DNA of 64,000 nt from Candidatus Acidiflorens stordalenmirensis (lineage in GTDB: Bacteria > Acidobacteriota > Terriglobia > Terriglobales > Acidobacteriaceae), in contig PLIC01000230.1 in assembly GCA_003139995.1 (NCBI GenBank), positions 1-64,000 of the forward strand, written 5' to 3'. Shown one piece after another: positions 1-64,000 of the stretch. The translations under genes and the position numbers were made by a program. The notes under the pieces are model-generated. The model was not told the DNA's origin. It was given only the letters and a program-made list of their open reading frames with translations, and ran no database searches. The number at the start of each line of letters is the position of its first letter. Within the stretch, counting starts at the first letter, position 1.

Positions 1-215
1 TCCTATAATGATCATTGTTCGGCTCCTCTCTCCCGAGCGCTCTTGGTTGGTTGGTAGCCACCAAAGTTTACTCGGGTCTAGGAGCCGACTTTGTCATGGA
101 ATCAATTGCGCTCAAAACCCGGTTGATGAGCGCTATCGGGATTTTGCGCCAACTACGGAATCAGCCCCGAACGCAGAACACACGACCATTTCCTTCGCCG
201 GTGCGGCTTGGCTAT

Positions 216-256
216 CAACAAATGCCCTCCCGTTCGGAACCGAGCGGAAGGGCATC
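216..256 (-). terminator. Probable intrinsic terminator of the 154-aa secreted protein gene
   Basis: Read on the minus strand, ATGCCCT pairs with AGGGCAT (arms 222-228 and 249-255) with further pairing inward, and is followed by TTTGTTG. It lies about 35 nt past the stop of the gene at 291-755. The remaining sequence from 1 to 215 shows no convincing gene. Confidence 0.55.
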
Positions 257-290
257 ACTGTTATAGGCAGCTCTCTCAGGAGAGATTCCG

Positions 291-755
291 CTACTGCTTG
301 TCGTACACCGTGGTGCTTTTGAACTTTTTGCCCTGCGGATCGGTTCCACTCGTTGTGACCGTGCGGGTCTTGCCATCCGCCGACACCACAACTCGGCCGG
401 TGATCGTAACCTCTCCGGTTTTCTTGACAGTGAACTCCAAGGTGCGATCATTAATCTGCTTGTACGACCGCGAATCTGAATTCGGATCGCCGGTGACGGG
501 ATAGTCTTTGCCATCGAGCTTACCCGTCCACTCGTTATGCGCGGGCTTCCCGTCGCTGTCAGTGCCATCGATCGCGACTTTTATGCTGTCACCCGCGGCC
601 ACAAAGACGACTGTGCTGTTCTTAGGCATCCCAGCAGCGAGCTTCGACTTGGCCTCATTCAGCGTCCAGATGCCCATCTGTGCGTCGCTGGCGAAACATA
701 CTGCCCCTGCTACAAAGCACAGCGCAAGAGTCAATACACTCGTTTTTGCTTTCAT
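291..755 (-). CDS. Secreted hypothetical protein (154 aa)
   Basis: The protein starts with a clear signal peptide (Lys residues, then LTLALCFVAGAVCFA, cleavage likely after CFA-S). The mature part of about 130 residues is rich in Lys, Asp and Thr and predicted mostly beta: it opens with GIWTLNEAKSKL and continues with alternating strands and charged turns. Small exported proteins beginning with a 'GtWkLNeaKSK' strand are common in Acidobacteria, where their function is unknown; that family assignment is from memory of the pattern. The gene stands alone with a hairpin terminator downstream. Its role cannot be inferred. Confidence 0.8.
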   Translation of the reverse strand: MKAKTSVLTLALCFVAGAVCFASDAQMGIWTLNEAKSKLAAGMPKNSTVVFVAAGDSIKVAIDGTDSDGKPAHNEWTGKLDGKDYPVTGDPNSDSRSYKQINDRTLEFTVKKTGEVTITGRVVVSADGKTRTVTTSGTDPQGKKFKSTTVYDKQ

Positions 756-989
756 GTCGCCTCCATTGCAAAAAATTGTGGGATTGGTTTACCGCGCGAA
801 TTCTAGTGCCGGCCGACACATTCTGCAACTCGCAATCCTCTCCAACGTCTATTCCGTTTCGCCTAGGTTGAAAGTTCCGGTTGGGACGACAGCCGCCGCT
901 CTCTGCCGCGCTTCGCCAGATCGTGCGACCTCGCGATCCAGCAATTTCGGCGTGGCAACTAAATAGTTGACGTAACCAGGCCATTACAC

Positions 990-1205
990 TCAAAACCCCT
1001 CAGGAGTGTGATTCAGCGGAAATGCCCTTTCGGCCTCGCGTTCAAACTTCTTCATCAGGTCCGGTCTATTGTTGCGCATCCACTTTAGAATCGCCTTTCG
1101 AACGTGGCACATACGCCTGTTATAGAGCGCAATAGTGTCAGGATGAGCTTTCCGATAGTCTACGGAAGCCTTTCGCCACTTCGCTTTTTGCTTCTCGGTG
1201 CTCAT
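990..1205 (-). CDS. Small basic hypothetical protein (71 aa)
   Basis: A 71-residue, strongly basic protein (EKQKAKWRKASVDYRKAHPD at the start, several Arg/Lys-Arg pairs, many aromatic residues). The ATG is preceded by GGAG with a short spacer, which supports this start. Composition and the KWRKASVDYRKAHP pattern suggest a nucleic-acid-binding helical protein, perhaps phage- or HNH-associated, but no domain is recognised. It is divergent from the small gene at 1339-1533. A short ORF such as this could be spurious. Confidence 0.5.
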   Translation of the reverse strand: MSTEKQKAKWRKASVDYRKAHPDTIALYNRRMCHVRKAILKWMRNNRPDLMKKFEREAERAFPLNHTPEGF

Positions 1206-1338
1206 CCTTCTCCAAAGAGGGGTTCAACTGCCATGTTTTACTTTCCTAGCTTATTGGAACGCGTTTGTTGGAGTCGAGGAGAATTTCGGGTATCCGTGCT
1301 ATCCTTCTCCGTCGCAACAACGAACTGAGGGGGCAAGC

Positions 1339-1533
1339 ATGATTGAGAACATTATTCGGGAAGTGAAAGCAGAAATACAAAGATTGAACCAGGTGGTGAG
1401 ATTGCTGGAGGGAACGAAGGCGACGAAGCAGGCGACGGCACCACGGCGGAAGATGTCGGCAGCGGGCCGGAGGCGGATCGCAGCGGCACAAAAAGCAAGG
1501 TGGGCAAAGGTACGGGCAGCAGCGAAAAAGTAA
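1339..1533 (+). CDS. Small histone-H1-like basic protein (64 aa)
   Basis: The ORF track starts at 1198, but the ATG at 1339 preceded by GAGGGGG fits better and gives 64 residues. The N-terminal half is a likely amphipathic coiled helix (IENIIREVKAEIQRLNQVVRLL). The C-terminal half is Lys/Arg/Ala rich, with MSAAGRRRIAAAQKARWAK. This C-terminal motif recurs in small acidobacterial proteins and resembles AT-hook or H1-like DNA-binding tails; binding to DNA is inferred. An excellent intrinsic terminator follows 15 nt after the stop, so the gene is probably monocistronic. Confidence 0.75.
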   Translation: MIENIIREVKAEIQRLNQVVRLLEGTKATKQATAPRRKMSAAGRRRIAAAQKARWAKVRAAAKK

Positions 1534-1547
1534 TTATTCTGGAAGTG

Positions 1548-1575
1548 AATGGCCCGCGAGAGCGGGCCATTGTTT
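1548..1575 (+). terminator. Intrinsic terminator of the H1-like gene
   Basis: AATGGCCCGC (1548-1557), loop GAGA, GCGGGCCATT (1562-1571), then TGTTT. The 10-bp stem is perfect with a 4-nt loop, directly downstream of the 64-aa gene. Confidence 0.85.
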
Positions 1576-1607
1576 ATGCTTGGAAATCAGGTCTACAGTC
1601 AGAACCG

Positions 1608-1629
1608 GGTCAATGAGTGCAATAGAGAT
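1608..1629 (+). repeat. Direct repeat, left copy flanking the kinase gene
   Basis: GGTCAATGAGTGCAATAGAG plus AT. A second copy with one mismatch lies just after the kinase gene at 4649-4670, about 3.04 kb away, so the pair brackets promoter plus gene. Confidence 0.7.
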
Positions 1630-1676
1630 GTTACAACAGCAATCCTCTTGAGCCACCACCAACTCCATGGCCTTCA

Positions 1677-1705
1677 TTGACTTGCCCGTTTCGCAGACGT
1701 AAGAT
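1677..1705 (+). promoter_or_regulatory. Sigma-70-like promoter of the Ser/Thr kinase gene
   Basis: TTGACT (1677-1682), 17-nt spacer, TAAGAT (1700-1705). The start point would fall at about 1712-1714, the first base of the GTG codon, so the mRNA would be leaderless. No Shine-Dalgarno sequence is present between the -10 box and the GTG. Confidence 0.6.
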
Positions 1706-1713
1706 TCGCGCCA

Positions 1714-4551
1714 GTGATCGGGCAAACCATTTCGCACTACCGAATCGTCGAGAAGCTCGGCGGTGGCGGCATGGGCGTGGTCTATAAGGCTGAGGATGTC
1801 AAACTCGATCGCTTCGTCGCCCTCAAGTTCTTGCCCGACGAGGTTGCCAAAGACCCGAAGGCACTCAGCCGCTTCCAGCGCGAAGCCAAGGCCGCTTCTG
1901 CCCTGAACCATCCCAACATCTGCACGATCCACGAAATTGACGACCAGCACGGCGAAGCGTTCATCGTCATGGAGTTTCTGGACGGGCTGACGCTGAAGCA
2001 CCGCATTGCAGGTCGTCCGCTGGAAATTGAAACTCTGCTGTCGCTCGGAATCGAGATCGCCGATGCACTCGACGCCGCGCACTTCAAGGGGATCGTTCAT
2101 CGCGACATCAAGCCTGCCAATATCTTCGTGACCAAGCGCGGACACGCGAAGATTCTCGATTTCGGTTTGGCGAAAGTCGTGACTGCAACGAGTTCTGCGA
2201 GCCAAATAGCAGCGGCCAGCACACAGACCGGATCGATGGACGAACAACACTTGACCAGTCCGGGGACGGCGTTGGGGACGGTTGCTTATATGTCCCCGGA
2301 GCAGGTGCGAGGGAAGGAACTCGATGCTCGCACGGACCTGTTCTCGTTTGGTGCTGTGCTGTACGAGATGTGTACTGGCACCTTGCCGTTTCGAGGCGAC
2401 ACTTCGGCGTTGATTTTCAACGCTATTCTGGAACGCGCTCCCGTAGCTCCTGTGCGGCTGAATCCCGATGTGCCGCCCAAGCTGGAAGAGATCCTCAACA
2501 AGGCTCTGGAGAAAGACCGTAATCTGCGCTACCAGCACGCCGGCGACATGCGAACGGATTTGCAACGGCTCAAGCGGGACACGGAGAGCGGACGGAGTGC
2601 GGCGGCAGAAGCTCCTGCGGTTCGGGTTGCGAAGCTCTGGAAAATTGCGGTTCCCGTCCTGCTTGTCGTCTTTCTCGTAGCGGGCGGGCTTTACTATCGT
2701 TCGCATCAGCAAAGCAATCGCCTGACCGAGAAAGACACCATCGTCCTTTCCGACTTCGACAACAAGACGGGCGATGCGATCTTCGATGACACGCTGAAGC
2801 AGGGACTGTCGGTACAGCTTGAGCAATCGCCGTTTCTCGCTCTGGTGTCCGAGCGCAGGGTAAATGAGACCTTGAAGCTGATGGGACGTCCCGCCGGTGA
2901 CCGGTTGACGCCGGAGGTCACACATGATGTCTGCCTTCGCACGGGCAGCAAGGTGATGCTGACGGGCTCCATTGCCAGTCTGGGCAGCCAGTACGTGATT
3001 GGCCTGAAGGCGGTGAACTGCAACACGGGGGACGTGCTGGCGGAAGCGCAGGAGCAGGCGACGGGCAAGGAAGCGGTGCTCAAGGCTCTGGACAATGCGG
3101 CAGTCAGTTTGCGGGGCAAGCTGGGCGAGTCGCTCGTCTCGGTGCAGAAATACGCCACGCCGGTGGAGGAAGCAACCACGCCATCGCTGGAGGCGCTGAA
3201 AGCCTACAGTCTGGGGGTGAAGACCAACTATGCGAAAGGGAACACACCCGCTCTGCCCTTCTTCCAACGGGCGGTGGACCTTGATCCGAATTTTGCCATG
3301 GCCTACTCGTGGATGGCGGGTATCTACGTGAGCCTAAACGAAGCGGGGCGAGGGGCTGAAAATGCACGCAAGGCTTTCGCGCTGCGGGAGAAGGTGAGCG
3401 AACAGGAACGGTTCGCCATCGAGGGGAACTACTACATTAGCGCGACGGGAGAACTGGAGAAGGCGGCGCAGACCTTTGAACAGTGGCAGCAGACCTACCC
3501 AAGAGACGACTTTCCTTACTTGGGGCTGGGATTCGTTTCCGCCGCTCTGGGAAACTGGGAAAAGGCATTGGAGGAACATCGAGCGGCGCTGCGCCTGGAT
3601 CCAAATAATGGGATCAACTATGTCAACCTCGGCTACGCCTACATAAGCCTCAACCGGCTGGATGAAGCGGAGGCGGTGTTCAAGCAGATGGAGGACCACA
3701 AGCTGGAGAACGAGATGCTGCTCTGGAACCGCTACTTCCTGGCTTTTCTGAAGGGCGATGCGGCGCAGATGGCGCAGTTGGTCTCAGCTGCCATGGGCAA
3801 GCCGGGCTCGGAAGACCTGTTGCTGGCCGAGCAAGCGGACACGGAAGGCTGGTACGGCAAGCTGAAGAACGCGCACGAGCTGACCCGGCGGGCGATGGAT
3901 TCAGCCCAGCGCAACGACGCCAAGGAAGCAGCGGCAGGCTATCAGGCAGAGGCGACGCTGCGCGAGGTGGAAGCGGGAAACCGGGAGCAGGCGCGTGCCG
4001 AAGCCCATGCGGCTTTGAAGCTGGCCCCGAACCGCGATGTGCGAGTGATTGTGGCGCTGGCCCTGGCGCGGGCAGGCGATACGGCAGGGGCGGAGAAGCT
4101 GGCGGCCCAACTCGACAAGGCCTTCCCGCTGGATACGGTGGTGCAGAGGTATTGGCTGCCCACGATCAAGGCGGCGGTCGCCCTGGAACGCCAAGACCCG
4201 AACCGGGCCATCGAACTATTGAAGATGGCGAGCACGATCGAACTTGCCTCACCAACGAACTTGTCTGTAGTCCTGTGCCCGGTTTATTTGCGTGGGGAAG
4301 CTTATCTCATGCTCCACGACGGCACCCACGCGGCAGCAGAATTTCAGAAATTCATCGACCGCCGAGGAGTGGTGATGAACTTTCCCTGGGGCGCTCTGGC
4401 TCGCCTCGGGCTCGCTCGCGCTTATGCCGTGCAGGGGAACACGGTGAAAGCCCGCGTCGCCTACAAAGATTTCCTGACTCTGTGGAAAGACGCCGACCCC
4501 GACATCCCCATCCTGAAGGAAGCCAAGGCGGAGTACGCGAAGATGCAGTAG
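1714..4551 (+). CDS. Serine/threonine protein kinase with TPR sensor region
   Basis: This is a transmembrane PknB-type Hanks kinase. The kinase domain (about residues 9-288) has the glycine loop GGGGMG (16-21), the VALKF lysine (38), HRD (129-131), DFG (149-151) and SPEQ (194-197), so it should be active. One membrane span follows at about 311-328. Outside it is a domain that starts [11 protein letters not shown] and resembles the TolB/FlgO-like domain often found in acidobacterial kinases, and then TPR-like helices to the end (for example [19 protein letters not shown]). The start is GTG because [16 protein letters not shown] is the usual N-terminus of this family. The promoter predicts a leaderless message. 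The gene is a single unit flanked by direct repeats; its substrates are unknown. Confidence 0.93.
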
Positions 4552-4648
4552 CAGCGTGGCGATCTTTCAACCATGCCTGACCTGCTCGCACAAGAATTGT
4601 CAACTGACGTTATCAGGCATTATCACTCATTGAGAATTGCTGACCCAA

Positions 4649-4670
4649 GGTCAATGAGTGAAATAGAGAT
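4649..4670 (+). repeat. Direct repeat, right copy flanking the kinase gene
   Basis: GGTCAATGAGTGAAATAGAG plus AT, matching 1608-1629 at 21 of 22 positions. An inverted partial copy (CACTCATTGAG) lies at about 4625-4635. Confidence 0.7.
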
Positions 4671-4685
4671 TTATCGTCAACCACC

Positions 4686-5285
4686 CTACGGTTCGCTCGT
4701 TTGAGACCCCTTAGCCTCTCGCTTCCGCGCCAATGCACGAAGTCCCAGAAAGCCGAAGAAATACATCACTGCTTGAAATATCGCCACAGCACCCATCTCC
4801 CGATAATAGCCGGTGAATAATCCCGCGACCGGAATGACCAGCATGAAGAAGGACACTACTCGCAGCGTGTTCGGAGTCATCAGGCCACCCTTGCGTTTGC
4901 GCCCTGTCAATAAACGAAAGCACTTTTCGAGTACCCATAGGCAGCCGAGCAACAGGACAAGCCCGACGACGACCGCCAGAACTGGGCTCTGTTTGTTGGG
5001 CACGAGCAACAGCGAGAGCGAAGCAAGTCCGCAGAGCAGCGTGAACAATCCGAGAACCAATCCAACAGGCACTTGGATCCACCGAGGGAGTTCCCTCTCT
5101 TGATGCCGAAACTGCGGCAGTTCATAGCGCGTCTTGAAGTCTGTCAGCGACATCCGCGACCGTAACGCACCTGCGATGTCCCGGAATTCCTGCGAGAAAC
5201 TTTGCAGGTCGGCTGGACGAGGTTCCGACCTAAATAGCGAACGACCTGTGTAGTGGATGAGGTCGTCGTGGATGTACGCTAGCAA
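4686..5285 (-). CDS. Integral membrane hypothetical protein (start uncertain)
   Basis: The C-terminal 150 residues contain four hydrophobic segments (VPVGLVLGLFTLLCGLASLSLLL; VLAVVVGLVLLLGCLWVL; VVSFFMLVIPVAGLF; AVAIFQAVMYFFGFLGL) and end in a charged tail. Before them is a soluble helical stretch (about DLIHYTGRSL to TRYELPQF). The ORF runs back to 5513, but that part is the antisense of the methyltransferase motif I region and is not credible as protein. No ATG exists between 5285 and 5153; a TTG at 5285 or 5297, or the ATG at 5153, are the options. The gene is divergent from, and may overlap, the methyltransferase gene. Family not recognised. Confidence 0.6.
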   Translation of the reverse strand: MLAYIHDDLIHYTGRSLFRSEPRPADLQSFSQEFRDIAGALRSRMSLTDFKTRYELPQFRHQERELPRWIQVPVGLVLGLFTLLCGLASLSLLLVPNKQSPVLAVVVGLVLLLGCLWVLEKCFRLLTGRKRKGGLMTPNTLRVVSFFMLVIPVAGLFTGYYREMGAVAIFQAVMYFFGFLGLRALARKREAKGSQTSEP

Positions 5286-6474
5286 CTCGTCATTCAGGTT
5301 TCCTGCGCGTATGGCTCCAGGAATTGCGCTCGAAGCCCTGGGCGACGGTGAGGGTACTCTTCGAGTTTTGGACCCGATGGCGGGCTCGGGCACAGTGCTC
5401 GCGGTCGCACGTGCAAATGGGCACCGGGCTTTCGGCGTTGACCTAGATCCTCTCGCCGTTCTTTTGGCCGACGTTTGGACACGAACAGTCAATACAGAAC
5501 GAATACGGAGCAAGGCATCTGAGATTTTGCACCGAGCGAAAAAGGCTTTTGATATACTCCCCGCCGGCCAGGCCTATCCTGCCGGCAGTGATGATGAGAC
5601 CCGTGATTTCATCCGGTATTGGTTCGACGATTACGCGCGCCGTCAGTTGGCGGCTCTCTCCGCCGCCATCAGCCGGCTTCATGATGACTCCACTCGTAAA
5701 GTTCTCTGGTGCGCGCTCTCTCGTCTCATCATAACTAAGACGGCAGGGGCATCATTGGCGATGGATTTGTCGCATAGTCGTCCTCATCGACAGTTTACTC
5801 GCGCGCCCGTCAAGCCCTTTAATCGGTTCATTGCGGCGGTGGAGACGATAATAGCCAACTGCCCACAATCGGGTTCGGGGGCAGTTGGACCCGCTACCGT
5901 GGTGAAGCGAGGTGATGCCCGAAGACTGGAAATAGAAAGCGAATCCATCGATCTGGTGCTGACTTCGCCTCCGTACCTCAACGCAATCGATTACATGAGA
6001 TGCAGTAAATTCTCGCTCGTGTGGATGGGGTACAACGTGGATGAGATTCGCCAGATTCGAGGGAAAAGCGTCGGTGCCGAGGTAGCGTCCCAGCAGGCAT
6101 TGGAATCCGATTGGGTGAAATCCGTTATCAAGGAGCTTAACCTCAATCCCGCACTCTCTAGCCGCGACCATGCTCTCTTAGCCAGATACGCGTGGGATAT
6201 GGGACAGGCCCTCGGGGAGGCATCGCGTGTCTTGCGGCGACGCGGACGGGCCGTCTACGTTGTGGGCGACTCCATGAGCAGGGGAACTTTCATACGCAAT
6301 TCGATGATTGTCACTCTCGTTGCGCAACAACATGGGCTCTCGCTCGTCTCGTGGCAATCTAGATCTTTGCCTGCTAACCGCCGGTATCTGCCGCCGCCAA
6401 AGCGAATGGTATCGAGTGACGCGATGGATGCCCGCATGCGCAGGGAAGTTGTTATTGCGTTCAACAAGCCCTAG
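5257..6474 (+). CDS. Site-specific DNA methyltransferase (N4-cytosine or N6-adenine)
   Basis: This is an AdoMet-dependent amino-methyltransferase acting on DNA. Motif I is LDPMAGSGTVL (about 38-48), followed by the acidic strand VDLDP. The catalytic motif IV is LTSPPYLNAIDY (235-246); TSPPY is the form usual for N4-cytosine enzymes. About 190 residues between motifs I and IV could hold target recognition. VYVVGDS near the C-terminus fits a later strand of the fold. FPARMAP before motif I matches the N-terminus of related enzymes, so a start at 5257 or 5272 is preferred to the ATG at 5311. A PLD-fold protein gene lies convergently just downstream. A restriction-modification pairing is possible but not shown. 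Confidence 0.85.
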   Translation: MRSSWMYASNSSFRFPARMAPGIALEALGDGEGTLRVLDPMAGSGTVLAVARANGHRAFGVDLDPLAVLLADVWTRTVNTERIRSKASEILHRAKKAFDILPAGQAYPAGSDDETRDFIRYWFDDYARRQLAALSAAISRLHDDSTRKVLWCALSRLIITKTAGASLAMDLSHSRPHRQFTRAPVKPFNRFIAAVETIIANCPQSGSGAVGPATVVKRGDARRLEIESESIDLVLTSPPYLNAIDYMRCSKFSLVWMGYNVDEIRQIRGKSVGAEVASQQALESDWVKSVIKELNLNPALSSRDHALLARYAWDMGQALGEASRVLRRRGRAVYVVGDSMSRGTFIRNSMIVTLVAQQHGLSLVSWQSRSLPANRRYLPPPKRMVSSDAMDARMRREVVIAFNKP

Positions 6475-6562
6475 CCGCCAAAAAAAACATGACGCAAATC
6501 ACCAGAGCCAGAAAGTTCTCAGTAATTGCTTACCGCTTCAGAGCCGCGTACCCTTTCGCACA

Positions 6563-7723
6563 TCAGTGTTTCAGCAGCCCACGGTCACGAGCCCACACAA
6601 ATATACCGCCATCCAATTCAGCCAGGTTGCGCGCACCGGCTGGATGATGATCCCGAACGACAATCCGGAGCGTCCGAGCCAGTTCCGTATACCGCTGACC
6701 TTCTGTCGTCCCTCGGCGCCACCGCAGCTTGATCGCTGATAACCATTTCTTCACAGGCTTATTCATCATCGGATACTGCTCAGGAAAATAGTGACATAAC
6801 ATCTCGCTCAACCACGCACCGCGCGTTGGGTTTTTGAGTTTAGCCAGGTGGTCAATTTCCTCGCTTACGATCTGATCCAACTGCGGAATGGATGAAGACG
6901 ATCTCCACTCGTCAAGAATCCTGCTAAGGGCACCACAAGACTCTTCCCATTTTGCAGACTTGCCCCTCATCTCAAGGCCCTTGCCCTGCAATCGTGATTT
7001 GTGGTCTGCCCAAAGCTCCCAGAAGACCCGCCAAAACTCGTCACGGCTGATCTTCTTTTGTGAACAGCGACGTGCTGCCACACGTATTTTTTCGCCAATT
7101 TGTCCAAAAGCGGCTTGTCGTTGGCGTTTCTCACGCACCCTGTCCTCGGAATCTGCGCCATGGGGCAAATCGGACGGCTTTATTCTAAGAACACTGATAT
7201 CTGTGCCTTTTCCCCTCCGAAACACGGGCGCCTCTTTGTAGTGATTGTTAATCCAATCCTCACTGACCGAAGTTGCGACGACCGAAGTGAGCCACTTCCG
7301 GAGCTGATCAAATTCATGGGAGCCAATCTGCAAGAGTACGTTCGCTTCGTAGTTAATTGAGAAGCCAGCCTTCGATAAGTTCGATGACCCAATGATGCAG
7401 TAGTATTTCCCGGAGCGGGCCTTCCACGCCACTACTTTGGGGTGGAAATCGACACTATGAGGGACGGCTCCAAAAGAGAAAGAAACGCCACGTTTTGGCA
7501 TCCAACGTAGAACGTTCAGCATGGCCGCCTTCCGTGTCAGCCCGAAGTTAGTACCGACGACAAAAGTCACGCGCTTGCATGCCGAGCCGAGCTTATGGGT
7601 AACATCCCAATCTGTCAGATACGCCGACGCTATATAGAGTTCCTCCGCCTCCTTTAGCGCCTGATTGTATGCATCCCGAAGCTCAGTACTCTGTTTGACA
7701 TTCGGGCTAAGAAGAATTTGCAT
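6563..7723 (-). CDS. PLD-superfamily protein, probable nuclease
   Basis: A 386-aa protein with one phospholipase-D half-site: HPK at 94-96 (VDFHPKVVAW) followed by IIGSSNLSKAG (110-120), the H-x-K plus S-S-N arrangement of the family. PLD-fold nucleases of the BfiI/NgoFVII kind and of several phage-defence operons work as dimers with one such motif per chain, which would fit here. The C-terminal part contains YFPEQYPMMNKPVKKWL, similar to a segment in some restriction-associated proteins (recollection, not tested). The ATG at 7723 with GGGGAG before it is preferred over the TTG at 7738. It converges on the methyltransferase gene. Confidence 0.75.
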   Translation of the reverse strand: MQILLSPNVKQSTELRDAYNQALKEAEELYIASAYLTDWDVTHKLGSACKRVTFVVGTNFGLTRKAAMLNVLRWMPKRGVSFSFGAVPHSVDFHPKVVAWKARSGKYYCIIGSSNLSKAGFSINYEANVLLQIGSHEFDQLRKWLTSVVATSVSEDWINNHYKEAPVFRRGKGTDISVLRIKPSDLPHGADSEDRVREKRQRQAAFGQIGEKIRVAARRCSQKKISRDEFWRVFWELWADHKSRLQGKGLEMRGKSAKWEESCGALSRILDEWRSSSSIPQLDQIVSEEIDHLAKLKNPTRGAWLSEMLCHYFPEQYPMMNKPVKKWLSAIKLRWRRGTTEGQRYTELARTLRIVVRDHHPAGARNLAELDGGIFVWARDRGLLKH

Positions 7724-7734
7724 GACACTCCCCG

Positions 7735-7949
7735 TCAAACCCCAATCCTCTCTACTTCTCTCACACTCACATCATCGTTGCGCCGGTCATGAAGCCCCGT
7801 CCTTTTCGCGTTCGAGTGACCGGCCATCTTCTGCGCGACCTCCACGCGCCCCTCGTTGGTGGGTAATCCGTGATGCCGATGGCGCGGAAGGTCTGGCACC
7901 CTATCGGAACTTCAATGTCCGCATCATACTCTGTGGCGCGAGTAGCGCC
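7735..7949 (-). pseudogene. Tyrosine recombinase (integrase) C-terminal remnant
   Basis: Translating the minus strand gives ADIEVPIGCQTFRAIGITDY and then, after a one-base frameshift, TNEGRVEVAQKMAGHSNAKR, TGLHDRRNDDVSVREVERIG, then V and a stop. This matches the end of XerC/D-like phage integrases (the box-II 'HTFRATGITAYL' and 'MAGHsnakTTgLYDRR' region). The position of the catalytic tyrosine is a histidine (GLHDRR). An in-frame TAG precedes the fragment at 7950-7952. It is therefore dead: no N-terminal part, frameshifted and without the nucleophile. It fills the gap between the PLD gene and abiEii and marks the area as an old integrated element. Confidence 0.7.
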
Positions 7950-7988
7950 CTAGAAGGCCTTTTCCGTTCAAAGCAAAATCCGCTCCCA

Positions 7989-8888
7989 TCAACCTCTCCC
8001 AAGCTCCGTGCGCAGCCTGTCCCATAGCGCTTGCTCGCGCTGATACTGGTCGCGGGCCAGTGCTCGCTCATCCTCTGTCAGGTCCGCGAGAAATCCGAAC
8101 CCTCTGACGCAATCGGCAGTAATCCTCTCGCGGTCGATGGCGACCGCGCGGTTGAGGAGTTGGCGGAGGTCATCCCAGTCGAAATCCCTGCCGTCCTGGA
8201 ACTTCTGCATCAGCCGCGCCGGATCGAAAGTATCGCGCGCCTGCCAAAGTTTCAGCACCACGAGACGCCGGATGAGCGCCTGGTCGAGCGGCCGCGTGGC
8301 GAACACGCCGAGATCGTAAATGTCGCGCGCCTTGTTCCGCTGAGAGCAGGCGCGGATTTTTTCGGCGAGGATTTCCGGCAGCGCAAGGCAGACAATTTCG
8401 GCTGGCGCGAAAGACAGAAACCTGAAATAACTCTGCTCGATCTGCGCCCGGCGCTCCGTCGGCAGCGTCGGCGTTTCGCGACGGCTGATCTGGAGCTTGA
8501 TTTCGCTGCCACCCTGATTCCAGTCATGAGAGTAGGTCGGATTGACGCCCCAGGACAGACCGTCCTGCGTTTCATAGTAGCTATCGTCGGGAATGCCAAA
8601 TTGGATTCCGTGATAGACCTGCTCGAACGCCGCCATCATGTCGAGGATGATTTCCTCGTGATCGTGCTCCTCGATGCTCGTGAAATCCAGATCGGTCGAA
8701 AATCGTCCATGTCCCCCGATGAACATTTTCCGCAGGCAGGTCCCGCCCTTGAAGGCCAGCCTGTCCAGAATGCCACGCTCGGACAGAAGCTGAAGCAGGA
8801 ACGTCAGCACCACTTCCTTTTCCGCGATCATGATGTCGCGCAGGCCGGATTCGTTGGAGTAACGCTGTACCTGCGCTTGTGTAAGCAT
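7989..8888 (-). CDS. abiEii: AbiEii family toxin, nucleotidyltransferase
   Basis: A 299-aa toxin of a type IV toxin-antitoxin/abortive infection pair. The family motifs are visible: FKGGTCLRK at 46-54 and the nucleotidyltransferase signature RFSTDLDF at 62-69. RDIYDLGVF towards the C-terminus is the fourth conserved motif. AbiEii proteins are DNA polymerase-beta-like nucleotidyltransferases that halt growth on phage infection. The ORF track extends the frame upstream into abiEi, but the ATG at 8888 is one nucleotide after the abiEi stop codon, the normal arrangement of this bicistronic operon. All catalytic motifs are present, so the gene looks intact. Confidence 0.92.
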   Translation of the reverse strand: MLTQAQVQRYSNESGLRDIMIAEKEVVLTFLLQLLSERGILDRLAFKGGTCLRKMFIGGHGRFSTDLDFTSIEEHDHEEIILDMMAAFEQVYHGIQFGIPDDSYYETQDGLSWGVNPTYSHDWNQGGSEIKLQISRRETPTLPTERRAQIEQSYFRFLSFAPAEIVCLALPEILAEKIRACSQRNKARDIYDLGVFATRPLDQALIRRLVVLKLWQARDTFDPARLMQKFQDGRDFDWDDLRQLLNRAVAIDRERITADCVRGFGFLADLTEDERALARDQYQREQALWDRLRTELGRG

Positions 8889-8889
8889 T

Positions 8890-9753
8890 TTACTTTCCCT
8901 TCCTGATCGCCTTGCGCTGCCCGATCCCAGCGCTGCCGTGCAATTCTTCCCGCGGGACATTAACGAACAAATGCCACGTCTTGTCATACCCGATCGCACC
9001 CTGTACTTTCCGCACGGGAGCGAGACCGAGCCACGCTGTCCGGCTGCGGCCCGCCAGCCGCAGCAAGCGCTCACGCACCTCCTGCGAAAGTTCGGCCTTG
9101 ACGTGATCGAGAAGCCAGCCAAACCGCCGCACCAGCGCGCCTGACCCGATGCGTTCGAGATAATCCGCCGCCTTGTTCCAATCAAACCTGCGGCTGGCCG
9201 TCGCCAGGATGATAGCGGCCTCTCCTGCTCCGCCGGCCAACGCCGGGCGGTCGACGCAGTCGATGGCGGTTTTTTCGCGGTCGGAGATCATGACGTTATA
9301 GCCGAGCACATCAACGGACTCGAAACCGAAGAATTTTTTCGGCGCGGGATTGACGATCCGAACCCGTGACTCCCCGACCTGTCGCCCCCGCACATGCACC
9401 GGCGTCACAAGAACAATCACGTTGCGGTGTTGCGTCGTCAGTCCGTAATAGGCGGCGGCCGTGCCGTAGCCGATGTAATAAGGAGTGGCGATATGGCTGG
9501 CGTGAGCCAGGAGATTGCTGTCGCCCAAAGCGTCCGGGCCTTGTTCCGGGGGGATGAGCAGATATTTCCCCCAGCTCGCCCGTTCGAACCAGCCTTTACG
9601 GCGCAGCGACTCGATCACATGGTCAGCGGCCTTGGGGCCGCCGCCGAGAAGCTCGATAATCTCCTCCCGCGTTGCCTCCCGCCGGCCCCTCTCGTTAAGG
9701 GCGAGGACGACCCGGCTTTCCTGCTGTGATAAAGACCGGGTTGCAAGCACCAT
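8890..9753 (-). CDS. abiEi: AbiEi family antitoxin and autorepressor
   Basis: A 287-aa antitoxin with an N-terminal winged helix (about residues 8-75, SLSQQESRVVLALNERGRRE then a recognition segment) and a C-terminal antitoxin domain (IATPYYIGYGTAAAYYGLTT onward). The ATG at 9753 is chosen over the GTG at 9768 because AAGGAG lies about six bases before it. In characterised AbiE systems AbiEi both neutralises AbiEii and represses the operon through inverted repeats. Two such repeats flank the predicted promoter here. The stop and the toxin start are separated by one base, so translation is probably coupled. Confidence 0.93.
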   Translation of the reverse strand: MVLATRSLSQQESRVVLALNERGRREATREEIIELLGGGPKAADHVIESLRRKGWFERASWGKYLLIPPEQGPDALGDSNLLAHASHIATPYYIGYGTAAAYYGLTTQHRNVIVLVTPVHVRGRQVGESRVRIVNPAPKKFFGFESVDVLGYNVMISDREKTAIDCVDRPALAGGAGEAAIILATASRRFDWNKAADYLERIGSGALVRRFGWLLDHVKAELSQEVRERLLRLAGRSRTAWLGLAPVRKVQGAIGYDKTWHLFVNVPREELHGSAGIGQRKAIRKGK

Positions 9754-9767
9754 GTCATTCTCCTTCA

Positions 9768-9794
9768 CAAAACCCCCTTAAACGGGGGGTTTTG
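9768..9794 (-). promoter_or_regulatory. Operator IR1 of the abiE operon
   Basis: CAAAACCCCC (9768-9777), 7-nt spacer, GGGGGTTTTG (9785-9794): perfect 10-bp arms. It sits at the expected start of transcription, just before the abiEi ribosome-binding site. Confidence 0.65.
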
Positions 9795-9800
9795 AGGAAT

Positions 9801-9830
9801 AGAATAGCAGTCTTGTCTCCGTCAAATCAA
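9801..9830 (-). promoter_or_regulatory. Predicted abiE promoter
   Basis: On the minus strand TTGATT (9830-9825), 18-nt spacer, TATTCT (9806-9801). The promoter lies between the two inverted repeats, which would allow AbiEi to block it from both sides. Confidence 0.45.
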
Positions 9831-9842
9831 ACATGTTTATTA

Positions 9843-9873
9843 CACAAAACCCCGTCACAACGGGTGTTTTGTG
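9843..9873 (-). promoter_or_regulatory. Operator IR2 of the abiE operon
   Basis: CACAAAACCCCGT (9843-9855) and ACGGGTGTTTTGTG (9860-9873) are inverted, with one extra T in the second arm. The half-site ACAAAACCCC is shared with IR1. From here to 10202 I see no gene or clear signal. Confidence 0.6.
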
Positions 9874-10202
9874 CATATATAAGGTCAACACCATCGACAA
9901 GTTTCCCGCCTCATCAGCGGCTGTTGCTTTGGCGTGTTTCATAATTCAGGTTCACAATTGAGGGTACGCTTCGCTGTGTCCCTCACGGTGGCAGCGCAAG
10001 ACTCGAGGCCGAGCGGATCGCTACTCCTTTCTCGTAAGGCTCTTGCATCCTCTACTTCAAGCCGGTTTATCCCGGCGCACTGTAATGTGCGATCCACAAT
10101 GGGAAGTCACCAAATGAGACTCCTCCCGACGAAGTAGGAGATCCGAGGCTTGACCAAACCAGCTTGAGTGCGCGCGAAAGCGGAGTACGCGTTGACCGGC
10201 GA

Positions 10203-10973
10203 TTAAAGCATGAGTTCCGCTTCGTTCAGTGAATATGTGCTCCGCTTTTGCCTGTTTGCCACCCATCTTTGCAGAATCGCTCGGGGCTGGTCTTCAAAGA
10301 GGACATTCAGCGCCGCCACTAACGCGTCGGCTTCGCGCCTAGGCTGGTCAAATCCGAGTCTTCGTACAACTTCGTAGGCTTGGTTGGCTTTCTCCACCGA
10401 AAAGGTCCATCCGCATCGACGGAGAGCTTCGATGTGTGCTGCTAGGGCTATCTGATCGCCAGCCATATGCGTCGCGAATAGGTCTGCAGCATTGTGAAAA
10501 TCACCCCTGTCGCGCGCCCGGTTTCCGCGCTGCGGTACCTTCATGCCGGTGATCACGGAACGACTCTTCGCTGTTGGATCAAAACCCTGATTGCGCATTA
10601 TCGGGAAAAAATGAGCATGCTGCATGGCTGCTCTGATCGTTTCGTAAACCTGTCGTAACGAACCCTCATAGGGGGTCATCGCTGACGAGAACGAGAGATT
10701 GTAGATTGGAAATCCCTCTGCAAGCAGTTTAAGGTGGTACAACTCATGAAAGACTGTACTCTCCTCAATTTCGTCTTCGGCTCGAAATTCTATTGTGGGT
10801 GTGTCGTCCTTGCGATCGAGTACCGCGGCTGCACGCTCATGTATGCCTGGTCGCAGGAGGTACAAGACCTTCTTTCCAAACAGAGTTTCAACCTCAGCTT
10901 CTAGAGTGGCGGTACGTGATGTAGACGGAATTTGTAACTCTGTTACAGACAAGTATTCGTCGTGAGGTGTCAT
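10203..10973 (-). CDS. HELYH putative zinc metallopeptidase-like protein (256 aa)
   Basis: The only recognisable signature is STVFHELYHLKLLAEGFP, an HExxH zinc site at 76-80 of the kind seen in gluzincins and ImmA-like proteins. No signal peptide is visible, so it should be cytoplasmic. A third zinc ligand cannot be assigned; candidates are the Glu in YEGSLRQVYE or residues in FHNAADLFATHMAGD. It is the last gene of a three-gene minus-strand operon, starting 35 nt after the trypsin-like protease gene. Two proteases encoded together in a defence-type neighbourhood suggest a proteolytic effector or cascade; that is inference. Confidence 0.65.
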   Translation of the reverse strand: MTPHDEYLSVTELQIPSTSRTATLEAEVETLFGKKVLYLLRPGIHERAAAVLDRKDDTPTIEFRAEDEIEESTVFHELYHLKLLAEGFPIYNLSFSSAMTPYEGSLRQVYETIRAAMQHAHFFPIMRNQGFDPTAKSRSVITGMKVPQRGNRARDRGDFHNAADLFATHMAGDQIALAAHIEALRRCGWTFSVEKANQAYEVVRRLGFDQPRREADALVAALNVLFEDQPRAILQRWVANRQKRSTYSLNEAELML

Positions 10974-11008
10974 TTGTCTTCAGCCGCCAGAGGGAGTTAT
11001 CCCCCGAA

Positions 11009-11881
11009 CTACAACTCCGCCACAGTTTGAACTGCCCATATCCAGTCCGCTAGGTCATCGTGCTGTGGACAACCACGGCTAAGCCAATGGAAGTATGCTG
11101 CCTCTCTCCTCAACGCTTCTAGAAGGAATGCGCGCACGTACTCGATCCGAATGGCGATCAACTGAGAATTGTCCTGGTCCCACCCGAACGCAATTCCCGT
11201 GATTCGACTCTCCTCGGGTGTCCATCGTTGCCCCATCATCTTGCACTCGTAAAAACGAGTGTTCCAGACAGGAGTGCCGCTAAATCCATGTGGATCCGGC
11301 AGATCTGCTCCTGAAGAGCTCATCTTAATTGTGGCCTGCGGATTGTACGACATGCCAAAACACACGGGACCATACGACTGAAATGAATTGTCAGATACCT
11401 GTGATGAGTGGGGCGTGCCATGCAGGCTCAAAGTCTTGAACGTAGGACTAAAATGCGAGCGTTTGTCGCTGTATCCGAGGAAGAACAAAAACTCTTTATC
11501 TTGCGGATCATGCTTCTCGCTCAGCCTCTTCGTAAGAACCGACCTGCACCGGTTCTCCTTCACTGCCCACGGTTCAGCCTCAATCCGCGTTACGGCGAGA
11601 TCTAAAGGCTGGGTACAGGCATGGAAAGCATTTCTCAGTCTTATTGAAGTTGCGGATGTTGAAAGCTGGACAGCCAGCGGAGTGGACGTGGCTGAGCAAG
11701 CAACGTGTGCATTCGTGAGCAAGTAAGTGTGCCCGCGAAGTGCGAGGAAAACACCTGAGCCGAGATGCTCTCCTTCGTTCGGCCCGACCTCGCGTGAGAT
11801 GGCGGTGACATACGGGAAAACGTGCTCACGCATGTCGTTCGTCATTCGCAAAATGACCCTATTAAATTGTGCTTCATCCAT
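11009..11881 (-). CDS. Trypsin-like serine protease domain protein (290 aa)
   Basis: A chymotrypsin-fold protein with a complete apparent triad: His59 in LLTNAHVA, Asp94 in PLDLAV and Ser201 in HGFSGTPVW. The oxyanion motif reads GFSG rather than GDSG. GSGVFLALRGHTYLLTNAHV is the classic first beta-barrel half. There is no signal peptide or PDZ domain, so it is unlike periplasmic HtrA and probably acts in the cytoplasm. It begins 26 nt after the 129-aa gene and precedes the HELYH gene, giving a probable operon. No clear ribosome-binding site was found at the ATG. Confidence 0.75.
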   Translation of the reverse strand: MDEAQFNRVILRMTNDMREHVFPYVTAISREVGPNEGEHLGSGVFLALRGHTYLLTNAHVACSATSTPLAVQLSTSATSIRLRNAFHACTQPLDLAVTRIEAEPWAVKENRCRSVLTKRLSEKHDPQDKEFLFFLGYSDKRSHFSPTFKTLSLHGTPHSSQVSDNSFQSYGPVCFGMSYNPQATIKMSSSGADLPDPHGFSGTPVWNTRFYECKMMGQRWTPEESRITGIAFGWDQDNSQLIAIRIEYVRAFLLEALRREAAYFHWLSRGCPQHDDLADWIWAVQTVAEL

Positions 11882-11906
11882 TCGAAAATACCTTCATCGT
11901 CCGGCC

Positions 11907-12296
11907 CTAGTTTACCTGCGTCGGGTTGAAACCCAAGCTCTGGTCGAACTCGTATAACGGTGCGGCGTCGACGTACCTTTGTTGGTCGGTACCGTTGGCA
12001 TTTCTTTCGATGAATCCGCCGATGTTTCCGAGAAGAAAGTGCTCTCTACCGTCGGGCGTTGAAATGTCAAACAAGTTTGCAATGGGCGATGTCGATGGGT
12101 CGTAGTGCTCGTGATCACCGAAAATGACAGCTCGCGTGAACTCTTGGACCGAAATTGTGTACCGCCCCCGCTCCTCATGCTTGGAAAGAATTTTGGCAGC
12201 ATTGAAGTGCCCGCTTCTTGCCCACGCAGGCACTTTGGGCTTATGTAAAGATTCTCGTATTGTATTCGCTACAGGGAAGAACACGGACAATTTCAA
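11907..12296 (-). CDS. Unrecognised protein, first gene of the protease operon (129 aa)
   Basis: The ORF has balanced coding-like composition from about WARSGHFNAAKILSKHEERG to the end, including VIFGDHEHYDPSTSPIANLF and EHFLLGNIGGFIERNANGTD. The upstream end is uncertain: the ORF begins with TTG at 12296, and an internal GTG is equally possible, with a TACAAT -10-like box between them. No family is recognised. It is 26 nt upstream of, and on the same strand as, the trypsin-like protease gene, so it could be its substrate, sensor or inhibitor. It might also be the tail of a larger truncated gene, since the tRNA remnant lies just upstream. Confidence 0.45.
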   Translation of the reverse strand: MKLSVFFPVANTIRESLHKPKVPAWARSGHFNAAKILSKHEERGRYTISVQEFTRAVIFGDHEHYDPSTSPIANLFDISTPDGREHFLLGNIGGFIERNANGTDQQRYVDAAPLYEFDQSLGFNPTQVN

Positions 12297-12377
12297 CAGG
12301 CTAATTTCGAGGAATCCCGCTTTCCCCCGCGCAGAAAATTCTTTGCAGATTCCTTTGCAGATTATTGGCTACCAACA

Positions 12378-12406
12378 GCAAAGGACCGCTACAAGCGGCC
12401 CTTTGC
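12378..12406 (-). repeat. Hairpin next to the tRNA-Lys remnant
   Basis: GCAAAGGACCGCT (12378-12390), loop ACA, AGCGGCCCTTTGC (12394-12406). With one G-U pair the minus-strand RNA forms a 13-bp stem, but no U tract follows. Nearby, TTTGCAGATT occurs twice in tandem (about 12352-12372). Confidence 0.5.
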
Positions 12407-12445
12407 ATCGTCCTATGCCACTGAAAACACGCGGCGCCGCTTGAT

Positions 12446-12492
12446 ACCAACGGCTTAAAAGGGCGTTGCTCTACCAACTGAGCTACGCGCCC
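12446..12492 (-). pseudogene. tRNA-Lys(TTT) 5' fragment
   Basis: The minus strand reads GGGCGCG (acceptor), TA, a perfect D-arm GCTCAGTTGGTAGAGC, then ACGCC, CTTTTAA (anticodon TTT) and GCCGT, TGGT. From there the sequence leaves the tRNA: no T-arm and no matching acceptor strand follow. The anticodon stem has a C-C mismatch. The molecule is about 47 nt and cannot be a working tRNA. A broken tRNA is the usual scar of an integrative element, and the accessory genes lie on its 3' side. Confidence 0.75.
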
Positions 12493-12660
12493 CACCAATT
12501 TCAATCTAACACATTTTCGGCGCGAATCCGCCCGGCGAGCGCTTCTCAAAAGCCATTGCGCTGGGGATGGAAACGCAGACTCGCTCGACTCGACGCGGCC
12601 TCTATCCCGCGCCCAGCGAGCTGTGACGTCGCCGGAGCAAAAGCGATACACTCTGCTTTC

Positions 12661-13425
12661 ATGCCGCGCTCTGGTTTCTTCTGGGCAAATCTTGTTTTCC
12701 CTGTTTGCGCGATTCTGGTTTGCGCAACTCTGGCCTGCGCGATTCTGTCGCCGACGCTCGTCCACGCCGAGAAAAAGAAACCGTTGCCCGCCGTGCGCTG
12801 GACCGCTGGCGCGCCCGGTTGCACATTCGAACGCACCGATGACGGGCACTACCGCTGGACGATGACCGGGAATGACCTCACCATCACGCTCCTCGTGGAC
12901 TCGCAGGAGCTGACAAAAAGCCGCCGTCGCTTCTATCACGTCCTCGGCGCGTATGTGAGTGTGACATATACCGGTCGGGATAAATTTGAGTTTCCGGCGG
13001 ACGTGCGGATCGACTTCGTTCGTCATCACGACGTTCTTGAGGGCTACATGGATCCCACAGGACTCTCCAACAGATTGCAGAACGACATAGACACGCTGGT
13101 CTTCGAAACCGAGCGCCAGATCAAGAAGAATCCCAAAATCACCGATGAAAAAACGGCTTACTTGAGAGAATACGAAAAGGAAGCGGCCGAGTTCATCGAG
13201 TTCCTGAGCACACAAAGCCTCGATCCTGCCGGGGCGACGCTGACCCCGGGCAATCCTGAAGCCCACGGCTGGGTCTTCTTCGCGACCAGTAGCAAGTGGA
13301 TCGGCCCGTGGAAGGCTCGCGAGGATTTCATTCTCGGCGTTTGGATGAAAGATAAAGTCTGGCAATTCCCATTCTCGCTGCCACCGGCGGAAGGCGACCT
13401 GATCCTGCGGAAGCCGCCCGAGTAA
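12661..13425 (+). CDS. Secreted hypothetical protein (254 aa)
   Basis: The ATG at 12661 gives a typical signal peptide (MPRSGFFWANLVFPVCAILV, Ala-rich, cleavage near VHA-E); the longer ORF upstream runs over the tRNA remnant and is not real. The mature protein has an N-terminal beta-rich part beginning LPAVRWTAGAPGCTFERTDD, a helical middle with alternating charges (TERQIKKNPKITDEKTAYLR) and a C-terminal WVFFATSSKWIGPWKAREDF segment. No domain is recognised. The low-copy hydrophobic content after the signal suggests a soluble periplasmic protein. Confidence 0.8.
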   Translation: MPRSGFFWANLVFPVCAILVCATLACAILSPTLVHAEKKKPLPAVRWTAGAPGCTFERTDDGHYRWTMTGNDLTITLLVDSQELTKSRRRFYHVLGAYVSVTYTGRDKFEFPADVRIDFVRHHDVLEGYMDPTGLSNRLQNDIDTLVFETERQIKKNPKITDEKTAYLREYEKEAAEFIEFLSTQSLDPAGATLTPGNPEAHGWVFFATSSKWIGPWKAREDFILGVWMKDKVWQFPFSLPPAEGDLILRKPPE

Positions 13426-13475
13426 GGGGCGCGAGCGCGCCAGAAAATTGTGTTACAGTTTCGTGCTCATAGTTC

Positions 13476-13655
13476 ATGACCATGGAGATTGATCCGAAAT
13501 CGGCGCCAGAGACCGAAAAACCAGCGGTCGTGTTCTATTGCCCGGTCTGCGCCGCGGAAGTCAGCGATCCGCTGACCTGCGGCGATTGCTCGGCCGTCAT
13601 CTGCCGCCGTTGCGGAACGCCGCTGGAATCTTCGGATGAGCTGGGCATGGGATAA
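13476..13655 (+). CDS. Small zinc-ribbon protein (59 aa), absent from the ORF track
   Basis: ATG at 13476 (or the in-frame ATG at 13482) to TAA at 13653 encodes a 59-residue protein with YCPVC, CGDC and CRRCG. The six cysteines in three pairs are the pattern of a small zinc ribbon. About 17 acidic and polar residues precede it. It lies 50 nt downstream of the secreted protein gene and before a repeat cluster. Such proteins are often adaptors or nucleic-acid binders; here function is unknown. Confidence 0.65.
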   Translation: MTMEIDPKSAPETEKPAVVFYCPVCAAEVSDPLTCGDCSAVICRRCGTPLESSDELGMG

Positions 13656-13659
13656 AGCG

Positions 13660-13805
13660 ATCGTTGGTCGTTCGTCGTTAGTCGTTGGCCGTTCGCGATC
13701 CGTCGTTCGCTGATCGCTGTTCGCCGTTCGTGGTCGCTCGCCAAAGGCGCACGTCTCTGGGTGTTGCGAACAGCCAACGACGAACAGCGCACGACCAACG
13801 ACGCG
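13660..13805. repeat. GTTCGTCGTT-family palindromic repeat, intergenic copy
   Basis: Left arm from TCGTTGGTCGTTCGTCGTTA, right arm ending ACGAACAGCGCACGACCAAC; the arms are about 35 nt and imperfectly complementary, with GTTCGC/GCGAAC words throughout. Related copies lie at 24017-24157 (inside a gene) and 34894-34940. Confidence 0.7.
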
Positions 13806-13849
13806 ATTCCATGACCGACTGAACGGATGACGAACTAACCGACACCTTA

Positions 13850-15280
13850 ATGAACACCGCTCCCGCTTCCGTGGCTCCCGAAGCTGAGACGTCCGGTCAA
13901 AAGCCGAGTCTCGTCCGTGGGCTTAGTTTGCTCGACTCCGTGCTGCTGCTGGTGAGCGGCATCATCGGCTCTTCCATTTTTCTTACCGCCAAAGATATTG
14001 CCGGGCCTTTGCCGAATCCGACGTTGTTTTTTCTGGTGTGGGTCCTCGGTGGAGCGATCTCGCTCTGCGCCTGCGTTGCGTTCGCCGAACTCGGCTCCAT
14101 GTTTCCCGACTCCGGCGGACAATACATTTACCTCCGCGAAGCGTACGGCGACCTGGTTGCGTTTCTCTACGGTTGGATGTTGTTCACGGTCGCGAATGGC
14201 GGCACCATCGCAGCTCTCTCCGTCGCATCGGCGGCCTACATGGGAAACATCATCCCCGGCATTTCGCAGCAGCATGTGATTTTTTCGTTGGCGGGTATTC
14301 CGTTCACGCGCGCGCACGCCGCCGGGCTGGTACTCATCGCCATCCTCACCTGCGTCAACGTTTTCGGATTGCGCTGGGGCGCGCTTCTCCAGAATGTCTC
14401 CACCTGGACGAAGTTCGCCGCCATGGCAGTCTTCGTTGTCCTGGGATTCGCCATCGGCAAGGGGCATTGGTCGAACTTCAGCGCCCAGGCGCCGGGCGGT
14501 TTGAGCATGGGACTAAGTCCAACGCAATTGATCTCCGCTCTCGGCGTCGGCTTGATCGCCGTGTTCTGGGCCTACGACGGCTGGGTCTACATCACGTGGG
14601 TCGCGGGTGAAGTGAAAGAGCCGCGGCGCAATGTGCCGCTGGCCATGGTTTTAGGCGTGCTCGCGGTAGGCGCGATCTATCTCGCGATGAACATGATCTA
14701 CGTTTACGCCCTGCCGCTGCATGAGGTCGCAAAGTACGAAACCATTGCCCACGCCGCCGCGACAAAACTTTTCTCGCCCGCGGCCGCAGTCTGGCTGTCG
14801 GCGATGATTGCGATTTCGTGTTTCAGCGCGGCCGCGACCTGCACCCTGTCGGGCGCGCGCGTCTACCTCGCGATGGCGCAGGACGGCGTCTTCTTTCGCC
14901 GCATGGCCGTCATCCATCCCAAATGGCGCACGCCCGCCTTCAGCCTAATCGGCCAAGGCATCTGGGCCGCGGTGCTCATCATGAGCGGACGCTACGACCA
15001 GCTTTACACCTACGTCATTTTTGGCATGGTGCTCTCGTACACGCTGACCGTCATCGGCCTGTTCGTCTTGCGCTGGAAACGACCCGACGTTCCCCGCCCC
15101 TATCGCTGCACCGGATACCCGTGGCTGCCCGCGATCTACGTTCTGGTCGGCGTCGCTTGGACGCTCAACACCATCATCCAGCGGCCAACTGAAGCCTTCT
15201 GGGGCTCCACGATTGTGTTGATCGGCGTGCCGGGATATTGGTATTGGAAGCGCAAGAGCCGCGCCGAAGTCACCGGCTGA
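13850..15280 (+). CDS. APC-family amino acid permease
   Basis: A 476-aa inner-membrane transporter with about 12 hydrophobic segments. The start of the first helix reads LLLVSGIIGSSIFLTAKDIA, the APC consensus (GxxIGsGIF) with the unwound substrate-binding region. PDSGGQYIYLREAYG and YDGWVYITWVAGEVKEPRRN are further signatures of the LAT/APC branch. It should import or exchange amino acids; the substrate cannot be told. The ATG is the first after the repeat cluster; no strong ribosome-binding site is visible. A second, damaged APC permease gene occurs at 52 kb. Confidence 0.9.
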   Translation: MNTAPASVAPEAETSGQKPSLVRGLSLLDSVLLLVSGIIGSSIFLTAKDIAGPLPNPTLFFLVWVLGGAISLCACVAFAELGSMFPDSGGQYIYLREAYGDLVAFLYGWMLFTVANGGTIAALSVASAAYMGNIIPGISQQHVIFSLAGIPFTRAHAAGLVLIAILTCVNVFGLRWGALLQNVSTWTKFAAMAVFVVLGFAIGKGHWSNFSAQAPGGLSMGLSPTQLISALGVGLIAVFWAYDGWVYITWVAGEVKEPRRNVPLAMVLGVLAVGAIYLAMNMIYVYALPLHEVAKYETIAHAAATKLFSPAAAVWLSAMIAISCFSAAATCTLSGARVYLAMAQDGVFFRRMAVIHPKWRTPAFSLIGQGIWAAVLIMSGRYDQLYTYVIFGMVLSYTLTVIGLFVLRWKRPDVPRPYRCTGYPWLPAIYVLVGVAWTLNTIIQRPTEAFWGSTIVLIGVPGYWYWKRKSRAEVTG

Positions 15281-15527
15281 AATGCATCTCGCCATCCCGC
15301 GCCCCAGCGGTGAAAGCTACACTGGTACCGCTATCTTCCGCTTCGGATTAAAGAACGGTAACGGCACCACCGTCGCCGTCGTCTTCATCCGTTGGGCTTC
15401 GATCGTCGACTCCATCTGCAGCTTGGTGCCCGTTTGTGTACCGCTGTGTCTTCCGTGGTAGAGAACCTCTTGAACCACAGAAGACACAAAGGATCACAAG
15501 GGACGCTGGTAAAATCCGTAGTTGTCT

Positions 15528-16385
15528 ATGCACAACTCCGCCATCCTCCTCGTCTCCTGCCCCGACCGCAAAGGCGTGGTTGCCTCGATTGCCGAATTCA
15601 TCTTTCGCCACGGCGGCAACATCCTGTTCGCCGATGAGCATGGAGACGCGGAATCCAATCTCTTTCTTACTCGGGTGGAGTTCGACGCGGCGGATTTTGA
15701 TCTTGACCTGGCCCAGTTTCCCGAGCGCTTTTCGCCCATCGCTCGCGACTTCCAGATGGACTGGCGGCTTGCCCACTCCACCGACCGCCCCCGCATCGCC
15801 ATCTTCGTCTCGAAGTTTGACCATTGCTTACAAGATCTCCTCTACCGCCATCAGAGTGGCGAACTGCGCTGTGAAATCCCGCTGATCGTTTCCAACCATC
15901 CCGATAATCAGCGTATCGCTGACTTCTACCGCGTCCCCTACTTCGTCGTGCCGGTCACGAAAGAAAACAAACGGGAAGCGGAACAGAAGCAGATCGCGCT
16001 CGTCCGCGAACACGAATGCAGTCTCGTCGTCCTCGCTCGCTATATGCAGGTGCTCTCGAACGAGTTCATCACAACCCTGGGCTCCGAGAACCTCATCAAC
16101 ATTCACCATTCTTTCCTGCCCGCGTTTGTCGGCTCCAAGCCCTACCACCAAGCGTTTCAGCGCGGCGTCAAGCTGATCGGCGCCACCGCCCACTACGTTA
16201 CTCAAGTACTCGACGATGGCCCCATCATCGAACAGGATGTCGTCCGCATCTACCACCGCGACACCGTCGACGACCTGGTCCAGAAGGGCCGCGATATCGA
16301 AAAGGTCGTCCTGTCGCGCGCCGTCCACTGGCACGTGGAAAACCGCATCCTGTTGTATGGAAACAAAACCGTGGTCTTTCAATAA
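15528..16385 (+). CDS. purU: Formyltetrahydrofolate deformylase
   Basis: PurU hydrolyses 10-formyl-tetrahydrofolate to tetrahydrofolate and formate, balancing one-carbon pools. An N-terminal ACT domain (about 1-80, AILLVSCPDRKGVVASIAEF) is followed by a GART-type formyltransferase domain. The catalytic residues are visible: Asn in VSNHPDNQ, His in NIHHSFLPAF and Asp in QVLDDGPIIEQ. At 285 aa the length is normal. The ATG at 15528 is preferred to the TTG two codons upstream. The 140 nt before it contain an ACCACAGAAGACACAAAGG word repeat seen also at 36.27 and 51.88 kb. Confidence 0.95.
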   Translation: MHNSAILLVSCPDRKGVVASIAEFIFRHGGNILFADEHGDAESNLFLTRVEFDAADFDLDLAQFPERFSPIARDFQMDWRLAHSTDRPRIAIFVSKFDHCLQDLLYRHQSGELRCEIPLIVSNHPDNQRIADFYRVPYFVVPVTKENKREAEQKQIALVREHECSLVVLARYMQVLSNEFITTLGSENLINIHHSFLPAFVGSKPYHQAFQRGVKLIGATAHYVTQVLDDGPIIEQDVVRIYHRDTVDDLVQKGRDIEKVVLSRAVHWHVENRILLYGNKTVVFQ

Positions 16386-16590
16386 CCCAGCTCACCAAGG
16401 CCCAACCCCAGGCCCGAAGGCAGTCGCGCGGGCTCTCCACGTTGGTACCGAGAGCTGGGAGCTGGGAACTGGGTAGTAGTGCAGTCACTTCCGTAACCAG
16501 GTAACCAATTGCGCTGCGCTTCCCTTTCGGTTTTACTAAAAGACGGCACCCATTTGAAAACATTACTGCGCGATCTCGAAGGAGCGGACT

Positions 16591-18057
16591 TTGGTTGAGG
16601 ATCCCAAATGGGAGCTGGCGTTGCTCGCCACCGTGCAGAGCTTTTACCAGCGGCTGCTAAGTGACCAGCTCGGCGGAGAGCTGCCCGCGCCCGCAGAACT
16701 CGCTCCCGACGTCATCAGCCACGCCGCCGACGTGCACTTCACTCTCGATCAAATGCAGCTCTGGATCCAGCTCCTCGACATGGCGATCACTCCCGCCATG
16801 CTGCGACTCGCGGTACAATCCGATCTCGATCCTGAGGTTGCCGAGGCGCTGCTGCGCTACTTTGCGCGTCACCGCGACGATTCCGGCGCCAATCGCGACA
16901 AAACCGATCTGGTCGCAACCTTTCTGTTTCGCCATCCCCGTGTGCCTGGCCAGTGGGAGCAGCGTGGCTACGGCCTCGATGGATCGATTCCTCTGTCTCC
17001 GTATGAAATCGCGCTGCTGGAAATCCTGTCTGAGTCCGACGTACCCGTACTCTCGGAGAATGATGTGCAACTGCTGCGCGAGTTCGGCCCCTTGCTCGAC
17101 CAGGCGAATCGCTTCCAGGACTTCAGCGCGCTCATGGACTCCGGCATCATTCCGCGGGTTCGGCAGTTGAAATCCTCGCTCGGCGAATCGATTTATCACC
17201 CCGGAGTGCTGGCCACTCTCGCGCCTTACAATGCTGCATTCGGCGATCGTTTCCAAACGCTGTTCGCCACCGCCGCGCAAGAGATCAAGGATTACGCCCA
17301 CCGCCTTGAAGAACTCGGCGGCAGCATCCTCAGTACAATCGACGGCGTCGAGGTCACCGTCGAGCACGTCGCCGCCCTGAACCAGGACGCCTTGATGAAA
17401 GTCGACTACAGCGCGGCCCTGGAAAAATTCCGCCGCGTCGCCCGGCTGAAAAAGGAATTGGAGCGCAGACCTCCGATCCGGCGCGTCAATCCAGACTCCA
17501 CGCCTTCCGCTCACGCAGTGGGCGTTGGCGGCGCGGCTGCTGCTCCGGCGCTCGCTCCCAAGTATGTTCCCGCCGCCATCACACCGCAGGCGCTCTCGAT
17601 CGAGGAAGCGAAGTTGCGCAGAGTGGAAGAATCGATCCGTGTCTTCGTGCGCGTCGCCGATCCCAAGTTCCGCCAGATCGTGCCCATGCGCTATTTCAAC
17701 CTCATGCTCAGTCCCGCCGAGATTGAGGCGTACACCGCCGACTATCTCGAACAATCGGGCCCGCGGGCGGACGCTGCCCGAATGCTGCTCCGCATCGTCG
17801 CTGTCACCGCGCGCATCACTACCGAAACGGAGGAACTCAAGCGCTCGCGGAATTCCCGCTCCATCTGGAAACTGCACGCCGATTCTTTGGTAGTCCTCGT
17901 CGACCTCGCCAAGCGCCTTGCTGAAGCCGTGGACCGGCTCGCCTTAGTCATCGGCCAGCAGGCGGAGACACAGGCGAACAGCGAGCCTCTCCGCGGATCG
18001 CTCGAAAAGCTGCGCGAGCGCACCACCGAAGCCGCAAAGGCCATCGCCGAAGCGTAA
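16591..18057 (+). CDS. Conserved hypothetical, mostly helical protein (488 aa)
   Basis: A cytoplasmic, largely alpha-helical acidic protein without signal peptide or membrane spans. It starts with TTG, supported by AAGGAG six bases upstream. Two helical halves are joined by a Pro/Ala-rich linker at about 290-330 (RRPPIRRVNPDSTPSAHAVG). The C-terminal half has a coiled-coil look (EEAKLRRVEESIRVFVRVAD). No catalytic motif is seen and no family is recognised. It converges on the RNase E/G gene with only 75 nt between the stops. Confidence 0.8.
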   Translation: MVEDPKWELALLATVQSFYQRLLSDQLGGELPAPAELAPDVISHAADVHFTLDQMQLWIQLLDMAITPAMLRLAVQSDLDPEVAEALLRYFARHRDDSGANRDKTDLVATFLFRHPRVPGQWEQRGYGLDGSIPLSPYEIALLEILSESDVPVLSENDVQLLREFGPLLDQANRFQDFSALMDSGIIPRVRQLKSSLGESIYHPGVLATLAPYNAAFGDRFQTLFATAAQEIKDYAHRLEELGGSILSTIDGVEVTVEHVAALNQDALMKVDYSAALEKFRRVARLKKELERRPPIRRVNPDSTPSAHAVGVGGAAAAPALAPKYVPAAITPQALSIEEAKLRRVEESIRVFVRVADPKFRQIVPMRYFNLMLSPAEIEAYTADYLEQSGPRADAARMLLRIVAVTARITTETEELKRSRNSRSIWKLHADSLVVLVDLAKRLAEAVDRLALVIGQQAETQANSEPLRGSLEKLRERTTEAAKAIAEA

Positions 18058-18132
18058 TCACCAAATGAAAAAGGAACAGGCTGTTCACCCGTCCCTTATT
18101 CTCGAAACGCAGATCCAAGTCCCCGCTAGCGC

Positions 18133-20961
18133 CTAGTGAATATCAAACTGCTCCTGGTGCAGCGCCGGATCCGACTTCACGATGATCGTCTTCTTCGTGA
18201 GCTCTTCCATCTCGTTCAGCAGTTGCGCGTTGTTCGCCTTCAGCGCTTTCGCAACCTCCGGGTTCACTCGCAACATCACGTCGCTGTGCTCCAGATGCCT
18301 CGCAATCTTGCGTATCTCGACGTACACCTCGTTGCAGATGGTGTTCACCGATTTCACGAAGCCCGTGGCCTGGCAATAAGGACACGGCGACCCAATCGTC
18401 CGTTCCAGCGACTGCTTCACCCGTTTGCGTGTGATTGCCACCAGGCCAAAATCGTTGAACTGCAGCACCTTCGACGGCGCCCGATCGAGGCGCAACGCCT
18501 CTTCCAGCGCCTGCATCACTTTCTGCCGGTTGCGCCGCTCGTCCATGTCGATGAAGTCGATGATGATGATGCCGCCCAGGTCGCGCAGCCGCACCTGCCG
18601 CACGATTTCCTTGATCGCATCCACGTTCGTTTTCACGATCGTGTCTTCAAGGCGGGCGGTTTTGCCAACGTACTTGCCGGTGTTCACGTCGATTGCGACG
18701 AGCGCCTCGGTCTGATTGATCACGATGTACCCACCGCTCTTCAGCCAGACTTTCGACTTCAGCGCCTTATTGATTTCCTCGTTCAGCCCAAACTGCTCGT
18801 AGAGCGGCGTCTCCTTCGTGTACAGCTTGACGCGCTTGACGAGGGCCGGCTGGAAGCGATTCGCAAACCGCAGAATGCGCTCGTATTCCTGCTCCGTGTC
18901 GACCCAGATGACCGAAAACTCCGAGCTCACCTGATCGCGCAGCACCCGCTCCACCACATTCAGGTCGTGATAGATCAGGGCCGGAGACTTGCTGCTGTCG
19001 GAGCGCGTCTTGATCTCGTTCCAAAGGTTTTTCAGAAAGCGGATGTCGGCTCGCAGTTCCTCGTCCGAAGCGCCCGCCGCCGCGGTCCGCACAATGAAAC
19101 CGCCGCCGCCGTTTTCCCGCTCGCTCTGGATGATCCGCTTCAGCCGCTGCCGCTCTTCTTCCGACGAGATCTTGCGCGACACGCCCGTGTGGTTCACCGT
19201 CGGCATGAAGACCAGGAAGCGTCCCGGCAGCGCAATGTGGCTGGTGATGCGCGCGCCCTTCTTCCCAATCGGCTCCTTCGCAATCTGGATCAGCACCTCC
19301 TGCCCTTCCTTGAGCAGCTCGCTGATCTGCGGCACCACCTGGTTCTCGCGACTGCGGAAGCGGCGTCCACCGCGGCGTCCGCGCCCTCCGCGATCAAACC
19401 CGTGGTCCGATCCACGGTCTGGCCCGCGGCGCTGCGTCCGCTGCAACAACCTCGCCTCGGGTGCGGGACCGCGAACTTCCGCGCTCGCATCCACTGTGCC
19501 GTCGCCAATCGCCTCGGCCTCGAGCAGCGCCTCGGCTTCCGCTTGCGCCTCCTCGAGTTCCAACTCCTCCGCTTCTCGCTCTTCGGCTTCCAGCACGGCT
19601 TCGGGAACCACTTCGTCGTTCGCCGCCTCGGTGCCGGCTGCCAGCCCCGAAGCGATCTCTCCAATCCCGGATCCCGACAACTCTCCACCGGCCGCGCGCG
19701 TTTCTTCTTCCAGTTCCTCGAAACCCTCGTCGTCTCCGGGTTCTTCCCCGTAGGACGCGAGGTCGGCTTCTTCTTCCTCGATCTCCTGCTCTTCCACGTC
19801 GCCATGCGTGACATCGTGTGAAACAATGTGCATAACATCGCGTGCAACCTGCGGAGCTGCCACGAAGTCCGTTTCGCGCGCCATCTCTTGCACCGTCGTC
19901 TCTTGCACCGTCGTCTCCGTCGCAGGGTAAGTTTCCGCCACTGCTCGCGCCTCGTTCCCGGCTTCCGCTATTTCCGGCGCGGCGCTGGCAACGGACCCGT
20001 GCACCTCTTCATAAACTTCCGCGTCCACCGCGTGCTCATGTTGTTCGTGAAGTGGCTCGGCAACCTTCGCCGCGAAGATAGGCTCATCTTCGGGAAAATT
20101 TGCAACGATGGAGATCGACACTGGAGCCGGTGCCGGCTCCTCCGCGGGCGCACTCTCCACCGGCAAAGCCGCACTCTGAGCCTGCCGCTGGTACTTCGAG
20201 ATCGATTCGCCGGGAAGCACGATCGGTTGATATCCCGGGGGCGGTCCGTAATCGTAGTCGCGACCGGTGCGAGCGGCCGGCGGCGCAGGCCGTTGGAATC
20301 GCGAGTCGGATCCGCTGCGTCCCGGACGGTCGCCGCGGCTAAAGCGGTCGTTCCGTGGTTCGTTCCGAGGTTCACTCCGTGTTTCGCTGCCGGTTTCACT
20401 GCGTGTTTCGCTGTGTATTTCGTTGCGTGGTTCGCTTCGAACTTCGCTGCGCTCTGGACGCTCGCCGCGGTCTGCACTCGGTCCGCGCCCGATCTCTCCA
20501 CGACGACCACGACGGCGACGCCGTCCGCGAAAGTCGCGCGCCATGCCCGCAGCATTGCCCGGAGTTTCCGAAGCAGCCGCTTCCGGCTCTTCCCCCTCGC
20601 CCGCTACGCTTCCGGCTTCGGCAAGCGGCCCTTCAATCGCTGGACCGCCGGCTTCCAAACCGGGGCGCGGTCGCGCCTCCATCGCCGGACGATTCGTCGG
20701 GATCGCTTCATCCAGGTCTTCGTCCTGCTGTTCCAGATCCATGAAATCGGAGACGTATAGAAACGCGTCGCGTTCCAACCCAATGTCCACAAAGGCCGAC
20801 TGCATGCCTGGCAGCACGCGCGTCACTCGGCCCTTATAAATCGAGCCCGCTAAGGTGTATTCGTTTTCTCGTTCGAGGTAAATTTCCGCTAGCTGATCGT
20901 CTTCCGTGATCCCCACTTTGGTTTCGTGGGGGGTGGCCGATACAAACAATTCCTTGTTCAT
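18133..20961 (-). CDS. rng: Ribonuclease E/G family protein with large disordered insertion
   Basis: An endoribonuclease of the RNase E/G family that cuts single-stranded RNA and matures 16S rRNA. Residues 1-75 hold the first half of the S1 domain (LAGSIYKGRVTRVLPGMQSA, FVDIGLERDAFLYV). The second half, ISELLKEGQEVLIQIAKEPI, resumes only at about 545. The catalytic part has the magnesium site ALVAIDVNTG and IIIIDFIDMD, and the zinc-link CPYC. The insertion of roughly 460 residues is acidic and RG-rich with a SETRSE/SEPRNE tandem repeat. GGAG precedes the ATG. It follows rodA, as in other acidobacterial mre clusters. It may be a membrane- or RNA-scaffold RNase E equivalent. Confidence 0.95.
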   Translation of the reverse strand: MNKELFVSATPHETKVGITEDDQLAEIYLERENEYTLAGSIYKGRVTRVLPGMQSAFVDIGLERDAFLYVSDFMDLEQQDEDLDEAIPTNRPAMEARPRPGLEAGGPAIEGPLAEAGSVAGEGEEPEAAASETPGNAAGMARDFRGRRRRRGRRGEIGRGPSADRGERPERSEVRSEPRNEIHSETRSETGSETRSEPRNEPRNDRFSRGDRPGRSGSDSRFQRPAPPAARTGRDYDYGPPPGYQPIVLPGESISKYQRQAQSAALPVESAPAEEPAPAPVSISIVANFPEDEPIFAAKVAEPLHEQHEHAVDAEVYEEVHGSVASAAPEIAEAGNEARAVAETYPATETTVQETTVQEMARETDFVAAPQVARDVMHIVSHDVTHGDVEEQEIEEEEADLASYGEEPGDDEGFEELEEETRAAGGELSGSGIGEIASGLAAGTEAANDEVVPEAVLEAEEREAEELELEEAQAEAEALLEAEAIGDGTVDASAEVRGPAPEARLLQRTQRRGPDRGSDHGFDRGGRGRRGGRRFRSRENQVVPQISELLKEGQEVLIQIAKEPIGKKGARITSHIALPGRFLVFMPTVNHTGVSRKISSEEERQRLKRIIQSERENGGGGFIVRTAAAGASDEELRADIRFLKNLWNEIKTRSDSSKSPALIYHDLNVVERVLRDQVSSEFSVIWVDTEQEYERILRFANRFQPALVKRVKLYTKETPLYEQFGLNEEINKALKSKVWLKSGGYIVINQTEALVAIDVNTGKYVGKTARLEDTIVKTNVDAIKEIVRQVRLRDLGGIIIIDFIDMDERRNRQKVMQALEEALRLDRAPSKVLQFNDFGLVAITRKRVKQSLERTIGSPCPYCQATGFVKSVNTICNEVYVEIRKIARHLEHSDVMLRVNPEVAKALKANNAQLLNEMEELTKKTIIVKSDPALHQEQFDIH

Positions 20962-21332
20962 TTCTACTCCGGTTTTTTCTTACCGGACCAGAAGCGCAAG
21001 GCGGACCAAGGAATCGATAGCGTTCAGCGCCGCTCCGGGTAGGAGCGGGCGCGGTCCCGGAGTTCTTGCCGGGGCCCACACTGCAGTGAATTGTTCTTGC
21101 TCGTCTGCACTGATCGCGTTAAGCCTTCCGTCAGGTCTGTGACCACTCTCTCGCGTTCCGCTGAGGGGGCCGTTCCCCGCCTGACTGGCTTCAATCCTGT
21201 CCGGCTTCCACTTCCGCCGGGATTCTGCCCTCCTTTTTCGCGAGGGCCTTCGTAATCTTGTTTCGTGCGTAATCTGGTTTCGCGGCGCCGTTCTCGTCGT
21301 TGAGTGGGGCGCCCCAACTTCTGCCGGCCGTC
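20962..21332 (-). other. 371-nt spacer between rodA and the RNase E/G gene
   Basis: No ORF with coding character on either strand. The minus-strand transcript has several GC-rich complementary segments (for example CCCCGGCAAGAACTCCGGG) and ends GGAGTAGAAATG. It could be a 5' leader; RNase E messages are autoregulated through such leaders in E. coli, but nothing here proves that. Confidence 0.4.
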
Positions 21333-22421
21333 TCAGTTCACGAAGCGGCGCATCCTGACGTTCATTACGATCCCCAGCGCCAAAAACATGAAAAGAACGG
21401 AAGACCCACCGTAACTCATGAGCGGCAGAGGTATTCCCGTGACTGGCATAAAGCCAACCACCATGCCGACGTTGACCAGAACGTGAAAGCTAAGCACAGC
21501 CACCACACCCATCACCAGAAATGCCCCAGCGCGGTCGGGCGCCGTTTGCGCATTCTGGGTCAACCGCATCAGCACTATGAAGTATAACAGCAGAAGCGCC
21601 AAAGCTCCTACAAACCCGTGTTCCTCGGCAAACGCCGCAAAAATGAAGTCGGTCTGCGGCACCGGCAGGAACGCCAGATGCGTCTGCGATCCCTGGCTGC
21701 TGCCAAAGATTCCGCCCGACCCCACCGCAATCAGCGATTGATTCACTTGATATCCGGAGCCCTGCCGATCCGCGTCCGGATTGATAAAACTCGCCAACCG
21801 TTCCTTCTGATATGGTTTCAGCACCTTGATCCAGGCCACCGGAACCAGCAGCCCGGCGATCATCAGCACGATCAGCGCCTGCTTCCATCGCAGCCCGCCC
21901 AGAAACAAGCCCATGATCGCCACCGGCATATACGTCAGCGCCGTCCCCAGGTCCGGTTGCGCGAGCACCATCAGCATCGGAAAGCCGACGATCGCGCCCG
22001 CCTTCAGAAAGTCCGGCCACGACAGCTCCCGCTCATGCAAATCCTGAAAGTACTTCGCCATCGCCAGAATCAGGATTAGCTTCACCCACTCCGACGGCTG
22101 AAAATGCCCACCCCCTGGCATCTTGATCCAGCGCCGCGCTCCCAGATACTTCTGCCCGAAGAGAATCACCGCGATCAGAGACGCCAGCGATGCAATGTAC
22201 ATCCAGTGGATTTGTTCAAGCACGGCTTGATAGTTGATCAGGCTGACCAGGAACATCGCGCCCAGGCCCGCCACAATCCAGTAGATTTGCTTGATGTGGG
22301 CTCCGGCAAATTTTGTGTGCTCGGTCGCGCTGTGAATCTGCACCACACCCAGCGCGCAAATCGCCAGCATGAAGCCCATCAGGACCCAGTCGAAATCTCG
22401 GAAGGAAACGTAGCGCGACAT
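21333..22421 (-). CDS. rodA: Rod-shape-determining SEDS glycosyltransferase RodA
   Basis: RodA polymerises lipid II into peptidoglycan together with a class B penicillin-binding protein during elongation. The protein has about ten membrane helices and the SEDS signatures QPSEWVKLILILAMAKYF, AQPDLGTALTYMPV (with the catalytic-region Asp) and PVTGIPLPLMSYGGSSVLF. The ATG at 22421 (MSRYVSFRDFDWVL) or the GTG at 22454 could start it; neither has a strong ribosome-binding site. The RNase E/G gene follows on the same strand. mreB, mreC and pbp2 are not in the immediate upstream sequence. Confidence 0.93.
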   Translation of the reverse strand: MSRYVSFRDFDWVLMGFMLAICALGVVQIHSATEHTKFAGAHIKQIYWIVAGLGAMFLVSLINYQAVLEQIHWMYIASLASLIAVILFGQKYLGARRWIKMPGGGHFQPSEWVKLILILAMAKYFQDLHERELSWPDFLKAGAIVGFPMLMVLAQPDLGTALTYMPVAIMGLFLGGLRWKQALIVLMIAGLLVPVAWIKVLKPYQKERLASFINPDADRQGSGYQVNQSLIAVGSGGIFGSSQGSQTHLAFLPVPQTDFIFAAFAEEHGFVGALALLLLYFIVLMRLTQNAQTAPDRAGAFLVMGVVAVLSFHVLVNVGMVVGFMPVTGIPLPLMSYGGSSVLFMFLALGIVMNVRMRRFVN

Positions 22422-22501
22422 CGATTCAGTCGCCCACCCCAGAACGCGTTGCACGCAACTCAGAGCAAGAACTCACAGCTGGAACTCGCTCGCAACAAAA
22501 A

Positions 22502-23206
22502 TCACTGGCAGGGATTCGTCGGACACGCCGGACTCACCGGGGGTTCCGGCCGTAACCAGATCCACACCGCAGCCCCACCCACGGCAGCCAATCCGCCGTA
22601 GACCACTGGCGGCGAACTCATGATTCCTCCACCCGCCGCCGGCGCTGCCCCGGCTGCTCGCCGGTGCTTTTTCTTCTTTTTCTCCGTATCGGACGTGTCG
22701 TCGCGTGTTGTCTGCTGCCCCTGCGTCACGGTTGTCGTTCCTTTGTCGTCTTGCACCGTCACGTCGCCCTTGTTGGCCGCGATCTGCACGCGCCCATCCA
22801 CATCCGTAACCTGAAACTCAGTCCACGAATTGCTCGCTGGTGTCACCGTCACGTCGCCGGCGCGCGCCACCAGTCCGCGCGAAGTTGTCACGCGCACTGC
22901 GCCATGCTCAAGCTCCACTGCCGGCCCCTCAAATTTAACCAGCGAGTCCGCCAGCACCATCACGTTGGATCCGGTCGCTTGAATGCTGGCCGTTGAATCG
23001 GGCCGCGTCTGCAACATGTCTCCCGAGAACACGGCCGCCGATTTCGGCGCCTCACTCCCGTTCAACCAGGCTGCGCCGTTCGTGTACAACATGGCCGACG
23101 CCGTCTCTCCCGCCAGCATCCCTTGTGCCGGGAACAGAATTGCAAGTAAACAGCACACCGCACACCGAAGCCTTGACTCTGACATGGGTTCGGACCACTC
23201 CCGCAT
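22502..23206 (-). CDS. Secreted FecR-like protein with C-terminal membrane anchor
   Basis: A 234-aa exported protein. A signal peptide (CAVCCLLAILFPAQGMLAGE) leads into a FecR-like beta domain: ASAMLYTNGAAWLNG, then MLQTRPDSTASIQATGSNVM, and VKFEGPAVELEHGAVRVTTS. A Lys-rich linker (TEKKKKKHRRAAG) precedes one hydrophobic segment (VVYGGLAAVGGAAVWIWL) and a short Pro/Cys tail. FecR-type domains sense envelope signals or bind cell-wall sugars; here no sigma factor is adjacent, so only the fold is claimed. The start could be the internal ATG at 23185. It sits just upstream of rodA. Confidence 0.75.
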   Translation of the reverse strand: MREWSEPMSESRLRCAVCCLLAILFPAQGMLAGETASAMLYTNGAAWLNGSEAPKSAAVFSGDMLQTRPDSTASIQATGSNVMVLADSLVKFEGPAVELEHGAVRVTTSRGLVARAGDVTVTPASNSWTEFQVTDVDGRVQIAANKGDVTVQDDKGTTTVTQGQQTTRDDTSDTEKKKKKHRRAAGAAPAAGGGIMSSPPVVYGGLAAVGGAAVWIWLRPEPPVSPACPTNPCQ

Positions 23207-23275
23207 TTCTGAGTTTGTTTTATCCTAAGCCGTAACGGGTTACAGGTCAATGCGTTTGTTCCCTTCCGTGCACTC

Positions 23276-24898
23276 CTAAGTTACGACGATCGGCGGGGCG
23301 GCATGCGCGACGCTCCACCCCGGCTCGCGCCAAGCAGGCTCCCCAGCCGGGCCCACCATCGGCTTCCCCATGAGCATCTCGCCATTCATTCCTTCGACTT
23401 TCGCATCCATCCAGCGGTTCGCCTCATGATGCCCGGAAACTTTCATCTTCAGGTAATTGTCTGTCAGTGCCTCGGTGAATTCCGCTCCTCCCGATTGCAA
23501 CGTGATCGCCCCGACCACCGTCCCTACCAGCGACCGCATAAACGCAGCTTTCTTCCCTGCTGCAATCTCCCGCAGCACGCGGTTTCTTTCCCGAGCCACC
23601 GCCACCGGAACCTGCCCCGGCTGCTCCGCCGCCGGCGTTCCCGGGCGCGCCGAATATGTGAACACATGCAGATAAGTAAACGGCAGTTCTTCGATCATGC
23701 TCCGCGTCTCGTCAAACTCCGCTTCCGTCTCGCCCGGAAATCCCACCATCACATCGGCGCCGATCGCCGCAGTTGGCATCGCTTTCCGAATCTTCAGGAT
23801 CTTCTCCCGGTAATGCCACGGCCGGTACTTGCGATGCATGCGCCGCAACACCCGATCGCTCCCCGACTGCATCGGCACGTGCGCATGTTTGGCGATCCGC
23901 TCAGATGCCGCCGCCAGCCCGATCAGTTCATCACTCCAATCCATCGGCTCGACCGAACTGATCCGCAATCTCTCAAGAGCCGTTTGACTGAGGATGGCGC
24001 GAATCAGATCGACAAGTCGTTGGTCGCTGTTCGCTATTCGTCGTTCGCTGCCCGCCGTGCGCTTTGCAGCACTTTCTTGCGCCCCGAAGAAGCTCGAGGT
24101 CGAAGGACTTTCGGGCGGGGTTTCGCGAACCGCCAACGACGAATAGCGAACAGCGGGAAGATCCCGCCCCCACCGCCCCAAATTGATCCCCGAAATCACC
24201 ACTTCGCGATAACCTGCCTCCACCAGCGTCCGCACTTCCGCGATGACGCGCTCGCTCGGCAGCGACCGGCTCTGTCCCCGAACATACGGAATCACGCAAA
24301 ACGAGCAGCGGTTGTCGCATCCATCCTGCACCTTCAGGTTCGGACGCGTCCGCTCGTTGGCCGCTTCAAATACCGGAGCCGCCAGCAGTTCGGTGTGCGC
24401 AAAAATATCCCCCACTATCACGTTGCTGGTTCGATCCCCGGAAAGTTGAGCTTTGAAAAGTTGCCCTAGAGCCGGGTGCCCCACTCTTTCGCGTTCTTTG
24501 CGAAAGGGTGGGATTCGCTCTTGCCCTCCCGAAAGCTCAGCCAGTGGAACGAACCCCACCGAGAGAGAAGTCGCAATCTCCGCCGCCTGGTGTTTGTGGG
24601 AATTACCCACAACCCACGTCACACCCGGCAGCGCTGCCAGCTCTTCCGGCGCCCGCTGCGCGTAGCAGCCAGTCACCAGGATGCGGCAATCCGGATTCAC
24701 CCGCTGCAGCCGCCGGATCGAAGCGCGCGCATCTTTGTCCGCTCCCTCGGTCACCGTGCAGGTATTCAGCACAACAATTTCGGCGTCCCGAGCCGCCCCT
24801 GCGTGCTCCAGTCCGCGCTCTAGAAATTGCCGTTCCAGTGCCGCCCCATCCGCCTGCGTGGCGCGGCAGCCAAAATTTTCTATGTAGAAGCGAGCCAC
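23276..24898 (-). CDS. mtaB: MtaB-like tRNA methylthiotransferase carrying two in-frame insertions
   Basis: A radical-SAM enzyme of the MiaB/MtaB family, which adds a methylthio group to t6A37 in tRNA. Cys11, Cys47 and Cys78 (NTCTV, TGCYAQR) bind the auxiliary cluster; CDNRCSFC (194-201) binds the SAM cluster; a C-terminal TRAM-like part closes it. At 540 aa it is about 90 longer than usual. Two stretches explain the excess: about 126-158 (ERIPPFRKERERVGHPALGQ...) and 248-294 (AVRYSSLAVRETPPESPSTS...). Both are encoded by palindromic repeats of intergenic type. Reading frame and all motifs are kept, so the protein may still work. Confidence 0.88.
   Translation of the reverse strand: MARFYIENFGCRATQADGAALERQFLERGLEHAGAARDAEIVVLNTCTVTEGADKDARASIRRLQRVNPDCRILVTGCYAQRAPEELAALPGVTWVVGNSHKHQAAEIATSLSVGFVPLAELSGGQERIPPFRKERERVGHPALGQLFKAQLSGDRTSNVIVGDIFAHTELLAAPVFEAANERTRPNLKVQDGCDNRCSFCVIPYVRGQSRSLPSERVIAEVRTLVEAGYREVVISGINLGRWGRDLPAVRYSSLAVRETPPESPSTSSFFGAQESAAKRTAGSERRIANSDQRLVDLIRAILSQTALERLRISSVEPMDWSDELIGLAAASERIAKHAHVPMQSGSDRVLRRMHRKYRPWHYREKILKIRKAMPTAAIGADVMVGFPGETEAEFDETRSMIEELPFTYLHVFTYSARPGTPAAEQPGQVPVAVARERNRVLREIAAGKKAAFMRSLVGTVVGAITLQSGGAEFTEALTDNYLKMKVSGHHEANRWMDAKVEGMNGEMLMGKPMVGPAGEPAWREPGWSVAHAAPPIVVT
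24017..24157. repeat. GTTCGTCGTT-family palindrome inserted in mtaB
   Basis: The arms 24025-24045 and 24135-24155 are perfect 21-bp inverted repeats (CGCTGTTCGCTATTCGTCGT...). The central 89 nt are unrelated to mtaB homologues as I know them. It encodes residues 248-294 in frame, between the strand GINLGRWGRDL and the helix LVDLIRAIL that normally follow one another closely. Confidence 0.8.
24476..24514. repeat. GGGTGCCCC-hairpin element inserted in mtaB
   Basis: GGGTGCCCCACTCTTTCGCG with the complementary GCGAAAGGGTGGG: same layout as the CCACTTCTCGCG hairpins at 34.7 and 42.3-43.4 kb. It encodes part of residues 126-158 of the protein. Confidence 0.7.
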
Positions 24899-25027
24899 GC
24901 TCCTATACTAAATGAGTGGATGCCGCGGCTGAAGCTCACGTGATCGCCAAATCGCGATCGCCACATGAAGACCGCCGCGAGCCGATTCCGCAGTACACTG
25001 CATCTCCAATCCCCTTAAGAGGTGCAG

Positions 25028-25475
25028 ATGAAACGTCGCATTCTTGTCGACGATGATCCCGCCGTCCTGCTGACGCTCAAAGCCGTTCTCGATCTCCACG
25101 GATTTGAAGTCGAAACCGCCGGCAGTTCCGCCGAGGCCTTTGCCCGCATCGAATCCGGCGTTTACCAAATGGTCATCAGCGACCTGCACATGGAAACCGA
25201 AGAGGCCGGCTTGGAAGTCATCCGCGCCGCGCCGCCAAGCCTATAATCCCGCGACCGCTCTGCTCACCGCCTATCCGCCTTCCGGCGAACATCGGGACGG
25301 GAAACATGAGGACGGGAAACATCGGGACGACGGGGGAGATTGGACCGGAGAAAACTCGGACTCGTTGCTCATCAAGCCGCTCGGCACCGGCGACCTTCTG
25401 CGTCAGGTGGAAGCCCTGCTCATCCGCCACGCCGACAAGCAGCTCGGCCAGCGTAATTCCGGCCCCAAGACGTAA
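25028..25475 (+). pseudogene. Response regulator receiver domain, frameshifted
   Basis: AAGAGG precedes the ATG. The first frame gives a CheY-like start: RRILVDDDPAVLLTLKAVLD, then MVISDLHME with the phospho-acceptor Asp. It stops at 25246 in GCCGCGCCGCC. The next frame continues the fold with RRQAYNPATALLTAYP and SLLIKPLGTGDLLRQVEALL, which carries the conserved Lys. Joining the two frames restores a receiver domain, so a one-base indel in a GC repeat has broken the gene (or there is a sequencing error). The second part also contains about 25 extra residues from a GGGACGGGAAACAT word repeat. No output domain is present. Confidence 0.65.
25275..25335 (+). repeat. Tandem GGGACGGGAAACAT word repeat inside the response regulator
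   Basis: ACATCGGGACGGGAAACATG is followed by AGGACGGGAAACATCGGGAC. It encodes the hydrophilic EHRDGKHEDGKHRDDGGDW segment between the receiver strands beta4 and beta5, where homologues have a short loop. Confidence 0.6.
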
Positions 25476-25542
25476 GACCCCATTGACACGCAGGATGTGA
25501 TGAATCCCGCCGGCCCCGCTTCCCTCAACGTTCAAAGAATAA

Positions 25543-25863
25543 TCAGGCGCTCGCGATCCGCCGCCCCTGCTGAAAACACTCGCGGCACAGCACCGGGCGA
25601 CCTTGCGTCGGACGAAACGGCACCGTGGTTTCCTTCCGACACTGCGAGCAATTCGTCCGGGTCTCTGTCTTCGTGTACGAATGCCCGCGCGACTGCCCTT
25701 GCGACGAAGTCCCAACCACTGCCATGCGCTTGCCTTTGCAGTTCTTGCAACGTTTGGGTTCGTTCTTGAACTGCTTGTCGCGGAAGAACAGTTGTTCCCC
25801 CGCTGTGAACACGAAATCCGTGCCACAATCCACGCATTTCAAAACCTTGTCCTGGTATTCCAT
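25543..25863 (-). CDS. Zinc-ribbon domain protein (106 aa)
   Basis: Two zinc-binding modules: an N-terminal one with CVDCG and CKNCKGKR, starting MEYQDKVLKCVDCGTDFVF, and a second with CSQCRK and CRECF. The first matches the probable zinc-ribbon family (zf-trcl type) present in many Gram-positive, Chloroflexi and Acidobacteria genomes; the second matches the CxxC-x-GC companion motif. The ATG at 25863 is preferred to the longer ORF because homologues start at MEYQDK. The role is unknown; nucleic-acid binding or redox sensing are guesses. Confidence 0.8.
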   Translation of the reverse strand: MEYQDKVLKCVDCGTDFVFTAGEQLFFRDKQFKNEPKRCKNCKGKRMAVVGTSSQGQSRGHSYTKTETRTNCSQCRKETTVPFRPTQGRPVLCRECFQQGRRIASA

Positions 25864-26024
25864 TGGAGAGGCGCTCCCATTCCGCGTCCCTGCTCTGCAC
25901 GGGAGACCCGAATAGGGAAGGATCCGGTTCACATCGTGGGCAGGAGATTTACATCCCCCTCATGTTGCCCCCTGGATTCGGCCCGCCATGCGGTGTGCGT
26001 CGCATGGTTGCTGCTATTCTGATT

Positions 26025-26143
26025 ACGTCAACTGCCGGGGGAATGCTAACGAGCTTCGCCCCGAACGACTCTCGCCTCGATCATCTTCGAATCGTTTTCG
26101 AGTGCGAGGGACGGGCCGCCCCACGAGCGAACGGCCCGTTTTT
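26025..26143 (+). ncRNA. Candidate small RNA with intrinsic terminator
   Basis: No ORF is here. A hairpin CTCGCCTCGA.../TCGAGTGCGAG (26071-26108) is followed by a second, terminator-type hairpin. A weak -10 box TATTCT (26015-26020) lies upstream, without a good -35. The transcript would be divergent from the zinc-ribbon gene and end three bases before the rpsU stop codon on the other strand. Confidence 0.35.
26111..26143 (+). terminator. Intrinsic terminator facing the rpsU 3' end
   Basis: ACGGGCCG (26111-26118), 13-nt loop, CGGCCCGT (26132-26139), then TTTTT. The T tract is on the plus strand, so it serves a plus-strand transcript although no plus-strand gene lies immediately upstream. Confidence 0.7.
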
Positions 26144-26145
26144 CC

Positions 26146-26343
26146 TTAGTCCTGTTCCTTGCGTGCTTTCTTGCGGCTGCGTTTGCGAGCCAGCGCTTCT
26201 TTTACTCGCTTCCTCTCGCCGGGCTTCAGGTAAAACGAGTGACGCTTTACTTCCTTGATAATGTCCTCGGTCTGCACCTTCCGCTTGAACCGACGCAGCG
26301 CGTTTTCGAGGGATTCACCCTCTTGAAGTCGAACTTCCGCCAA
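26146..26343 (-). CDS. rpsU: 30S ribosomal protein bS21
   Basis: The 65-residue sequence AEVRLQEGESLENALRRFKR and the Lys/Arg-rich tail ending KRSRKKARKEQD are typical of S21, which binds the platform of the 30S subunit near the anti-Shine-Dalgarno region and helps initiation. The start is TTG at 26343; GGGGGGTG lies upstream. A sigma-70-like promoter is found about 40 nt further up. The gene is monocistronic here. Confidence 0.96.
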   Translation of the reverse strand: MAEVRLQEGESLENALRRFKRKVQTEDIIKEVKRHSFYLKPGERKRVKEALARKRSRKKARKEQD

Positions 26344-26381
26344 CGGACTACACCCCCCACTCGTCCTAAGTGGACTTGTTA

Positions 26382-26411
26382 GTTATGGCAAGTATTGCCC
26401 TCCTAAGTCAA
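26382..26411 (-). promoter_or_regulatory. Predicted rpsU promoter
   Basis: On the minus strand TTGACT (26411-26406), 18-nt spacer, CATAAC (26387-26382), about 40 nt before the TTG start of rpsU. Confidence 0.55.
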
Positions 26412-26440
26412 GTGGAATGTGTGGAAATCTTCATCGCGCC

Positions 26441-29400
26441 TTAGAAATTCAGCCGCGTCGACAATTGCATCTGTCGCGGAGCGTACGCGCTCATCGGCTT
26501 CATGAGACTTGTAGGTTGCTGATAATAAGCCGGATAGTAAGTTCCTCCCACGTTTTGCGTGTACTTTACGAACTGTCCCGCCGAATTATAGAAACCGTCG
26601 TCGCTCAAGTCGTCCCTTTGATTATCGCGATTGAACAGATTGAATGACTCCGCGGTCAACTCCAGATGACACCGTCCGCCCAGATTCATCTTTCTTGTCA
26701 GTCGCAGATCCATGGTCGCATAGGCCGGACCGATAAATGCGTTGCGCCCATACCCCGACAAACGGTCGTTGCTCGTGTCCCCATCCTGATTCGGATCGCC
26801 CGACACCATCGCGTTCGCCGGACGTCCGCTGCCATACGTCATGATCCCCGAGATTTTCCAGTGGTCGAACATCGCCGCCAGAGCTTTCTGCCCGGCCGCA
26901 AACGGGTTCGGTTCCTCAATCGCTGAAATCGACAGCCGCTGCCGCTGGTCCGTCACGCTCGACGCCTTCTCACTTTTCGTTGAGTACGAGTTCTGCACTG
27001 TCGACGCTCCCGTCGCCAGCGCATCCTGCCCGTCGTCAATCGCGTGCGCCCACGTGTACGCCAGACGGAAATCCATGCCTCCCGACATCCGCTTGCGCAG
27101 CGACACCGTCATTCCGTGATACACGCTCGATGCCGCACTCTCAAACTGGTCGATTGCCCCCAGTTGCGAGATCGGGCGGCTCAACGTGTTGATACACGGT
27201 GGATACGGACAACTGATGCTGTAATTCGTCTGCCAGGTCGCAAACGACTCCACGTTATAAAACTCATTTGGAACAATACTGCCGGTCGAGTCGACGACCG
27301 GATAGCTGTAGTAAGTCGGCGGCGGCAGATTTACATCTCGCGCCCGGATCATGTCCACGCCGTGCACAAACAAGTAAGACAACGTCCCCATAAACCCGCC
27401 GCCCATTTCCCGCTCTAGGCTCAGACTTGCCTGCTGCACCCGGGGCGTCTTAAAGTCCGGCGCAAACGCCGACACCTCGCTGGTCGCATACTGCTGCCAC
27501 GCCGCCGGCAGCGTGCACGAGACCGGCCCCCGAGGACAGTTCACCGCCGCATTCGGATAAGAAGGAAACACCTGGCCCTGGTAGAAGTCCGTATTGTCCA
27601 GGGAAAGAAAGTTGTCGCTCAGTCCATTGTTATTGATCACCGCCGACTGATAAATCCCCGGAATGCGGGTATAGAAAATTCCAAATCCCGCCCGCACCAT
27701 CAGCGGACGATCGTCGCCGAGCGCATATCCAATTCCGACGCGCGGCGCGAAATTAGTCCCACGCAACGGCATCTTGCCTGCCTGCGGCCACAGCGGATTT
27801 CTCACCATTCCCTTCTTCGAGAACGTCTGCAAATCGTAGCGCGTTCCCAGGCTCAAGCTGAACTTCGGTGTCAGCCGCGCCGTGTCCTGCACAAACCCCG
27901 CGTAGTCGTTGCTGTCCGGATGCGATACCGGATTCCCGAAATTCTGCTCGTAATATCGCGCTAAGTTGGCGGGCGGCCCAGTCCAGCTGCGGGCATGCGC
28001 ATCCCAGCTCGGCATGATTGTGTGCGCATACGCCCGCAGCGGCGTTAACTCCAGTCCCCCGTGCATTGGCACAAACGTCAGCGGATTCACCGCAATATCG
28101 TCGAATAAATACTCTCCGCTGTACAACGACGGGAAGTAGTTGTAGTCCCAGGTCCGCATCCCGTCGGCCCCGAACTTCCACTGGTTGCGTCCCCGGCTCA
28201 GGCTCAAAGTCTCCGCCAGGTGCAGCCGGTGTTCCCGCGTCTGCCGCGGCAATGTCGAAGATTGCCCTAAATCCGCCATCCAACTGTAGATGCTCGTCCG
28301 CACCCCGGTCGAGTTGGGAAACGACTGTTCCAGGTCGCGCGAAAACTGCGCCCGCAGATGGCTCGTCAGCCGCGGCGTCATGCTGCCCGACAAACTCAGC
28401 GACGCGCTTTCCGTCGCCACGTCCTCTTCCCCATTCCCGCTCATCGCATAATTTGTAATCGGACTCCCCGAATCAAAAGAGACGTTGTTCGTCCCATAAG
28501 ACCGCGCTGTGCTCAGCCGCGCCGAAAGATACTGGTGCGGCGTCAGCACCCGGTCCAGCTTCAAAGATCCCGTTTCCCCCAACAACTTCGCAGGAAACGT
28601 CCCTCCATTCTGCGAAAGCTGCGCCGCCGCCGGCGACAAGTTCGCCGCGATGCACAGGCCAGCGGCCGCGTCTTCCGGAGAACAGCCCGCCACGATCGCC
28701 TCGTCGCAGGCCGACCCACCGCCTTGCCCCACCCCCGGCTGGTTCGCGGGATCGCAGACCTCGTAGTCCAAAATACTCGGGTATGTACCCAACTGCGGCA
28801 TAACCGTCGTCGCACCGTCCTCGAATTGCACCACCCTGGGCAAATCGAAAATGTGCTGATCGTAACTGGCAAACAAGAACGTCTTGCTGCGCTGGATCGG
28901 CCCACCAACCGTCCCGCCAAACTGGTGCTGTATATTGTTCGGATTGAACGTCATAAATGGAGGCGTCGCTCCGCCCAGCGCACTATCGCGCAGATAATAG
29001 AATGTGCTCCCGTGCCACTGGTTCGTGCCCGACTTGGTCACCACATTCACCACCGCGCCTCCGGCCCGTCCCGACTCCGCCCCATAACCGCTCGACTGCA
29101 CGCGGAACTCCTGCACCATCTCGTTCGAAAACTGGTAAGGCGCGCGATACCGCCCCGAAGCCTGCGCAAAGAATCCGTTGTTGTTGTCCCCTCCATCCAC
29201 CAGGAAGCTCGTGTTATATCCGCGAATCCCACCATAAGAAAGATCCCCGTTCGATCCCGACGTCAAATCTCGCGGATCCTGCGTCACCCCCGGCATCAGC
29301 AACAACAGGTCCGTGAACCTGCGCCCGTTCAGCGGCAGATCCTCGATCTCCCGCTCATCCACCAGGGCCGATACCGAACTCGGATTCATATCCATCAGGC

Positions 29401-29815
29401 GCGGCGCATCCGACACTGTGATCGTTTCCTTCGGTCCCGCCACCTTCAGCTTGAACGTCACGAGCGCCGCCGCTCCTATCTCCACGCGAATCACCGGCGA
29501 AATCTCCGGCGACATCCCTTCCGCCTCCGCCCGCGCCGAATACTGCCCCGGCGGCAGCAGATCCACCGCGAATCGTCCCGCCGAATCGGTGGCCGAGTGG
29601 TAGCGTATCCCCGTCTCTACTCGGATCGCCACAATATCCGCGTTCGTGATCGCCGCTCCCTGCGCGTCCAATACCACGCCTCGCAACGCGCCCGTGGACG
29701 CATCCTGCGCCCAAGCCAAGGAAGCGCCAAGAATAAGTTGAAAGAGGAATGCCAGGGAGACAACACGAAAAAAATTGCGAATCGTAGCCAGAAATGGCTC
29801 ACCGCAGCGGCACAT
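26441..29815 (-). CDS. Oar-like TonB-dependent outer-membrane receptor
   Basis: A 1124-aa outer-membrane protein. A signal peptide (VVSLAFLFQLILGASLAWAQ) is followed by a carboxypeptidase-regulatory/CNA-B-like domain (about 40-130, GALRGVVLDAQGAAITNADI), a plug domain (about 150-260, DLPLNGRRFTDLLLLMPGVT, GYNTSFLVDGGDNNNG) and a long beta-barrel that ends in an aromatic strand (QLSTRLNF). This Oar-type layout is expanded in Acidobacteria and is thought to take up polymers or secrete proteins with TonB. The ATG has GAGGGG six bases upstream, but that sequence is part of a strong hairpin. No TonB or SusD-like gene is adjacent. Confidence 0.9.
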   Translation of the reverse strand: MCRCGEPFLATIRNFFRVVSLAFLFQLILGASLAWAQDASTGALRGVVLDAQGAAITNADIVAIRVETGIRYHSATDSAGRFAVDLLPPGQYSARAEAEGMSPEISPVIRVEIGAAALVTFKLKVAGPKETITVSDAPRLMDMNPSSVSALVDEREIEDLPLNGRRFTDLLLLMPGVTQDPRDLTSGSNGDLSYGGIRGYNTSFLVDGGDNNNGFFAQASGRYRAPYQFSNEMVQEFRVQSSGYGAESGRAGGAVVNVVTKSGTNQWHGSTFYYLRDSALGGATPPFMTFNPNNIQHQFGGTVGGPIQRSKTFLFASYDQHIFDLPRVVQFEDGATTVMPQLGTYPSILDYEVCDPANQPGVGQGGGSACDEAIVAGCSPEDAAAGLCIAANLSPAAAQLSQNGGTFPAKLLGETGSLKLDRVLTPHQYLSARLSTARSYGTNNVSFDSGSPITNYAMSGNGEEDVATESASLSLSGSMTPRLTSHLRAQFSRDLEQSFPNSTGVRTSIYSWMADLGQSSTLPRQTREHRLHLAETLSLSRGRNQWKFGADGMRTWDYNYFPSLYSGEYLFDDIAVNPLTFVPMHGGLELTPLRAYAHTIMPSWDAHARSWTGPPANLARYYEQNFGNPVSHPDSNDYAGFVQDTARLTPKFSLSLGTRYDLQTFSKKGMVRNPLWPQAGKMPLRGTNFAPRVGIGYALGDDRPLMVRAGFGIFYTRIPGIYQSAVINNNGLSDNFLSLDNTDFYQGQVFPSYPNAAVNCPRGPVSCTLPAAWQQYATSEVSAFAPDFKTPRVQQASLSLEREMGGGFMGTLSYLFVHGVDMIRARDVNLPPPTYYSYPVVDSTGSIVPNEFYNVESFATWQTNYSISCPYPPCINTLSRPISQLGAIDQFESAASSVYHGMTVSLRKRMSGGMDFRLAYTWAHAIDDGQDALATGASTVQNSYSTKSEKASSVTDQRQRLSISAIEEPNPFAAGQKALAAMFDHWKISGIMTYGSGRPANAMVSGDPNQDGDTSNDRLSGYGRNAFIGPAYATMDLRLTRKMNLGGRCHLELTAESFNLFNRDNQRDDLSDDGFYNSAGQFVKYTQNVGGTYYPAYYQQPTSLMKPMSAYAPRQMQLSTRLNF

Positions 29816-29818
29816 ACC

Positions 29819-29857
29819 AATCCCCTCGTATCCGAGATTTCGGAATCGGAGGGGATT
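29819..29857 (-). promoter_or_regulatory. Hairpin masking the ribosome-binding site of the Oar-like receptor gene
   Basis: In the minus-strand mRNA AATCCCCTC pairs perfectly with GAGGGGATT, with an inner CCGA/TCGG stem. GAGGGG is the Shine-Dalgarno sequence, and the ATG follows the hairpin after three bases (GGT). Ribosome access would require opening of the hairpin. Confidence 0.6.
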
Positions 29858-30039
29858 CCAGAGACCCTAGAAATCTATATACCAAAGTGCGTCCCACCAG
29901 AATGTGACGCACGCACTTGCAATATGTTCAGTTTTCGATGGCCGTTGGCCGTCCCTGCGATACTTTGGCGCGGAGTGGCCCATTCTTGGCAAACTTGCGA
30001 TCTTTAGCTCGCATCAATTGCAAGTTCCCCTCGATAAGC

Positions 30040-30093
30040 GCGGAGGCAAAAAGGCGAAAGACCTTTGTGCCGCAAAGGGCTTTTTGCCTCCGC
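30040..30093. repeat. Long perfect hairpin in the spacer before the carbonic anhydrase gene
   Basis: GCGGAGGCAAAAAG (30040-30053) pairs with CTTTTTGCCTCCGC (30080-30093), 14 bp without mismatch, around an inner CCTTTGTGCCGCAAAGG stem. No T tract follows. The rest of 29858-30170 shows no gene. Confidence 0.65.
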
Positions 30094-30170
30094 AATCTCC
30101 AACCTGACTTCGGCAATCGCTCCATGATATGTTGACTATTCGCAGCTCAAGCTGCGCATCCGATAAATCC

Positions 30171-30692
30171 ATGATCCGCTCCTACAAAGGCGTCACCCCC
30201 CAGTTCCCCGACACCTGCTACATTGACGACTCAGCCCAAATCATCGGCGATGTCATTCTCGGCGAACACTCCAGCATCTGGATGAACTCCGTCCTCCGCG
30301 GCGATGTCCACCAGATACGCGTCGGCCACTACTCCAACATTCAGGACAACTGCGTCCTCCACGGCATGAAAGAAATTTACGGCGTCTATCTGGGCGACTA
30401 CGTCAGCGTGGGCCACACCGTCGTCCTTCACGGATGCACCATCGAAGCACGCTGCCTGATCGGCATGGGCTCCATCGTCCTCAACGGCGCCGTCATCGGA
30501 TCCGGCTCCATCATCGCCGCCGGCACCCTGATCCCCGAGAAAACGATCATAGAGCCGAATTCCCTCTGGATGGGCTCCCCAGGAAAATTCCGCCGGCGCC
30601 TGGAGGAAAAAGACCAGGAGATGATTCTCCGCTACGCCGAAAATTATCTGGGATACAAAGAGTCGTACTTGACGGAGAGAAAAGGCTCTTAG
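30171..30692 (+). CDS. Gamma-carbonic anhydrase family protein
   Basis: A 173-aa left-handed beta-helix protein with hexapeptide repeats (SAQIIGDVILGEHSSIWMNS, VLRGDVHQIRVGHYSNIQDN). The three zinc histidines are present: His in RVGHYSNIQ, and the two in VSVGHTVVLHG. Enzymes of this family (YrdA, CamH type) hydrate carbon dioxide, or bind small ligands when inactive. The ATG at 30171 begins MIRSYKGVTPQFP, the normal N-terminus. A short cluster of GCTGTTGGCTGG words and an AGAGACGCGGC hairpin follow the stop. Confidence 0.9.
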   Translation: MIRSYKGVTPQFPDTCYIDDSAQIIGDVILGEHSSIWMNSVLRGDVHQIRVGHYSNIQDNCVLHGMKEIYGVYLGDYVSVGHTVVLHGCTIEARCLIGMGSIVLNGAVIGSGSIIAAGTLIPEKTIIEPNSLWMGSPGKFRRRLEEKDQEMILRYAENYLGYKESYLTERKGS

Positions 30693-30729
30693 CTGTTGGC
30701 TGGTGGCTGGTGCTCTTTTTCCCGCCTGC

Positions 30730-30753
30730 AGAGACGCGGCAAGCCGCGTCTCT
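30730..30753. repeat. AGAGACGCGGC hairpin
   Basis: AGAGACGCGGC, AA, GCCGCGTCTCT: perfect 11-bp arms. Related copies are at 42141-42162, about 49313-49339 (degenerate) and 50372-50396. Confidence 0.7.
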
Positions 30754-30814
30754 ACGGGAAATCAGATGCCCCCCTTTAGGGGCCGAGGGCAATTCCGAAC
30801 CCGCGCGTCCCTTT

Positions 30815-31246
30815 CTACCAATTCGCCACCCGATGCTTGAAGCTGAACGCCGCCCCGAGGCCGTTCATCGTCGCGCCCCCAATCAGGATGGCACGCGCCA
30901 TGTGGTCGTGGTGTCTCTTGTGCCACAAATAAGCGGCCGCGGTCTCACCCCCGAACAGCGCCCCGGTAGCCACAACCTGCACCGCCGCCGTATGTACAAA
31001 CGGACGCGCCGGTGGATTGTATTCTTCCCCGCCGCCAGCGATGTTCTTGCGCGTGGCATAGCTGTCGGCAGCCTTGGCCGCTCCGTCGAGCGCGGCCAGC
31101 GCAATTGTGGATTTCGTCCAGAAGCGCGAAGCGGCCAAGTCTTCGCGCGTTAGGTGGGGACGCACCGCAAAAGCGTAATTCGCTTCTTGAGCGCGCAGAA
31201 TGCCGGCCATCGCGGCCAGCACAAGAATCACCATGGGCATTTTCAT
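30815..31246 (-). CDS. Exported/membrane hypothetical protein (143 aa)
   Basis: A signal peptide or first membrane segment (MPMVILVLAAMAGILRAQEA) is followed by a soluble part and two weaker hydrophobic helices (AAVQVVATGALFGGETAAAYL and ARAILIGGATMNGLGAAFSF). His-rich WHKRHHDH lies between them. Composition is typical of a small envelope protein. No family is recognised and the gene stands alone. Confidence 0.7.
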   Translation of the reverse strand: MKMPMVILVLAAMAGILRAQEANYAFAVRPHLTREDLAASRFWTKSTIALAALDGAAKAADSYATRKNIAGGGEEYNPPARPFVHTAAVQVVATGALFGGETAAAYLWHKRHHDHMARAILIGGATMNGLGAAFSFKHRVANW

Positions 31247-31419
31247 TGGACAGGCGGGTCGCGCATACCGACCCTCGCCTGACCATCGGAAGGCAAATAA
31301 GACTCTTGACGGTTCTAAGCGAATTTAAGAAACGGGAGTAACCGCGGAGCCGTTCAAGAACAAAATGCTTTGAGAAGGAACCCGCGCCCCGACACTAGTG
31401 CGAATTTACTTTCGATAAG

Positions 31420-31479
31420 ATTGCCCGGCCCGCCGCTTGGGTGGCGGCTGTGTGGGGTCGTGGGGTGAGGCCGGGCAAT
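31420..31479. repeat. Extended inverted repeat between the 143-aa gene and the ferredoxin gene
   Basis: ATTGCCCGGCC (31420-31430) and GGCCGGGCAAT (31469-31479) form a perfect 11-bp stem with an inner CCGCC/GGCGG stem. It could be a structured RNA or another dispersed palindrome. The rest of 31247-31667 shows no gene. Confidence 0.5.
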
Positions 31480-31667
31480 TCCGTGCTTCCATCAATTGCA
31501 GATGTCTATACTTGTACCGCACCGGGCCCCACTCCGACTGTGACGACCATCACTATTCTGTGTGACCGCGCCACACTGCGCTGTGACAGGGGTCACCGAC
31601 AAGGCGGACCCCACTGGCTAAGGTAAAAGCGAAACTACTACAGTAAACACCTTCAGGAGAAGCCATC

Positions 31668-31925
31668 ATGGCGTATGTAATCACCGACACCTGCATCAAA
31701 GACGAGCTTTGCGTGGAAGTCTGCCCGACCGACTGCATCCATCCCAAAAAAGACGAACCGGAGTTTGAGACCGCGACCCAGCTTTATGTCGACCCCGAGG
31801 GTTGCATCGATTGCGGCGCCTGCGTTCCGGCTTGCACCTCGGATTCGATCTTCACGGCAGAAGAACTGCCGGCGGACAAGAAAGAGTTTCTGGAAAAGAA
31901 CGCTGCGTATTACGTAAAGAAGTAG
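31668..31925 (+). CDS. Two-cluster ferredoxin
   Basis: An 85-aa soluble electron carrier. The second cluster motif is canonical, CIDCGACVPAC. The first half, CIKDELCVEVCPTDC, has the spacing of the 7Fe/8Fe FdxA-type ferredoxins with an altered first motif, so one cluster may be 3Fe-4S. AGGAG lies nine bases before the ATG. A strong terminator follows. It is not linked to any oxidoreductase gene here, so its partner is unknown. Confidence 0.93.
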   Translation: MAYVITDTCIKDELCVEVCPTDCIHPKKDEPEFETATQLYVDPEGCIDCGACVPACTSDSIFTAEELPADKKEFLEKNAAYYVKK

Positions 31926-31998
31926 CGTTCCCGTTGTTTCGATCACGGGGCACACGGGCGCGTGGCCCAGCCTTCGCATCCATCTTATCTCTCGAGGG

Positions 31999-32029
31999 CC
32001 CCGTCCAAGCTCGGCTTGGGCGGGGTTTT
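31999..32029 (+). terminator. Intrinsic terminator of the ferredoxin gene
   Basis: CCCCGTCCAAGC, loop TCG, GCTTGGGCGGGG, then TTTT; 12-bp stem with one G-U pair. The sequence from here to 32287 shows no further gene. Confidence 0.8.
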
Positions 32030-32287
32030 CGTCACAGAACCAGGAAGCAGTTTCAGCGCACACCCCCACGCATGTCCTGGGACTGAAGCGCTTTCAGAAA
32101 CAGATCTTCTTCCTCTTCATAATGTTTCCAACGAACCACTGACCTTCGCCAGTCTCTGAATATCGGCAAAGCAACTGAGTGTTTGCTTCCACATCTCGCG
32201 ACCTATATCCTTTGCACGAACGGATGCCCGAACGGAAAACTCGTGCCTATTTCGAACGTTCTTCCATACAGGAGGCTTTTGCCGGCC

Positions 32288-34696
32288 ATGTGTCCTCGCA
32301 TCATGTTTGCCGCGATCATTCTGCTTGCTTCATTTTCTCTTCTTTACGCTGCCGACAGCCCGGCCGCTGCCCCTAACTCCGACCCCACTTACCAGCAACT
32401 TCGCAACCTGACGCTGGGGGGCGAGGCGGTGAGCGTCACTAACTTTACTTTGAAGCGCGACGCAGGCACTTTTCATTTGCACTCGGGAACGGTGTGCTTT
32501 GTGACGCCGGTGCAGGGCAAGGTCACGGGAGCGGTTTTCGTGGGCGAAGGCAACTTTGTCCTCGACCCGCCGCAAGAATCCGAGCGTAAGAGTTTGAAGT
32601 TGCTCACTAAAGAAGACGAGTTCAGTGAGAAGTTTAGTCAGGCGGTCCTGCGCTTTACGGACTCGACGTATGACGACATCAAGAAAGGCGGCAGCGCGGC
32701 GTCCGGCGGTTGCGAGGCGGGCTTGCTGAAAGACAGCCAGAATACGACCCGCCACAAGCTCAAGAACAATCTCGAAGCGCGCATTCTGCAGGATGTATTG
32801 GGCCCCGAGCCGGGCGGCCTGTTCGTCGCCTTTATCCACGGCAAGCGCTACAACGACAAAGAAATTTATGAGATCGATCCGGACTGGGGATCCGACCAAG
32901 TCAGCTTCCGAACCTACGATGAGAACAAGTGGGGCCACTGGGCTTCGTTCAGTCTTTCCGGAGAACACGCGCAGGGCAGCGTGGGCAGGCTGATGAGGAT
33001 TGACCATCAACAACTGGAGGTGACCTTCGAAAAGAGCGGCTCCTTATCCGGGAAGGCTACGGCCGATTTGGTTGCGCGGCGCAACGGTGTGCGGGTTGTG
33101 CCCCTCGATCTGTTCCGGCCCCTGCGTGTGCAGAGCGTGACCACGAACGGACAGCCTCTTTCCTTCATTCAGGAGGACAAGAACGACGACGGCAACTTCG
33201 CCGTCATTTTGCCCAAAGCTCTCAGCGCAGGAGAGAAACTCACGATCACGACAACCTATGGCGGAAAAGAGGCCGTGAGCAATGAGGGCAACGGCAACTA
33301 TTTCCCGGTGGCCCGGGAGAATTGGTATCCGAACAATCCGGGTGCGGAGTTTGGAGAATACGCGCTCTACGACATGACCCTTCGCATTCCCAAAGGAATG
33401 AAGATGGCGGCAACCGGCGTGCTTGTCTCCGAGAACAATGAGGGCGGTCAGAATGTGACCGTGTGGAAAAGTGAAAACCCGCAAACGGTGGCAGGATTCA
33501 GCTTCGGAAGATTCAAGGAAGAGGAAGTCAAACTCACCAAGCCCGAATATTTCATCCAGTCCTATGCCAACGAGGAATCTCCGAACTGGGTTCAAGGCTT
33601 GCAACACTCGGTCGACGACGATCTACCCGCGCTAGGGCATAGGGAAGCGAAGGTGGCGCTGGGTACCATGAGCACCGTTTCGCTGAATAAGAAGGCGCTG
33701 GCGGAAGGACAATTGGCGGTGCAACTCTACACCGATTATTTCGGCCCTTCGCTGTTCAAACATCTGCAACTGACGCAGCAGACGGCGTGCAACTTTGGAC
33801 AATCGTGGCCTGAACTGGTGTGGATTCCGATCTGCTACTACTTTGACACCACCGTGCGCCATTCGCTGGGGATGGACTGGGGCGATCGCGGATATTGGAA
33901 AGTGGTTACGCCGCACGAAATAGCGCATCAATGGTGGGGACATACCGTCGGGTTCGCTTCCGGCCGCGACCAGTGGATGAGCGAAGGCTTCGCCGACATG
34001 TCCGCGTCCCTCTACATCAGCATGATCGAGAAGAATCCGAAGAAATTTATCGAGTTCTGGAACGACGAGCGCGAGCTGTTGCTCGAGCGAAACCCCCAGG
34101 GCTTTCGCGCCATCGACGTCGGCCCGTTAACCATGGGTTACCGGGCCAATAGCTTCCGGACCGGGTCCGACATAACTCGGCGCCTCATCTATCCCAAGGG
34201 TGCTTACATTCTGCACATGATCCGCATGATGATGTGGGACCGCAAAACGGGCGACGAGAATTTCAAGACCACAATGCAGGATTTTGTGAAGACGTATGCC
34301 GGCAAAGCGGCCACCACCGAAGACTTCAAGGCGATGATGGAGAAACACATGACCCCGGATATGGATCTCGAGGGGAATCGTCGCCTGGACTGGTTCTTTA
34401 ACGAGTATGTCTACGGCACCGCGCTGCCCACCTATAAGATCGATTCTACGTTCGATAAGGACGCAAATGGCGACGTTGTGTTCAGCTTCAAAGTCACGCA
34501 GTCTGGCGTGGATGACAAGTTCCGCATGATCGTGCCCATCTACCTGGAGCTGGCGGATGGCCGCACCGTATACCTGGGCCGCGCGCGCCTGCTCGGGAAC
34601 GCTTCGGTGGACCAAAAAGTCCCGCTGAAAGGATTGAAAGACACGCCCAAACGCGCGCTCGTGAATTACTACGACGATGTGCTGGCTTCCAATTAG
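32288..34696 (+). CDS. M1 family aminopeptidase, secreted
   Basis: An 802-aa zinc aminopeptidase. The signal peptide is MFAAIILLASFSLLYAAD. The zinc site is HEIAHQWWGH with the third ligand in SEGFADM, 18 residues on, as in M1 enzymes. An N-terminal beta-rich domain, including MTLRIPKGMKMAATG, precedes the catalytic domain; the exopeptidase GxMEN motif is not obvious. The ATG at 32288 (AGGAGG 12 bases upstream) or 32303 could be the start; the longer frame is unsupported. It probably degrades peptides in the periplasm or outside the cell. A CCACTTCTCGCG hairpin with a T tract follows and may terminate transcription. Confidence 0.88.
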   Translation: MCPRIMFAAIILLASFSLLYAADSPAAAPNSDPTYQQLRNLTLGGEAVSVTNFTLKRDAGTFHLHSGTVCFVTPVQGKVTGAVFVGEGNFVLDPPQESERKSLKLLTKEDEFSEKFSQAVLRFTDSTYDDIKKGGSAASGGCEAGLLKDSQNTTRHKLKNNLEARILQDVLGPEPGGLFVAFIHGKRYNDKEIYEIDPDWGSDQVSFRTYDENKWGHWASFSLSGEHAQGSVGRLMRIDHQQLEVTFEKSGSLSGKATADLVARRNGVRVVPLDLFRPLRVQSVTTNGQPLSFIQEDKNDDGNFAVILPKALSAGEKLTITTTYGGKEAVSNEGNGNYFPVARENWYPNNPGAEFGEYALYDMTLRIPKGMKMAATGVLVSENNEGGQNVTVWKSENPQTVAGFSFGRFKEEEVKLTKPEYFIQSYANEESPNWVQGLQHSVDDDLPALGHREAKVALGTMSTVSLNKKALAEGQLAVQLYTDYFGPSLFKHLQLTQQTACNFGQSWPELVWIPICYYFDTTVRHSLGMDWGDRGYWKVVTPHEIAHQWWGHTVGFASGRDQWMSEGFADMSASLYISMIEKNPKKFIEFWNDERELLLERNPQGFRAIDVGPLTMGYRANSFRTGSDITRRLIYPKGAYILHMIRMMMWDRKTGDENFKTTMQDFVKTYAGKAATTEDFKAMMEKHMTPDMDLEGNRRLDWFFNEYVYGTALPTYKIDSTFDKDANGDVVFSFKVTQSGVDDKFRMIVPIYLELADGRTVYLGRARLLGNASVDQKVPLKGLKDTPKRALVNYYDDVLASN

Positions 34697-34736
34697 AAAA
34701 TAGACAAAGCAGGATGGGTAGCCGTATAGAGAGCGC

Positions 34737-34772
34737 GGGTGCCGCACTTCTCGCGCTTTTCGAGAAGTGGGG
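34737..34772. repeat. CCACTTCTCGCG-family hairpin, copy after the M1 peptidase gene
   Basis: GGGTGCCGCACTTCTCGCGC, then TTTTCGAGAAGTGGGG. A TTTTT run follows, so this copy may double as a terminator. The same hairpin surrounds and enters the RAYT gene at 42-43 kb. Confidence 0.75.
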
Positions 34773-34893
34773 TTTTTCGCTGCGATTGCCGGGTTCGTCG
34801 TTTGACACCTGTTTCATCACCTACCCAGGTCCGCAAAATGCCAATTCGACGTTAAACTAGTCAAGTCGCGCAGCGGCACGAGGAGCCGGGCCT

Positions 34894-34940
34894 GAGCGAA
34901 CAGCGAACGACGAATAGCGAACCACCAGCGACCAACGACC
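34894..34940. repeat. GTTCGTCGTT-family half element in the hisS leader
   Basis: GAGCGAACAGCGAACGACGA, then ATAGCGAACCACCAGCGACC. It ends two bases before the hisS ATG, so it occupies the position of a ribosome-binding site, and no Shine-Dalgarno sequence is visible. Confidence 0.65.
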
Positions 34941-34942
34941 CC

Positions 34943-36229
34943 ATGATCAAATCTCCCCGAGGAACCCGCGACCTTCTCCCGCCCGACACGGCGCTCTGGA
35001 ACTTCGTCGAAGCCGCCGTCCGTGACGTCTTCCGCGCCTACAACTTCCACGAAATCCGCACCCCCATCTTTGAAGCCACAGAACTCTTCGCCCGCAGCGT
35101 AGGCGAAGAGACGGACATCGTCTCGAAAGAAATGTTTACCTGGGAAGATCGCGGGCGCGCCGAAAGCGACAGAGGACAATCCCTCACCCTGCGCCCTGAA
35201 AACACCGCCGGCGTGGTGCGCGCCTACATCGAGCACAAACTTTGGGATCGCGGCCTCAACAAGCTCTTCTATATCGGACCGCAATTCCGCCGCGAGCGTC
35301 CGCAAAAGGGACGCTACCGCCAGTTCTATCAAATCGGAGCGGAAATCATCGGCCCCGCCGCCGCCGGCAGCCAGTCTCCCGCGAGAGACGCGGAAATCCT
35401 CGAGCTCCTCGCCACGCTCCTCGACCGGGTAGGCATCACCAACTGGACGCTCGAACTCAACTCCGTAGGCTGCCCCGCCGACCGCGCAAAGTTCAACGAA
35501 GCTCTTCGCAAAGCGCTCGAACCGGTCGTTGGAAAAATGTGCGCCGATTGCCAGCGCCGCTTCTCCACGAACCCGCTAAGAGTCTTCGATTGCAAAGTTC
35601 CCGAAGACCAGCCCATCATCGAAACTCTTCCCACCATCAATCAGTTTCTCGACGAAGATTGCCGCACCCACTACGAAGAAGTAAAGCAGATCCTGAACGC
35701 CGTCCAAATCCCCTACGTCGAGAACCCGCGCCTGGTGCGGGGATTGGATTACTACCGACTCACTACGTTTGAGTTTACGCATGGAGCGCTGGGAGCGCAG
35801 AATGCGATTCTGGGCGGCGGAAGATACGACGGATTATCGGAGGCGCTTGGCGGCCCGGCGGCTCCGGGGATTGGATTTGCGATCGGAGAGGACCGGCTGG
35901 TGCTTTCACTATCAGCGACCGCGTCGGCGGAGTCGGTCGTCCGCAAACCCGACGTTTACGTTGCTCCGCTCGGCGCCGGAATGAATCGCGAAGCCGCCCG
36001 GGTGGCTCGCGAGCTGCGCCGGCACGATCTGGTGGTCGATCTCGGCGACGAATCCTTTCGCTTGAAAAAGTCGTTCGAGGCTGCCGACAAGATGGGCGCG
36101 CGATACATCCTCATCGTTGGCGAAAACGAAGTGAAGGCGGATGCGTTTGCGCTCAAGCATCTGGCCTCCGGCGAACAAGTCACGGTTCCGCGCGCGAAAC
36201 TGGCGCAACGGATTTTGCAGACGAAGTAA
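34943..36229 (+). CDS. hisS: Histidine-tRNA ligase
   Basis: A class II aminoacyl-tRNA synthetase of 428 aa, standard length. It starts MIKSPRGTRDLLPPDTALWN, has motif 2 FRRERPQKGRYRQFYQIGAE, the histidine-specific LVRGLDYYRLTTFEF and motif 3 PGIGFAIGEDRL, followed by the anticodon-binding domain (DVYVAPLGAGMNREAARVAR). It charges tRNA-His in the cytoplasm. The upstream sequence is a repeat word cluster without a ribosome-binding site. Confidence 0.97.
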   Translation: MIKSPRGTRDLLPPDTALWNFVEAAVRDVFRAYNFHEIRTPIFEATELFARSVGEETDIVSKEMFTWEDRGRAESDRGQSLTLRPENTAGVVRAYIEHKLWDRGLNKLFYIGPQFRRERPQKGRYRQFYQIGAEIIGPAAAGSQSPARDAEILELLATLLDRVGITNWTLELNSVGCPADRAKFNEALRKALEPVVGKMCADCQRRFSTNPLRVFDCKVPEDQPIIETLPTINQFLDEDCRTHYEEVKQILNAVQIPYVENPRLVRGLDYYRLTTFEFTHGALGAQNAILGGGRYDGLSEALGGPAAPGIGFAIGEDRLVLSLSATASAESVVRKPDVYVAPLGAGMNREAARVARELRRHDLVVDLGDESFRLKKSFEAADKMGARYILIVGENEVKADAFALKHLASGEQVTVPRAKLAQRILQTK

Positions 36230-36355
36230 CTATCAGCTATCAGCTTTTGGCTTTGACTTCCTCTGTGATCTCTGTGTCCTCTGTGGTTGCAGTTTTTTCT
36301 TACCACATGAGGTCACAGCGGAATACAGGGTAAGATTATTTTTTGGGAGGCGATC

Positions 36356-36811
36356 ATGCGACGCATTCTTCTACTGTTGGGGACGATTCTGTTTGGTGTG
36401 ACCCTGGCTCTTTCTCAAGCTCCTTCTACCCAACCGATCTCTGCCTTTGACCAGCAACTCATCGAGCAGCAGAAACAGTTCCTGCAGGCTGCACAGAGCA
36501 AAAGCCCAATCGCTGTCGACCGCGCCGTCGCGGACGATTTCCAGGGCATCGGAACGAATGGCGACTTCTACGACAAGAGTGAAGTCGTCGACTCGGTGCA
36601 GGCGGGAATGCCTAAGGACACGCGCGCCTATGACTTCCACGTCGTCAAACTGAACAATGACTCCGCCGTCGTCGCCTACAACCTGATCGTCCCCGGAGAC
36701 CATCCACGCTATCGCCACATGGCCGATACCTGGGCAAGAATCGACGGCCAATGGAAACTGAAATTCCGCCAGATCACGCCCAACCTTTGGAGCGCAAACG
36801 ATCTGGATTGA
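36356..36811 (+). CDS. Secreted SnoaL/DUF4440-like protein (151 aa)
   Basis: A signal peptide (MRRILLLLGTILFGVTLALS) precedes an NTF2-like domain of about 120 residues: helices carrying FDQQLIEQQKQFLQAAQSKS, then a strand-rich half ending HMADTWARIDGQWKLKFRQI. These cone-shaped domains bind small ligands or act as isomerase-like enzymes; most DUF4440 members have no known role. GGGAGG lies before the ATG. A similar protein is encoded at 47794-48261. Confidence 0.82.
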   Translation: MRRILLLLGTILFGVTLALSQAPSTQPISAFDQQLIEQQKQFLQAAQSKSPIAVDRAVADDFQGIGTNGDFYDKSEVVDSVQAGMPKDTRAYDFHVVKLNNDSAVVAYNLIVPGDHPRYRHMADTWARIDGQWKLKFRQITPNLWSANDLD

Positions 36812-37016
36812 CGGGCCCGTGCCGGATCGCAGCACGGGCGCGCATAAGCGCGAACATCACAACGTGCGGCTTATCACTGCGGCCAGGCAAAGGGTCGTCC
36901 AGACTGCTGGGTTGCGGGATTGGTTGATCCGTCGCCCCTAAAGCTGGCGGTCCTGGGGGCCGGCAGCTAAGCTCGAAAACTGATAGGTAAGCACTGGCAG
37001 GAAAGGACGGCGGACA

Positions 37017-38105
37017 ATGACTGCGACGGCTGTGAAGGAAGTGAACAGGCTGAAGGAGCTGTCGCGGATGATTGGCAACACTCCGCTGCTCGGGATCGAG
37101 TACAGTTTCCGCGGCAAACGGCGGGTGATCTACGCGAAGTCCGAACAGTTGAACCTGACCGGCAGCATCAAGGACCGGATGGCGTTGCACATCCTGAAGA
37201 TGGCTTACGCCGCGGGACGGATTCGACCGCGCGATACGATTGCGGAAGCTACCAGCGGCAACACCGGCATCTCGTTTGCCGCCATCGGCCGCGCGCTCGG
37301 ACATCCGGTTACGATCTTCATGCCCGGCTGGATGAGCCATGAGCGCCAGGATCTGATTCGCTGCTACGGCGCCGAAGTCGTTCTCGTCAGCGCTGAAGAG
37401 GGTGGGTTCCTGGGGAGTATCCGCATGGCGGAAGAGCTCGCGGCGAGCCGCTCCGATGTTTTCCTGCCGCGCCAGTTTTCGAACAGCGCCAACACAGAAG
37501 CGCACGAGACCACCACCGGCCCGGAGATCTGGGCCCAACTGGAGTCGGCGGGGCTGCGTCCCGACGCTTTTGTGGCTGGAGTTGGCACCGGCGGCACGGT
37601 GATGGGAGTGGGGCGCTGCCTTCGTGCGCGGAACCCGAAGATCAGGCTTCATCCCGTCGAACCGGTTGAATCACCGACAATTTCTACCGGATACAAGGTG
37701 GGCAAGCATCGCATTCAGGGCATCTCGGATGAATTTATTCCGGCTCTCGTCGATCTCACCCTTTTGGATCCAGTCATCGCAGTGTCCGACGGAGACTCGA
37801 TCTTGATGGCACAGAAGCTGGCCTCCAGTCTTGGCCTTGCCGTGGGTATTTCATCGGGGTGCAACTTCCTGGCGGCGCTGAAGGTGCAGGAAGAACTCGG
37901 TCCGGATGCAGTAGTGGCCACGGTATTCGCGGACGACAACAAGAAGTACTTGAGCACCGACTTGACGCATATCGAGCTTGTGCGTCCGGATTACCTCGCG
38001 CCCGAAGTCACCTTGACCGGAATCTCGACCCTGGAGCGCGTCTGCCGTTTCTGCGATCGGGATGGTCAGTATGCCGGAGATCTGGCCGGCCGCAATTCAC
38101 TCTAA
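37017..38105 (+). CDS. Cysteine synthase / cystathionine beta-synthase family enzyme
   Basis: A fold-type II PLP enzyme of 362 aa. [12 protein letters not shown] opens the domain, the Schiff-base lysine is in [10 protein letters not shown], the phosphate loop is [10 protein letters not shown] and the substrate loop is [12 protein letters not shown]. It probably forms cysteine from O-acetylserine or a related amino acid. It is longer than CysK by a C-terminal extension of about 40 residues with [13 protein letters not shown], a possible metal or redox site. No cysE or sulphate gene is adjacent, so the exact substrate is open. Confidence 0.85.
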
Positions 38106-38179
38106 CGACTGTGGCGAGTAGCCCGGGCTTCAAGGAAGTCCTAACTCTGAACGGTACCCAACTCCCGAAATACTGAACC

Positions 38180-38298
38180 CGTCCCATTTATAGTCTTCAG
38201 CTCACCACCCTAATTTCAGCTAGACGAATTTCCGCAAGACGAAGCGAAGCCGTGCTCGTTTTTTCTAAGCGGCCTCGGGCGAACTCATATGTCCGGGG
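38180..38298 (+). repeat. Duplicate of the aspS leader and 5' end
   Basis: From CGTCCCATTTATAGTCTTC to GGGCGAACTCATATG it matches 40140-40277, including the first 13 codons of aspS, but the copy is frameshifted (GTGCTCGTTTTTTCTAAGC). It lies before the glycosyltransferase gene. Confidence 0.7.
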
Positions 38299-38360
38299 AC
38301 ATCGGCGTTATCGAGAACGTCGAATTCGTCATGCGGGATGGAAGGGTAATCAAGTCCGGC
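38289..38360 (+). pseudogene. Possible amidohydrolase C-terminal fragment
   Basis: Directly after the aspS-like copy the frame gives SGDIGVIENVEFVMRDGRVI, then KSG. This looks like the last strand pair of imidazolonepropionase-type amidohydrolases ('...I..V.FVMKDG.V.k.g'). Nothing else of such a gene is present. The match is short, and it could be chance. Confidence 0.35.
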
Positions 38361-38424
38361 AATCCTCCAGCTTGCGCCCACGGAGCGGAGTTGCTAAGGT
38401 GCGACCATACTGCGCATCCAGCCC

Positions 38425-40086
38425 ATGGCAACGGAAGAAGAGATCGCGCCAGATCCGTCCGCGGAAAAAGACGCGGGCCAGCCATGGCGACACCTTTTTC
38501 GCTGGCATTTTGCCGTCTTGCTGGCCGTCATCGTTTTCTTTGGAGCGATCCGCTGGCGCCTGGCGGACATGCCTTTGGAACGCGATGAGGGCGAGTACGC
38601 CTATGCCGGCCAACTCATCCTACAAGGCATTCCTCCCTACAAACTGGCCTACAACATGAAGCTGCCGGGGACTTATGCGGCCTATGCCACGGTCCTCGCG
38701 GTGTTTGGGCAGACGGGCCGCGGAATCCATCTTGCGCTCCTGTTTGTCAACGCGGTCTCTGTCATCCTGCTCTACGTGGTCGCGGCGCGCCTCTTCGGTC
38801 CGCTGGCTGGAACCATAGCGGGCGCGAGTTACGCCTCACTCTCCACGCACCAGGGCGTGTTTGGATTTGCGGCACACGCCACTCACTTCGTTGTGCTGGC
38901 GGCGCTCATAGGGCTCATCCTGCTCTTGTGGGCCGAAGAAACGAGAAGCGCAGCTTCTTTTTTCTGGTGCGGCCTGGCGTTTGGCATTGCCTTCCTGATG
39001 AAGCAGCCCGGAATTTTGCTGGGCGCATTCGCGTTTTTCTACCTGGCCGTGCAATGCTGGCCGAAAAACAAGCGCGAATGGGCGCCGTGGGCGAGAAACA
39101 TGGGCGTCTTTCTGCTCGCGGGAGCGCTGCCGTTCGCACTGACGTGCGCTCTACTTTACCGAGCTGGTGTTTTCCAGAATTTCTGGTTCTGGACTTTTAC
39201 CTATGCGCGTCAGTACGCCTCCACCGTGCCCTGGCACGCGGGTTGGGGAGAGTTAACGACCAACTTCTCCAACATACTACGCTTAACCCCATGGCTCTGG
39301 GCACTCGCTCTCGTGGGCGTTTCCACCGTGTTTTGGAATCCCGCCGTCCGCCGGCATGCCGTGTTTGTCTTCGGGCTGCTGGTATTTTCTTTCGCTGCGG
39401 TGTGTCCCGGCCTTTATTTCAGGCAGCACTATTTCATTCCGTTGCTGCCCGCGATTGCCATCCTGATCGCGGTTGCCGTCACTTCCGCCATCCACTTGCT
39501 CACGACGAAATTCACATCTCGCTGGCTTCACGTCCTGCCACTGATCGTGTTTGCCGCCGCATGGGGGCTGGCCATTCACCGTAACGCCCAGTTCTACTTC
39601 AAACTGACCCCGATTCAAGCGGCCGACTTGTTCTATTCCCCCAATCCATTTACGGAAGCGGTGCGAGTCGCCGAGTATCTGCGCGAGCACACCGCGCCCG
39701 CCGACACCATCATGGTATTTGGCTCGGAGCCGGAGATTTACTTTGATGCGCATCGCCATTCCGCCAGCGGCTATATCTACACCTACAGCCTGATGGAAGA
39801 CCAGCCTTACTGGCCTGCCATGCAGAAGCAGATGATGCAGGAAGTCGAAGCCAACCGGCCGGCTTATGTGGTCTTCGTCAATATCTCGTTTTCCTGGCTC
39901 TCCCGCCACGGGTCCCCGCAGGTTGTTGCCTTTCGCACTTGGATGAATCAGTACATTTCCAACGGCTTCGAAGAAGCCGGGATGGTCGAACTGGTCAATC
40001 CGGAATCGCGCTATTACTGGGGCGATGAAGCCCGCGAACATCATCGCCCGGGCCTCGAAATCCTCATTTTCAAGCGGAAGGGCTGA
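38425..40086 (+). CDS. Glycosyltransferase family 39-type integral membrane protein
   Basis: A 553-aa protein with about ten membrane helices. The first periplasmic loop has PLERDEGEYAYAGQLILQGI, the acidic DEGEY motif of PMT/ArnT-like (GT-C fold) transferases that use polyprenyl-phosphate sugars. The C-terminal 130 residues form a soluble domain (AEYLREHTAPADTIMVFGSE and HRHSASGYIYTYSLME). It probably glycosylates a lipid or protein on the outer face of the inner membrane. The leader is a duplicate of the aspS leader and may supply its promoter. Confidence 0.8.
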   Translation: MATEEEIAPDPSAEKDAGQPWRHLFRWHFAVLLAVIVFFGAIRWRLADMPLERDEGEYAYAGQLILQGIPPYKLAYNMKLPGTYAAYATVLAVFGQTGRGIHLALLFVNAVSVILLYVVAARLFGPLAGTIAGASYASLSTHQGVFGFAAHATHFVVLAALIGLILLLWAEETRSAASFFWCGLAFGIAFLMKQPGILLGAFAFFYLAVQCWPKNKREWAPWARNMGVFLLAGALPFALTCALLYRAGVFQNFWFWTFTYARQYASTVPWHAGWGELTTNFSNILRLTPWLWALALVGVSTVFWNPAVRRHAVFVFGLLVFSFAAVCPGLYFRQHYFIPLLPAIAILIAVAVTSAIHLLTTKFTSRWLHVLPLIVFAAAWGLAIHRNAQFYFKLTPIQAADLFYSPNPFTEAVRVAEYLREHTAPADTIMVFGSEPEIYFDAHRHSASGYIYTYSLMEDQPYWPAMQKQMMQEVEANRPAYVVFVNISFSWLSRHGSPQVVAFRTWMNQYISNGFEEAGMVELVNPESRYYWGDEAREHHRPGLEILIFKRKG

Positions 40087-40139
40087 GATCTCCTCTTGAC
40101 GGTTGGCGCGCATCTCCCGCCTCCCGCAGCTCTGATCCT

Positions 40140-40277
40140 CGTCCCATTTATAATCTTCGCTTCGGCTCACCGCCGTAAATCCGGCTAGACTAATTTCAGC
40201 TAGACCGATTTCGGCAAGACAAGGCGAAAACGTGCTCGATTTCTTAGGCGACCTCAGGCGAACTCATATGTGCGGGG
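40140..40277 (+). repeat. aspS leader, second member of the duplicated pair
   Basis: CGTCCCATTTATAATCTTCG begins the copy; TATAAT (40149-40154) is a plausible -10 box without a good -35. The internal GGCTAGAC/CAGCTAGAC words are partly tandem. The region ends in the first codons of aspS. Confidence 0.65.
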
Positions 40278-42070
40278 CCCTTCGGCTCTCCGATGCGGGC
40301 AAAAAAGTTGTGCTCATGGGATGGGTCAACCGCCGCCGCGACCTTGGCCAGATCGTCTTCGTCGATCTGCGCGACCGCACCGGCGTGACGCAAGTCGTGT
40401 TCAATCACGAACTGAACGCCGCCGTTCATCAGAAGGCGGAATCGCTGCGCAATGAGTTTGTGATCGCGGCCATCGGCACGGTCAAGCGCCGCGATGCCGA
40501 CACCATCAATCCCAATATCCCAACAGGTGAAGTCGAACTGGTGGTGGAAGAGCTGCGCATTCTGAACGTGTCGAAGCCGCTGCCGTTTCTGCCTTCGGAC
40601 ACGGTGCTGGCGAACGAAGAGATGCGCCTGAAATATCGCTACATCGACCTGCGCCGTGACGCCATGCAGTTCAACATCGAGTTGCGGCACAAGGTGGCGC
40701 TCGCGATCCGCGACAACCTGGCCGCGCAGGGCTTCTTCGAAATCGAAACGCCGTTCATGACGCGCTCCACGCCCGAAGGCGCACGCGATTATCTCGTCCC
40801 CAGCCGCGTGTCGCCGGGATCGTTCTACGCGCTGCCGCAATCGCCGCAACTGTTCAAGCAGATATTGATGATCTCGGGCTTCGACAAATATTTTCAGATC
40901 GTGCGCTGCTTTCGCGACGAAGATCTGCGCGCCGACCGCCAGCCCGAATTCACCCAGATCGATCTGGAAATGTCGTACCCGCAACCGGAGCGGGTTTGGG
41001 AAGTGGTGGAAGGCTTCCTGACTGCGGCGTTCAAAGCCGCGGGCCACGAGATCAAAACGCCGTTCCCGCGCATGGATTTCGACGATGCCATCCGGCAGTA
41101 CGGCATCGACAAACCCGACCTGCGCTTGCCTGCCTTCACCGATGTGGGCGATTGTTTTGCGCCGGATGAGCTTCAAGGGTTAGCCATAAATAAAGATTTG
41201 CCGGTGATTGCCATCCGCATTCCGCGCGTGGGCGAGCTTTCGCGCAAGGAGCGCGACGACATCAAGCCGCTCTTTGTCGCGAAGGGTGGAGCGCGCGTGT
41301 TCGAAGACTTCAAGCGCATCGAGAACAAATTCCCCGAGGCGGGCACGAGAGTTCGAGAGAAAGTCCGAGAAAAAGCGGGCGCCGCGGCCGACGATCTCCT
41401 GGTGCTGGTGGTAGGCTCGGCGCAGTCGGGCACAACCGGAGACGCACATCCCGCCAATAAGCGCAATATCAGAGTTACACCCGCGGAAATGGCAATCTAT
41501 GCCTCGGCCGGACTGCTGCGCGTGGCCCTGGCGCAGAAATATTCCGACCGTCACCAGCTTTTCCAGAAAGGCGACTATCGCTTTCTGTGGGTAACGAACT
41601 TCCCCATGTTCGAGTGGGATGAAGGCGAGAGGCGTTGGAACGCCGCGCATCATCCCTTCACCTCGCCGCACGATGAAGACATGGACAAACTGGAAACCGA
41701 TCCAGCCATGGTGCGAGCGCTAGCCTACGACGTGGTGCTGAATGGCACCGAGTTGGGATCGGGGTCGATCCGTATTCACCGCCAGGATGTGCAGAGCAGA
41801 ATCTTCCACGCGCTCGGCATGACGGAAGAAGAAGCGCGCTCCCGCTTCGGCTTCTTCCTCGAAGCGCTCGAGTACGGAACACCCCCGCACGGCGGCATCG
41901 CGCTAGGCCTCGATCGCATCGTGATGATTCTCGCCGGAGCGGACAGCCTGCGAGAAGTAATTCCCTTCCCCAAAACCGCCGCCGCGAAGGATCTAATGAT
42001 GGAAGCGCCCACCCCGGTGCCAGAAGGCCAGCTACGCGATTTGGGGATTGCGGTGGTAGTGAAGAAGTAG
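40232..42070 (+). CDS. aspS: Aspartate-tRNA ligase (bacterial type)
   Basis: A class IIb synthetase of 612 aa. The N-terminal OB fold has VLMGWVNRRRDLGQIVFVDL; motif 2 is FRDEDLRADRQPEFTQIDLE; the bacterial GAD insertion lies at about 300-420; motif 3 is GIALGLDRIVMILAG. The start is GTG at 40232 (MLDFLGDLRRTHMCGALRLS), the usual N-terminus in this phylum. Whether it is discriminating or also charges tRNA-Asn cannot be decided; no gatCAB genes are in the window. Confidence 0.97.
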   Translation: MLDFLGDLRRTHMCGALRLSDAGKKVVLMGWVNRRRDLGQIVFVDLRDRTGVTQVVFNHELNAAVHQKAESLRNEFVIAAIGTVKRRDADTINPNIPTGEVELVVEELRILNVSKPLPFLPSDTVLANEEMRLKYRYIDLRRDAMQFNIELRHKVALAIRDNLAAQGFFEIETPFMTRSTPEGARDYLVPSRVSPGSFYALPQSPQLFKQILMISGFDKYFQIVRCFRDEDLRADRQPEFTQIDLEMSYPQPERVWEVVEGFLTAAFKAAGHEIKTPFPRMDFDDAIRQYGIDKPDLRLPAFTDVGDCFAPDELQGLAINKDLPVIAIRIPRVGELSRKERDDIKPLFVAKGGARVFEDFKRIENKFPEAGTRVREKVREKAGAAADDLLVLVVGSAQSGTTGDAHPANKRNIRVTPAEMAIYASAGLLRVALAQKYSDRHQLFQKGDYRFLWVTNFPMFEWDEGERRWNAAHHPFTSPHDEDMDKLETDPAMVRALAYDVVLNGTELGSGSIRIHRQDVQSRIFHALGMTEEEARSRFGFFLEALEYGTPPHGGIALGLDRIVMILAGADSLREVIPFPKTAAAKDLMMEAPTPVPEGQLRDLGIAVVVKK

Positions 42071-42140
42071 AGAGTGTTTAATAAATCGGCTTTGGGCAGG
42101 GCACGGCTTCACAGGCTGCGGAAAAACACTGATTCGTGTA

Positions 42141-42162
42141 GAGACGGGGCTTGCCCCGTCTC
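42141..42162. repeat. AGAGACGGGGC hairpin
   Basis: GAGACGGGGC, TT, GCCCCGTCTC: perfect 10-bp arms; same family as 30730-30753. Confidence 0.65.
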
Positions 42163-42240
42163 AGACTGCTGAAGAACTCTGGTTCGAGCAGGTTTTGGGT
42201 AGGGCATCGGCGGGTGGGCCACTGTAACGAAGATATATAA

Positions 42241-42366
42241 CGCGGGTTTGTCCTTGAACATTGACCGAAATAACTGGGGGTGCGCCACTTCTCACGCTTT
42301 TCGAGAAGCTTGCCCTGAGCGAAGCCGAAGGGTGGCCTGCCGAACCGCCGACACCGTCCGACTCCG
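42241..42366 (+). repeat. Long direct repeat left of the RAYT pseudogene
   Basis: About 125 nt, GCGGGTTTGTCCTTGAACAT ... GCCGACACCGTCCGACTCCG, nearly identical to 43293-43421. It contains the CCACTTCTCACG hairpin and the word CCCTGAGCGAAGCCGAAGGG. Confidence 0.8.
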
Positions 42367-42368
42367 CT

Positions 42369-42947
42369 TTACGCGGCCGGAGGTCGGATCTTCATCTTAA
42401 GCACTTCCCACTCATTCACTCTTACCAGACCGGCCTCGCCCAGGAAGTAGGCGCGGAAACTGCTCCAGCGCCAGAGTTCCGGGGAGGCCACCAAACCGCG
42501 ATTCACCGGATTCCGATGCATGTAGCGCAGTTTCTCGATGCGTTTGTGTTCGGTCCATACGTTGAAGTCGTAGAACCGCTTCTGTCAGATATGCTGCGCG
42601 GGGACCGGCGGGCGCCCCACTTCTCGCGCTTTTTGAGAAGTGGGCCCGGTGGATGCCCCGTTTCGTCCAGCCTCCGCGATTACGCGTCGCGCAAAGCCAA
42701 GTTTGAGAGCCTGCATCACGGTCGAAGGAGTCTTTACTTGCGGTTCGCTGATCAGCAAGTGAATATGTTCGGGCATGATCACGTAACCGGCCACAAAAAA
42801 CTGATAGCGCCTGCGAACCTGCTCCAATACAGTCAGCAACAGGTCACGACGGCGCGCCGTGCCGAGCAACGGCTGTCGCCGATAACAACTGCAAGTGATG
42901 AAATGAAGGTTTCCGGCGCCGTAATAGCGCTTTAGATTGCCCCGCAT
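42369..42947 (-). pseudogene. REP-associated tyrosine transposase (RAYT), nonsense-mutated
   Basis: The ORF from 42947 encodes the Y1-transposase fold: RYYGAGNLHFITCSCYRRQP, then the HUH-type motif MPEHIHLLIS. A TGA at 42587-42585 stands where homologues have Trp, and the same frame then continues QKRFYDFNVWTEHKRIEKLR, YMHRNPVNRGLVASPELWRW, to TAA at 42369. The catalytic Tyr (FYDFNVW) is after the stop, so the truncated product should be inactive. RAYTs copy or move REP hairpins. The coding region itself contains one such hairpin (42609-42647) in frame, and related repeats flank the gene. Confidence 0.85.
42609..42647. repeat. CCACTTCTCGCG hairpin inside the RAYT coding frame
   Basis: GGGCGCCCCACTTCTCGCGC, TTTT, GAGAAGTGGGCCC. 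It encodes GPTSQKAREVGRPP between the HUH half and the tyrosine half of the transposase. Confidence 0.75.
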
Positions 42948-43026
42948 GGTCACAGAGTATCGGCGCAAGGAGATCGGCGCGGTGACGGCGCGCACCGTCC
43001 TATGGTGATGAAAGACTCTGCCCAGC

Positions 43027-43105
43027 AATCGCGGTAGAAGCCACTTCTCGAAAAGCGCGAGAAGTGGCGCACCCCAGTTATTTCGGTCAATGTAAGAGTG
43101 AAACC
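43027..43105 (-). repeat. Inverted copy of the RAYT-flanking repeat
   Basis: On the minus strand: TTACATTGACCGAAATAACT, GGGGTGCGCCACTTCTCGCG, TTTTCGAGAAGTGG. It is in inverted orientation to the copies at 42241 and 43293. Confidence 0.75.
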
Positions 43106-43292
43106 CGCATTATACTACCGACGGTGATGTCGCCCACCCGCCTGGCCCATCCTTTTATTCCGCTCAACTCTCGAGGGTGCCCCGCCCTTGTCGCGTTTTC
43201 TGCGACAGGGCGGGGATTTTGATTTCCTATCCACACCACGACTTCCCTCTGTTCTCTCCTCCGGCGGGTGGGCCGTTTAACCGGAAAGTATA

Positions 43293-43421
43293 ATGCGGGT
43301 TTGTCTTTCAACGTTGAAGCGAAATAACTGGGGGTGCGCCACTTCTCGCGTTTTTCGAGAAGCTTGCCCTGAGCGAAGCCGAAGGGTGGCCTGCCGAATC
43401 GCCGACACCGTTCGACTCCGC
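43293..43421 (+). repeat. Long direct repeat right of the RAYT pseudogene
   Basis: GCGGGTTTGTCTTTCAACGT ... CGACACCGTTCGACTCCGCC, matching 42241-42366 with a few substitutions. The two copies are about 1.05 kb apart. Confidence 0.8.
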
Positions 43422-43858
43422 CGGCTGCCCCACACACCACGCTCCCTGCGATGATCGGTATGCCGCGAGCATTCTCAATTCCGCAATCTGACCTCTGACC
43501 CTTTTTTCATCACAAACCATCTGTGCGCACCATCACAGACATCCAACCCGGCCTGCACGATAATGACAATCTGATCGGCGCAGTCAGACGTGTGCCGCGG
43601 CCATTGCAGCCGCCCCAAGCCCATTTTGGGACAGTCTTTGACAACCAAAAAGCAGCAGAATCGCCGCTAAGTCCTTTATTCTCAAAGACTTTATCCGTAA
43701 GTCGTTTAGAATCAAAGACCGTGGCGGAAATCTCCTCCTAACCCTTTGATTCCAATAGGCAGGGGGGGGAGGGGGGTACCAGTACCAATTGGTTACTGCC
43801 TTGAGAGTACGACACGGAGAAATTACCGGCGATCCGAACCGGAACGCGGAGTAATCCG

Positions 43859-44545
43859 CTAGCGCCTCGCCGCCAGTCGCTGCTCCACCAACTCCCCGAT
43901 TCGATTGAGCACCTCGTCCTCGCTCATACTCGTCGAGTCGAGCACCACGGCATCATCGGCGGCCATCAGCGGAGAAGCCGCGCGCGTGCGGTCGCGCCGG
44001 TCGCGCTCACGAAGTTCCGCAGCCATCGCCTGCGCCGGTGCGCCCTTGACCTGCTGTTGGTCCAGCCGCCGCTGCTCGCGAATTACGGGATCGGCGTCGA
44101 GAAAAATTTTTAAATCGGCATCGGGAAAGACTCTTGTCCCAATATCGCGTCCTTCCATCACGATGCCACCGCCGATGCCCATCTCGCGCTGCCGCGCCAC
44201 CATCCACTCGCGCACCTTGGGATGCACCGAGATGCGCGACGCCGCTTCGGTCACATCGCGCTCCCGAATCCGCTGTGAAACGTCTTTCCCGTTGAGCAGG
44301 ACCCGATTGCCGCCGATGGAGCGGTCGAGAGTAATGCGAGACTCCTGCGCCATCTTCAGCAGCGCAGCTTCGTCGTCGAACGAGGCGTCCCACTCGATCG
44401 CGCGCAGAGCCAGCGCGCGGTACATCGCCCCGCTCTCCAGGTTCACGTAGCCGAGTTTGCGCGCCAGGCGGGAAGCGATCGTGCTCTTGCCGGCTCCGGC
44501 TGGGCCGTCAATGGCGATGATGAGTTTGCGTGGAGGATCGGTCAT
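43859..44545 (-). CDS. cmk: Cytidylate kinase
   Basis: Phosphorylates CMP and dCMP with ATP. The P-loop is IDGPAGAGKSTIASRLA; the CMP-binding part has GYVNLESGAMYRALAL; GGIVMEGRDIGTRVFPDAD is the family signature; the lid contains RRLDQQQVKG. At 228 aa it is normal. The ATG at 44545 (MTDPPRKLIIAIDGPAG) is preferred to the GTG/ATG further upstream. It is the last gene of a minus-strand group after mutL and the AlkZ-like gene, but a repeat cluster lies between the latter two, so one transcript is uncertain. Confidence 0.95.
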   Translation of the reverse strand: MTDPPRKLIIAIDGPAGAGKSTIASRLARKLGYVNLESGAMYRALALRAIEWDASFDDEAALLKMAQESRITLDRSIGGNRVLLNGKDVSQRIRERDVTEAASRISVHPKVREWMVARQREMGIGGGIVMEGRDIGTRVFPDADLKIFLDADPVIREQRRLDQQQVKGAPAQAMAAELRERDRRDRTRAASPLMAADDAVVLDSTSMSEDEVLNRIGELVEQRLAARR

Positions 44546-44575
44546 CGTGGCGAACTCTGCATTGTACACGGAGCT

Positions 44576-45454
44576 TCAGCTCACGCGTTCTGGGCGCCGC
44601 TTGAGGACGTAGGCTTGTTTTGGCGGAGTTACCTGCAGCAGCGACTTGCTCCCTACGTGCACAAAGCTCAATTCGCGCGCCGAAAGCAAGGCATGGACTG
44701 CTTCTTTAACCCGCGTCCGCGGAACGAAGTTCGCGAGGAAGTTTTCGACCTCTCCTTCCTCCACGGCGATCACGCAATCGAGATATTTCGAGACCAGCGC
44801 CGAGAGTGCTTCGGCCACGGAAATTCCCACGCCTTCGCGCACAACATCGGGCGCCCAGCGCGACAACTCGTCCCACACCGAACCTTCCTCCACCGTGTAA
44901 TCCACGCGCGTGATGCGCAGCTTGGCCCACAGTTCGCTCAGCCCGCGATCGAGCCCGGCGTTCGAAACCGACCCGCCCAGCATCTCGCCCAGCTTCGTTT
45001 TCGAAATCGGTCCACGGTGCCGGATGATTTCGAAAGCGTCACAGGCCAGCGGCGAATAAGGAGACCGCGGTCCGGTGGCAGGCGGCTGCTTCGGGTTGCG
45101 TTCGCCCACCAGCGAATAAAAATAAGGAAACACCGAGGCCGTCAGCAGGAAGGCATTGTTTTCGTCAAACAGCGGGGCCTCGTAGGCTGCCTGGTCGCGC
45201 AGCGCGCGCACCATCAGTTCGGTCGCCTCTCTTGCTCGCGCATCGGCATAGGCGTGCTGGCGCGCCGGCAGCTTGTCATCGGCACCGACCCAGGCTCCGA
45301 TGAAAGTCGGCAACAGAATCGCGGGCCGCATCGGATACATCAAACAAAATCCCACCGCCTCGAGGAAGGCGCGCGCGTCATCAAGAGTGCGCACGGGCTG
45401 GCCGTCGAGGCGCCACCGGTGTATGCGAGCCTGCAGAAGTTCCGGGCCGGTCAT
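44576..45454 (-). CDS. Winged-helix AlkZ-related protein of unknown function
   Basis: A 292-aa soluble protein beginning LLQARIHRWRLDGQPVRTLD. LMYPMRPAILLPTFIGAWVG and the tandem winged-helix-like region RHRGPISKTKLGEMLGGSVS resemble the AlkZ/YcaQ-related proteins of Acidobacteria. The QxQ-type catalytic motif of the interstrand crosslink glycosylases is not seen, so glycosylase activity should not be assumed. It lies 30 nt before cmk on the same strand, suggesting co-transcription. Confidence 0.6.
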   Translation of the reverse strand: MTGPELLQARIHRWRLDGQPVRTLDDARAFLEAVGFCLMYPMRPAILLPTFIGAWVGADDKLPARQHAYADARAREATELMVRALRDQAAYEAPLFDENNAFLLTASVFPYFYSLVGERNPKQPPATGPRSPYSPLACDAFEIIRHRGPISKTKLGEMLGGSVSNAGLDRGLSELWAKLRITRVDYTVEEGSVWDELSRWAPDVVREGVGISVAEALSALVSKYLDCVIAVEEGEVENFLANFVPRTRVKEAVHALLSARELSFVHVGSKSLLQVTPPKQAYVLKRRPERVS

Positions 45455-45478
45455 GATTTCGATTAGAACACAGGCTGG

Positions 45479-45574
45479 CTCTTAGCTGTCAGCTCTTAGC
45501 TGTCAGCTCTCAGCCGTCAGGTTGCTCGCGCCAGTCTATAAAGAGGGAACTGACAGCTAAGAGCTGAGAGCTAG
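45479..45574. repeat. AGCTGTCAGCTCTTAGC-word inverted repeat
   Basis: TTAGCTGTCAGCTCTTAGCT on the left and CTGACAGCTAAGAGCTGAGA on the right form long imperfect arms between mutL and the AlkZ-like gene. Similar words occur at 30690, 36230 and 59066-59132. Confidence 0.65.
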
Positions 45575-47682
45575 ACTCGCTTGAACGCCTTCTGAATATC
45601 CTGCATGGAATAGCGCAGCACCACGGGCCGACCGTGCGGGCAAGTCATTGGATGTTCGGTTTTCGCAAGCTCCGCTAGCAGCCACTCCATCTTGTTCTGC
45701 TCGAGGGGCATATTGACTTTGATGGCGGCGTGGCATGCGATCGACGCCGCGATGCGCGTCCGCACCGCTTCCAGATTGATGGCCTGGTCTTCGCGCGCGA
45801 TCTGTTCGAGAATTTCGTTCAGCATGTGCTCGATCTGCGCCGCGTCCACGCCCGCCGGAGCGATCTTCACCGCGACGCTGCGTGCGCCGAAGGGTTCCGC
45901 TTCAAAACCGTTGCGCGCGAGTTCATCCGCAATGTCGCTGAAGATGGCTTGCTGCGCCGGAGTCAGCTCGATGACCAGGGGCATGAGCAAACGCTGGCTC
46001 TCCACCTGTTGCGCCGAGCGTTGCCGCAGAACTTTTTCGAACAGCACGCGCTCGTGGGCCACGTGCTGATCGACGATCCAGAGGCCGTCTTCGTTGACCG
46101 CGAGAATGAATGAATTGCGAATCTGGCCCAGGGGGCGCAGCGTGCGCAGCGAATCGAGAGTCGGCGCGGTTTGCGGCTCCTGCGGAATCGGCGGCGCGCA
46201 ACCATGATCGGGAATTGGCTGATCGGCGGTCGTCTGCTGAGTGATCGCCCGGTGAGCAATCGTTGCCTCCGGCGCGCGTTCGAGCGATACCGCCGCGTTG
46301 GCCTCGATTGCAATGCCGCCTTCAAATTCGAGGCGCGCCGTCGCCGCGGGAACTGCCGGTGCCTGCAGCGCGAAACCGCCCGTCGCCGCTGGCTCGTACA
46401 AGTCGCGCCATGGAGCTCGCTGCGAACCATCGCTGGTCGCGTCTTGGCTGATCGAAAGATGGGCGAGGCCGGGGCTGGAGAGGCCAGGCCTCGCGGTTGG
46501 CTGCGCGCCAATCTCCGTCAAAAACTGCGGCACCGGCCTTGCCTTCATCAGCGCCGCTCGCACCGACTCGCGCACGAAATCGTGAATCACCGTCTGCTGC
46601 CGGAAACGCACCTCGGTCTTCGCCGGATGGACATTCACATCCACTTCAGCGGTCGGCATCTCAATAAAGAGCAGAACGACTGGATACACCGTGGGCGGCA
46701 GAATGTTGCGATAGGCCTCGGTGATCCCATGCTGGATGAGACGGTCGCGAATCAGCCGTCCATTCACGAAAATAAAAATCGAATTGCGATTTAGTTTCTG
46801 AATTTCCGGCTTCGAAACAAACCCATGCAGGCGCACCTCGCCGAAATCGTGTGGCGCGGACACTCCTGTCCCTGGGTCCGATGCCAGCAGACCAGGTGGT
46901 CGCCCCTCTGCCGAAATGTCGGTTGAAGTTTCGCGGACAAGAGTGTCCGCGCCACTGCGCCACGGCGGGGGCTGCGGCAGGCCGATACGCTCCAGTGGTT
47001 GCACCGCCGCCAGCGGAATCAACTGGTCAAGGGTCTCGCGCCCAAATACCTGGTACACGCGCTCGCGATGACCGGCGACGGGCGGAGCTACCAGCAAGGC
47101 ATTCGTCGCCGAGTGCAACTCGAAATGCTTCTCCGGATGCGCCAGCGCATAGTGTGTGACCAGCGAAGCGATGTGGGAGAGCTCGGTCGACTCCGATCGC
47201 AAAAATTTCTTGCGCGCCGGCGTATTAAAAAAGAGATCGCGAATGGTAACCGAAGTTCCCACCGGCAGCCCCGCTTCTTCCACGCGAATGATCTTGCCGC
47301 CGTTAATTTCGAGGATCGTTCCGGCGGCTTCCTCTTCTGCGCGGGTTTCGAGATGCAAGCGCGCGACCGAAGCGATGGAGGGCAGCGCTTCGCCGCGAAA
47401 TCCGAGCGTCGAAATGCTCAGCAGGTCTTCGGCGTTTTTGATTTTCGAGGTGGCGTGACGCTCAAAGGCCAGCATGGCATCGTCACGAACCATGCCGCAG
47501 CCGTTGTCGGTAATCTGGATCAGCTTCTTTCCGCCCGCCTCAACCTGAATGCGAATGCGCGTGGAACCTGCGTCCAGCGCGTTCTCCAGCAACTCCTTCA
47601 CCACCGACGCGGGACGCTCGACCACCTCGCCAGCGGCGATCTGGTTGGCAACTCTCTCGGGAAGAATGTGAATCTTGCCCAT
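45571..47682 (-). CDS. mutL: DNA mismatch repair protein MutL with in-frame palindrome insertion
   Basis: A GHKL ATPase of 703 aa that couples MutS mismatch recognition to strand incision. N-terminal motifs: ANQIAAGEVVERPASVVKEL, ITDNGCGM, FERHATSKI, STLGFRGEALPSI. A Pro-rich linker (about 400-490) leads to the C-terminal dimerisation domain, whose ACHAAIKVNMPL and CPHGRP belong to the MutL endonuclease-site region. The DQHVAHERVLFEK segment replaces the usual DQHAAHER. Residues 243-278 (in the transducer domain, before VRLHGFVSKPEI) are encoded by a palindromic repeat and appear to be extra. ATPase motifs are intact. Confidence 0.94.
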   Translation of the reverse strand: MGKIHILPERVANQIAAGEVVERPASVVKELLENALDAGSTRIRIQVEAGGKKLIQITDNGCGMVRDDAMLAFERHATSKIKNAEDLLSISTLGFRGEALPSIASVARLHLETRAEEEAAGTILEINGGKIIRVEEAGLPVGTSVTIRDLFFNTPARKKFLRSESTELSHIASLVTHYALAHPEKHFELHSATNALLVAPPVAGHRERVYQVFGRETLDQLIPLAAVQPLERIGLPQPPPWRSGADTLVRETSTDISAEGRPPGLLASDPGTGVSAPHDFGEVRLHGFVSKPEIQKLNRNSIFIFVNGRLIRDRLIQHGITEAYRNILPPTVYPVVLLFIEMPTAEVDVNVHPAKTEVRFRQQTVIHDFVRESVRAALMKARPVPQFLTEIGAQPTARPGLSSPGLAHLSISQDATSDGSQRAPWRDLYEPAATGGFALQAPAVPAATARLEFEGGIAIEANAAVSLERAPEATIAHRAITQQTTADQPIPDHGCAPPIPQEPQTAPTLDSLRTLRPLGQIRNSFILAVNEDGLWIVDQHVAHERVLFEKVLRQRSAQQVESQRLLMPLVIELTPAQQAIFSDIADELARNGFEAEPFGARSVAVKIAPAGVDAAQIEHMLNEILEQIAREDQAINLEAVRTRIAASIACHAAIKVNMPLEQNKMEWLLAELAKTEHPMTCPHGRPVVLRYSMQDIQKAFKRV
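46851..46955. repeat. GGCGCGGACACTC palindrome inserted in mutL
   Basis: GTGGCGCGGACACTCCTGTC... (46851-46871) and GGACAAGAGTGTCCGCGCCA... (46935-46955) are 21-nt inverted arms with one mismatch. The whole is 105 nt, a multiple of three, and encodes residues 243-278 of MutL in frame. Confidence 0.8.
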
Positions 47683-47793
47683 GGATCAGTGGTCAGTGGC
47701 CAGTGTGACAGATTCGACGGCGCAGCGTAAAGGCAGGTCGAGGTTGGCAGTGAACGCAATCCAAGACTGCGGTATCGCGTAATTTTCTGCGGC

Positions 47794-48261
47794 TCACTTT
47801 CCTGCTTTCGGGTCGGGACTGGAGTTTCCCATGTCGACGACCACCTTCCACTGGCCGTCCTTCTGCTTTTTCCAGATCGAGGTGTACTTGCCGTAATTGG
47901 CGACGAGCTTTCCATCTTCATTTTTGGCGGTGTAGATGTAAGTGCCGTAGGTGTAGCCGAGATCGCCGGAGGCAGCCATTTCAGCTTTGACGGGCGTCCA
48001 GGTAAGGGTCGTGCCTTCGGGCCAGGGAGGCTGCTTGCGCATGTCGCCCAGGGTGTCGAAGCCACCACCGTCCACGATTTCGACGCCATCGTCGGCGAAG
48101 TGAGTGATAAAGGCAGCGTGACCGTGCTCTACGACATCCGCAACAAAATCGGCTTCGAGTTGGCGCAGGAGGTCGGAGCCCGTTGGGGATTTCTGTTTTG
48201 TGGCGACGGAAGTGGCAGCGAAAAGCAGCAGGAGCAGAAGTGCTACGGTAATTCTGTTCAT
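47794..48261 (-). CDS. Secreted SnoaL/DUF4440-like protein (155 aa)
   Basis: The ATG at 48261 gives the signal peptide MNRITVALLLLLLFAATSVA. The NTF2-like domain follows: a first helix region with LLRQLEADFVADVVEHGHAA, and strands with GYTYGTYIYTAKNEDGKLVA and SIWKKQKDGQWKVVVDMG. The ORF upstream of 48261 is unlikely to be translated. It resembles the 151-aa protein at 36.4 kb in fold, not closely in sequence. Function unknown. Confidence 0.82.
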   Translation of the reverse strand: MNRITVALLLLLLFAATSVATKQKSPTGSDLLRQLEADFVADVVEHGHAAFITHFADDGVEIVDGGGFDTLGDMRKQPPWPEGTTLTWTPVKAEMAASGDLGYTYGTYIYTAKNEDGKLVANYGKYTSIWKKQKDGQWKVVVDMGNSSPDPKAGK

Positions 48262-48375
48262 CGAAATTTCTCGGGCCGCAGCGGCGGCGGGTTGTACGCG
48301 TACATCCGGCAATAAAGTTACCATGCGGGGAGTTCGGGTGGTGGGCCGCGTGCCCGGAATCGGCTTGGCCGTTTT

Positions 48376-49296
48376 TCAGCAGCTTGGTGTAGGAGAACTT
48401 GCCTGACTTTGGCGGAGGAGTTGGTCTTTGATTTTGTCGGGGAGACGCGAACTGGCGAGGACTTCGTGCAGCAGTGGGGCGGGAATTTCGCGGCTGAATT
48501 CGAGGGCGCGGGCTAGTGGGAGATGCTCGGTCCGCAGAAGGGTGGCCCGGACTTCCCTGCGGCAGGACCACTTCGCGTGGTGCGCGACCGCATGCACCAG
48601 GGCTGCGCTGGCGGCGGGACGGAGCACGGAGTTGATGAGGAAGGCTTCGGTGAGGCGCGGGTTTTCGAGGGCGGTCTGCATGACTCGGTTCTCGCGAGTT
48701 ACAGTTTCGGCATCGATGACTTTGCCGTCGCCGATTTTGTCATCGACGATTTTGCCATCCGTCTTTTCTACATCCAGTAGGAGCGCAGCGGCTACTCTGC
48801 CCGAGGCGCGGCGGGCCAGCGTCAGACGTTCGCCGATGGTGACGGTTTTGAGGCGTGAGATGAGGACATCGTCGGCGGCAACTTTTACGTCGGCGGGGAC
48901 GCTGGGCGAGAGCGCGACTTTCATCAGATCGAAAGTGTAGAACTGGCGCGCAAGCGGCACGGACACATGGCGTGGCGTGTGCGGATGGCTGACTAGCGCG
49001 ATTCTTACCTTGCGGCTCTTGAGTGCGTTGGCGTTCTGGGCGAGTTGCTCGAGGACTTCAGGGTGCAAGTCGGCGCGCTTGAGGAGGGCTAGGGCCAAGT
49101 CCTCGGTGAGAGCAGGATCGGCAGCGGCGCGGAGCAGATCGGCGGGCGCGGGGCCGTGAATTTGGGCTTCGGCAACTTGGGCTTCCTCAACTTGAGCTTC
49201 GGGCGCGAGCGTGGCCGGCGTTGCCGATGCCGTTGTCGGCGACACGAATTCATCTTCGGGAACTTCGTCTTCGGACATTTCGTTGTCGAACATCAC
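48376..49296 (-). CDS. Helical-repeat hypothetical protein (306 aa)
   Basis: The first 45 residues are acidic and low-complexity (EVEEAQVAEAQI-like repeats). The rest is a run of amphipathic helices that look HEAT-like (ALTEDLALALLKRADLHPEV, NPRLTEAFLINSVLRPAASA). A tandem VDDKIGDGKVIDA repeat interrupts the middle. There are no catalytic motifs or membrane segments. It probably serves in protein interaction; family not recognised. Confidence 0.75.
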   Translation of the reverse strand: MMFDNEMSEDEVPEDEFVSPTTASATPATLAPEAQVEEAQVAEAQIHGPAPADLLRAAADPALTEDLALALLKRADLHPEVLEQLAQNANALKSRKVRIALVSHPHTPRHVSVPLARQFYTFDLMKVALSPSVPADVKVAADDVLISRLKTVTIGERLTLARRASGRVAAALLLDVEKTDGKIVDDKIGDGKVIDAETVTRENRVMQTALENPRLTEAFLINSVLRPAASAALVHAVAHHAKWSCRREVRATLLRTEHLPLARALEFSREIPAPLLHEVLASSRLPDKIKDQLLRQSQASSPTPSC

Positions 49297-49333
49297 GATG
49301 GTCAGCCTGCGTCAGACGGTGCAAGCCCCGTCT

Positions 49334-50275
49334 CTACGTTCGTGTTGCGCGTGCTCTGGCTAGCGCGCCTTCGACCGGATTGGCTAGATCTTGACGCATG
49401 TCGATACTGGGAAAACTTGTCTGCAGAGTATTGTAGAAAACCTGGCGCACAACTAGAGACTGACGAAAGACACTGCCCGTCATTGCTATCGGGAGCATGG
49501 CCTCTGGGAGCATGGCCTCTGGCGCATCATGCCGCGCGAGACGGCGGACGACGATCGCCGCGAGGGCAGCTAACTTTGCCCCAGCGTCAGAGAGGAGTTC
49601 GCGAGCGATGAAGTCGGCCTCGTCGGCGGCGCGGAGGACGATGGGAAACAGGCGCGGGAAATCGGGTGGTGGGGTCGAGTTGGATTGCTGCACAAGCTCG
49701 TCGATGGTCGTGAGTTTCCAGGCTTGGAGGACCATGGCGGTGAGCGCGGTTTCGAGGCCTTGATCGCGGGCGCTCAGGATGGCGGAGATGGCGCGGCGGC
49801 CGATCCAATAGCCGGAGCCTTCGTCGGAGATGGCGAACCCCCAGCCTCCGGCGCGCGCGATGCGACCGGCAGCGTCGCGTCCGTAGACGATGGAGCCCGT
49901 GCCGGCGATTGCGATCACGCCGGGACCCGCGCCGAAAGCGGCTTCTAGGGCGATTACGGTGTCGCCGACAACTTCGATTTTTGTGCGAGCAATTTCGGGA
50001 ATTAGTTCGGTGATTATGCTGCGAATCTTCGCGGCGATCTCGGGCCGGGCAGTGCCGGTGGCGCCGATACAGATAGCGCTGACCCGATCGGGAGAAATCT
50101 TGGCGGCGGCGCAGACCTGGCGGATAGCACTATGCAGCGCTTCCCTCGCCTGCTGCTCGCCGAGGCGAATCACGCTGCAACCGCCGGTCGTTGCCTTCGC
50201 GATCACAGTCGTTTCGTCGCCGAGAACGCAGCGGGTTTTGGTGCCGCCGCCATCGATTCCGAGATAGTAGGCCAT
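49334..50275 (-). CDS. BadF/BadG/BcrA/BcrD-type ATPase, probable N-acetylglucosamine kinase
   Basis: An ASKHA-fold kinase of 313 aa. The phosphate-1 motif is YLGIDGGGTKTRCVLGD, the connect/phosphate-2 region is GVIAIAGTGSIVYGRD and GGWGFAISDEGSGYWIGRRA matches GlcNAc kinases of the NagK type. The ATG at 50275 (MAYYLGIDGG) is the proper start. It is divergent from a sodium:solute symporter gene, which suggests uptake and phosphorylation of an amino sugar, perhaps from cell-wall recycling. A short EAMLPEAMLPIAM tandem duplication lies in the C-terminal half. Confidence 0.83.
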   Translation of the reverse strand: MAYYLGIDGGGTKTRCVLGDETTVIAKATTGGCSVIRLGEQQAREALHSAIRQVCAAAKISPDRVSAICIGATGTARPEIAAKIRSIITELIPEIARTKIEVVGDTVIALEAAFGAGPGVIAIAGTGSIVYGRDAAGRIARAGGWGFAISDEGSGYWIGRRAISAILSARDQGLETALTAMVLQAWKLTTIDELVQQSNSTPPPDFPRLFPIVLRAADEADFIARELLSDAGAKLAALAAIVVRRLARHDAPEAMLPEAMLPIAMTGSVFRQSLVVRQVFYNTLQTSFPSIDMRQDLANPVEGALARARATRT

Positions 50276-50371
50276 CGCGCTAGTTCTAACACATGTTCTG
50301 CTTAATTCGACGGGGGCGGATTCGGCCCGGAACATGCTTGTACAATGCAGCAAACTGGTTTGCTGGCTACT

Positions 50372-50396
50372 GGAGACGCGGCAAACCGCGTCTCTA
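50372..50396. repeat. AGAGACGCGGC-family hairpin in the symporter leader
   Basis: GGAGACGCGGC, AAA, CCGCGTCTCT. It lies in the divergent spacer 15 nt before the symporter start codon and next to its GAGG ribosome-binding sequence. Confidence 0.65.
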
Positions 50397-50410
50397 CTTA
50401 GAGGAATCGC

Positions 50411-51883
50411 TTGGGATTGAATCGGATCGACCTACTGATTATTGCGGCTTACCTGGCGGGGATCACGCTGTTCGGGCTGCGGTTTCGCAAGCGGCAGCGG
50501 ACGATGCGCGACTATTTTCTCGCCGACCGCAACATTCCGTGGTGGGCGATTGCACTGTCGATTGTGGCGGCGGAGACCAGCACGCTGACCATCATCAGTA
50601 TTCCCGGCCTCGCCTACGATTCGAATCTCACCTTTCTGCAAGTGGTGATGGGATATGTGATCGGGCGCGTCATTATTAGTTTTGTGCTGCTGCCGCAGTA
50701 TTTTCGCGGCGAGCTGTATACGGCTTATCAACTGATTGAGCGGCGGTTTGGTCCGGAGCTGCGCACGGTGACGGCGGCCCTGTTTCTGTTGACGAGGGCG
50801 GCGGCGGAGGGAGTGCGAGTGTATGCCGTGTCGATTGTGGTATCGATTGCGCTGGGCACGGGCGAGGTCGCTTCGATCGCGATCATCATGCTGCTGACTT
50901 TGATCTATACGTTTGAGGGCGGGCTGGCGGCGGTGATCTGGACGGATGTGGTGCAGACTTTTATTTATGTCGGCGGGACACTGGTGGGCCTGGTGACGAT
51001 TCTGCATCTCGTGCCGGGCGGATGGGGGGCGGTTGAGGCGATTGCAAGTGGGCTGCACAAGTTCCAGGTGTTCGATCTTCACTTTTTCGATCCAACGATC
51101 TCGGCGCACAGGCCACATTTTGATTTTGCGAAACCTTACACGTTATGGGCGGGGATCATTGGCGGCGCGTTTTTGACGACGGCCAGCCATGGCACCGACC
51201 AGCTCATCGTGCAGAGATTGCTGGCAGCGCGGAATCAACGGCAGTCGGTGCTGGCGTTGCTGTCGAGTGGCGTCGCGGTCTTTTTCCAGTTTGGGTTGTT
51301 TCTTCTTGTGGGCGTGATGCTGTTTGCTTACTACCAGGTTCCGTCGTCTGCGTTTGGGCGGGCGGACAGGATCTATCCGACGTTCATCGTAAGCCGGATG
51401 CCGCATGGGATCGCGGGGCTGTTGATCGCGGCCATTCTGGCGGCGGCGATGTCCAACTTGAGCGCCGCACTGAACTCGCTGTCGTCAAGTTCGATTATGG
51501 ATTTCTATCTTCGCATTCGTCCGACCGTGAGCGAAGCGGCGCGGCTGCGGCTGGCGCGACTGGCGACGCTTGGGTGGGCGCTGGTGTTGTTCGGGCTGGC
51601 GGTGCTGGCGCTCGATCGGGTAGGGCGCGTGGTGGAAGTCGGGTTGCAAATTGCGTCGGTCGCTTATGGCGCGTTGCTCGGAGTGTTTCTGCTGGGCGTC
51701 CTGACGAAGCGCGCGAATCAGCGTGGGGCGACGGTTGGCATGATTTGCGGATTGGCAATGGAGCTATATTTGTGGGGATGGTCGCAGGTGGCTTTCACCT
51801 GGTGGGTCGCGATCGGAACCTGCGTGACGTTTATGGTCGGGTACGCGGCTAGCGGTTTGCTGAGCGTTCAATCGAAAGCTTGA
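50411..51883 (+). CDS. Sodium:solute symporter (SSS family)
   Basis: A 490-aa inner-membrane transporter with about 13 helices. RNIPWWAIALSIVAAETSTL, RYFRG-type QYFRGELYTAYQLIERRFGP and AAAMSNLSAALNSLSSSSIMDFYL (sodium-site helix with Ser residues) are SSS signatures. The start is TTG with GAGG seven bases upstream. It is transcribed away from the GlcNAc-kinase-like gene, so an amino sugar or sialic-acid-like substrate is plausible. No helper subunit is encoded nearby. Confidence 0.88.
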   Translation: MGLNRIDLLIIAAYLAGITLFGLRFRKRQRTMRDYFLADRNIPWWAIALSIVAAETSTLTIISIPGLAYDSNLTFLQVVMGYVIGRVIISFVLLPQYFRGELYTAYQLIERRFGPELRTVTAALFLLTRAAAEGVRVYAVSIVVSIALGTGEVASIAIIMLLTLIYTFEGGLAAVIWTDVVQTFIYVGGTLVGLVTILHLVPGGWGAVEAIASGLHKFQVFDLHFFDPTISAHRPHFDFAKPYTLWAGIIGGAFLTTASHGTDQLIVQRLLAARNQRQSVLALLSSGVAVFFQFGLFLLVGVMLFAYYQVPSSAFGRADRIYPTFIVSRMPHGIAGLLIAAILAAAMSNLSAALNSLSSSSIMDFYLRIRPTVSEAARLRLARLATLGWALVLFGLAVLALDRVGRVVEVGLQIASVAYGALLGVFLLGVLTKRANQRGATVGMICGLAMELYLWGWSQVAFTWWVAIGTCVTFMVGYAASGLLSVQSKA

Positions 51884-52010
51884 ACCGCAGAGATCGCGGA
51901 GGACACAGAGAGAAAAGTGGTCCAATGCATTCCATGAATACTTGGGCCCTCTGCGAACCTCTTTGCGAACTCCGCGATTAGAATCTTTCTTTCGAACGGC
52001 CGGTCGAGAA

Positions 52011-53432
52011 ATGCACATACCAGCAAAGAACAATCATTCCCGCCCGGAACTGGCGCGCGACCTTGGGTTGTCGCATGCTGGGGCGGTGGTGGTTGGGACG
52101 ATCATCGGGAGCGGAATTTTTCTTGTTCCGAGCGAGATGATGCAGGCAGTGGGGTCGGCTCGACTTGTATATCTCGCCTGGATGGTCGGGGGGCTGCTCT
52201 CCTTCTTTCGGCGCGCTTACTTACGCCGAACTGGGCGCTATGAAGCCGCAGGCAGGCGGCGAGTATGTGTATGTTCGCGATGCCTACGGGCCGCTGGCGG
52301 GATTTTTGTATTCATGGACATGGTTTCTGATCGCCAAGCCGGCTTCGATTGCGACGGTCACCACTCGGCCTGGTGCGGATACTGGAAACATTTCGGGTCC
52401 TTCTCCTTTTTTCTCGCAAGTCTGCTTTTCGCTATGCATGGCTTGAGCGCAGTTCGATTTCGCATCCCTTCACCGATCACCTACGGGCAACTGGTGGCGA
52501 TTGGTGCCGCTCTGCTAATTTCCTGGCTGAACTACGTTGGGGTGCGCCGGGCGGGAGAATTTCAGTTTCTGTTCACGCTGCTGAAGGTTGCGATCCTCCT
52601 CGGAATTGTAGCGGTGGGATTTTCCTATCGCGGGGGAACGTGGGCGAATTTCGCGACCGAGTTCACTGGGGCGAAAGGCGGTGTGGCTGGATTTTTTGCG
52701 GCGCTGGTGGCTGCGTTGTGGGCCTACGACGGTTGGAACGATCTCAACATGGTGGCGGGGGAGATACGGAATCCGCAGCGCAACATTCCGCTGTCGCTGA
52801 TTTGGGGCGTGGCAACGGTGGGCGCGCTCTACATCCTGGTGAACGCGGCGGTGCAGTATGTGCTGCCAGCAGCGGCGGTGGCGGGCTCGGAGCGTCCGGC
52901 GTCGGACGCGGTGGCGCTGGTGCTGGGGCACGCGGGCGCCAGCCTGGTGTCGGCGGGCATGGCGGTTTCGATGCTGGTGACTTTGAACGGCACCATCATG
53001 AGCGGAGCGCGTGTGCCGTTTGCGATGGCGCGCGATGGATATTTTTTCAAGGCGATTGCGGAGGTCCATCCGCGCTTTCACACGCCGTCGGCGGCGATTG
53101 TGGTGCAGTGCGGGCTGGCGATCGTTCTGCTGCTGCTCGGAGGCAGTTTCCGGCAATTCTTTTCGCTGACGATTTTCGCGGAGTGGATGTTCTACATGAT
53201 CGCGGGCAGCACAGTATTTGTTTTCCGCCGGCGGGAGCCGCATGCCGAGCGGCCTTATCGCGTGTGGGGATATCCGGTGGTTCCGGCGGCGTTTGTGCTG
53301 GTCTCCGCGGCACTTCTCTACTACACGTTCACCGGCAACCTGAATAGTTCGGCTGGCGGATGCCTGGCGATACTGGCGGGCGTTCCGGTGTTCTACTTTT
53401 TTGCGCGGCGCCGGGCGGCGACACCAAAGTAA
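52011..53432 (+). pseudogene. APC amino acid permease with three frameshifts
   Basis: The start (HAGAVVVGTIIGSGIFLVPS) and the part after about 52440 (SPITYGQLVAIGAALLISWL ... YDGWNDLNMVAGEIRNPQRN) are a normal LAT/APC permease. Between 52205 and 52440 the open frame gives nonsense (RRAYLRRTGRYEAAGRRRVC), while the other two frames give the expected GALTYAELGAMKPQAGGEYV and then GLVRILETF. Three single-base gains, in CTTTC near 52205, ACTCGG near 52362 and one near 52400, fit the data and add up to a codon, so the long ORF survives. It is either a decayed gene or a cluster of sequencing errors. Confidence 0.75.
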
Positions 53433-53573
53433 TCGGCCATCGGGCTGAATACTAAAGGCGGTTACCAAAGGACACGCGCAAGCGACACGTTTACCCCCTG
53501 CCCTTTCTCCAATAAGGTGAAGATTCCAACCCCAAGCACTCTCCCCAGCTTGGGCCCCTTTTGGGAGTTATGG

Positions 53574-54623
53574 ATGCCTACGTACGACCGCGGTTTTCAA
53601 CTCGGCCTGCTGCCTGAAAGGAAGTGGAACTGGCGGACCTTCGCAGCGAGCTACGGGATTCTGACCGGCCTGATTCTGCTTCTGATTATTTGCGGGATCG
53701 TGCTGCCCGATACGCTGCCGATCATGAATTATCACGTTACAGAGCTGGTGCCGCGACCGCCGCTAAGGCCAGAGCGGCTACCCAAGCCGAAGCTGCTGCC
53801 GCTGCATGCGAAGTTATTGCCGCCGCCGGCGATCGAGACGCCGAAGCTGATCGTGCCGCAAGAGATCCGCGCGCCCAGGCCGCTGCCCCAGGAGGTTGCG
53901 CCGCCCAAGGTGGCGATGAATAACTTCGCGCCGGCGGTGTTGAAGGTAACGGGCGGAGCGCGTCCGGTGCTCATTCATACCGGGGATTTCCAGGGAAGTT
54001 CGGTGGCGCCGACGGTGAATGCTCCGATTTCGAAGGTGCAGACGGGCGGGTTCGGCGATCCGAATGGGCTGAAGCCGAGTGCCAACAGCAAGCCGAACGG
54101 CAAGCTGATCGCATCCGCGGCGGGTTCATTCGACATGCCGGTGGGCCCGGGACAGGGCAACGGGTCGGGCGGCGCGAAAGGGATTAAGGGAACGGTTGCA
54201 AGCGCCGACTTTGGCAGTGGGGTGGCAACTGGGGGACGAGGAGACGGGCGCGGCAGTGGCCGCGGCAATGTGGGAGTGCAGACCTCGGGCTTTGGCTCGC
54301 AGGAGATCGCCCAGAACACGCCACATATTCAGCGCGTGGATAGCGGCCCACCGCCCACGCCGGTCGAGATCATCTACAAGCCGAACCCAGTTTATACGGA
54401 CGAGGCAAGAACTCTGAAACTGGAAGGCGAAGTCCTGCTCGAAGTGGAGTTCGCGGCGAACGGACAGTTACATGTGAATCGCGTGATCCGGGGTCTGGGC
54501 CATGGGCTGGATGAAGCCGCTATAGCCGCCGCTAACAAGATTCGCTTCAAGCCGGCCTCGCGATACGGGCAGGCAATGGATTCGACAGCAACTGTGCACG
54601 TGGTATTTCAACTGGCGTATTGA
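53574..54623 (+). CDS. TonB-family energy transducer
   Basis: A 349-aa protein with one N-terminal membrane helix (SYGILTGLILLLIICGIVLP), a Pro/Lys-rich periplasm-spanning segment (RPPLRPERLPKPKLLPLHAK), a Gly-rich low-complexity middle (GRGDGRGSGRGNVG) and a C-terminal TonB domain (YKPNPVYTDEARTLKLEGEV, with IRFKPASRYGQ). It transmits proton-motive force from ExbBD to outer-membrane receptors such as the Oar-like protein. The ATG at 53574 with GGGAG six bases upstream is preferred to the GTG at 53517. The M48 peptidase gene follows 20 nt after its stop. Confidence 0.87.
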   Translation: MPTYDRGFQLGLLPERKWNWRTFAASYGILTGLILLLIICGIVLPDTLPIMNYHVTELVPRPPLRPERLPKPKLLPLHAKLLPPPAIETPKLIVPQEIRAPRPLPQEVAPPKVAMNNFAPAVLKVTGGARPVLIHTGDFQGSSVAPTVNAPISKVQTGGFGDPNGLKPSANSKPNGKLIASAAGSFDMPVGPGQGNGSGGAKGIKGTVASADFGSGVATGGRGDGRGSGRGNVGVQTSGFGSQEIAQNTPHIQRVDSGPPPTPVEIIYKPNPVYTDEARTLKLEGEVLLEVEFAANGQLHVNRVIRGLGHGLDEAAIAAANKIRFKPASRYGQAMDSTATVHVVFQLAY

Positions 54624-54643
54624 CCACTTTGGAGATAAGAGTT

Positions 54644-56458
54644 ATGCCGAAAGTTATGAACAATATGAACTGGATGATTTTGGCTCTGCTGGCGGTGACG
54701 ATGACGGCAGTGGCCCAGCAGCCGGCGTCCGCGCCGCAGAACCAACAGCCGGTTGCCGCGACGCAGCCGGAACGGACGGCTGCTCAGCCAAGCCAGACTC
54801 AGTCAGGCCAGGCGCAGTCCAATCTGGCGCCACCGACCACGATGAATCAGGTTGTGGACCGCGTGATCATGCGCGAAAAGGAACTGACCAAGTTCTTGTC
54901 GCCGCGTACTCCGATTGTGGAGACCTATCTCCAGAACCTGACGCAGGACCCGCAACTGGGGCCGATTCCGCAGGACGATCATTACTTTCTTGGACGCATG
55001 GACCTGAGCGAATCGATCGACCGCAGCGACTACCTTCAGGATAAAGCTAAAGACGAAGGCATGGAGAGGCGTCTTCTGGGCGGGTTCACGAAGAAGTTCA
55101 AGCTCCAGTACCAACCGCTAGGTTTTTCATGGATGGTCTTCGTCGACCGCAACGACTTTGACCGGCAGCACTACGATTTCCACTACGTGCGGCGCGAGTT
55201 CCTGGGCGACGTGCGCTGCCTGGTGTTCGATTTGACGCCGACAAAAGACGCGGGACGCGGACGCTTTATCGGCCGTATCTGGGTTGAGGATCAGGACTTC
55301 AACATCGTGCGGTTGAACGGCACTTATGCGCATCCTTCGCGTAACAGCTATTACTTCCACATGGACAGCTGGCGGTTGAATTTGATCCCGGGCTATTGGG
55401 TTCCATCTTACATCTACAGCGAGGAAGGCGACTTCACGGCGGGCGCCAGGAACAAAATCGCGTTCAAAGCGCAAACTCGCATGTGGGGATATAACCTGAA
55501 GACGGCAACGCCGAACGACGAACTTACTAACATAACGGTGGATAGCGTAAAGGACGATACGCCGGCCGCACAGGATGCTACTCCGCTGGCCGCCGAGCGC
55601 GAATGGCAACAGCAGGCGGAAGACAACGTGGTCGAACGGCTGCAACGCGCCGGGCTGCTGGCGCCGGAAGGTGACGTGGACAAGATTTTGCAAACCGTTG
55701 TGAATAACCTGGAAATCACCAATAACATCGAACTGCCGCGGCCAGTCCGGACGCGGGTGCTGACGACTTCCCCGCTGGAGACCTTCAGCGTCGGTAACAC
55801 GATTGTGGTAAGCCGTGGGCTGATCGACGTGCTTCCCGATGAAGGCAGCCTGGCCATGGTGCTCTCGCACGAACTGGCGCACATAGTTCTGGGACACAAC
55901 CTGGGCAGCCAGTACGCGTTCAACGACCGCATGCTGTTCTCCGACGAGGCGACTTACCAGAACCTCGGGTTCAAACACATTCCCGAAGAGGAAGCGGCCG
56001 CCGACAAGAAAGCTATCGAGATGCTGAAGGCTTCGCCCTACGCGCAGAAACTGGAAACGGCCGGGCTTTTCATCAAGGCCCTGCAGGCGCGCGCTCCACA
56101 ATTGAGCGCTCTGCTGCAAGCGCACCTCGGCAATAACATCACGGAGAACGGGACGGTGACGCGCATGGCGCAGCTGGGCGCCTCCGCTCCGGCGCTCGAT
56201 TGGAACAAGCTGGATCAGATCGCCGCGTTGCCTTTGGGGGGACGCGTCAAGCTGAACCCGTGGGATGACAAAGTGGAGATCGTGAAGGCGCAGCCCGTCG
56301 CGATCACTTCGGCGCGGGACAAGATGCCCTTCGAAGTGACGCCCTTCTTCCCGCGGCTTTCGCGCTACAGCACTGCGAACGCGCCTGCGGCCACGCCAAC
56401 GCCAACAACGACGGCAACTACCGCCACCGCTGACGCCAGCGCCACTCCAAGCAACTGA
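54644..56458 (+). CDS. M48-family zinc metallopeptidase, exported
   Basis: A 604-aa protein. The signal peptide is MILALLAVTMTAVAQ. After a Gln/Pro linker comes a beta-rich domain of about 200 residues that resembles the outer-membrane lipoprotein-sorting fold (GRIWVEDQDFNIVRLNGTYA). The peptidase part has VLSHELAHIVLGH and the downstream Glu in PEEEAAADKKAIE, as in BepA/HtpX relatives. A Thr/Ala-rich tail ends it. It may survey outer-membrane protein assembly. Operon with the TonB gene; the ATG at 54644 is used although the frame is open to 54620. Confidence 0.83.
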   Translation: MPKVMNNMNWMILALLAVTMTAVAQQPASAPQNQQPVAATQPERTAAQPSQTQSGQAQSNLAPPTTMNQVVDRVIMREKELTKFLSPRTPIVETYLQNLTQDPQLGPIPQDDHYFLGRMDLSESIDRSDYLQDKAKDEGMERRLLGGFTKKFKLQYQPLGFSWMVFVDRNDFDRQHYDFHYVRREFLGDVRCLVFDLTPTKDAGRGRFIGRIWVEDQDFNIVRLNGTYAHPSRNSYYFHMDSWRLNLIPGYWVPSYIYSEEGDFTAGARNKIAFKAQTRMWGYNLKTATPNDELTNITVDSVKDDTPAAQDATPLAAEREWQQQAEDNVVERLQRAGLLAPEGDVDKILQTVVNNLEITNNIELPRPVRTRVLTTSPLETFSVGNTIVVSRGLIDVLPDEGSLAMVLSHELAHIVLGHNLGSQYAFNDRMLFSDEATYQNLGFKHIPEEEAAADKKAIEMLKASPYAQKLETAGLFIKALQARAPQLSALLQAHLGNNITENGTVTRMAQLGASAPALDWNKLDQIAALPLGGRVKLNPWDDKVEIVKAQPVAITSARDKMPFEVTPFFPRLSRYSTANAPAATPTPTTTATTATADASATPSN

Positions 56459-56544
56459 GCTGGCTCTCAAGTTGATAGAAGCGCAGGCCGGGACCGGAAG
56501 AGATTCCGGGCTCCCGGCCTGTGTCTGTTGGGATAACACGCCGG

Positions 56545-57249
56545 CTAGAAGTGTTTCGTGAGGTCGCCGAAACGATCTACCACCAACAGCCGCTGTGATG
56601 CTGGGGCGGTCGCGACTTCCTCGTGCTCCAGAATCCATGTGTTGTCGTGTGGTATGAAGACGGCGTGCAAGCCTGCGGCGAGGGCGGGGTTGATATCGGA
56701 CTTGGGGCTGTTGCCGACCATCCAGGTGGTGTCCGCCCGAAGAGCGTACTTGGCGATGGCGGAGCGGTAGGTCGCTTCGTCCTTCTCGGCTACGATCTCG
56801 ACGGCGGAGAAATATTCTTTCAATCCCGATCGCTCAACTTTTCCGGATTGCTCGGCGGGGTTTCCTTTGGTCATCAGGATGAGGTGGTGGCGTTCGCTGA
56901 GATACTGAAGGGTCTCGGGCACGCCGGGGAGAATTTCAATCGGATGCTCGGCGATCTGGTGGGCAAAGCTGCGAATGCGCTCGTGTAACTCGGGCGTGAC
57001 CGGGTCGACGGAAAGTTTCTCAAAGGTCTCAACCAGCGAATGCGCGAAGCTGTGCAGGCCGTAGCCGTGCTTGACGATGGACTCTCGCTCAACATCGTTC
57101 AGCACCTGCCGGACCATCTCGGGCGAGTATTCCCGATGGTTGAGTAACGAAATGAACTTCGCAATCGCCCGTTCGAAATAGACGTTGTTTTCCCAGAGCG
57201 TGTCATCGGCATCGATGAGCAAGGTCTGGGCGCCATTCTCTCCGCGCAT
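56545..57249 (-). CDS. HAD-superfamily hydrolase
   Basis: A 234-aa haloacid-dehalogenase-fold phosphatase. Motif I is LLIDADDTLWENN (nucleophile and acid Asp), motif II is ILMTKGNP, motif III Lys lies around AEKDEATYRSAI, and motif IV is WMVGNSPKSDINPALAAG. The helical cap between motifs I and II marks subfamily I. The substrate is unknown. The ATG at 57249 is used; the upstream ORF is antisense to the next gene. It is divergent from the M49-like gene with 55 nt between starts. Confidence 0.87.
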   Translation of the reverse strand: MRGENGAQTLLIDADDTLWENNVYFERAIAKFISLLNHREYSPEMVRQVLNDVERESIVKHGYGLHSFAHSLVETFEKLSVDPVTPELHERIRSFAHQIAEHPIEILPGVPETLQYLSERHHLILMTKGNPAEQSGKVERSGLKEYFSAVEIVAEKDEATYRSAIAKYALRADTTWMVGNSPKSDINPALAAGLHAVFIPHDNTWILEHEEVATAPASQRLLVVDRFGDLTKHF

Positions 57250-57304
57250 GTACTCATGATAACGGCTCCGGGCCGAGTCGCGGCTTTGATAGACTTGTGC
57301 TCGT

Positions 57305-59053
57305 ATGAAGAATGGTCGTATTGAAAGTTTCTTAGCGCAATTTGGGTCTGTTCTAGTTTTCATTTTCCTGATTTCAACTCTCGGCGCGGCGCGACAGAAG
57401 GAAACCCGCGCGATCACGGGTTCGGCGGCGAAGAGCGGCGCCCCCGCGGATTTGAAGGTCGCGCCCGATCTCGAAGCGCGCCTGGCCAGATTCCGGCGGG
57501 TCCAAATGCCCTTCCGGACGGCGGGTTTGAGCGCCCGCGAGCAGCAGCTCGTCCGCAAGCTGGTGGAGGCCTGCGGCTACCTGGAAAGCATTTACTGGCG
57601 GCAGAGCGATCCCGAGGGCCTGGCGCTGTACCAGTCGTTGGCGTCGAGCCGGAACCGGCGCGACGTGCAACTGCGGCGTTACTTGTGGATTAACGCTTCG
57701 CGCTTCGACCTGATCGACGACAATAAACCGTTTGTCGGGACAGAGACCATGCCGCCGGGGCAAGGATTCTACCCCGCGAACCTGACGAGCGATCGGGTGG
57801 AGCAATACGTCAAGGAGCATCCGGAGCAGAAGGCGGCAATTTACGATCAGTTCACGATCGTGAGGTGGCACGACGAAAAGCTGGAGGCTGTTCCCTACCG
57901 GATTGCGTTTCGCGCGTATCTGGAGCCCGCGGCCAAGGCTCTGCGAGCAGCGGCCAAGCTCAGCGACGATGCGGCGTTTGCGAAGTTCTTGCAGCTGCGG
58001 GCGGACGCGCTGCTCAGCGACGATTACTTCCCGAGCGACCTGGCGTGGCTGGAATTGAAGAACCCAAAATTCGACGTCATTTTTGCGCCATATGAAACTT
58101 ATTTGGACGGACTGCTGGGCGTCAAAGGTTCGTATGGCGCGGCGGTGATGGTACGCAACGAGCGCGAGAGCAAAAAGCTGGAGCTGTTCCAACAATACGT
58201 GCCGCAGATTCAGGATGCGCTGCCGCTCGCGGCGGAAGATCGGCCGTCGAAACATGGACTGGAGACGCCGATGGAAGTGATGGACGCTCCGTTTCGAGCG
58301 GGCGACCTGACGCACGGCTACCAGGCGGTGGCCGACAATCTGCCGAACGATCCGCGGGTGCACGAGCAAAAGGGCAGCAAGAAACTTTTTTTCAAGAACT
58401 TCATGGACGCGCGGGTCAACTACATCATCTTGCCGCTCGCGCGCAAGTTGATGGAGCCGGAGCAGGCGGCGCAAGTTACGGGCGAAGGTTATCTGCTGGG
58501 CACAATCACGCACGAGATCTGTCACGGACTCGGCCCGGCGTTTGCGCGCACTTCGTCAGATAAATCGGCGGGCAAGGTCGATATTAGGGAAGCGATCGGC
58601 CCGGCCTATAGCGGCCTGGAAGAAGCGAAGGCCGATGTGTGCGGGATGTTCGCGCTGAAATGGATGGCGGACCACGGCGCGCTTCCGAAAGAAAAGCTGG
58701 AGGAATCTTACGCGTCGTATGTGGGCGACCTATTTCGCACGGTGCGCTTCGGAACGGCGGAGGCGCACGGTCAAGCGGAGATGATGGAATTCAACTATCT
58801 CTCAGAGCGCGGAGCGATTCGCCGCAACGCCAGCGGCAGGTATGCGATTGACTACGAGAAGATGCCAGGCGCAGAGGCCGATCTTGCGAAGGAGTTACTC
58901 GAGACCGAAGCCACGGGAGACCGAGCGCGCGCGGACAACTGGTTCAAGAAATACGGCACAATGCCGGAAAAATTGAAAGCGTCGCTAAAAGCTGCATCGG
59001 GTGTTCCGGTGGATTTGGATCCGGTGTTTTCGTTTGCGGAAAGGGTGAGATAG
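57305..59053 (+). CDS. M49-like (dipeptidyl-peptidase III type) zinc peptidase, exported
   Basis: A 582-aa protein with an N-terminal hydrophobic signal (SVLVFIFLISTLGAAR). The zinc site is GTITHEICHGLGP, with the second motif SGLEEAKADVCGMF, matching the HExxxH-like plus EExxAD layout of M49 and related bacterial peptidases; here the first motif reads HEICHG. It should cleave short peptides in the periplasm. The remainder is helical and compatible with the two-lobed fold. A group of GCTCTTAGC words follows the stop. Confidence 0.78.
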   Translation: MKNGRIESFLAQFGSVLVFIFLISTLGAARQKETRAITGSAAKSGAPADLKVAPDLEARLARFRRVQMPFRTAGLSAREQQLVRKLVEACGYLESIYWRQSDPEGLALYQSLASSRNRRDVQLRRYLWINASRFDLIDDNKPFVGTETMPPGQGFYPANLTSDRVEQYVKEHPEQKAAIYDQFTIVRWHDEKLEAVPYRIAFRAYLEPAAKALRAAAKLSDDAAFAKFLQLRADALLSDDYFPSDLAWLELKNPKFDVIFAPYETYLDGLLGVKGSYGAAVMVRNERESKKLELFQQYVPQIQDALPLAAEDRPSKHGLETPMEVMDAPFRAGDLTHGYQAVADNLPNDPRVHEQKGSKKLFFKNFMDARVNYIILPLARKLMEPEQAAQVTGEGYLLGTITHEICHGLGPAFARTSSDKSAGKVDIREAIGPAYSGLEEAKADVCGMFALKWMADHGALPKEKLEESYASYVGDLFRTVRFGTAEAHGQAEMMEFNYLSERGAIRRNASGRYAIDYEKMPGAEADLAKELLETEATGDRARADNWFKKYGTMPEKLKASLKAASGVPVDLDPVFSFAERVR

Positions 59054-59065
59054 GGAGAAAGGCGC

Positions 59066-59132
59066 TCTTGGCTGTTAGCTCTTAGCGGCAAAAGTAACTA
59101 GCACTGCGCGAAAGCTAAAAGCCAAGAGCCGA
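59066..59132. repeat. GCTCTTGGCTGTTAGC-word inverted repeat
   Basis: GCTCTTGGCTGTTAGCTCTT on the left and GCTAAAAGCCAAGAGC on the right, between convergent genes. Same word family as 45479-45574. Confidence 0.6.
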
Positions 59133-59133
59133 C

Positions 59134-59982
59134 TTACACCCACTCCACGTGCGGCTTCTTCGGAATGATGCCTGCTTTGTGCCCCATGTCGAGCAGCCGC
59201 CGCACGGCTTCGCGGCCGTCGTCGCCGTAGTCTAGGGTGCGCTCGTTGACGTACATACCGACAAACTTATCAGCGAGTTGGGTGTCGAGATCGCGGGCAA
59301 ACTGCATGGCATAGGCCAGCGCTTCCTCACGATGATCGATGGCGTACTGGATGCTCTCACGTATCGCCTGGGTGACGTTCGTCATCGTTTCCTTGCCGAG
59401 CGAGCGCCGGATGGCGTTTCCTCCGAGCGGCAGCGGCAGTCCGGTGACTTTCTGCCACCACTTGCCGAGATCGACTACGCGGTGCAGTCCGGACTTGTCG
59501 TAGGTAAGCTGGCCTTCGTGGATGATGAGGCCGGCTTCGTGTTTGCCTTCGAGAATCTGCGGGATGATTTGATCGAAGGGGACGACTTCCACTTCAATGC
59601 CGGGGGCGAACAGTTCGAGCGCCAGGTAAGCGGTAGTGAGCTTGCCGGGCACCGCGATTCTCTTGTTCTTGATCTCGTCCGGCGTGAAGGGCCGGGTGGA
59701 AACGAGCATGGGACCATAACCGTCGCCCACACTGCCGCCGCACGACATCAGCGAATAGTTCTCCTGAATGTAGGGAAAAGCGTGGAAAGAAATCGCGGTT
59801 ACATCGTAGACACCTTCTTGTGCCTGGCGGTTCAGCGTCTCGATGTCGCAAAGGGTATGGCTGAACTTCAGTCCGGGCACGCGAACTTTGTTCGTGGCCA
59901 AGCCGTAAAACATGAATGCGTCGTCGGAGTCGGGACTGTGCGCCACAGTGATTTCGCGCACGGGAGAAGATACTGTACTCAT
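59134..59982 (-). CDS. mqnD: 1,4-dihydroxy-6-naphthoate synthase
   Basis: MqnD converts cyclic dehypoxanthine futalosine to 1,4-dihydroxy-6-naphthoate in the futalosine menaquinone pathway. At 282 aa it has the periplasmic-binding-protein-like fold: [20 protein letters not shown] at the N-terminus, [20 protein letters not shown], and the conserved histidine in [10 protein letters not shown]. The other mqn genes are not in the window. No ribosome-binding site stands out. The presence of this gene indicates respiration with menaquinone. Confidence 0.94.
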
Positions 59983-60102
59983 AAGATTCTGTAATCCTGT
60001 TCTATAAACTTCAGTGCCAAGTTCCCCGTCATTAGAGCCGAGGGGCGATCTTCCACCCGAAAAGTCTCGTTCCGTTCAGCGTCGTCCGCTCGAACCGTTC
60101 GT

Positions 60103-60723
60103 TCAAAACTGCGAAGAACGGTGTTGGCGCCAGCGCGCGGCGACGGCGGAGGCCATCAGCACCTTGATGACTTCCGCAAAAATGAACCAGGAGAGGCCAA
60201 ACCTGATCGCCAGAGAAACGGAGTGCGTAAGCACGGCAAGCCAACTGAGCCCACCCGCGAAGAGCACCAGTTCCGCAGCCACGGATGACAGCGCGGCCCA
60301 AGCGAAACCGCGTGAACTATGCTCCGAGTTGTGCTCAAAGATATAGCCCGCGACGAATGCCACGAGCGGATAGGCCATGAGGAATCCACCGGTCGGGCCA
60401 AGGATATGGGCAATTCCGCCGCCTAGAATTGTTGATGGGCTGAATACGGGCAGCCCGAACGCGCCTTCGACGAGGTAGAGCGAGAGTGCGGCGAAACCGC
60501 GACGCGAACCGAGGAGCAACCCCACGGTCAGAACTCCGAAGTTTTGCAGCGTCAGCGGCACTGGCGTGAAGGGCAGCGGCACGGTCGCGCGCGCGCACAA
60601 GGCGACGAAGAGGCTGGCGGAGATCACAATTGCCGCAAGCTTCGTCCATTCCTTTCCCCGATCCTTTTCCCGATACATGGACGGAGTCTGCTGGCCAAAA
60701 ACTTGGGTCGTTACTCTTGACAT
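60103..60723 (-). CDS. bioY: Biotin transporter BioY (ECF S component)
   Basis: A 206-aa membrane protein with six helices. PFTPVPLTLQNFGVLTVGLL and EGAFGLPVFSPSTILGGGIA with GPTGGFLMAYPLVAF are the BioY signatures. It binds biotin and works alone or with the EcfA/T module, which is not encoded here. The ATG at 60723 is preferred to the longer frame, which would overlap the small membrane-protein gene. The two genes are 34 nt apart on the same strand. Confidence 0.94.
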   Translation of the reverse strand: MSRVTTQVFGQQTPSMYREKDRGKEWTKLAAIVISASLFVALCARATVPLPFTPVPLTLQNFGVLTVGLLLGSRRGFAALSLYLVEGAFGLPVFSPSTILGGGIAHILGPTGGFLMAYPLVAFVAGYIFEHNSEHSSRGFAWAALSSVAAELVLFAGGLSWLAVLTHSVSLAIRFGLSWFIFAEVIKVLMASAVAARWRQHRSSQF

Positions 60724-60757
60724 GGCTTTCCGTTCCTCGTGGCGCACGTCTTGGGGA

Positions 60758-60913
60758 TCAAGCCCCAGGTGGCGCAGAGTGGTCGGGGCCGTCAAACTCC
60801 GGTTTGTGGGCCTCCGAACGCTTCATTTGCCGCCGGACCCGCATATAGAGCGTAAGCGCAACCGACACGACCACCGCGGCACTGACTCCCAGTATGAGAA
60901 ACCACCAGAGCAT
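60758..60913 (-). CDS. Small single-span membrane protein (51 aa), absent from the ORF track
   Basis: ATG at 60913 to TGA at 60758 encodes MLWWFLILGVSAAVVVSVAL, a membrane helix, followed by a basic stop-transfer (YMRVRRQMKR) and a hydrophilic Pro-rich tail ending SAPPGA. AAGGTG is about ten bases upstream (a GTG two codons earlier is also possible). It precedes bioY and may form an operon with it. A helper role for BioY is a guess. Confidence 0.6.
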   Translation of the reverse strand: MLWWFLILGVSAAVVVSVALTLYMRVRRQMKRSEAHKPEFDGPDHSAPPGA

Positions 60914-60989
60914 CCGCACGGCACCTTTAGGATAGCAGATAGGCGGCGACGAAAATGTGCACAGGATGAAGAAGAACGCTCGGCTGCGG

Positions 60990-61454
60990 TCAGCCCTTCT
61001 TCGCTGGCTTGGCCTGCGCTTTGCGGCGCTGCTCGGCCATCGCGACCATGCGCTCCAACCGCTTGCGGGCGGTCTTCGATCCGGTGGCTACTTTCTCGAT
61101 GTTGGCGAAGGCATCGGGATTGTTGGTCTTCTCGCGAAATTCCTTCAGGAACGGATAAATCTTACCGAGAAAGAAGAACATCTCGCCGCCAATACCGGGC
61201 TGCAGGAAGAGCTCTTCGTTGAGCGCGCCGTGCAGCACGAGGGACGCAGCCATATCCCAATAGCCTCCCACCTGGCGAAGCCAGGCGTTTTCCTGGCTGG
61301 GGAACGAATTCGCAACCTTTATAAACTGATCGGCGTTCTGCGGCCAGAATTCCGCCGCAAACCAGCTTCTTGCCTTGCGCATCTCCGCCTCGCGGCGGAG
61401 GTCGTAAAGTTTTAGAACCAGCTCTGCATCGCGCGCGGTCGCTTTCTTTGCCAT
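60990..61454 (-). CDS. Conserved hypothetical helical protein (154 aa)
   Basis: The ATG at 61454 has the best ribosome-binding site in the window (AAAGGAGG, seven bases). The protein is soluble and helical: ATARDAELVLKLYDLRREAE, then ARSWFAAEFWPQNADQFIKV, with several Trp and Phe residues, and a Lys/Ala-rich tail (EQRRKAQAKPAKKG). No domain is recognised. It follows topA on the same strand with about 75 nt between, so joint transcription with topA is possible. Confidence 0.8.
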   Translation of the reverse strand: MAKKATARDAELVLKLYDLRREAEMRKARSWFAAEFWPQNADQFIKVANSFPSQENAWLRQVGGYWDMAASLVLHGALNEELFLQPGIGGEMFFFLGKIYPFLKEFREKTNNPDAFANIEKVATGSKTARKRLERMVAMAEQRRKAQAKPAKKG

Positions 61455-61528
61455 ATTCTCGCCTCCTTTAATTATGTTTCCGAAATTAGTTATGTTTCTC
61501 AACTTTCGTTCTGAGAACCGTGTCTTTG

Positions 61529-64000
61529 TCAGACTTTCGAAACGTCCGCGGTTGCGCCTTCGAGGGCGCACTCGTAATCGCATTCCTTATTCGGGCACGC
61601 GAGCACCGTTCCGTCTTTGCGGATTCGTTCCACCAGGTACTCATGTCCGCAATCCGGACACTTCTCGGGAACGGGCTTGGCCGCGGACGTGAACCTGCAC
61701 TTCGGATAGTTTCCACATCCGTAGAAAGTGTTCCCCTTGCGCGCGCGTTTTTCGACGAGTTCGCCTTCTTTGCACGCGGGGCACTTCACGCCGATAAAGT
61801 TCTGCTTCACATATTTGCAATCGGGATATCCGCTGCATGAAGTGAACTCTCCGAAACGGCCGTGCCGCAGGATCAAGTTGCGTTTGCACAGCGGGCAGGT
61901 TTCATCGAGCGGGATGTCTGGCACTTTCTTGCCCTGATCGAGCCGCCGCGTCGTCTTGCAATCGGGATAGCCGGTGCAGGCCATGAACTGGCCGAAGCGC
62001 CCGCGCTTCAGGACCATGACGCGGCCGCAGTTCTCGCAGTATTCCTCTTGCGCGATCTCCTGCGTTTCGGCCGTGTCGAGGTCGGGCAGATTGATGGGAT
62101 TTTCTTTGGTGAACTTGCAGGTATCAGGGTTTTCCTTGTCGTAGGTGCTGCAGGCATAGAACGACCCGTGCTTGCCCCACTTGATGACCAGCGGCGCGCC
62201 GCAGAGTTCACACTTTTCGCCGGTGGGTTTCTCCATACGCTTGATGTTTTCCATGTGTTTCTCGGCGTATCGGAGATCCTTGGAAAACTTCTGGTAAAAC
62301 TCGGTGAGCGCGTCGCGCCCTGTCTGCTTGCCTTCTTCAATCTCGTCGAGTTCTTGTTCCAGGCGCGCGGTGTATTGGAAGTCGAAAATGTCTTTGAAGT
62401 TCTCGACCAGCAGATCCGTGACGACCAGGCCAATTTCGGTGGGCACGAACTTGCCGCCGACTTTTTGCGCGTACTGCCGCTCCTGGATCGTGCTGAGGAT
62501 GGTCGCGTAGGTGGAAGGCCGGCCGATGCCGCGCTCTTCGAGTTCCTTCACCAGAGAAGCTTCGTTGAAGCGCGGAGGCGGCTCGGTGAAATGCTGTTCC
62601 GGGCGAAGCGACTTCAGCGTCAGCTTCTGCCCGGCTTCGAGCGGCGGGAGCTTGTGCTTCAGTTCCTCGTCTTCTTCGTCCTTGCTGTCTTTAGATTCTT
62701 CATAGACTTTGAGGAAGCCGTCGAACTTCATGACCGATCCTGTGACGCGGAACCAGAACACCTCGTTTCCGGACTGACTGGGGTCCCCGGCAAGCCCGCC
62801 TTTGGCTTGCTGGAGTGGCTTGGCATCGATGTCGACCGAGGTCTGGTCGAACACGGCGGTGTTCATCTGCGAGGCGAGGAAGCGCTGCCAGATCAGTTTG
62901 TAAACCTTGAATTCGTCTTCCTGGAGATATTTTTTGACTTGGTCGGGATGGCGCGCCGCCGAAGTTGGGCGAATGGCCTCGTGCGCCGCTTGCGCCTCTT
63001 TCTTCTCCTTATATGTATTGGGGGAATCGGGCAAATAGTTGGCGCCGTACTCTTCGGCGATGTACTCGCGAACTTCTGTGATCGCCTCGGCCGAAACGCG
63101 GGTCGAATCGGTTCGCATGTAGGTAATCAGGCCGACCAGCCCCTCGTCGCCGAGTTCGATGCCTTCATACAGACGCTGCGCGATCATCATGGTGCGCTTC
63201 ACGCTGAAGCGCAACTTGCGCGAGGAATCCTGTTGCAGCTTGCTGGTCGTGAACGGCGGCGTGGCGTTGCGCCGCCGCTCTTTCCTTTCCACCGAGCGGA
63301 CGACCCACGCGGCATTTTCGAGTGCCCCGCGGATTTTCTCCGCTTCCTCGCCGTTCGTGATTTCCGTCTTCTCTTCGCCCTTGCCCAGGAAGCGGGCGTC
63401 GAATGCCGGAGGCTTGGCGGCGGCAAGGTTGGCGTCGATCGTCCAGTATTCTTTTTTCTCGAAGGCTTTTATTTCGCGTTCGCGATCGACGATCAAGCGG
63501 AGCGCGACGGTCTGCACCCGTCCGGCGGAAAGGCCGCGGCGGACTTTGTCCCACAAAAGAGGAGAGACCTCGTATCCCACGAGGCGATCGAGCACACGGC
63601 GAGTCTGCTGCGCGTCCACCAGATTGCGATCGATGTCGCGGGGATGCTCGAAAGCGGCCTTGACGGCGCGCTGTGTGATTTCGTTGAAGGTCACGCGGCG
63701 GATGCGCGCGCCATCGCCGATATCGTCCCCCTTTGGCTTGGTGACGCCCTTCTTTCTCTTCCTCTTTTTCTTGCCTGAGTCCTCGCCGAGTTCGTCGGCG
63801 AGATGGGCGGCGATGGCTTCGCCTTCGCGGTCCGGGTCAGGTGCGAGGTAGATGTGGTCGGCCGAGAGAGCCAGCTTCTTCAGCTTGGCGAGAATCTTTT
63901 CTTTCCCGGGGATGACGACGTATTCGGTATCGAAATTGTTTTCGACGTCGACACCGAGGCTGTTCTTGGGCAGGTCTTTTACGTGGCCGAAAGAAGCATC
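61529..64000 (-). CDS. topA: DNA topoisomerase I, 5' end beyond the window
   Basis: A type IA topoisomerase that relaxes negative supercoils. The frame is open to the window edge, so the N-terminal part of the TOPRIM domain is cut off. Visible are LAPDPDREGEAIAAHLADEL (acidic metal site), the active-site tyrosine in LITYMRTDSTRV, and five C-terminal zinc motifs (CELCG, CENCG, CPLCK, CPACK, CPDCG with their partner cysteines). A Lys-rich stretch (GKKKRKRKKGVTKPKGDD) interrupts TOPRIM before RRVTFNEI. The ORF-track start at 63694 is an internal GTG. Confidence 0.96.
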   Translation of the reverse strand, partial: DASFGHVKDLPKNSLGVDVENNFDTEYVVIPGKEKILAKLKKLALSADHIYLAPDPDREGEAIAAHLADELGEDSGKKKRKRKKGVTKPKGDDIGDGARIRRVTFNEITQRAVKAAFEHPRDIDRNLVDAQQTRRVLDRLVGYEVSPLLWDKVRRGLSAGRVQTVALRLIVDREREIKAFEKKEYWTIDANLAAAKPPAFDARFLGKGEEKTEITNGEEAEKIRGALENAAWVVRSVERKERRRNATPPFTTSKLQQDSSRKLRFSVKRTMMIAQRLYEGIELGDEGLVGLITYMRTDSTRVSAEAITEVREYIAEEYGANYLPDSPNTYKEKKEAQAAHEAIRPTSAARHPDQVKKYLQEDEFKVYKLIWQRFLASQMNTAVFDQTSVDIDAKPLQQAKGGLAGDPSQSGNEVFWFRVTGSVMKFDGFLKVYEESKDSKDEEDEELKHKLPPLEAGQKLTLKSLRPEQHFTEPPPRFNEASLVKELEERGIGRPSTYATILSTIQERQYAQKVGGKFVPTEIGLVVTDLLVENFKDIFDFQYTARLEQELDEIEEGKQTGRDALTEFYQKFSKDLRYAEKHMENIKRMEKPTGEKCELCGAPLVIKWGKHGSFYACSTYDKENPDTCKFTKENPINLPDLDTAETQEIAQEEYCENCGRVMVLKRGRFGQFMACTGYPDCKTTRRLDQGKKVPDIPLDETCPLCKRNLILRHGRFGEFTSCSGYPDCKYVKQNFIGVKCPACKEGELVEKRARKGNTFYGCGNYPKCRFTSAAKPVPEKCPDCGHEYLVERIRKDGTVLACPNKECDYECALEGATADVSKV

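Follow-up and report, generated by a model that had tools for sequence, protein, structure and literature searches.

Organization of the locus

Positions 10203 to 12296 of the window (the whole stretch of 64,000 nucleotides that was analyzed) raised the question of whether they hold a phage-activated proteolytic system of three genes, as a first-pass annotation had proposed for an operon of an unknown small protein, a trypsin-like protease, and an HExxH protein. The three ORFs were indeed found on one strand in the order 129-aa ORF, protease, and HELYH gene. The surroundings were defence-like, as had been claimed, with an AbiEi/AbiEii pair, a DNA methylase, and a nuclease all within 7 kb. The features of the region were as follows.

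5257–6474, plus strand: N6/N4-type DNA methylase
6563–7738, minus strand: PLD/NgoFVII-type nuclease
7989–9768, minus strand: AbiEi/AbiEii type IV toxin-antitoxin pair
10203–10973, minus strand: HELYH (HExxH) protein, 256 aa, ATG start
11009–11881, minus strand: stand-alone intracellular trypsin-like (S1-fold) protease, 290 aa, ATG start
11907–12296, minus strand: 129-aa ORF, TTG start
12446–12492, minus strand: truncated tRNA-Lys(TTT), Rfam tRNA match below the cut-off

The gap between the protease and HELYH genes was 35 nt, as annotated, and that between the 129-aa ORF and the protease gene was 25 nt rather than 26. A promoter scan detected no sigma-70-like site. The methylase and nuclease genes at 5257–6474 and 6563–7738 are convergent and probably constitute a restriction-modification pair.

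The GC3 of the trio was 0.52–0.60 versus 0.74–0.78 for the native genes on the right, which is consistent with acquisition of the trio. Unlike the trio, the AbiE pair was native-like in composition (GC3 of 0.74), indicating that the region is a mosaic. A match to the group II intron D1D4-6 model was located at 9925–10043 on the minus strand, between the AbiE genes and the HELYH gene, with a score of 30.6 bits (E-value of 3.8e-5) that was under the gathering score of 49; as no reverse transcriptase was seen near it, the match is possibly an intron remnant.

The tRNA-Lys of the window retained nucleotides 1–47, and its 3' part was gone. The sequence to the right of 12446 was syntenic across the genus, an intact tRNA-Lys(TTT) occupied the same place in four of the five genus relatives compared, and similarity to the relatives ended inside the tRNA, at 12446 (12449 for the fifth relative). 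The acquired DNA ends on the right at the truncated tRNA-Lys, which the 129-aa ORF adjoins; the break reflects either a rearrangement that accompanied this DNA or a wrong contig join. The other tRNA-Lys of the genome was intact and lay on contig C57 beside a tyrosine-integrase-like gene. C57 was rejected as the far end of the island: its flank there, with a BshC-like gene, belongs to another locus, and the HAD-side flank (the gene after the tRNA in the relatives) was found here on contig C3, where no remnant of the tRNA was present.

The 129-aa ORF is most likely a gene remnant

The 129-aa ORF showed no Pfam, PADLOC, or NCBIfam family match, and neither did the 256-aa HELYH protein; the single NCBIfam hit among the two, with an E-value of 0.12, was meaningless. 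The 129-aa ORF matched phrog_14719 at profile positions 585–685 of 833, and showed 32–34% identity over 83–107 aa with plasmid proteins of Shewanella (813 aa), Paracoccus (805 aa), and Vibrio (a shorter copy of 558 aa). The region matched by the ORF corresponded to residues ~566–672 of 813. An AAA ATPase domain was present in the Shewanella and Vibrio homologues, and the N-terminal part of the longer homologues resembled, by eye only, a restriction-subunit-like nuclease. Whereas the phrog_14719-type AAA ATPases are ~800 aa long, with a long N-terminal part and a P-loop domain, the window was devoid of the N-terminal, P-loop, and C-terminal parts, and a translated comparison found no trace of the ATPase or C-terminal part of the full-length homologues in 9001–14000.

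Sequences like the 129-aa ORF occurred in 3 of 396 genomes of the phylum, the two further relatives lying within ORFs of 817 and 889 aa, and a relative on a viral contig was inside an ORF that ran off the end of that contig. At the locus of the 817-aa relative (L066:127-8433), type I restriction-modification-like genes were followed by the 817-aa AAA ATPase homologous to the remnant. No small stand-alone homologue was found; all homologues found were internal to ATPase proteins of ~800 aa (740–890 aa), either full-length or contig-cut. In addition, no Shine-Dalgarno sequence was seen upstream of the TTG codon; by contrast, the protease gene had GAAGG before its ATG. These observations (homologues only internal, other parts absent, and a TTG start without a Shine-Dalgarno sequence), together with the position against the broken tRNA-Lys at the island edge, suggested that the 129-aa ORF, which keeps the conserved EF and EHFL residues of the parent domain, is most likely what is left of a truncated gene for an ATPase of ~800 aa. 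What had been described as an unknown small protein is thus probably a gene fragment, and readings of the gasdermin or caspase type were set aside because the small ORF was homologous to ATPase proteins instead.

Conservation of the trio was checked in other genomes. When all three proteins were compared with every locus fetched to that point, no locus other than the window contained more than one of the three genes. No HELYH relative with a meaningful E-value was present in the 15 genomes or records with protease relatives. Lack of conservation of the trio as a unit, which the first-pass annotation had named as refuting its proposal, was thus the result within the searched samples, and a genuine three-gene unit is disfavoured. 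No other searched genome had both the protease and the HExxH protein, so that the sign of a partnership is their adjacency in this genome.

The trypsin-like protease and its neighbours

The 290-aa protein matched Trypsin_2 with an E-value of 4.1e-7, exceeding the curated cut-off. The residues of the catalytic triad, H59, D94, and S201, were invariant in 14 of 14 aligned members, in agreement with the full triad noted earlier, and the G-x-S-G-x-x-x-W-x-T motif was likewise invariant in the 14 members. An AF2 model (pLDDT of 76.6, pTM of 0.79) retrieved HtrA1, DegS, uPA, and other trypsin-like proteases from the PDB by Foldseek. The profile, the triad, and the predicted fold place the protein in the trypsin-like (S1/Trypsin_2) class. 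A DUF2934-like C-terminal tail (residues 259–287, E-value of 3.2e-5) was missing in the aligned relatives. The lack of an export signal also held, on inspection only: no hydrophobic signal segment was visible at the N-terminus.

Relatives were 24–32% identical to the protease, and plasmids of Xanthomonas, Rhizobium, Agrobacterium, and Gemmobacter carried some of them. A single-sequence search of genome contigs gave no matches, whereas a profile search of genome contigs gave eight loci; one more relative was on a viral contig. The family was present in 2 of 396 phylum genomes, this one included, and in 3 of 398 genomes of the order to which one Bradyrhizobium member belongs; both counts are lower bounds, because few candidates were scored in each genome. 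The family, made up of stand-alone intracellular trypsin-like proteases, is rare and has no name.

The upstream neighbour on the same strand differed at each homologue's locus. The 11 tabulated homologues outside the window had the following neighbours, and at five of them the gene lay 14–89 nt upstream.

14 nt: HEPN-Toprim
72 nt: DUF4238 (locus L004)
81 nt: ThsB-type TIR
86 nt: DUF3800
89 nt: 264-aa protein without assignment, with a TIR downstream
106 nt: weak DUF2971
132 nt: RepC-like protein
167 nt: protein without assignment
234 nt: XRE-M78
301 nt: GAP1-N1
587 nt: NERD-AAA

Some homologues were orphan-like (L018, L063, and L064) or beside RepC (L014). The tightest protease operon seen was on a Xanthomonas plasmid (L003:4972-8612), with genes for DUF6988, HEPN-Toprim, the trypsin-like protease, and a 275-aa protein without assignment, all no more than 52 nt apart.

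The HELYH protein

The HExxH site reported for the last protein was confirmed as HELYH at residues 76–80 (H76-E77-L-Y-H80) of 256. No relatives were found in plasmids, phages, or viral contigs, and among 396 phylum genomes only its own genome gave a match (1/396). Among 329 family genomes, there was one relative, from the same genus (G398:C148; 31% identity, E-value of 1.6e-20). The HExxH motif was kept in both members (HELYH and HESFH), as were E103 and the HAxFFPxM and DPTA motifs. E103, separated from H80 by 22 residues (a gluzincin-like spacing) and conserved across the two sequences, is a candidate third zinc ligand. The HELYH protein is a putative zinc metallopeptidase of an undescribed family with two known members, as judged from the motifs; a single-sequence AF2 model (pLDDT of 41) was unusable. 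Assignment to ImmA/IrrE (Peptidase_M78) was rejected, as there was no Pfam match and hhalign to one M78 protein aligned the motif only, with a probability of 0.4%.

The contig of the HELYH relative carried an integrase gene, and neither a protease relative nor a relative of the 129-aa ORF was found on it. There, genes for the HExxH relative, DUF4238 (59 nt further), and a DUF5677-like protein followed one another on one strand (L075:9184-13159), preceded by a 440-aa gene without a Pfam match. PADLOC recognized the DUF4238 gene, and the cluster, from the same genus as the window, is a candidate operon for defence. With the protease relative at L004, both protease families were thus found, separately, beside DUF4238. 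This shared adjacency of two sequence-unrelated families, at two loci only and in different bacteria, is a lead.

Proposed function and alternative explanations

The earlier view of intracellular protease genes in defence-like company fits these data, and relatives of both proteases adjoin effector-like genes. Our tentative interpretation is that the locus is an acquired protease pair at the island edge, a probable defence module beside the remnant of an ATPase gene. The most likely function, by analogy with the systems of Tuck et al. (PMC12799240), would be regulated proteolysis that releases a harmful activity. The two protease genes, 35 nt apart, would be co-expressed, and the trypsin-like protease would normally be kept inactive; upon phage infection or another intracellular stress, it would cleave and free the partner encoded beside it, which here would be the HExxH protein and elsewhere an effector-like protein, e.g., HEPN-Toprim, DUF4238, or a TIR protein. 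Target proteins would then be cleaved, and growth of the infected cells would stop. The HELYH protein may be what the trypsin-like protease cleaves, it may act as another protease in a proteolytic cascade, or it may have no link to its neighbour; the sequence does not discriminate among these.

The main rival, a possible reading though a doubtful one, is that unrelated acquired genes came to lie head-to-tail by chance beside the remnant, each having either a function of its own or none at present. The fragmentary 129-aa ORF, the broken tRNA, the nearby group II intron-like remnant, and the mosaic composition implied by the native-like GC3 (0.74) of the flanking AbiE pair would all be expected of such island debris, as would the lack of co-occurrence of the three genes elsewhere in the searched samples. 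However, both protease frames are intact with conserved catalytic motifs, and lie 35 nt apart on the same strand, and both families keep defence-like company elsewhere. It is unlikely that the trypsin-like protease instead serves a mobile element, in maintaining a plasmid or in anti-defence, and not the defence of the host: its relatives occur on plasmids of four genera, one of them beside RepC, and on one viral contig, and several are near toxin-antitoxin or recombinase genes, but HEPN, TIR, DUF4238, and NERD-AAA, which are typical of defence, were more frequent among the neighbours, and plasmids carry defence genes too, so the contexts overlap. A three-gene system, in which the proteases would cleave the 129-aa protein and this protein would work as an adaptor or effector domain, is improbable, because the gap of just 25 nt to the protease gene and the open frame with its parent-domain residues (EF and EHFL) are set against homologues that were all internal to ATPase proteins of 740–890 aa, truncation at both ends relative to them, and a TTG start without a Shine-Dalgarno sequence.

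Returning to the protease pair, a broader reading would be a modular class of defence, in which a stand-alone trypsin-like protease is combined with interchangeable effectors (HEPN-Toprim, DUF4238, TIR, and DUF3800), an unrelated HExxH family can hold the same seat by DUF4238, and the window is where both kinds meet. We consider this generalization speculative and rather unlikely. Protease-activated effectors are a newly recognized theme of bacterial immunity, so far mainly of fusions and MBL nucleases, and a family of stand-alone trypsin-like proteases whose effector-like neighbours vary would, if real, extend it. A second HExxH family beside DUF4238 would, if real, hint at how DUF4238 might be regulated. 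The locus is also a reminder that a short "unknown" ORF at the edge of an island may be a fragment of a gene.

Comparison with known systems

No PADLOC model fitted the locus, consistent with the earlier failure to match it to a named system. Rousset et al. (2022; PMC9122126) reported that a single DUF4238 protein confers strong resistance to T7 in E. coli. Relatives of both proteases directly adjoin DUF4238 (L004 and L075), but no DUF4238 gene is adjacent in the window. Kaur et al. (2020; PMC7159879) described peptidase-containing NTP-dependent conflict systems with trypsin-like and occasional metallopeptidase components that are thought to form proteolytic cascades. The window shares the two kinds of component, but there was no vWA/MoxR/VMAP or Trypco partner among the neighbours scanned. 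Tuck et al. (2025; PMC12799240) described MBL pro-nuclease/trypsin-like protease pairs of Hachiman, AVAST, Lamassu, and DRT; in Hachiman and AVAST, the protease activates a gated nuclease. Like these pairs, the window combines an intracellular trypsin-like protease with a neighbouring gene for a putative effector, in surroundings suggestive of defence. However, their protease is fused to the N-terminus of a defence core protein (HamA, Avs1, or LmuA) and their partner is an upstream MBL-fold nuclease, whereas the protease of the window is stand-alone, with only the DUF2934-like tail, and no MBL match was found among the flanking proteins scanned; the locus is therefore not a member of that group. 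By analogy, the proposed module would act like the protease-activated pro-effectors while standing outside any named system.
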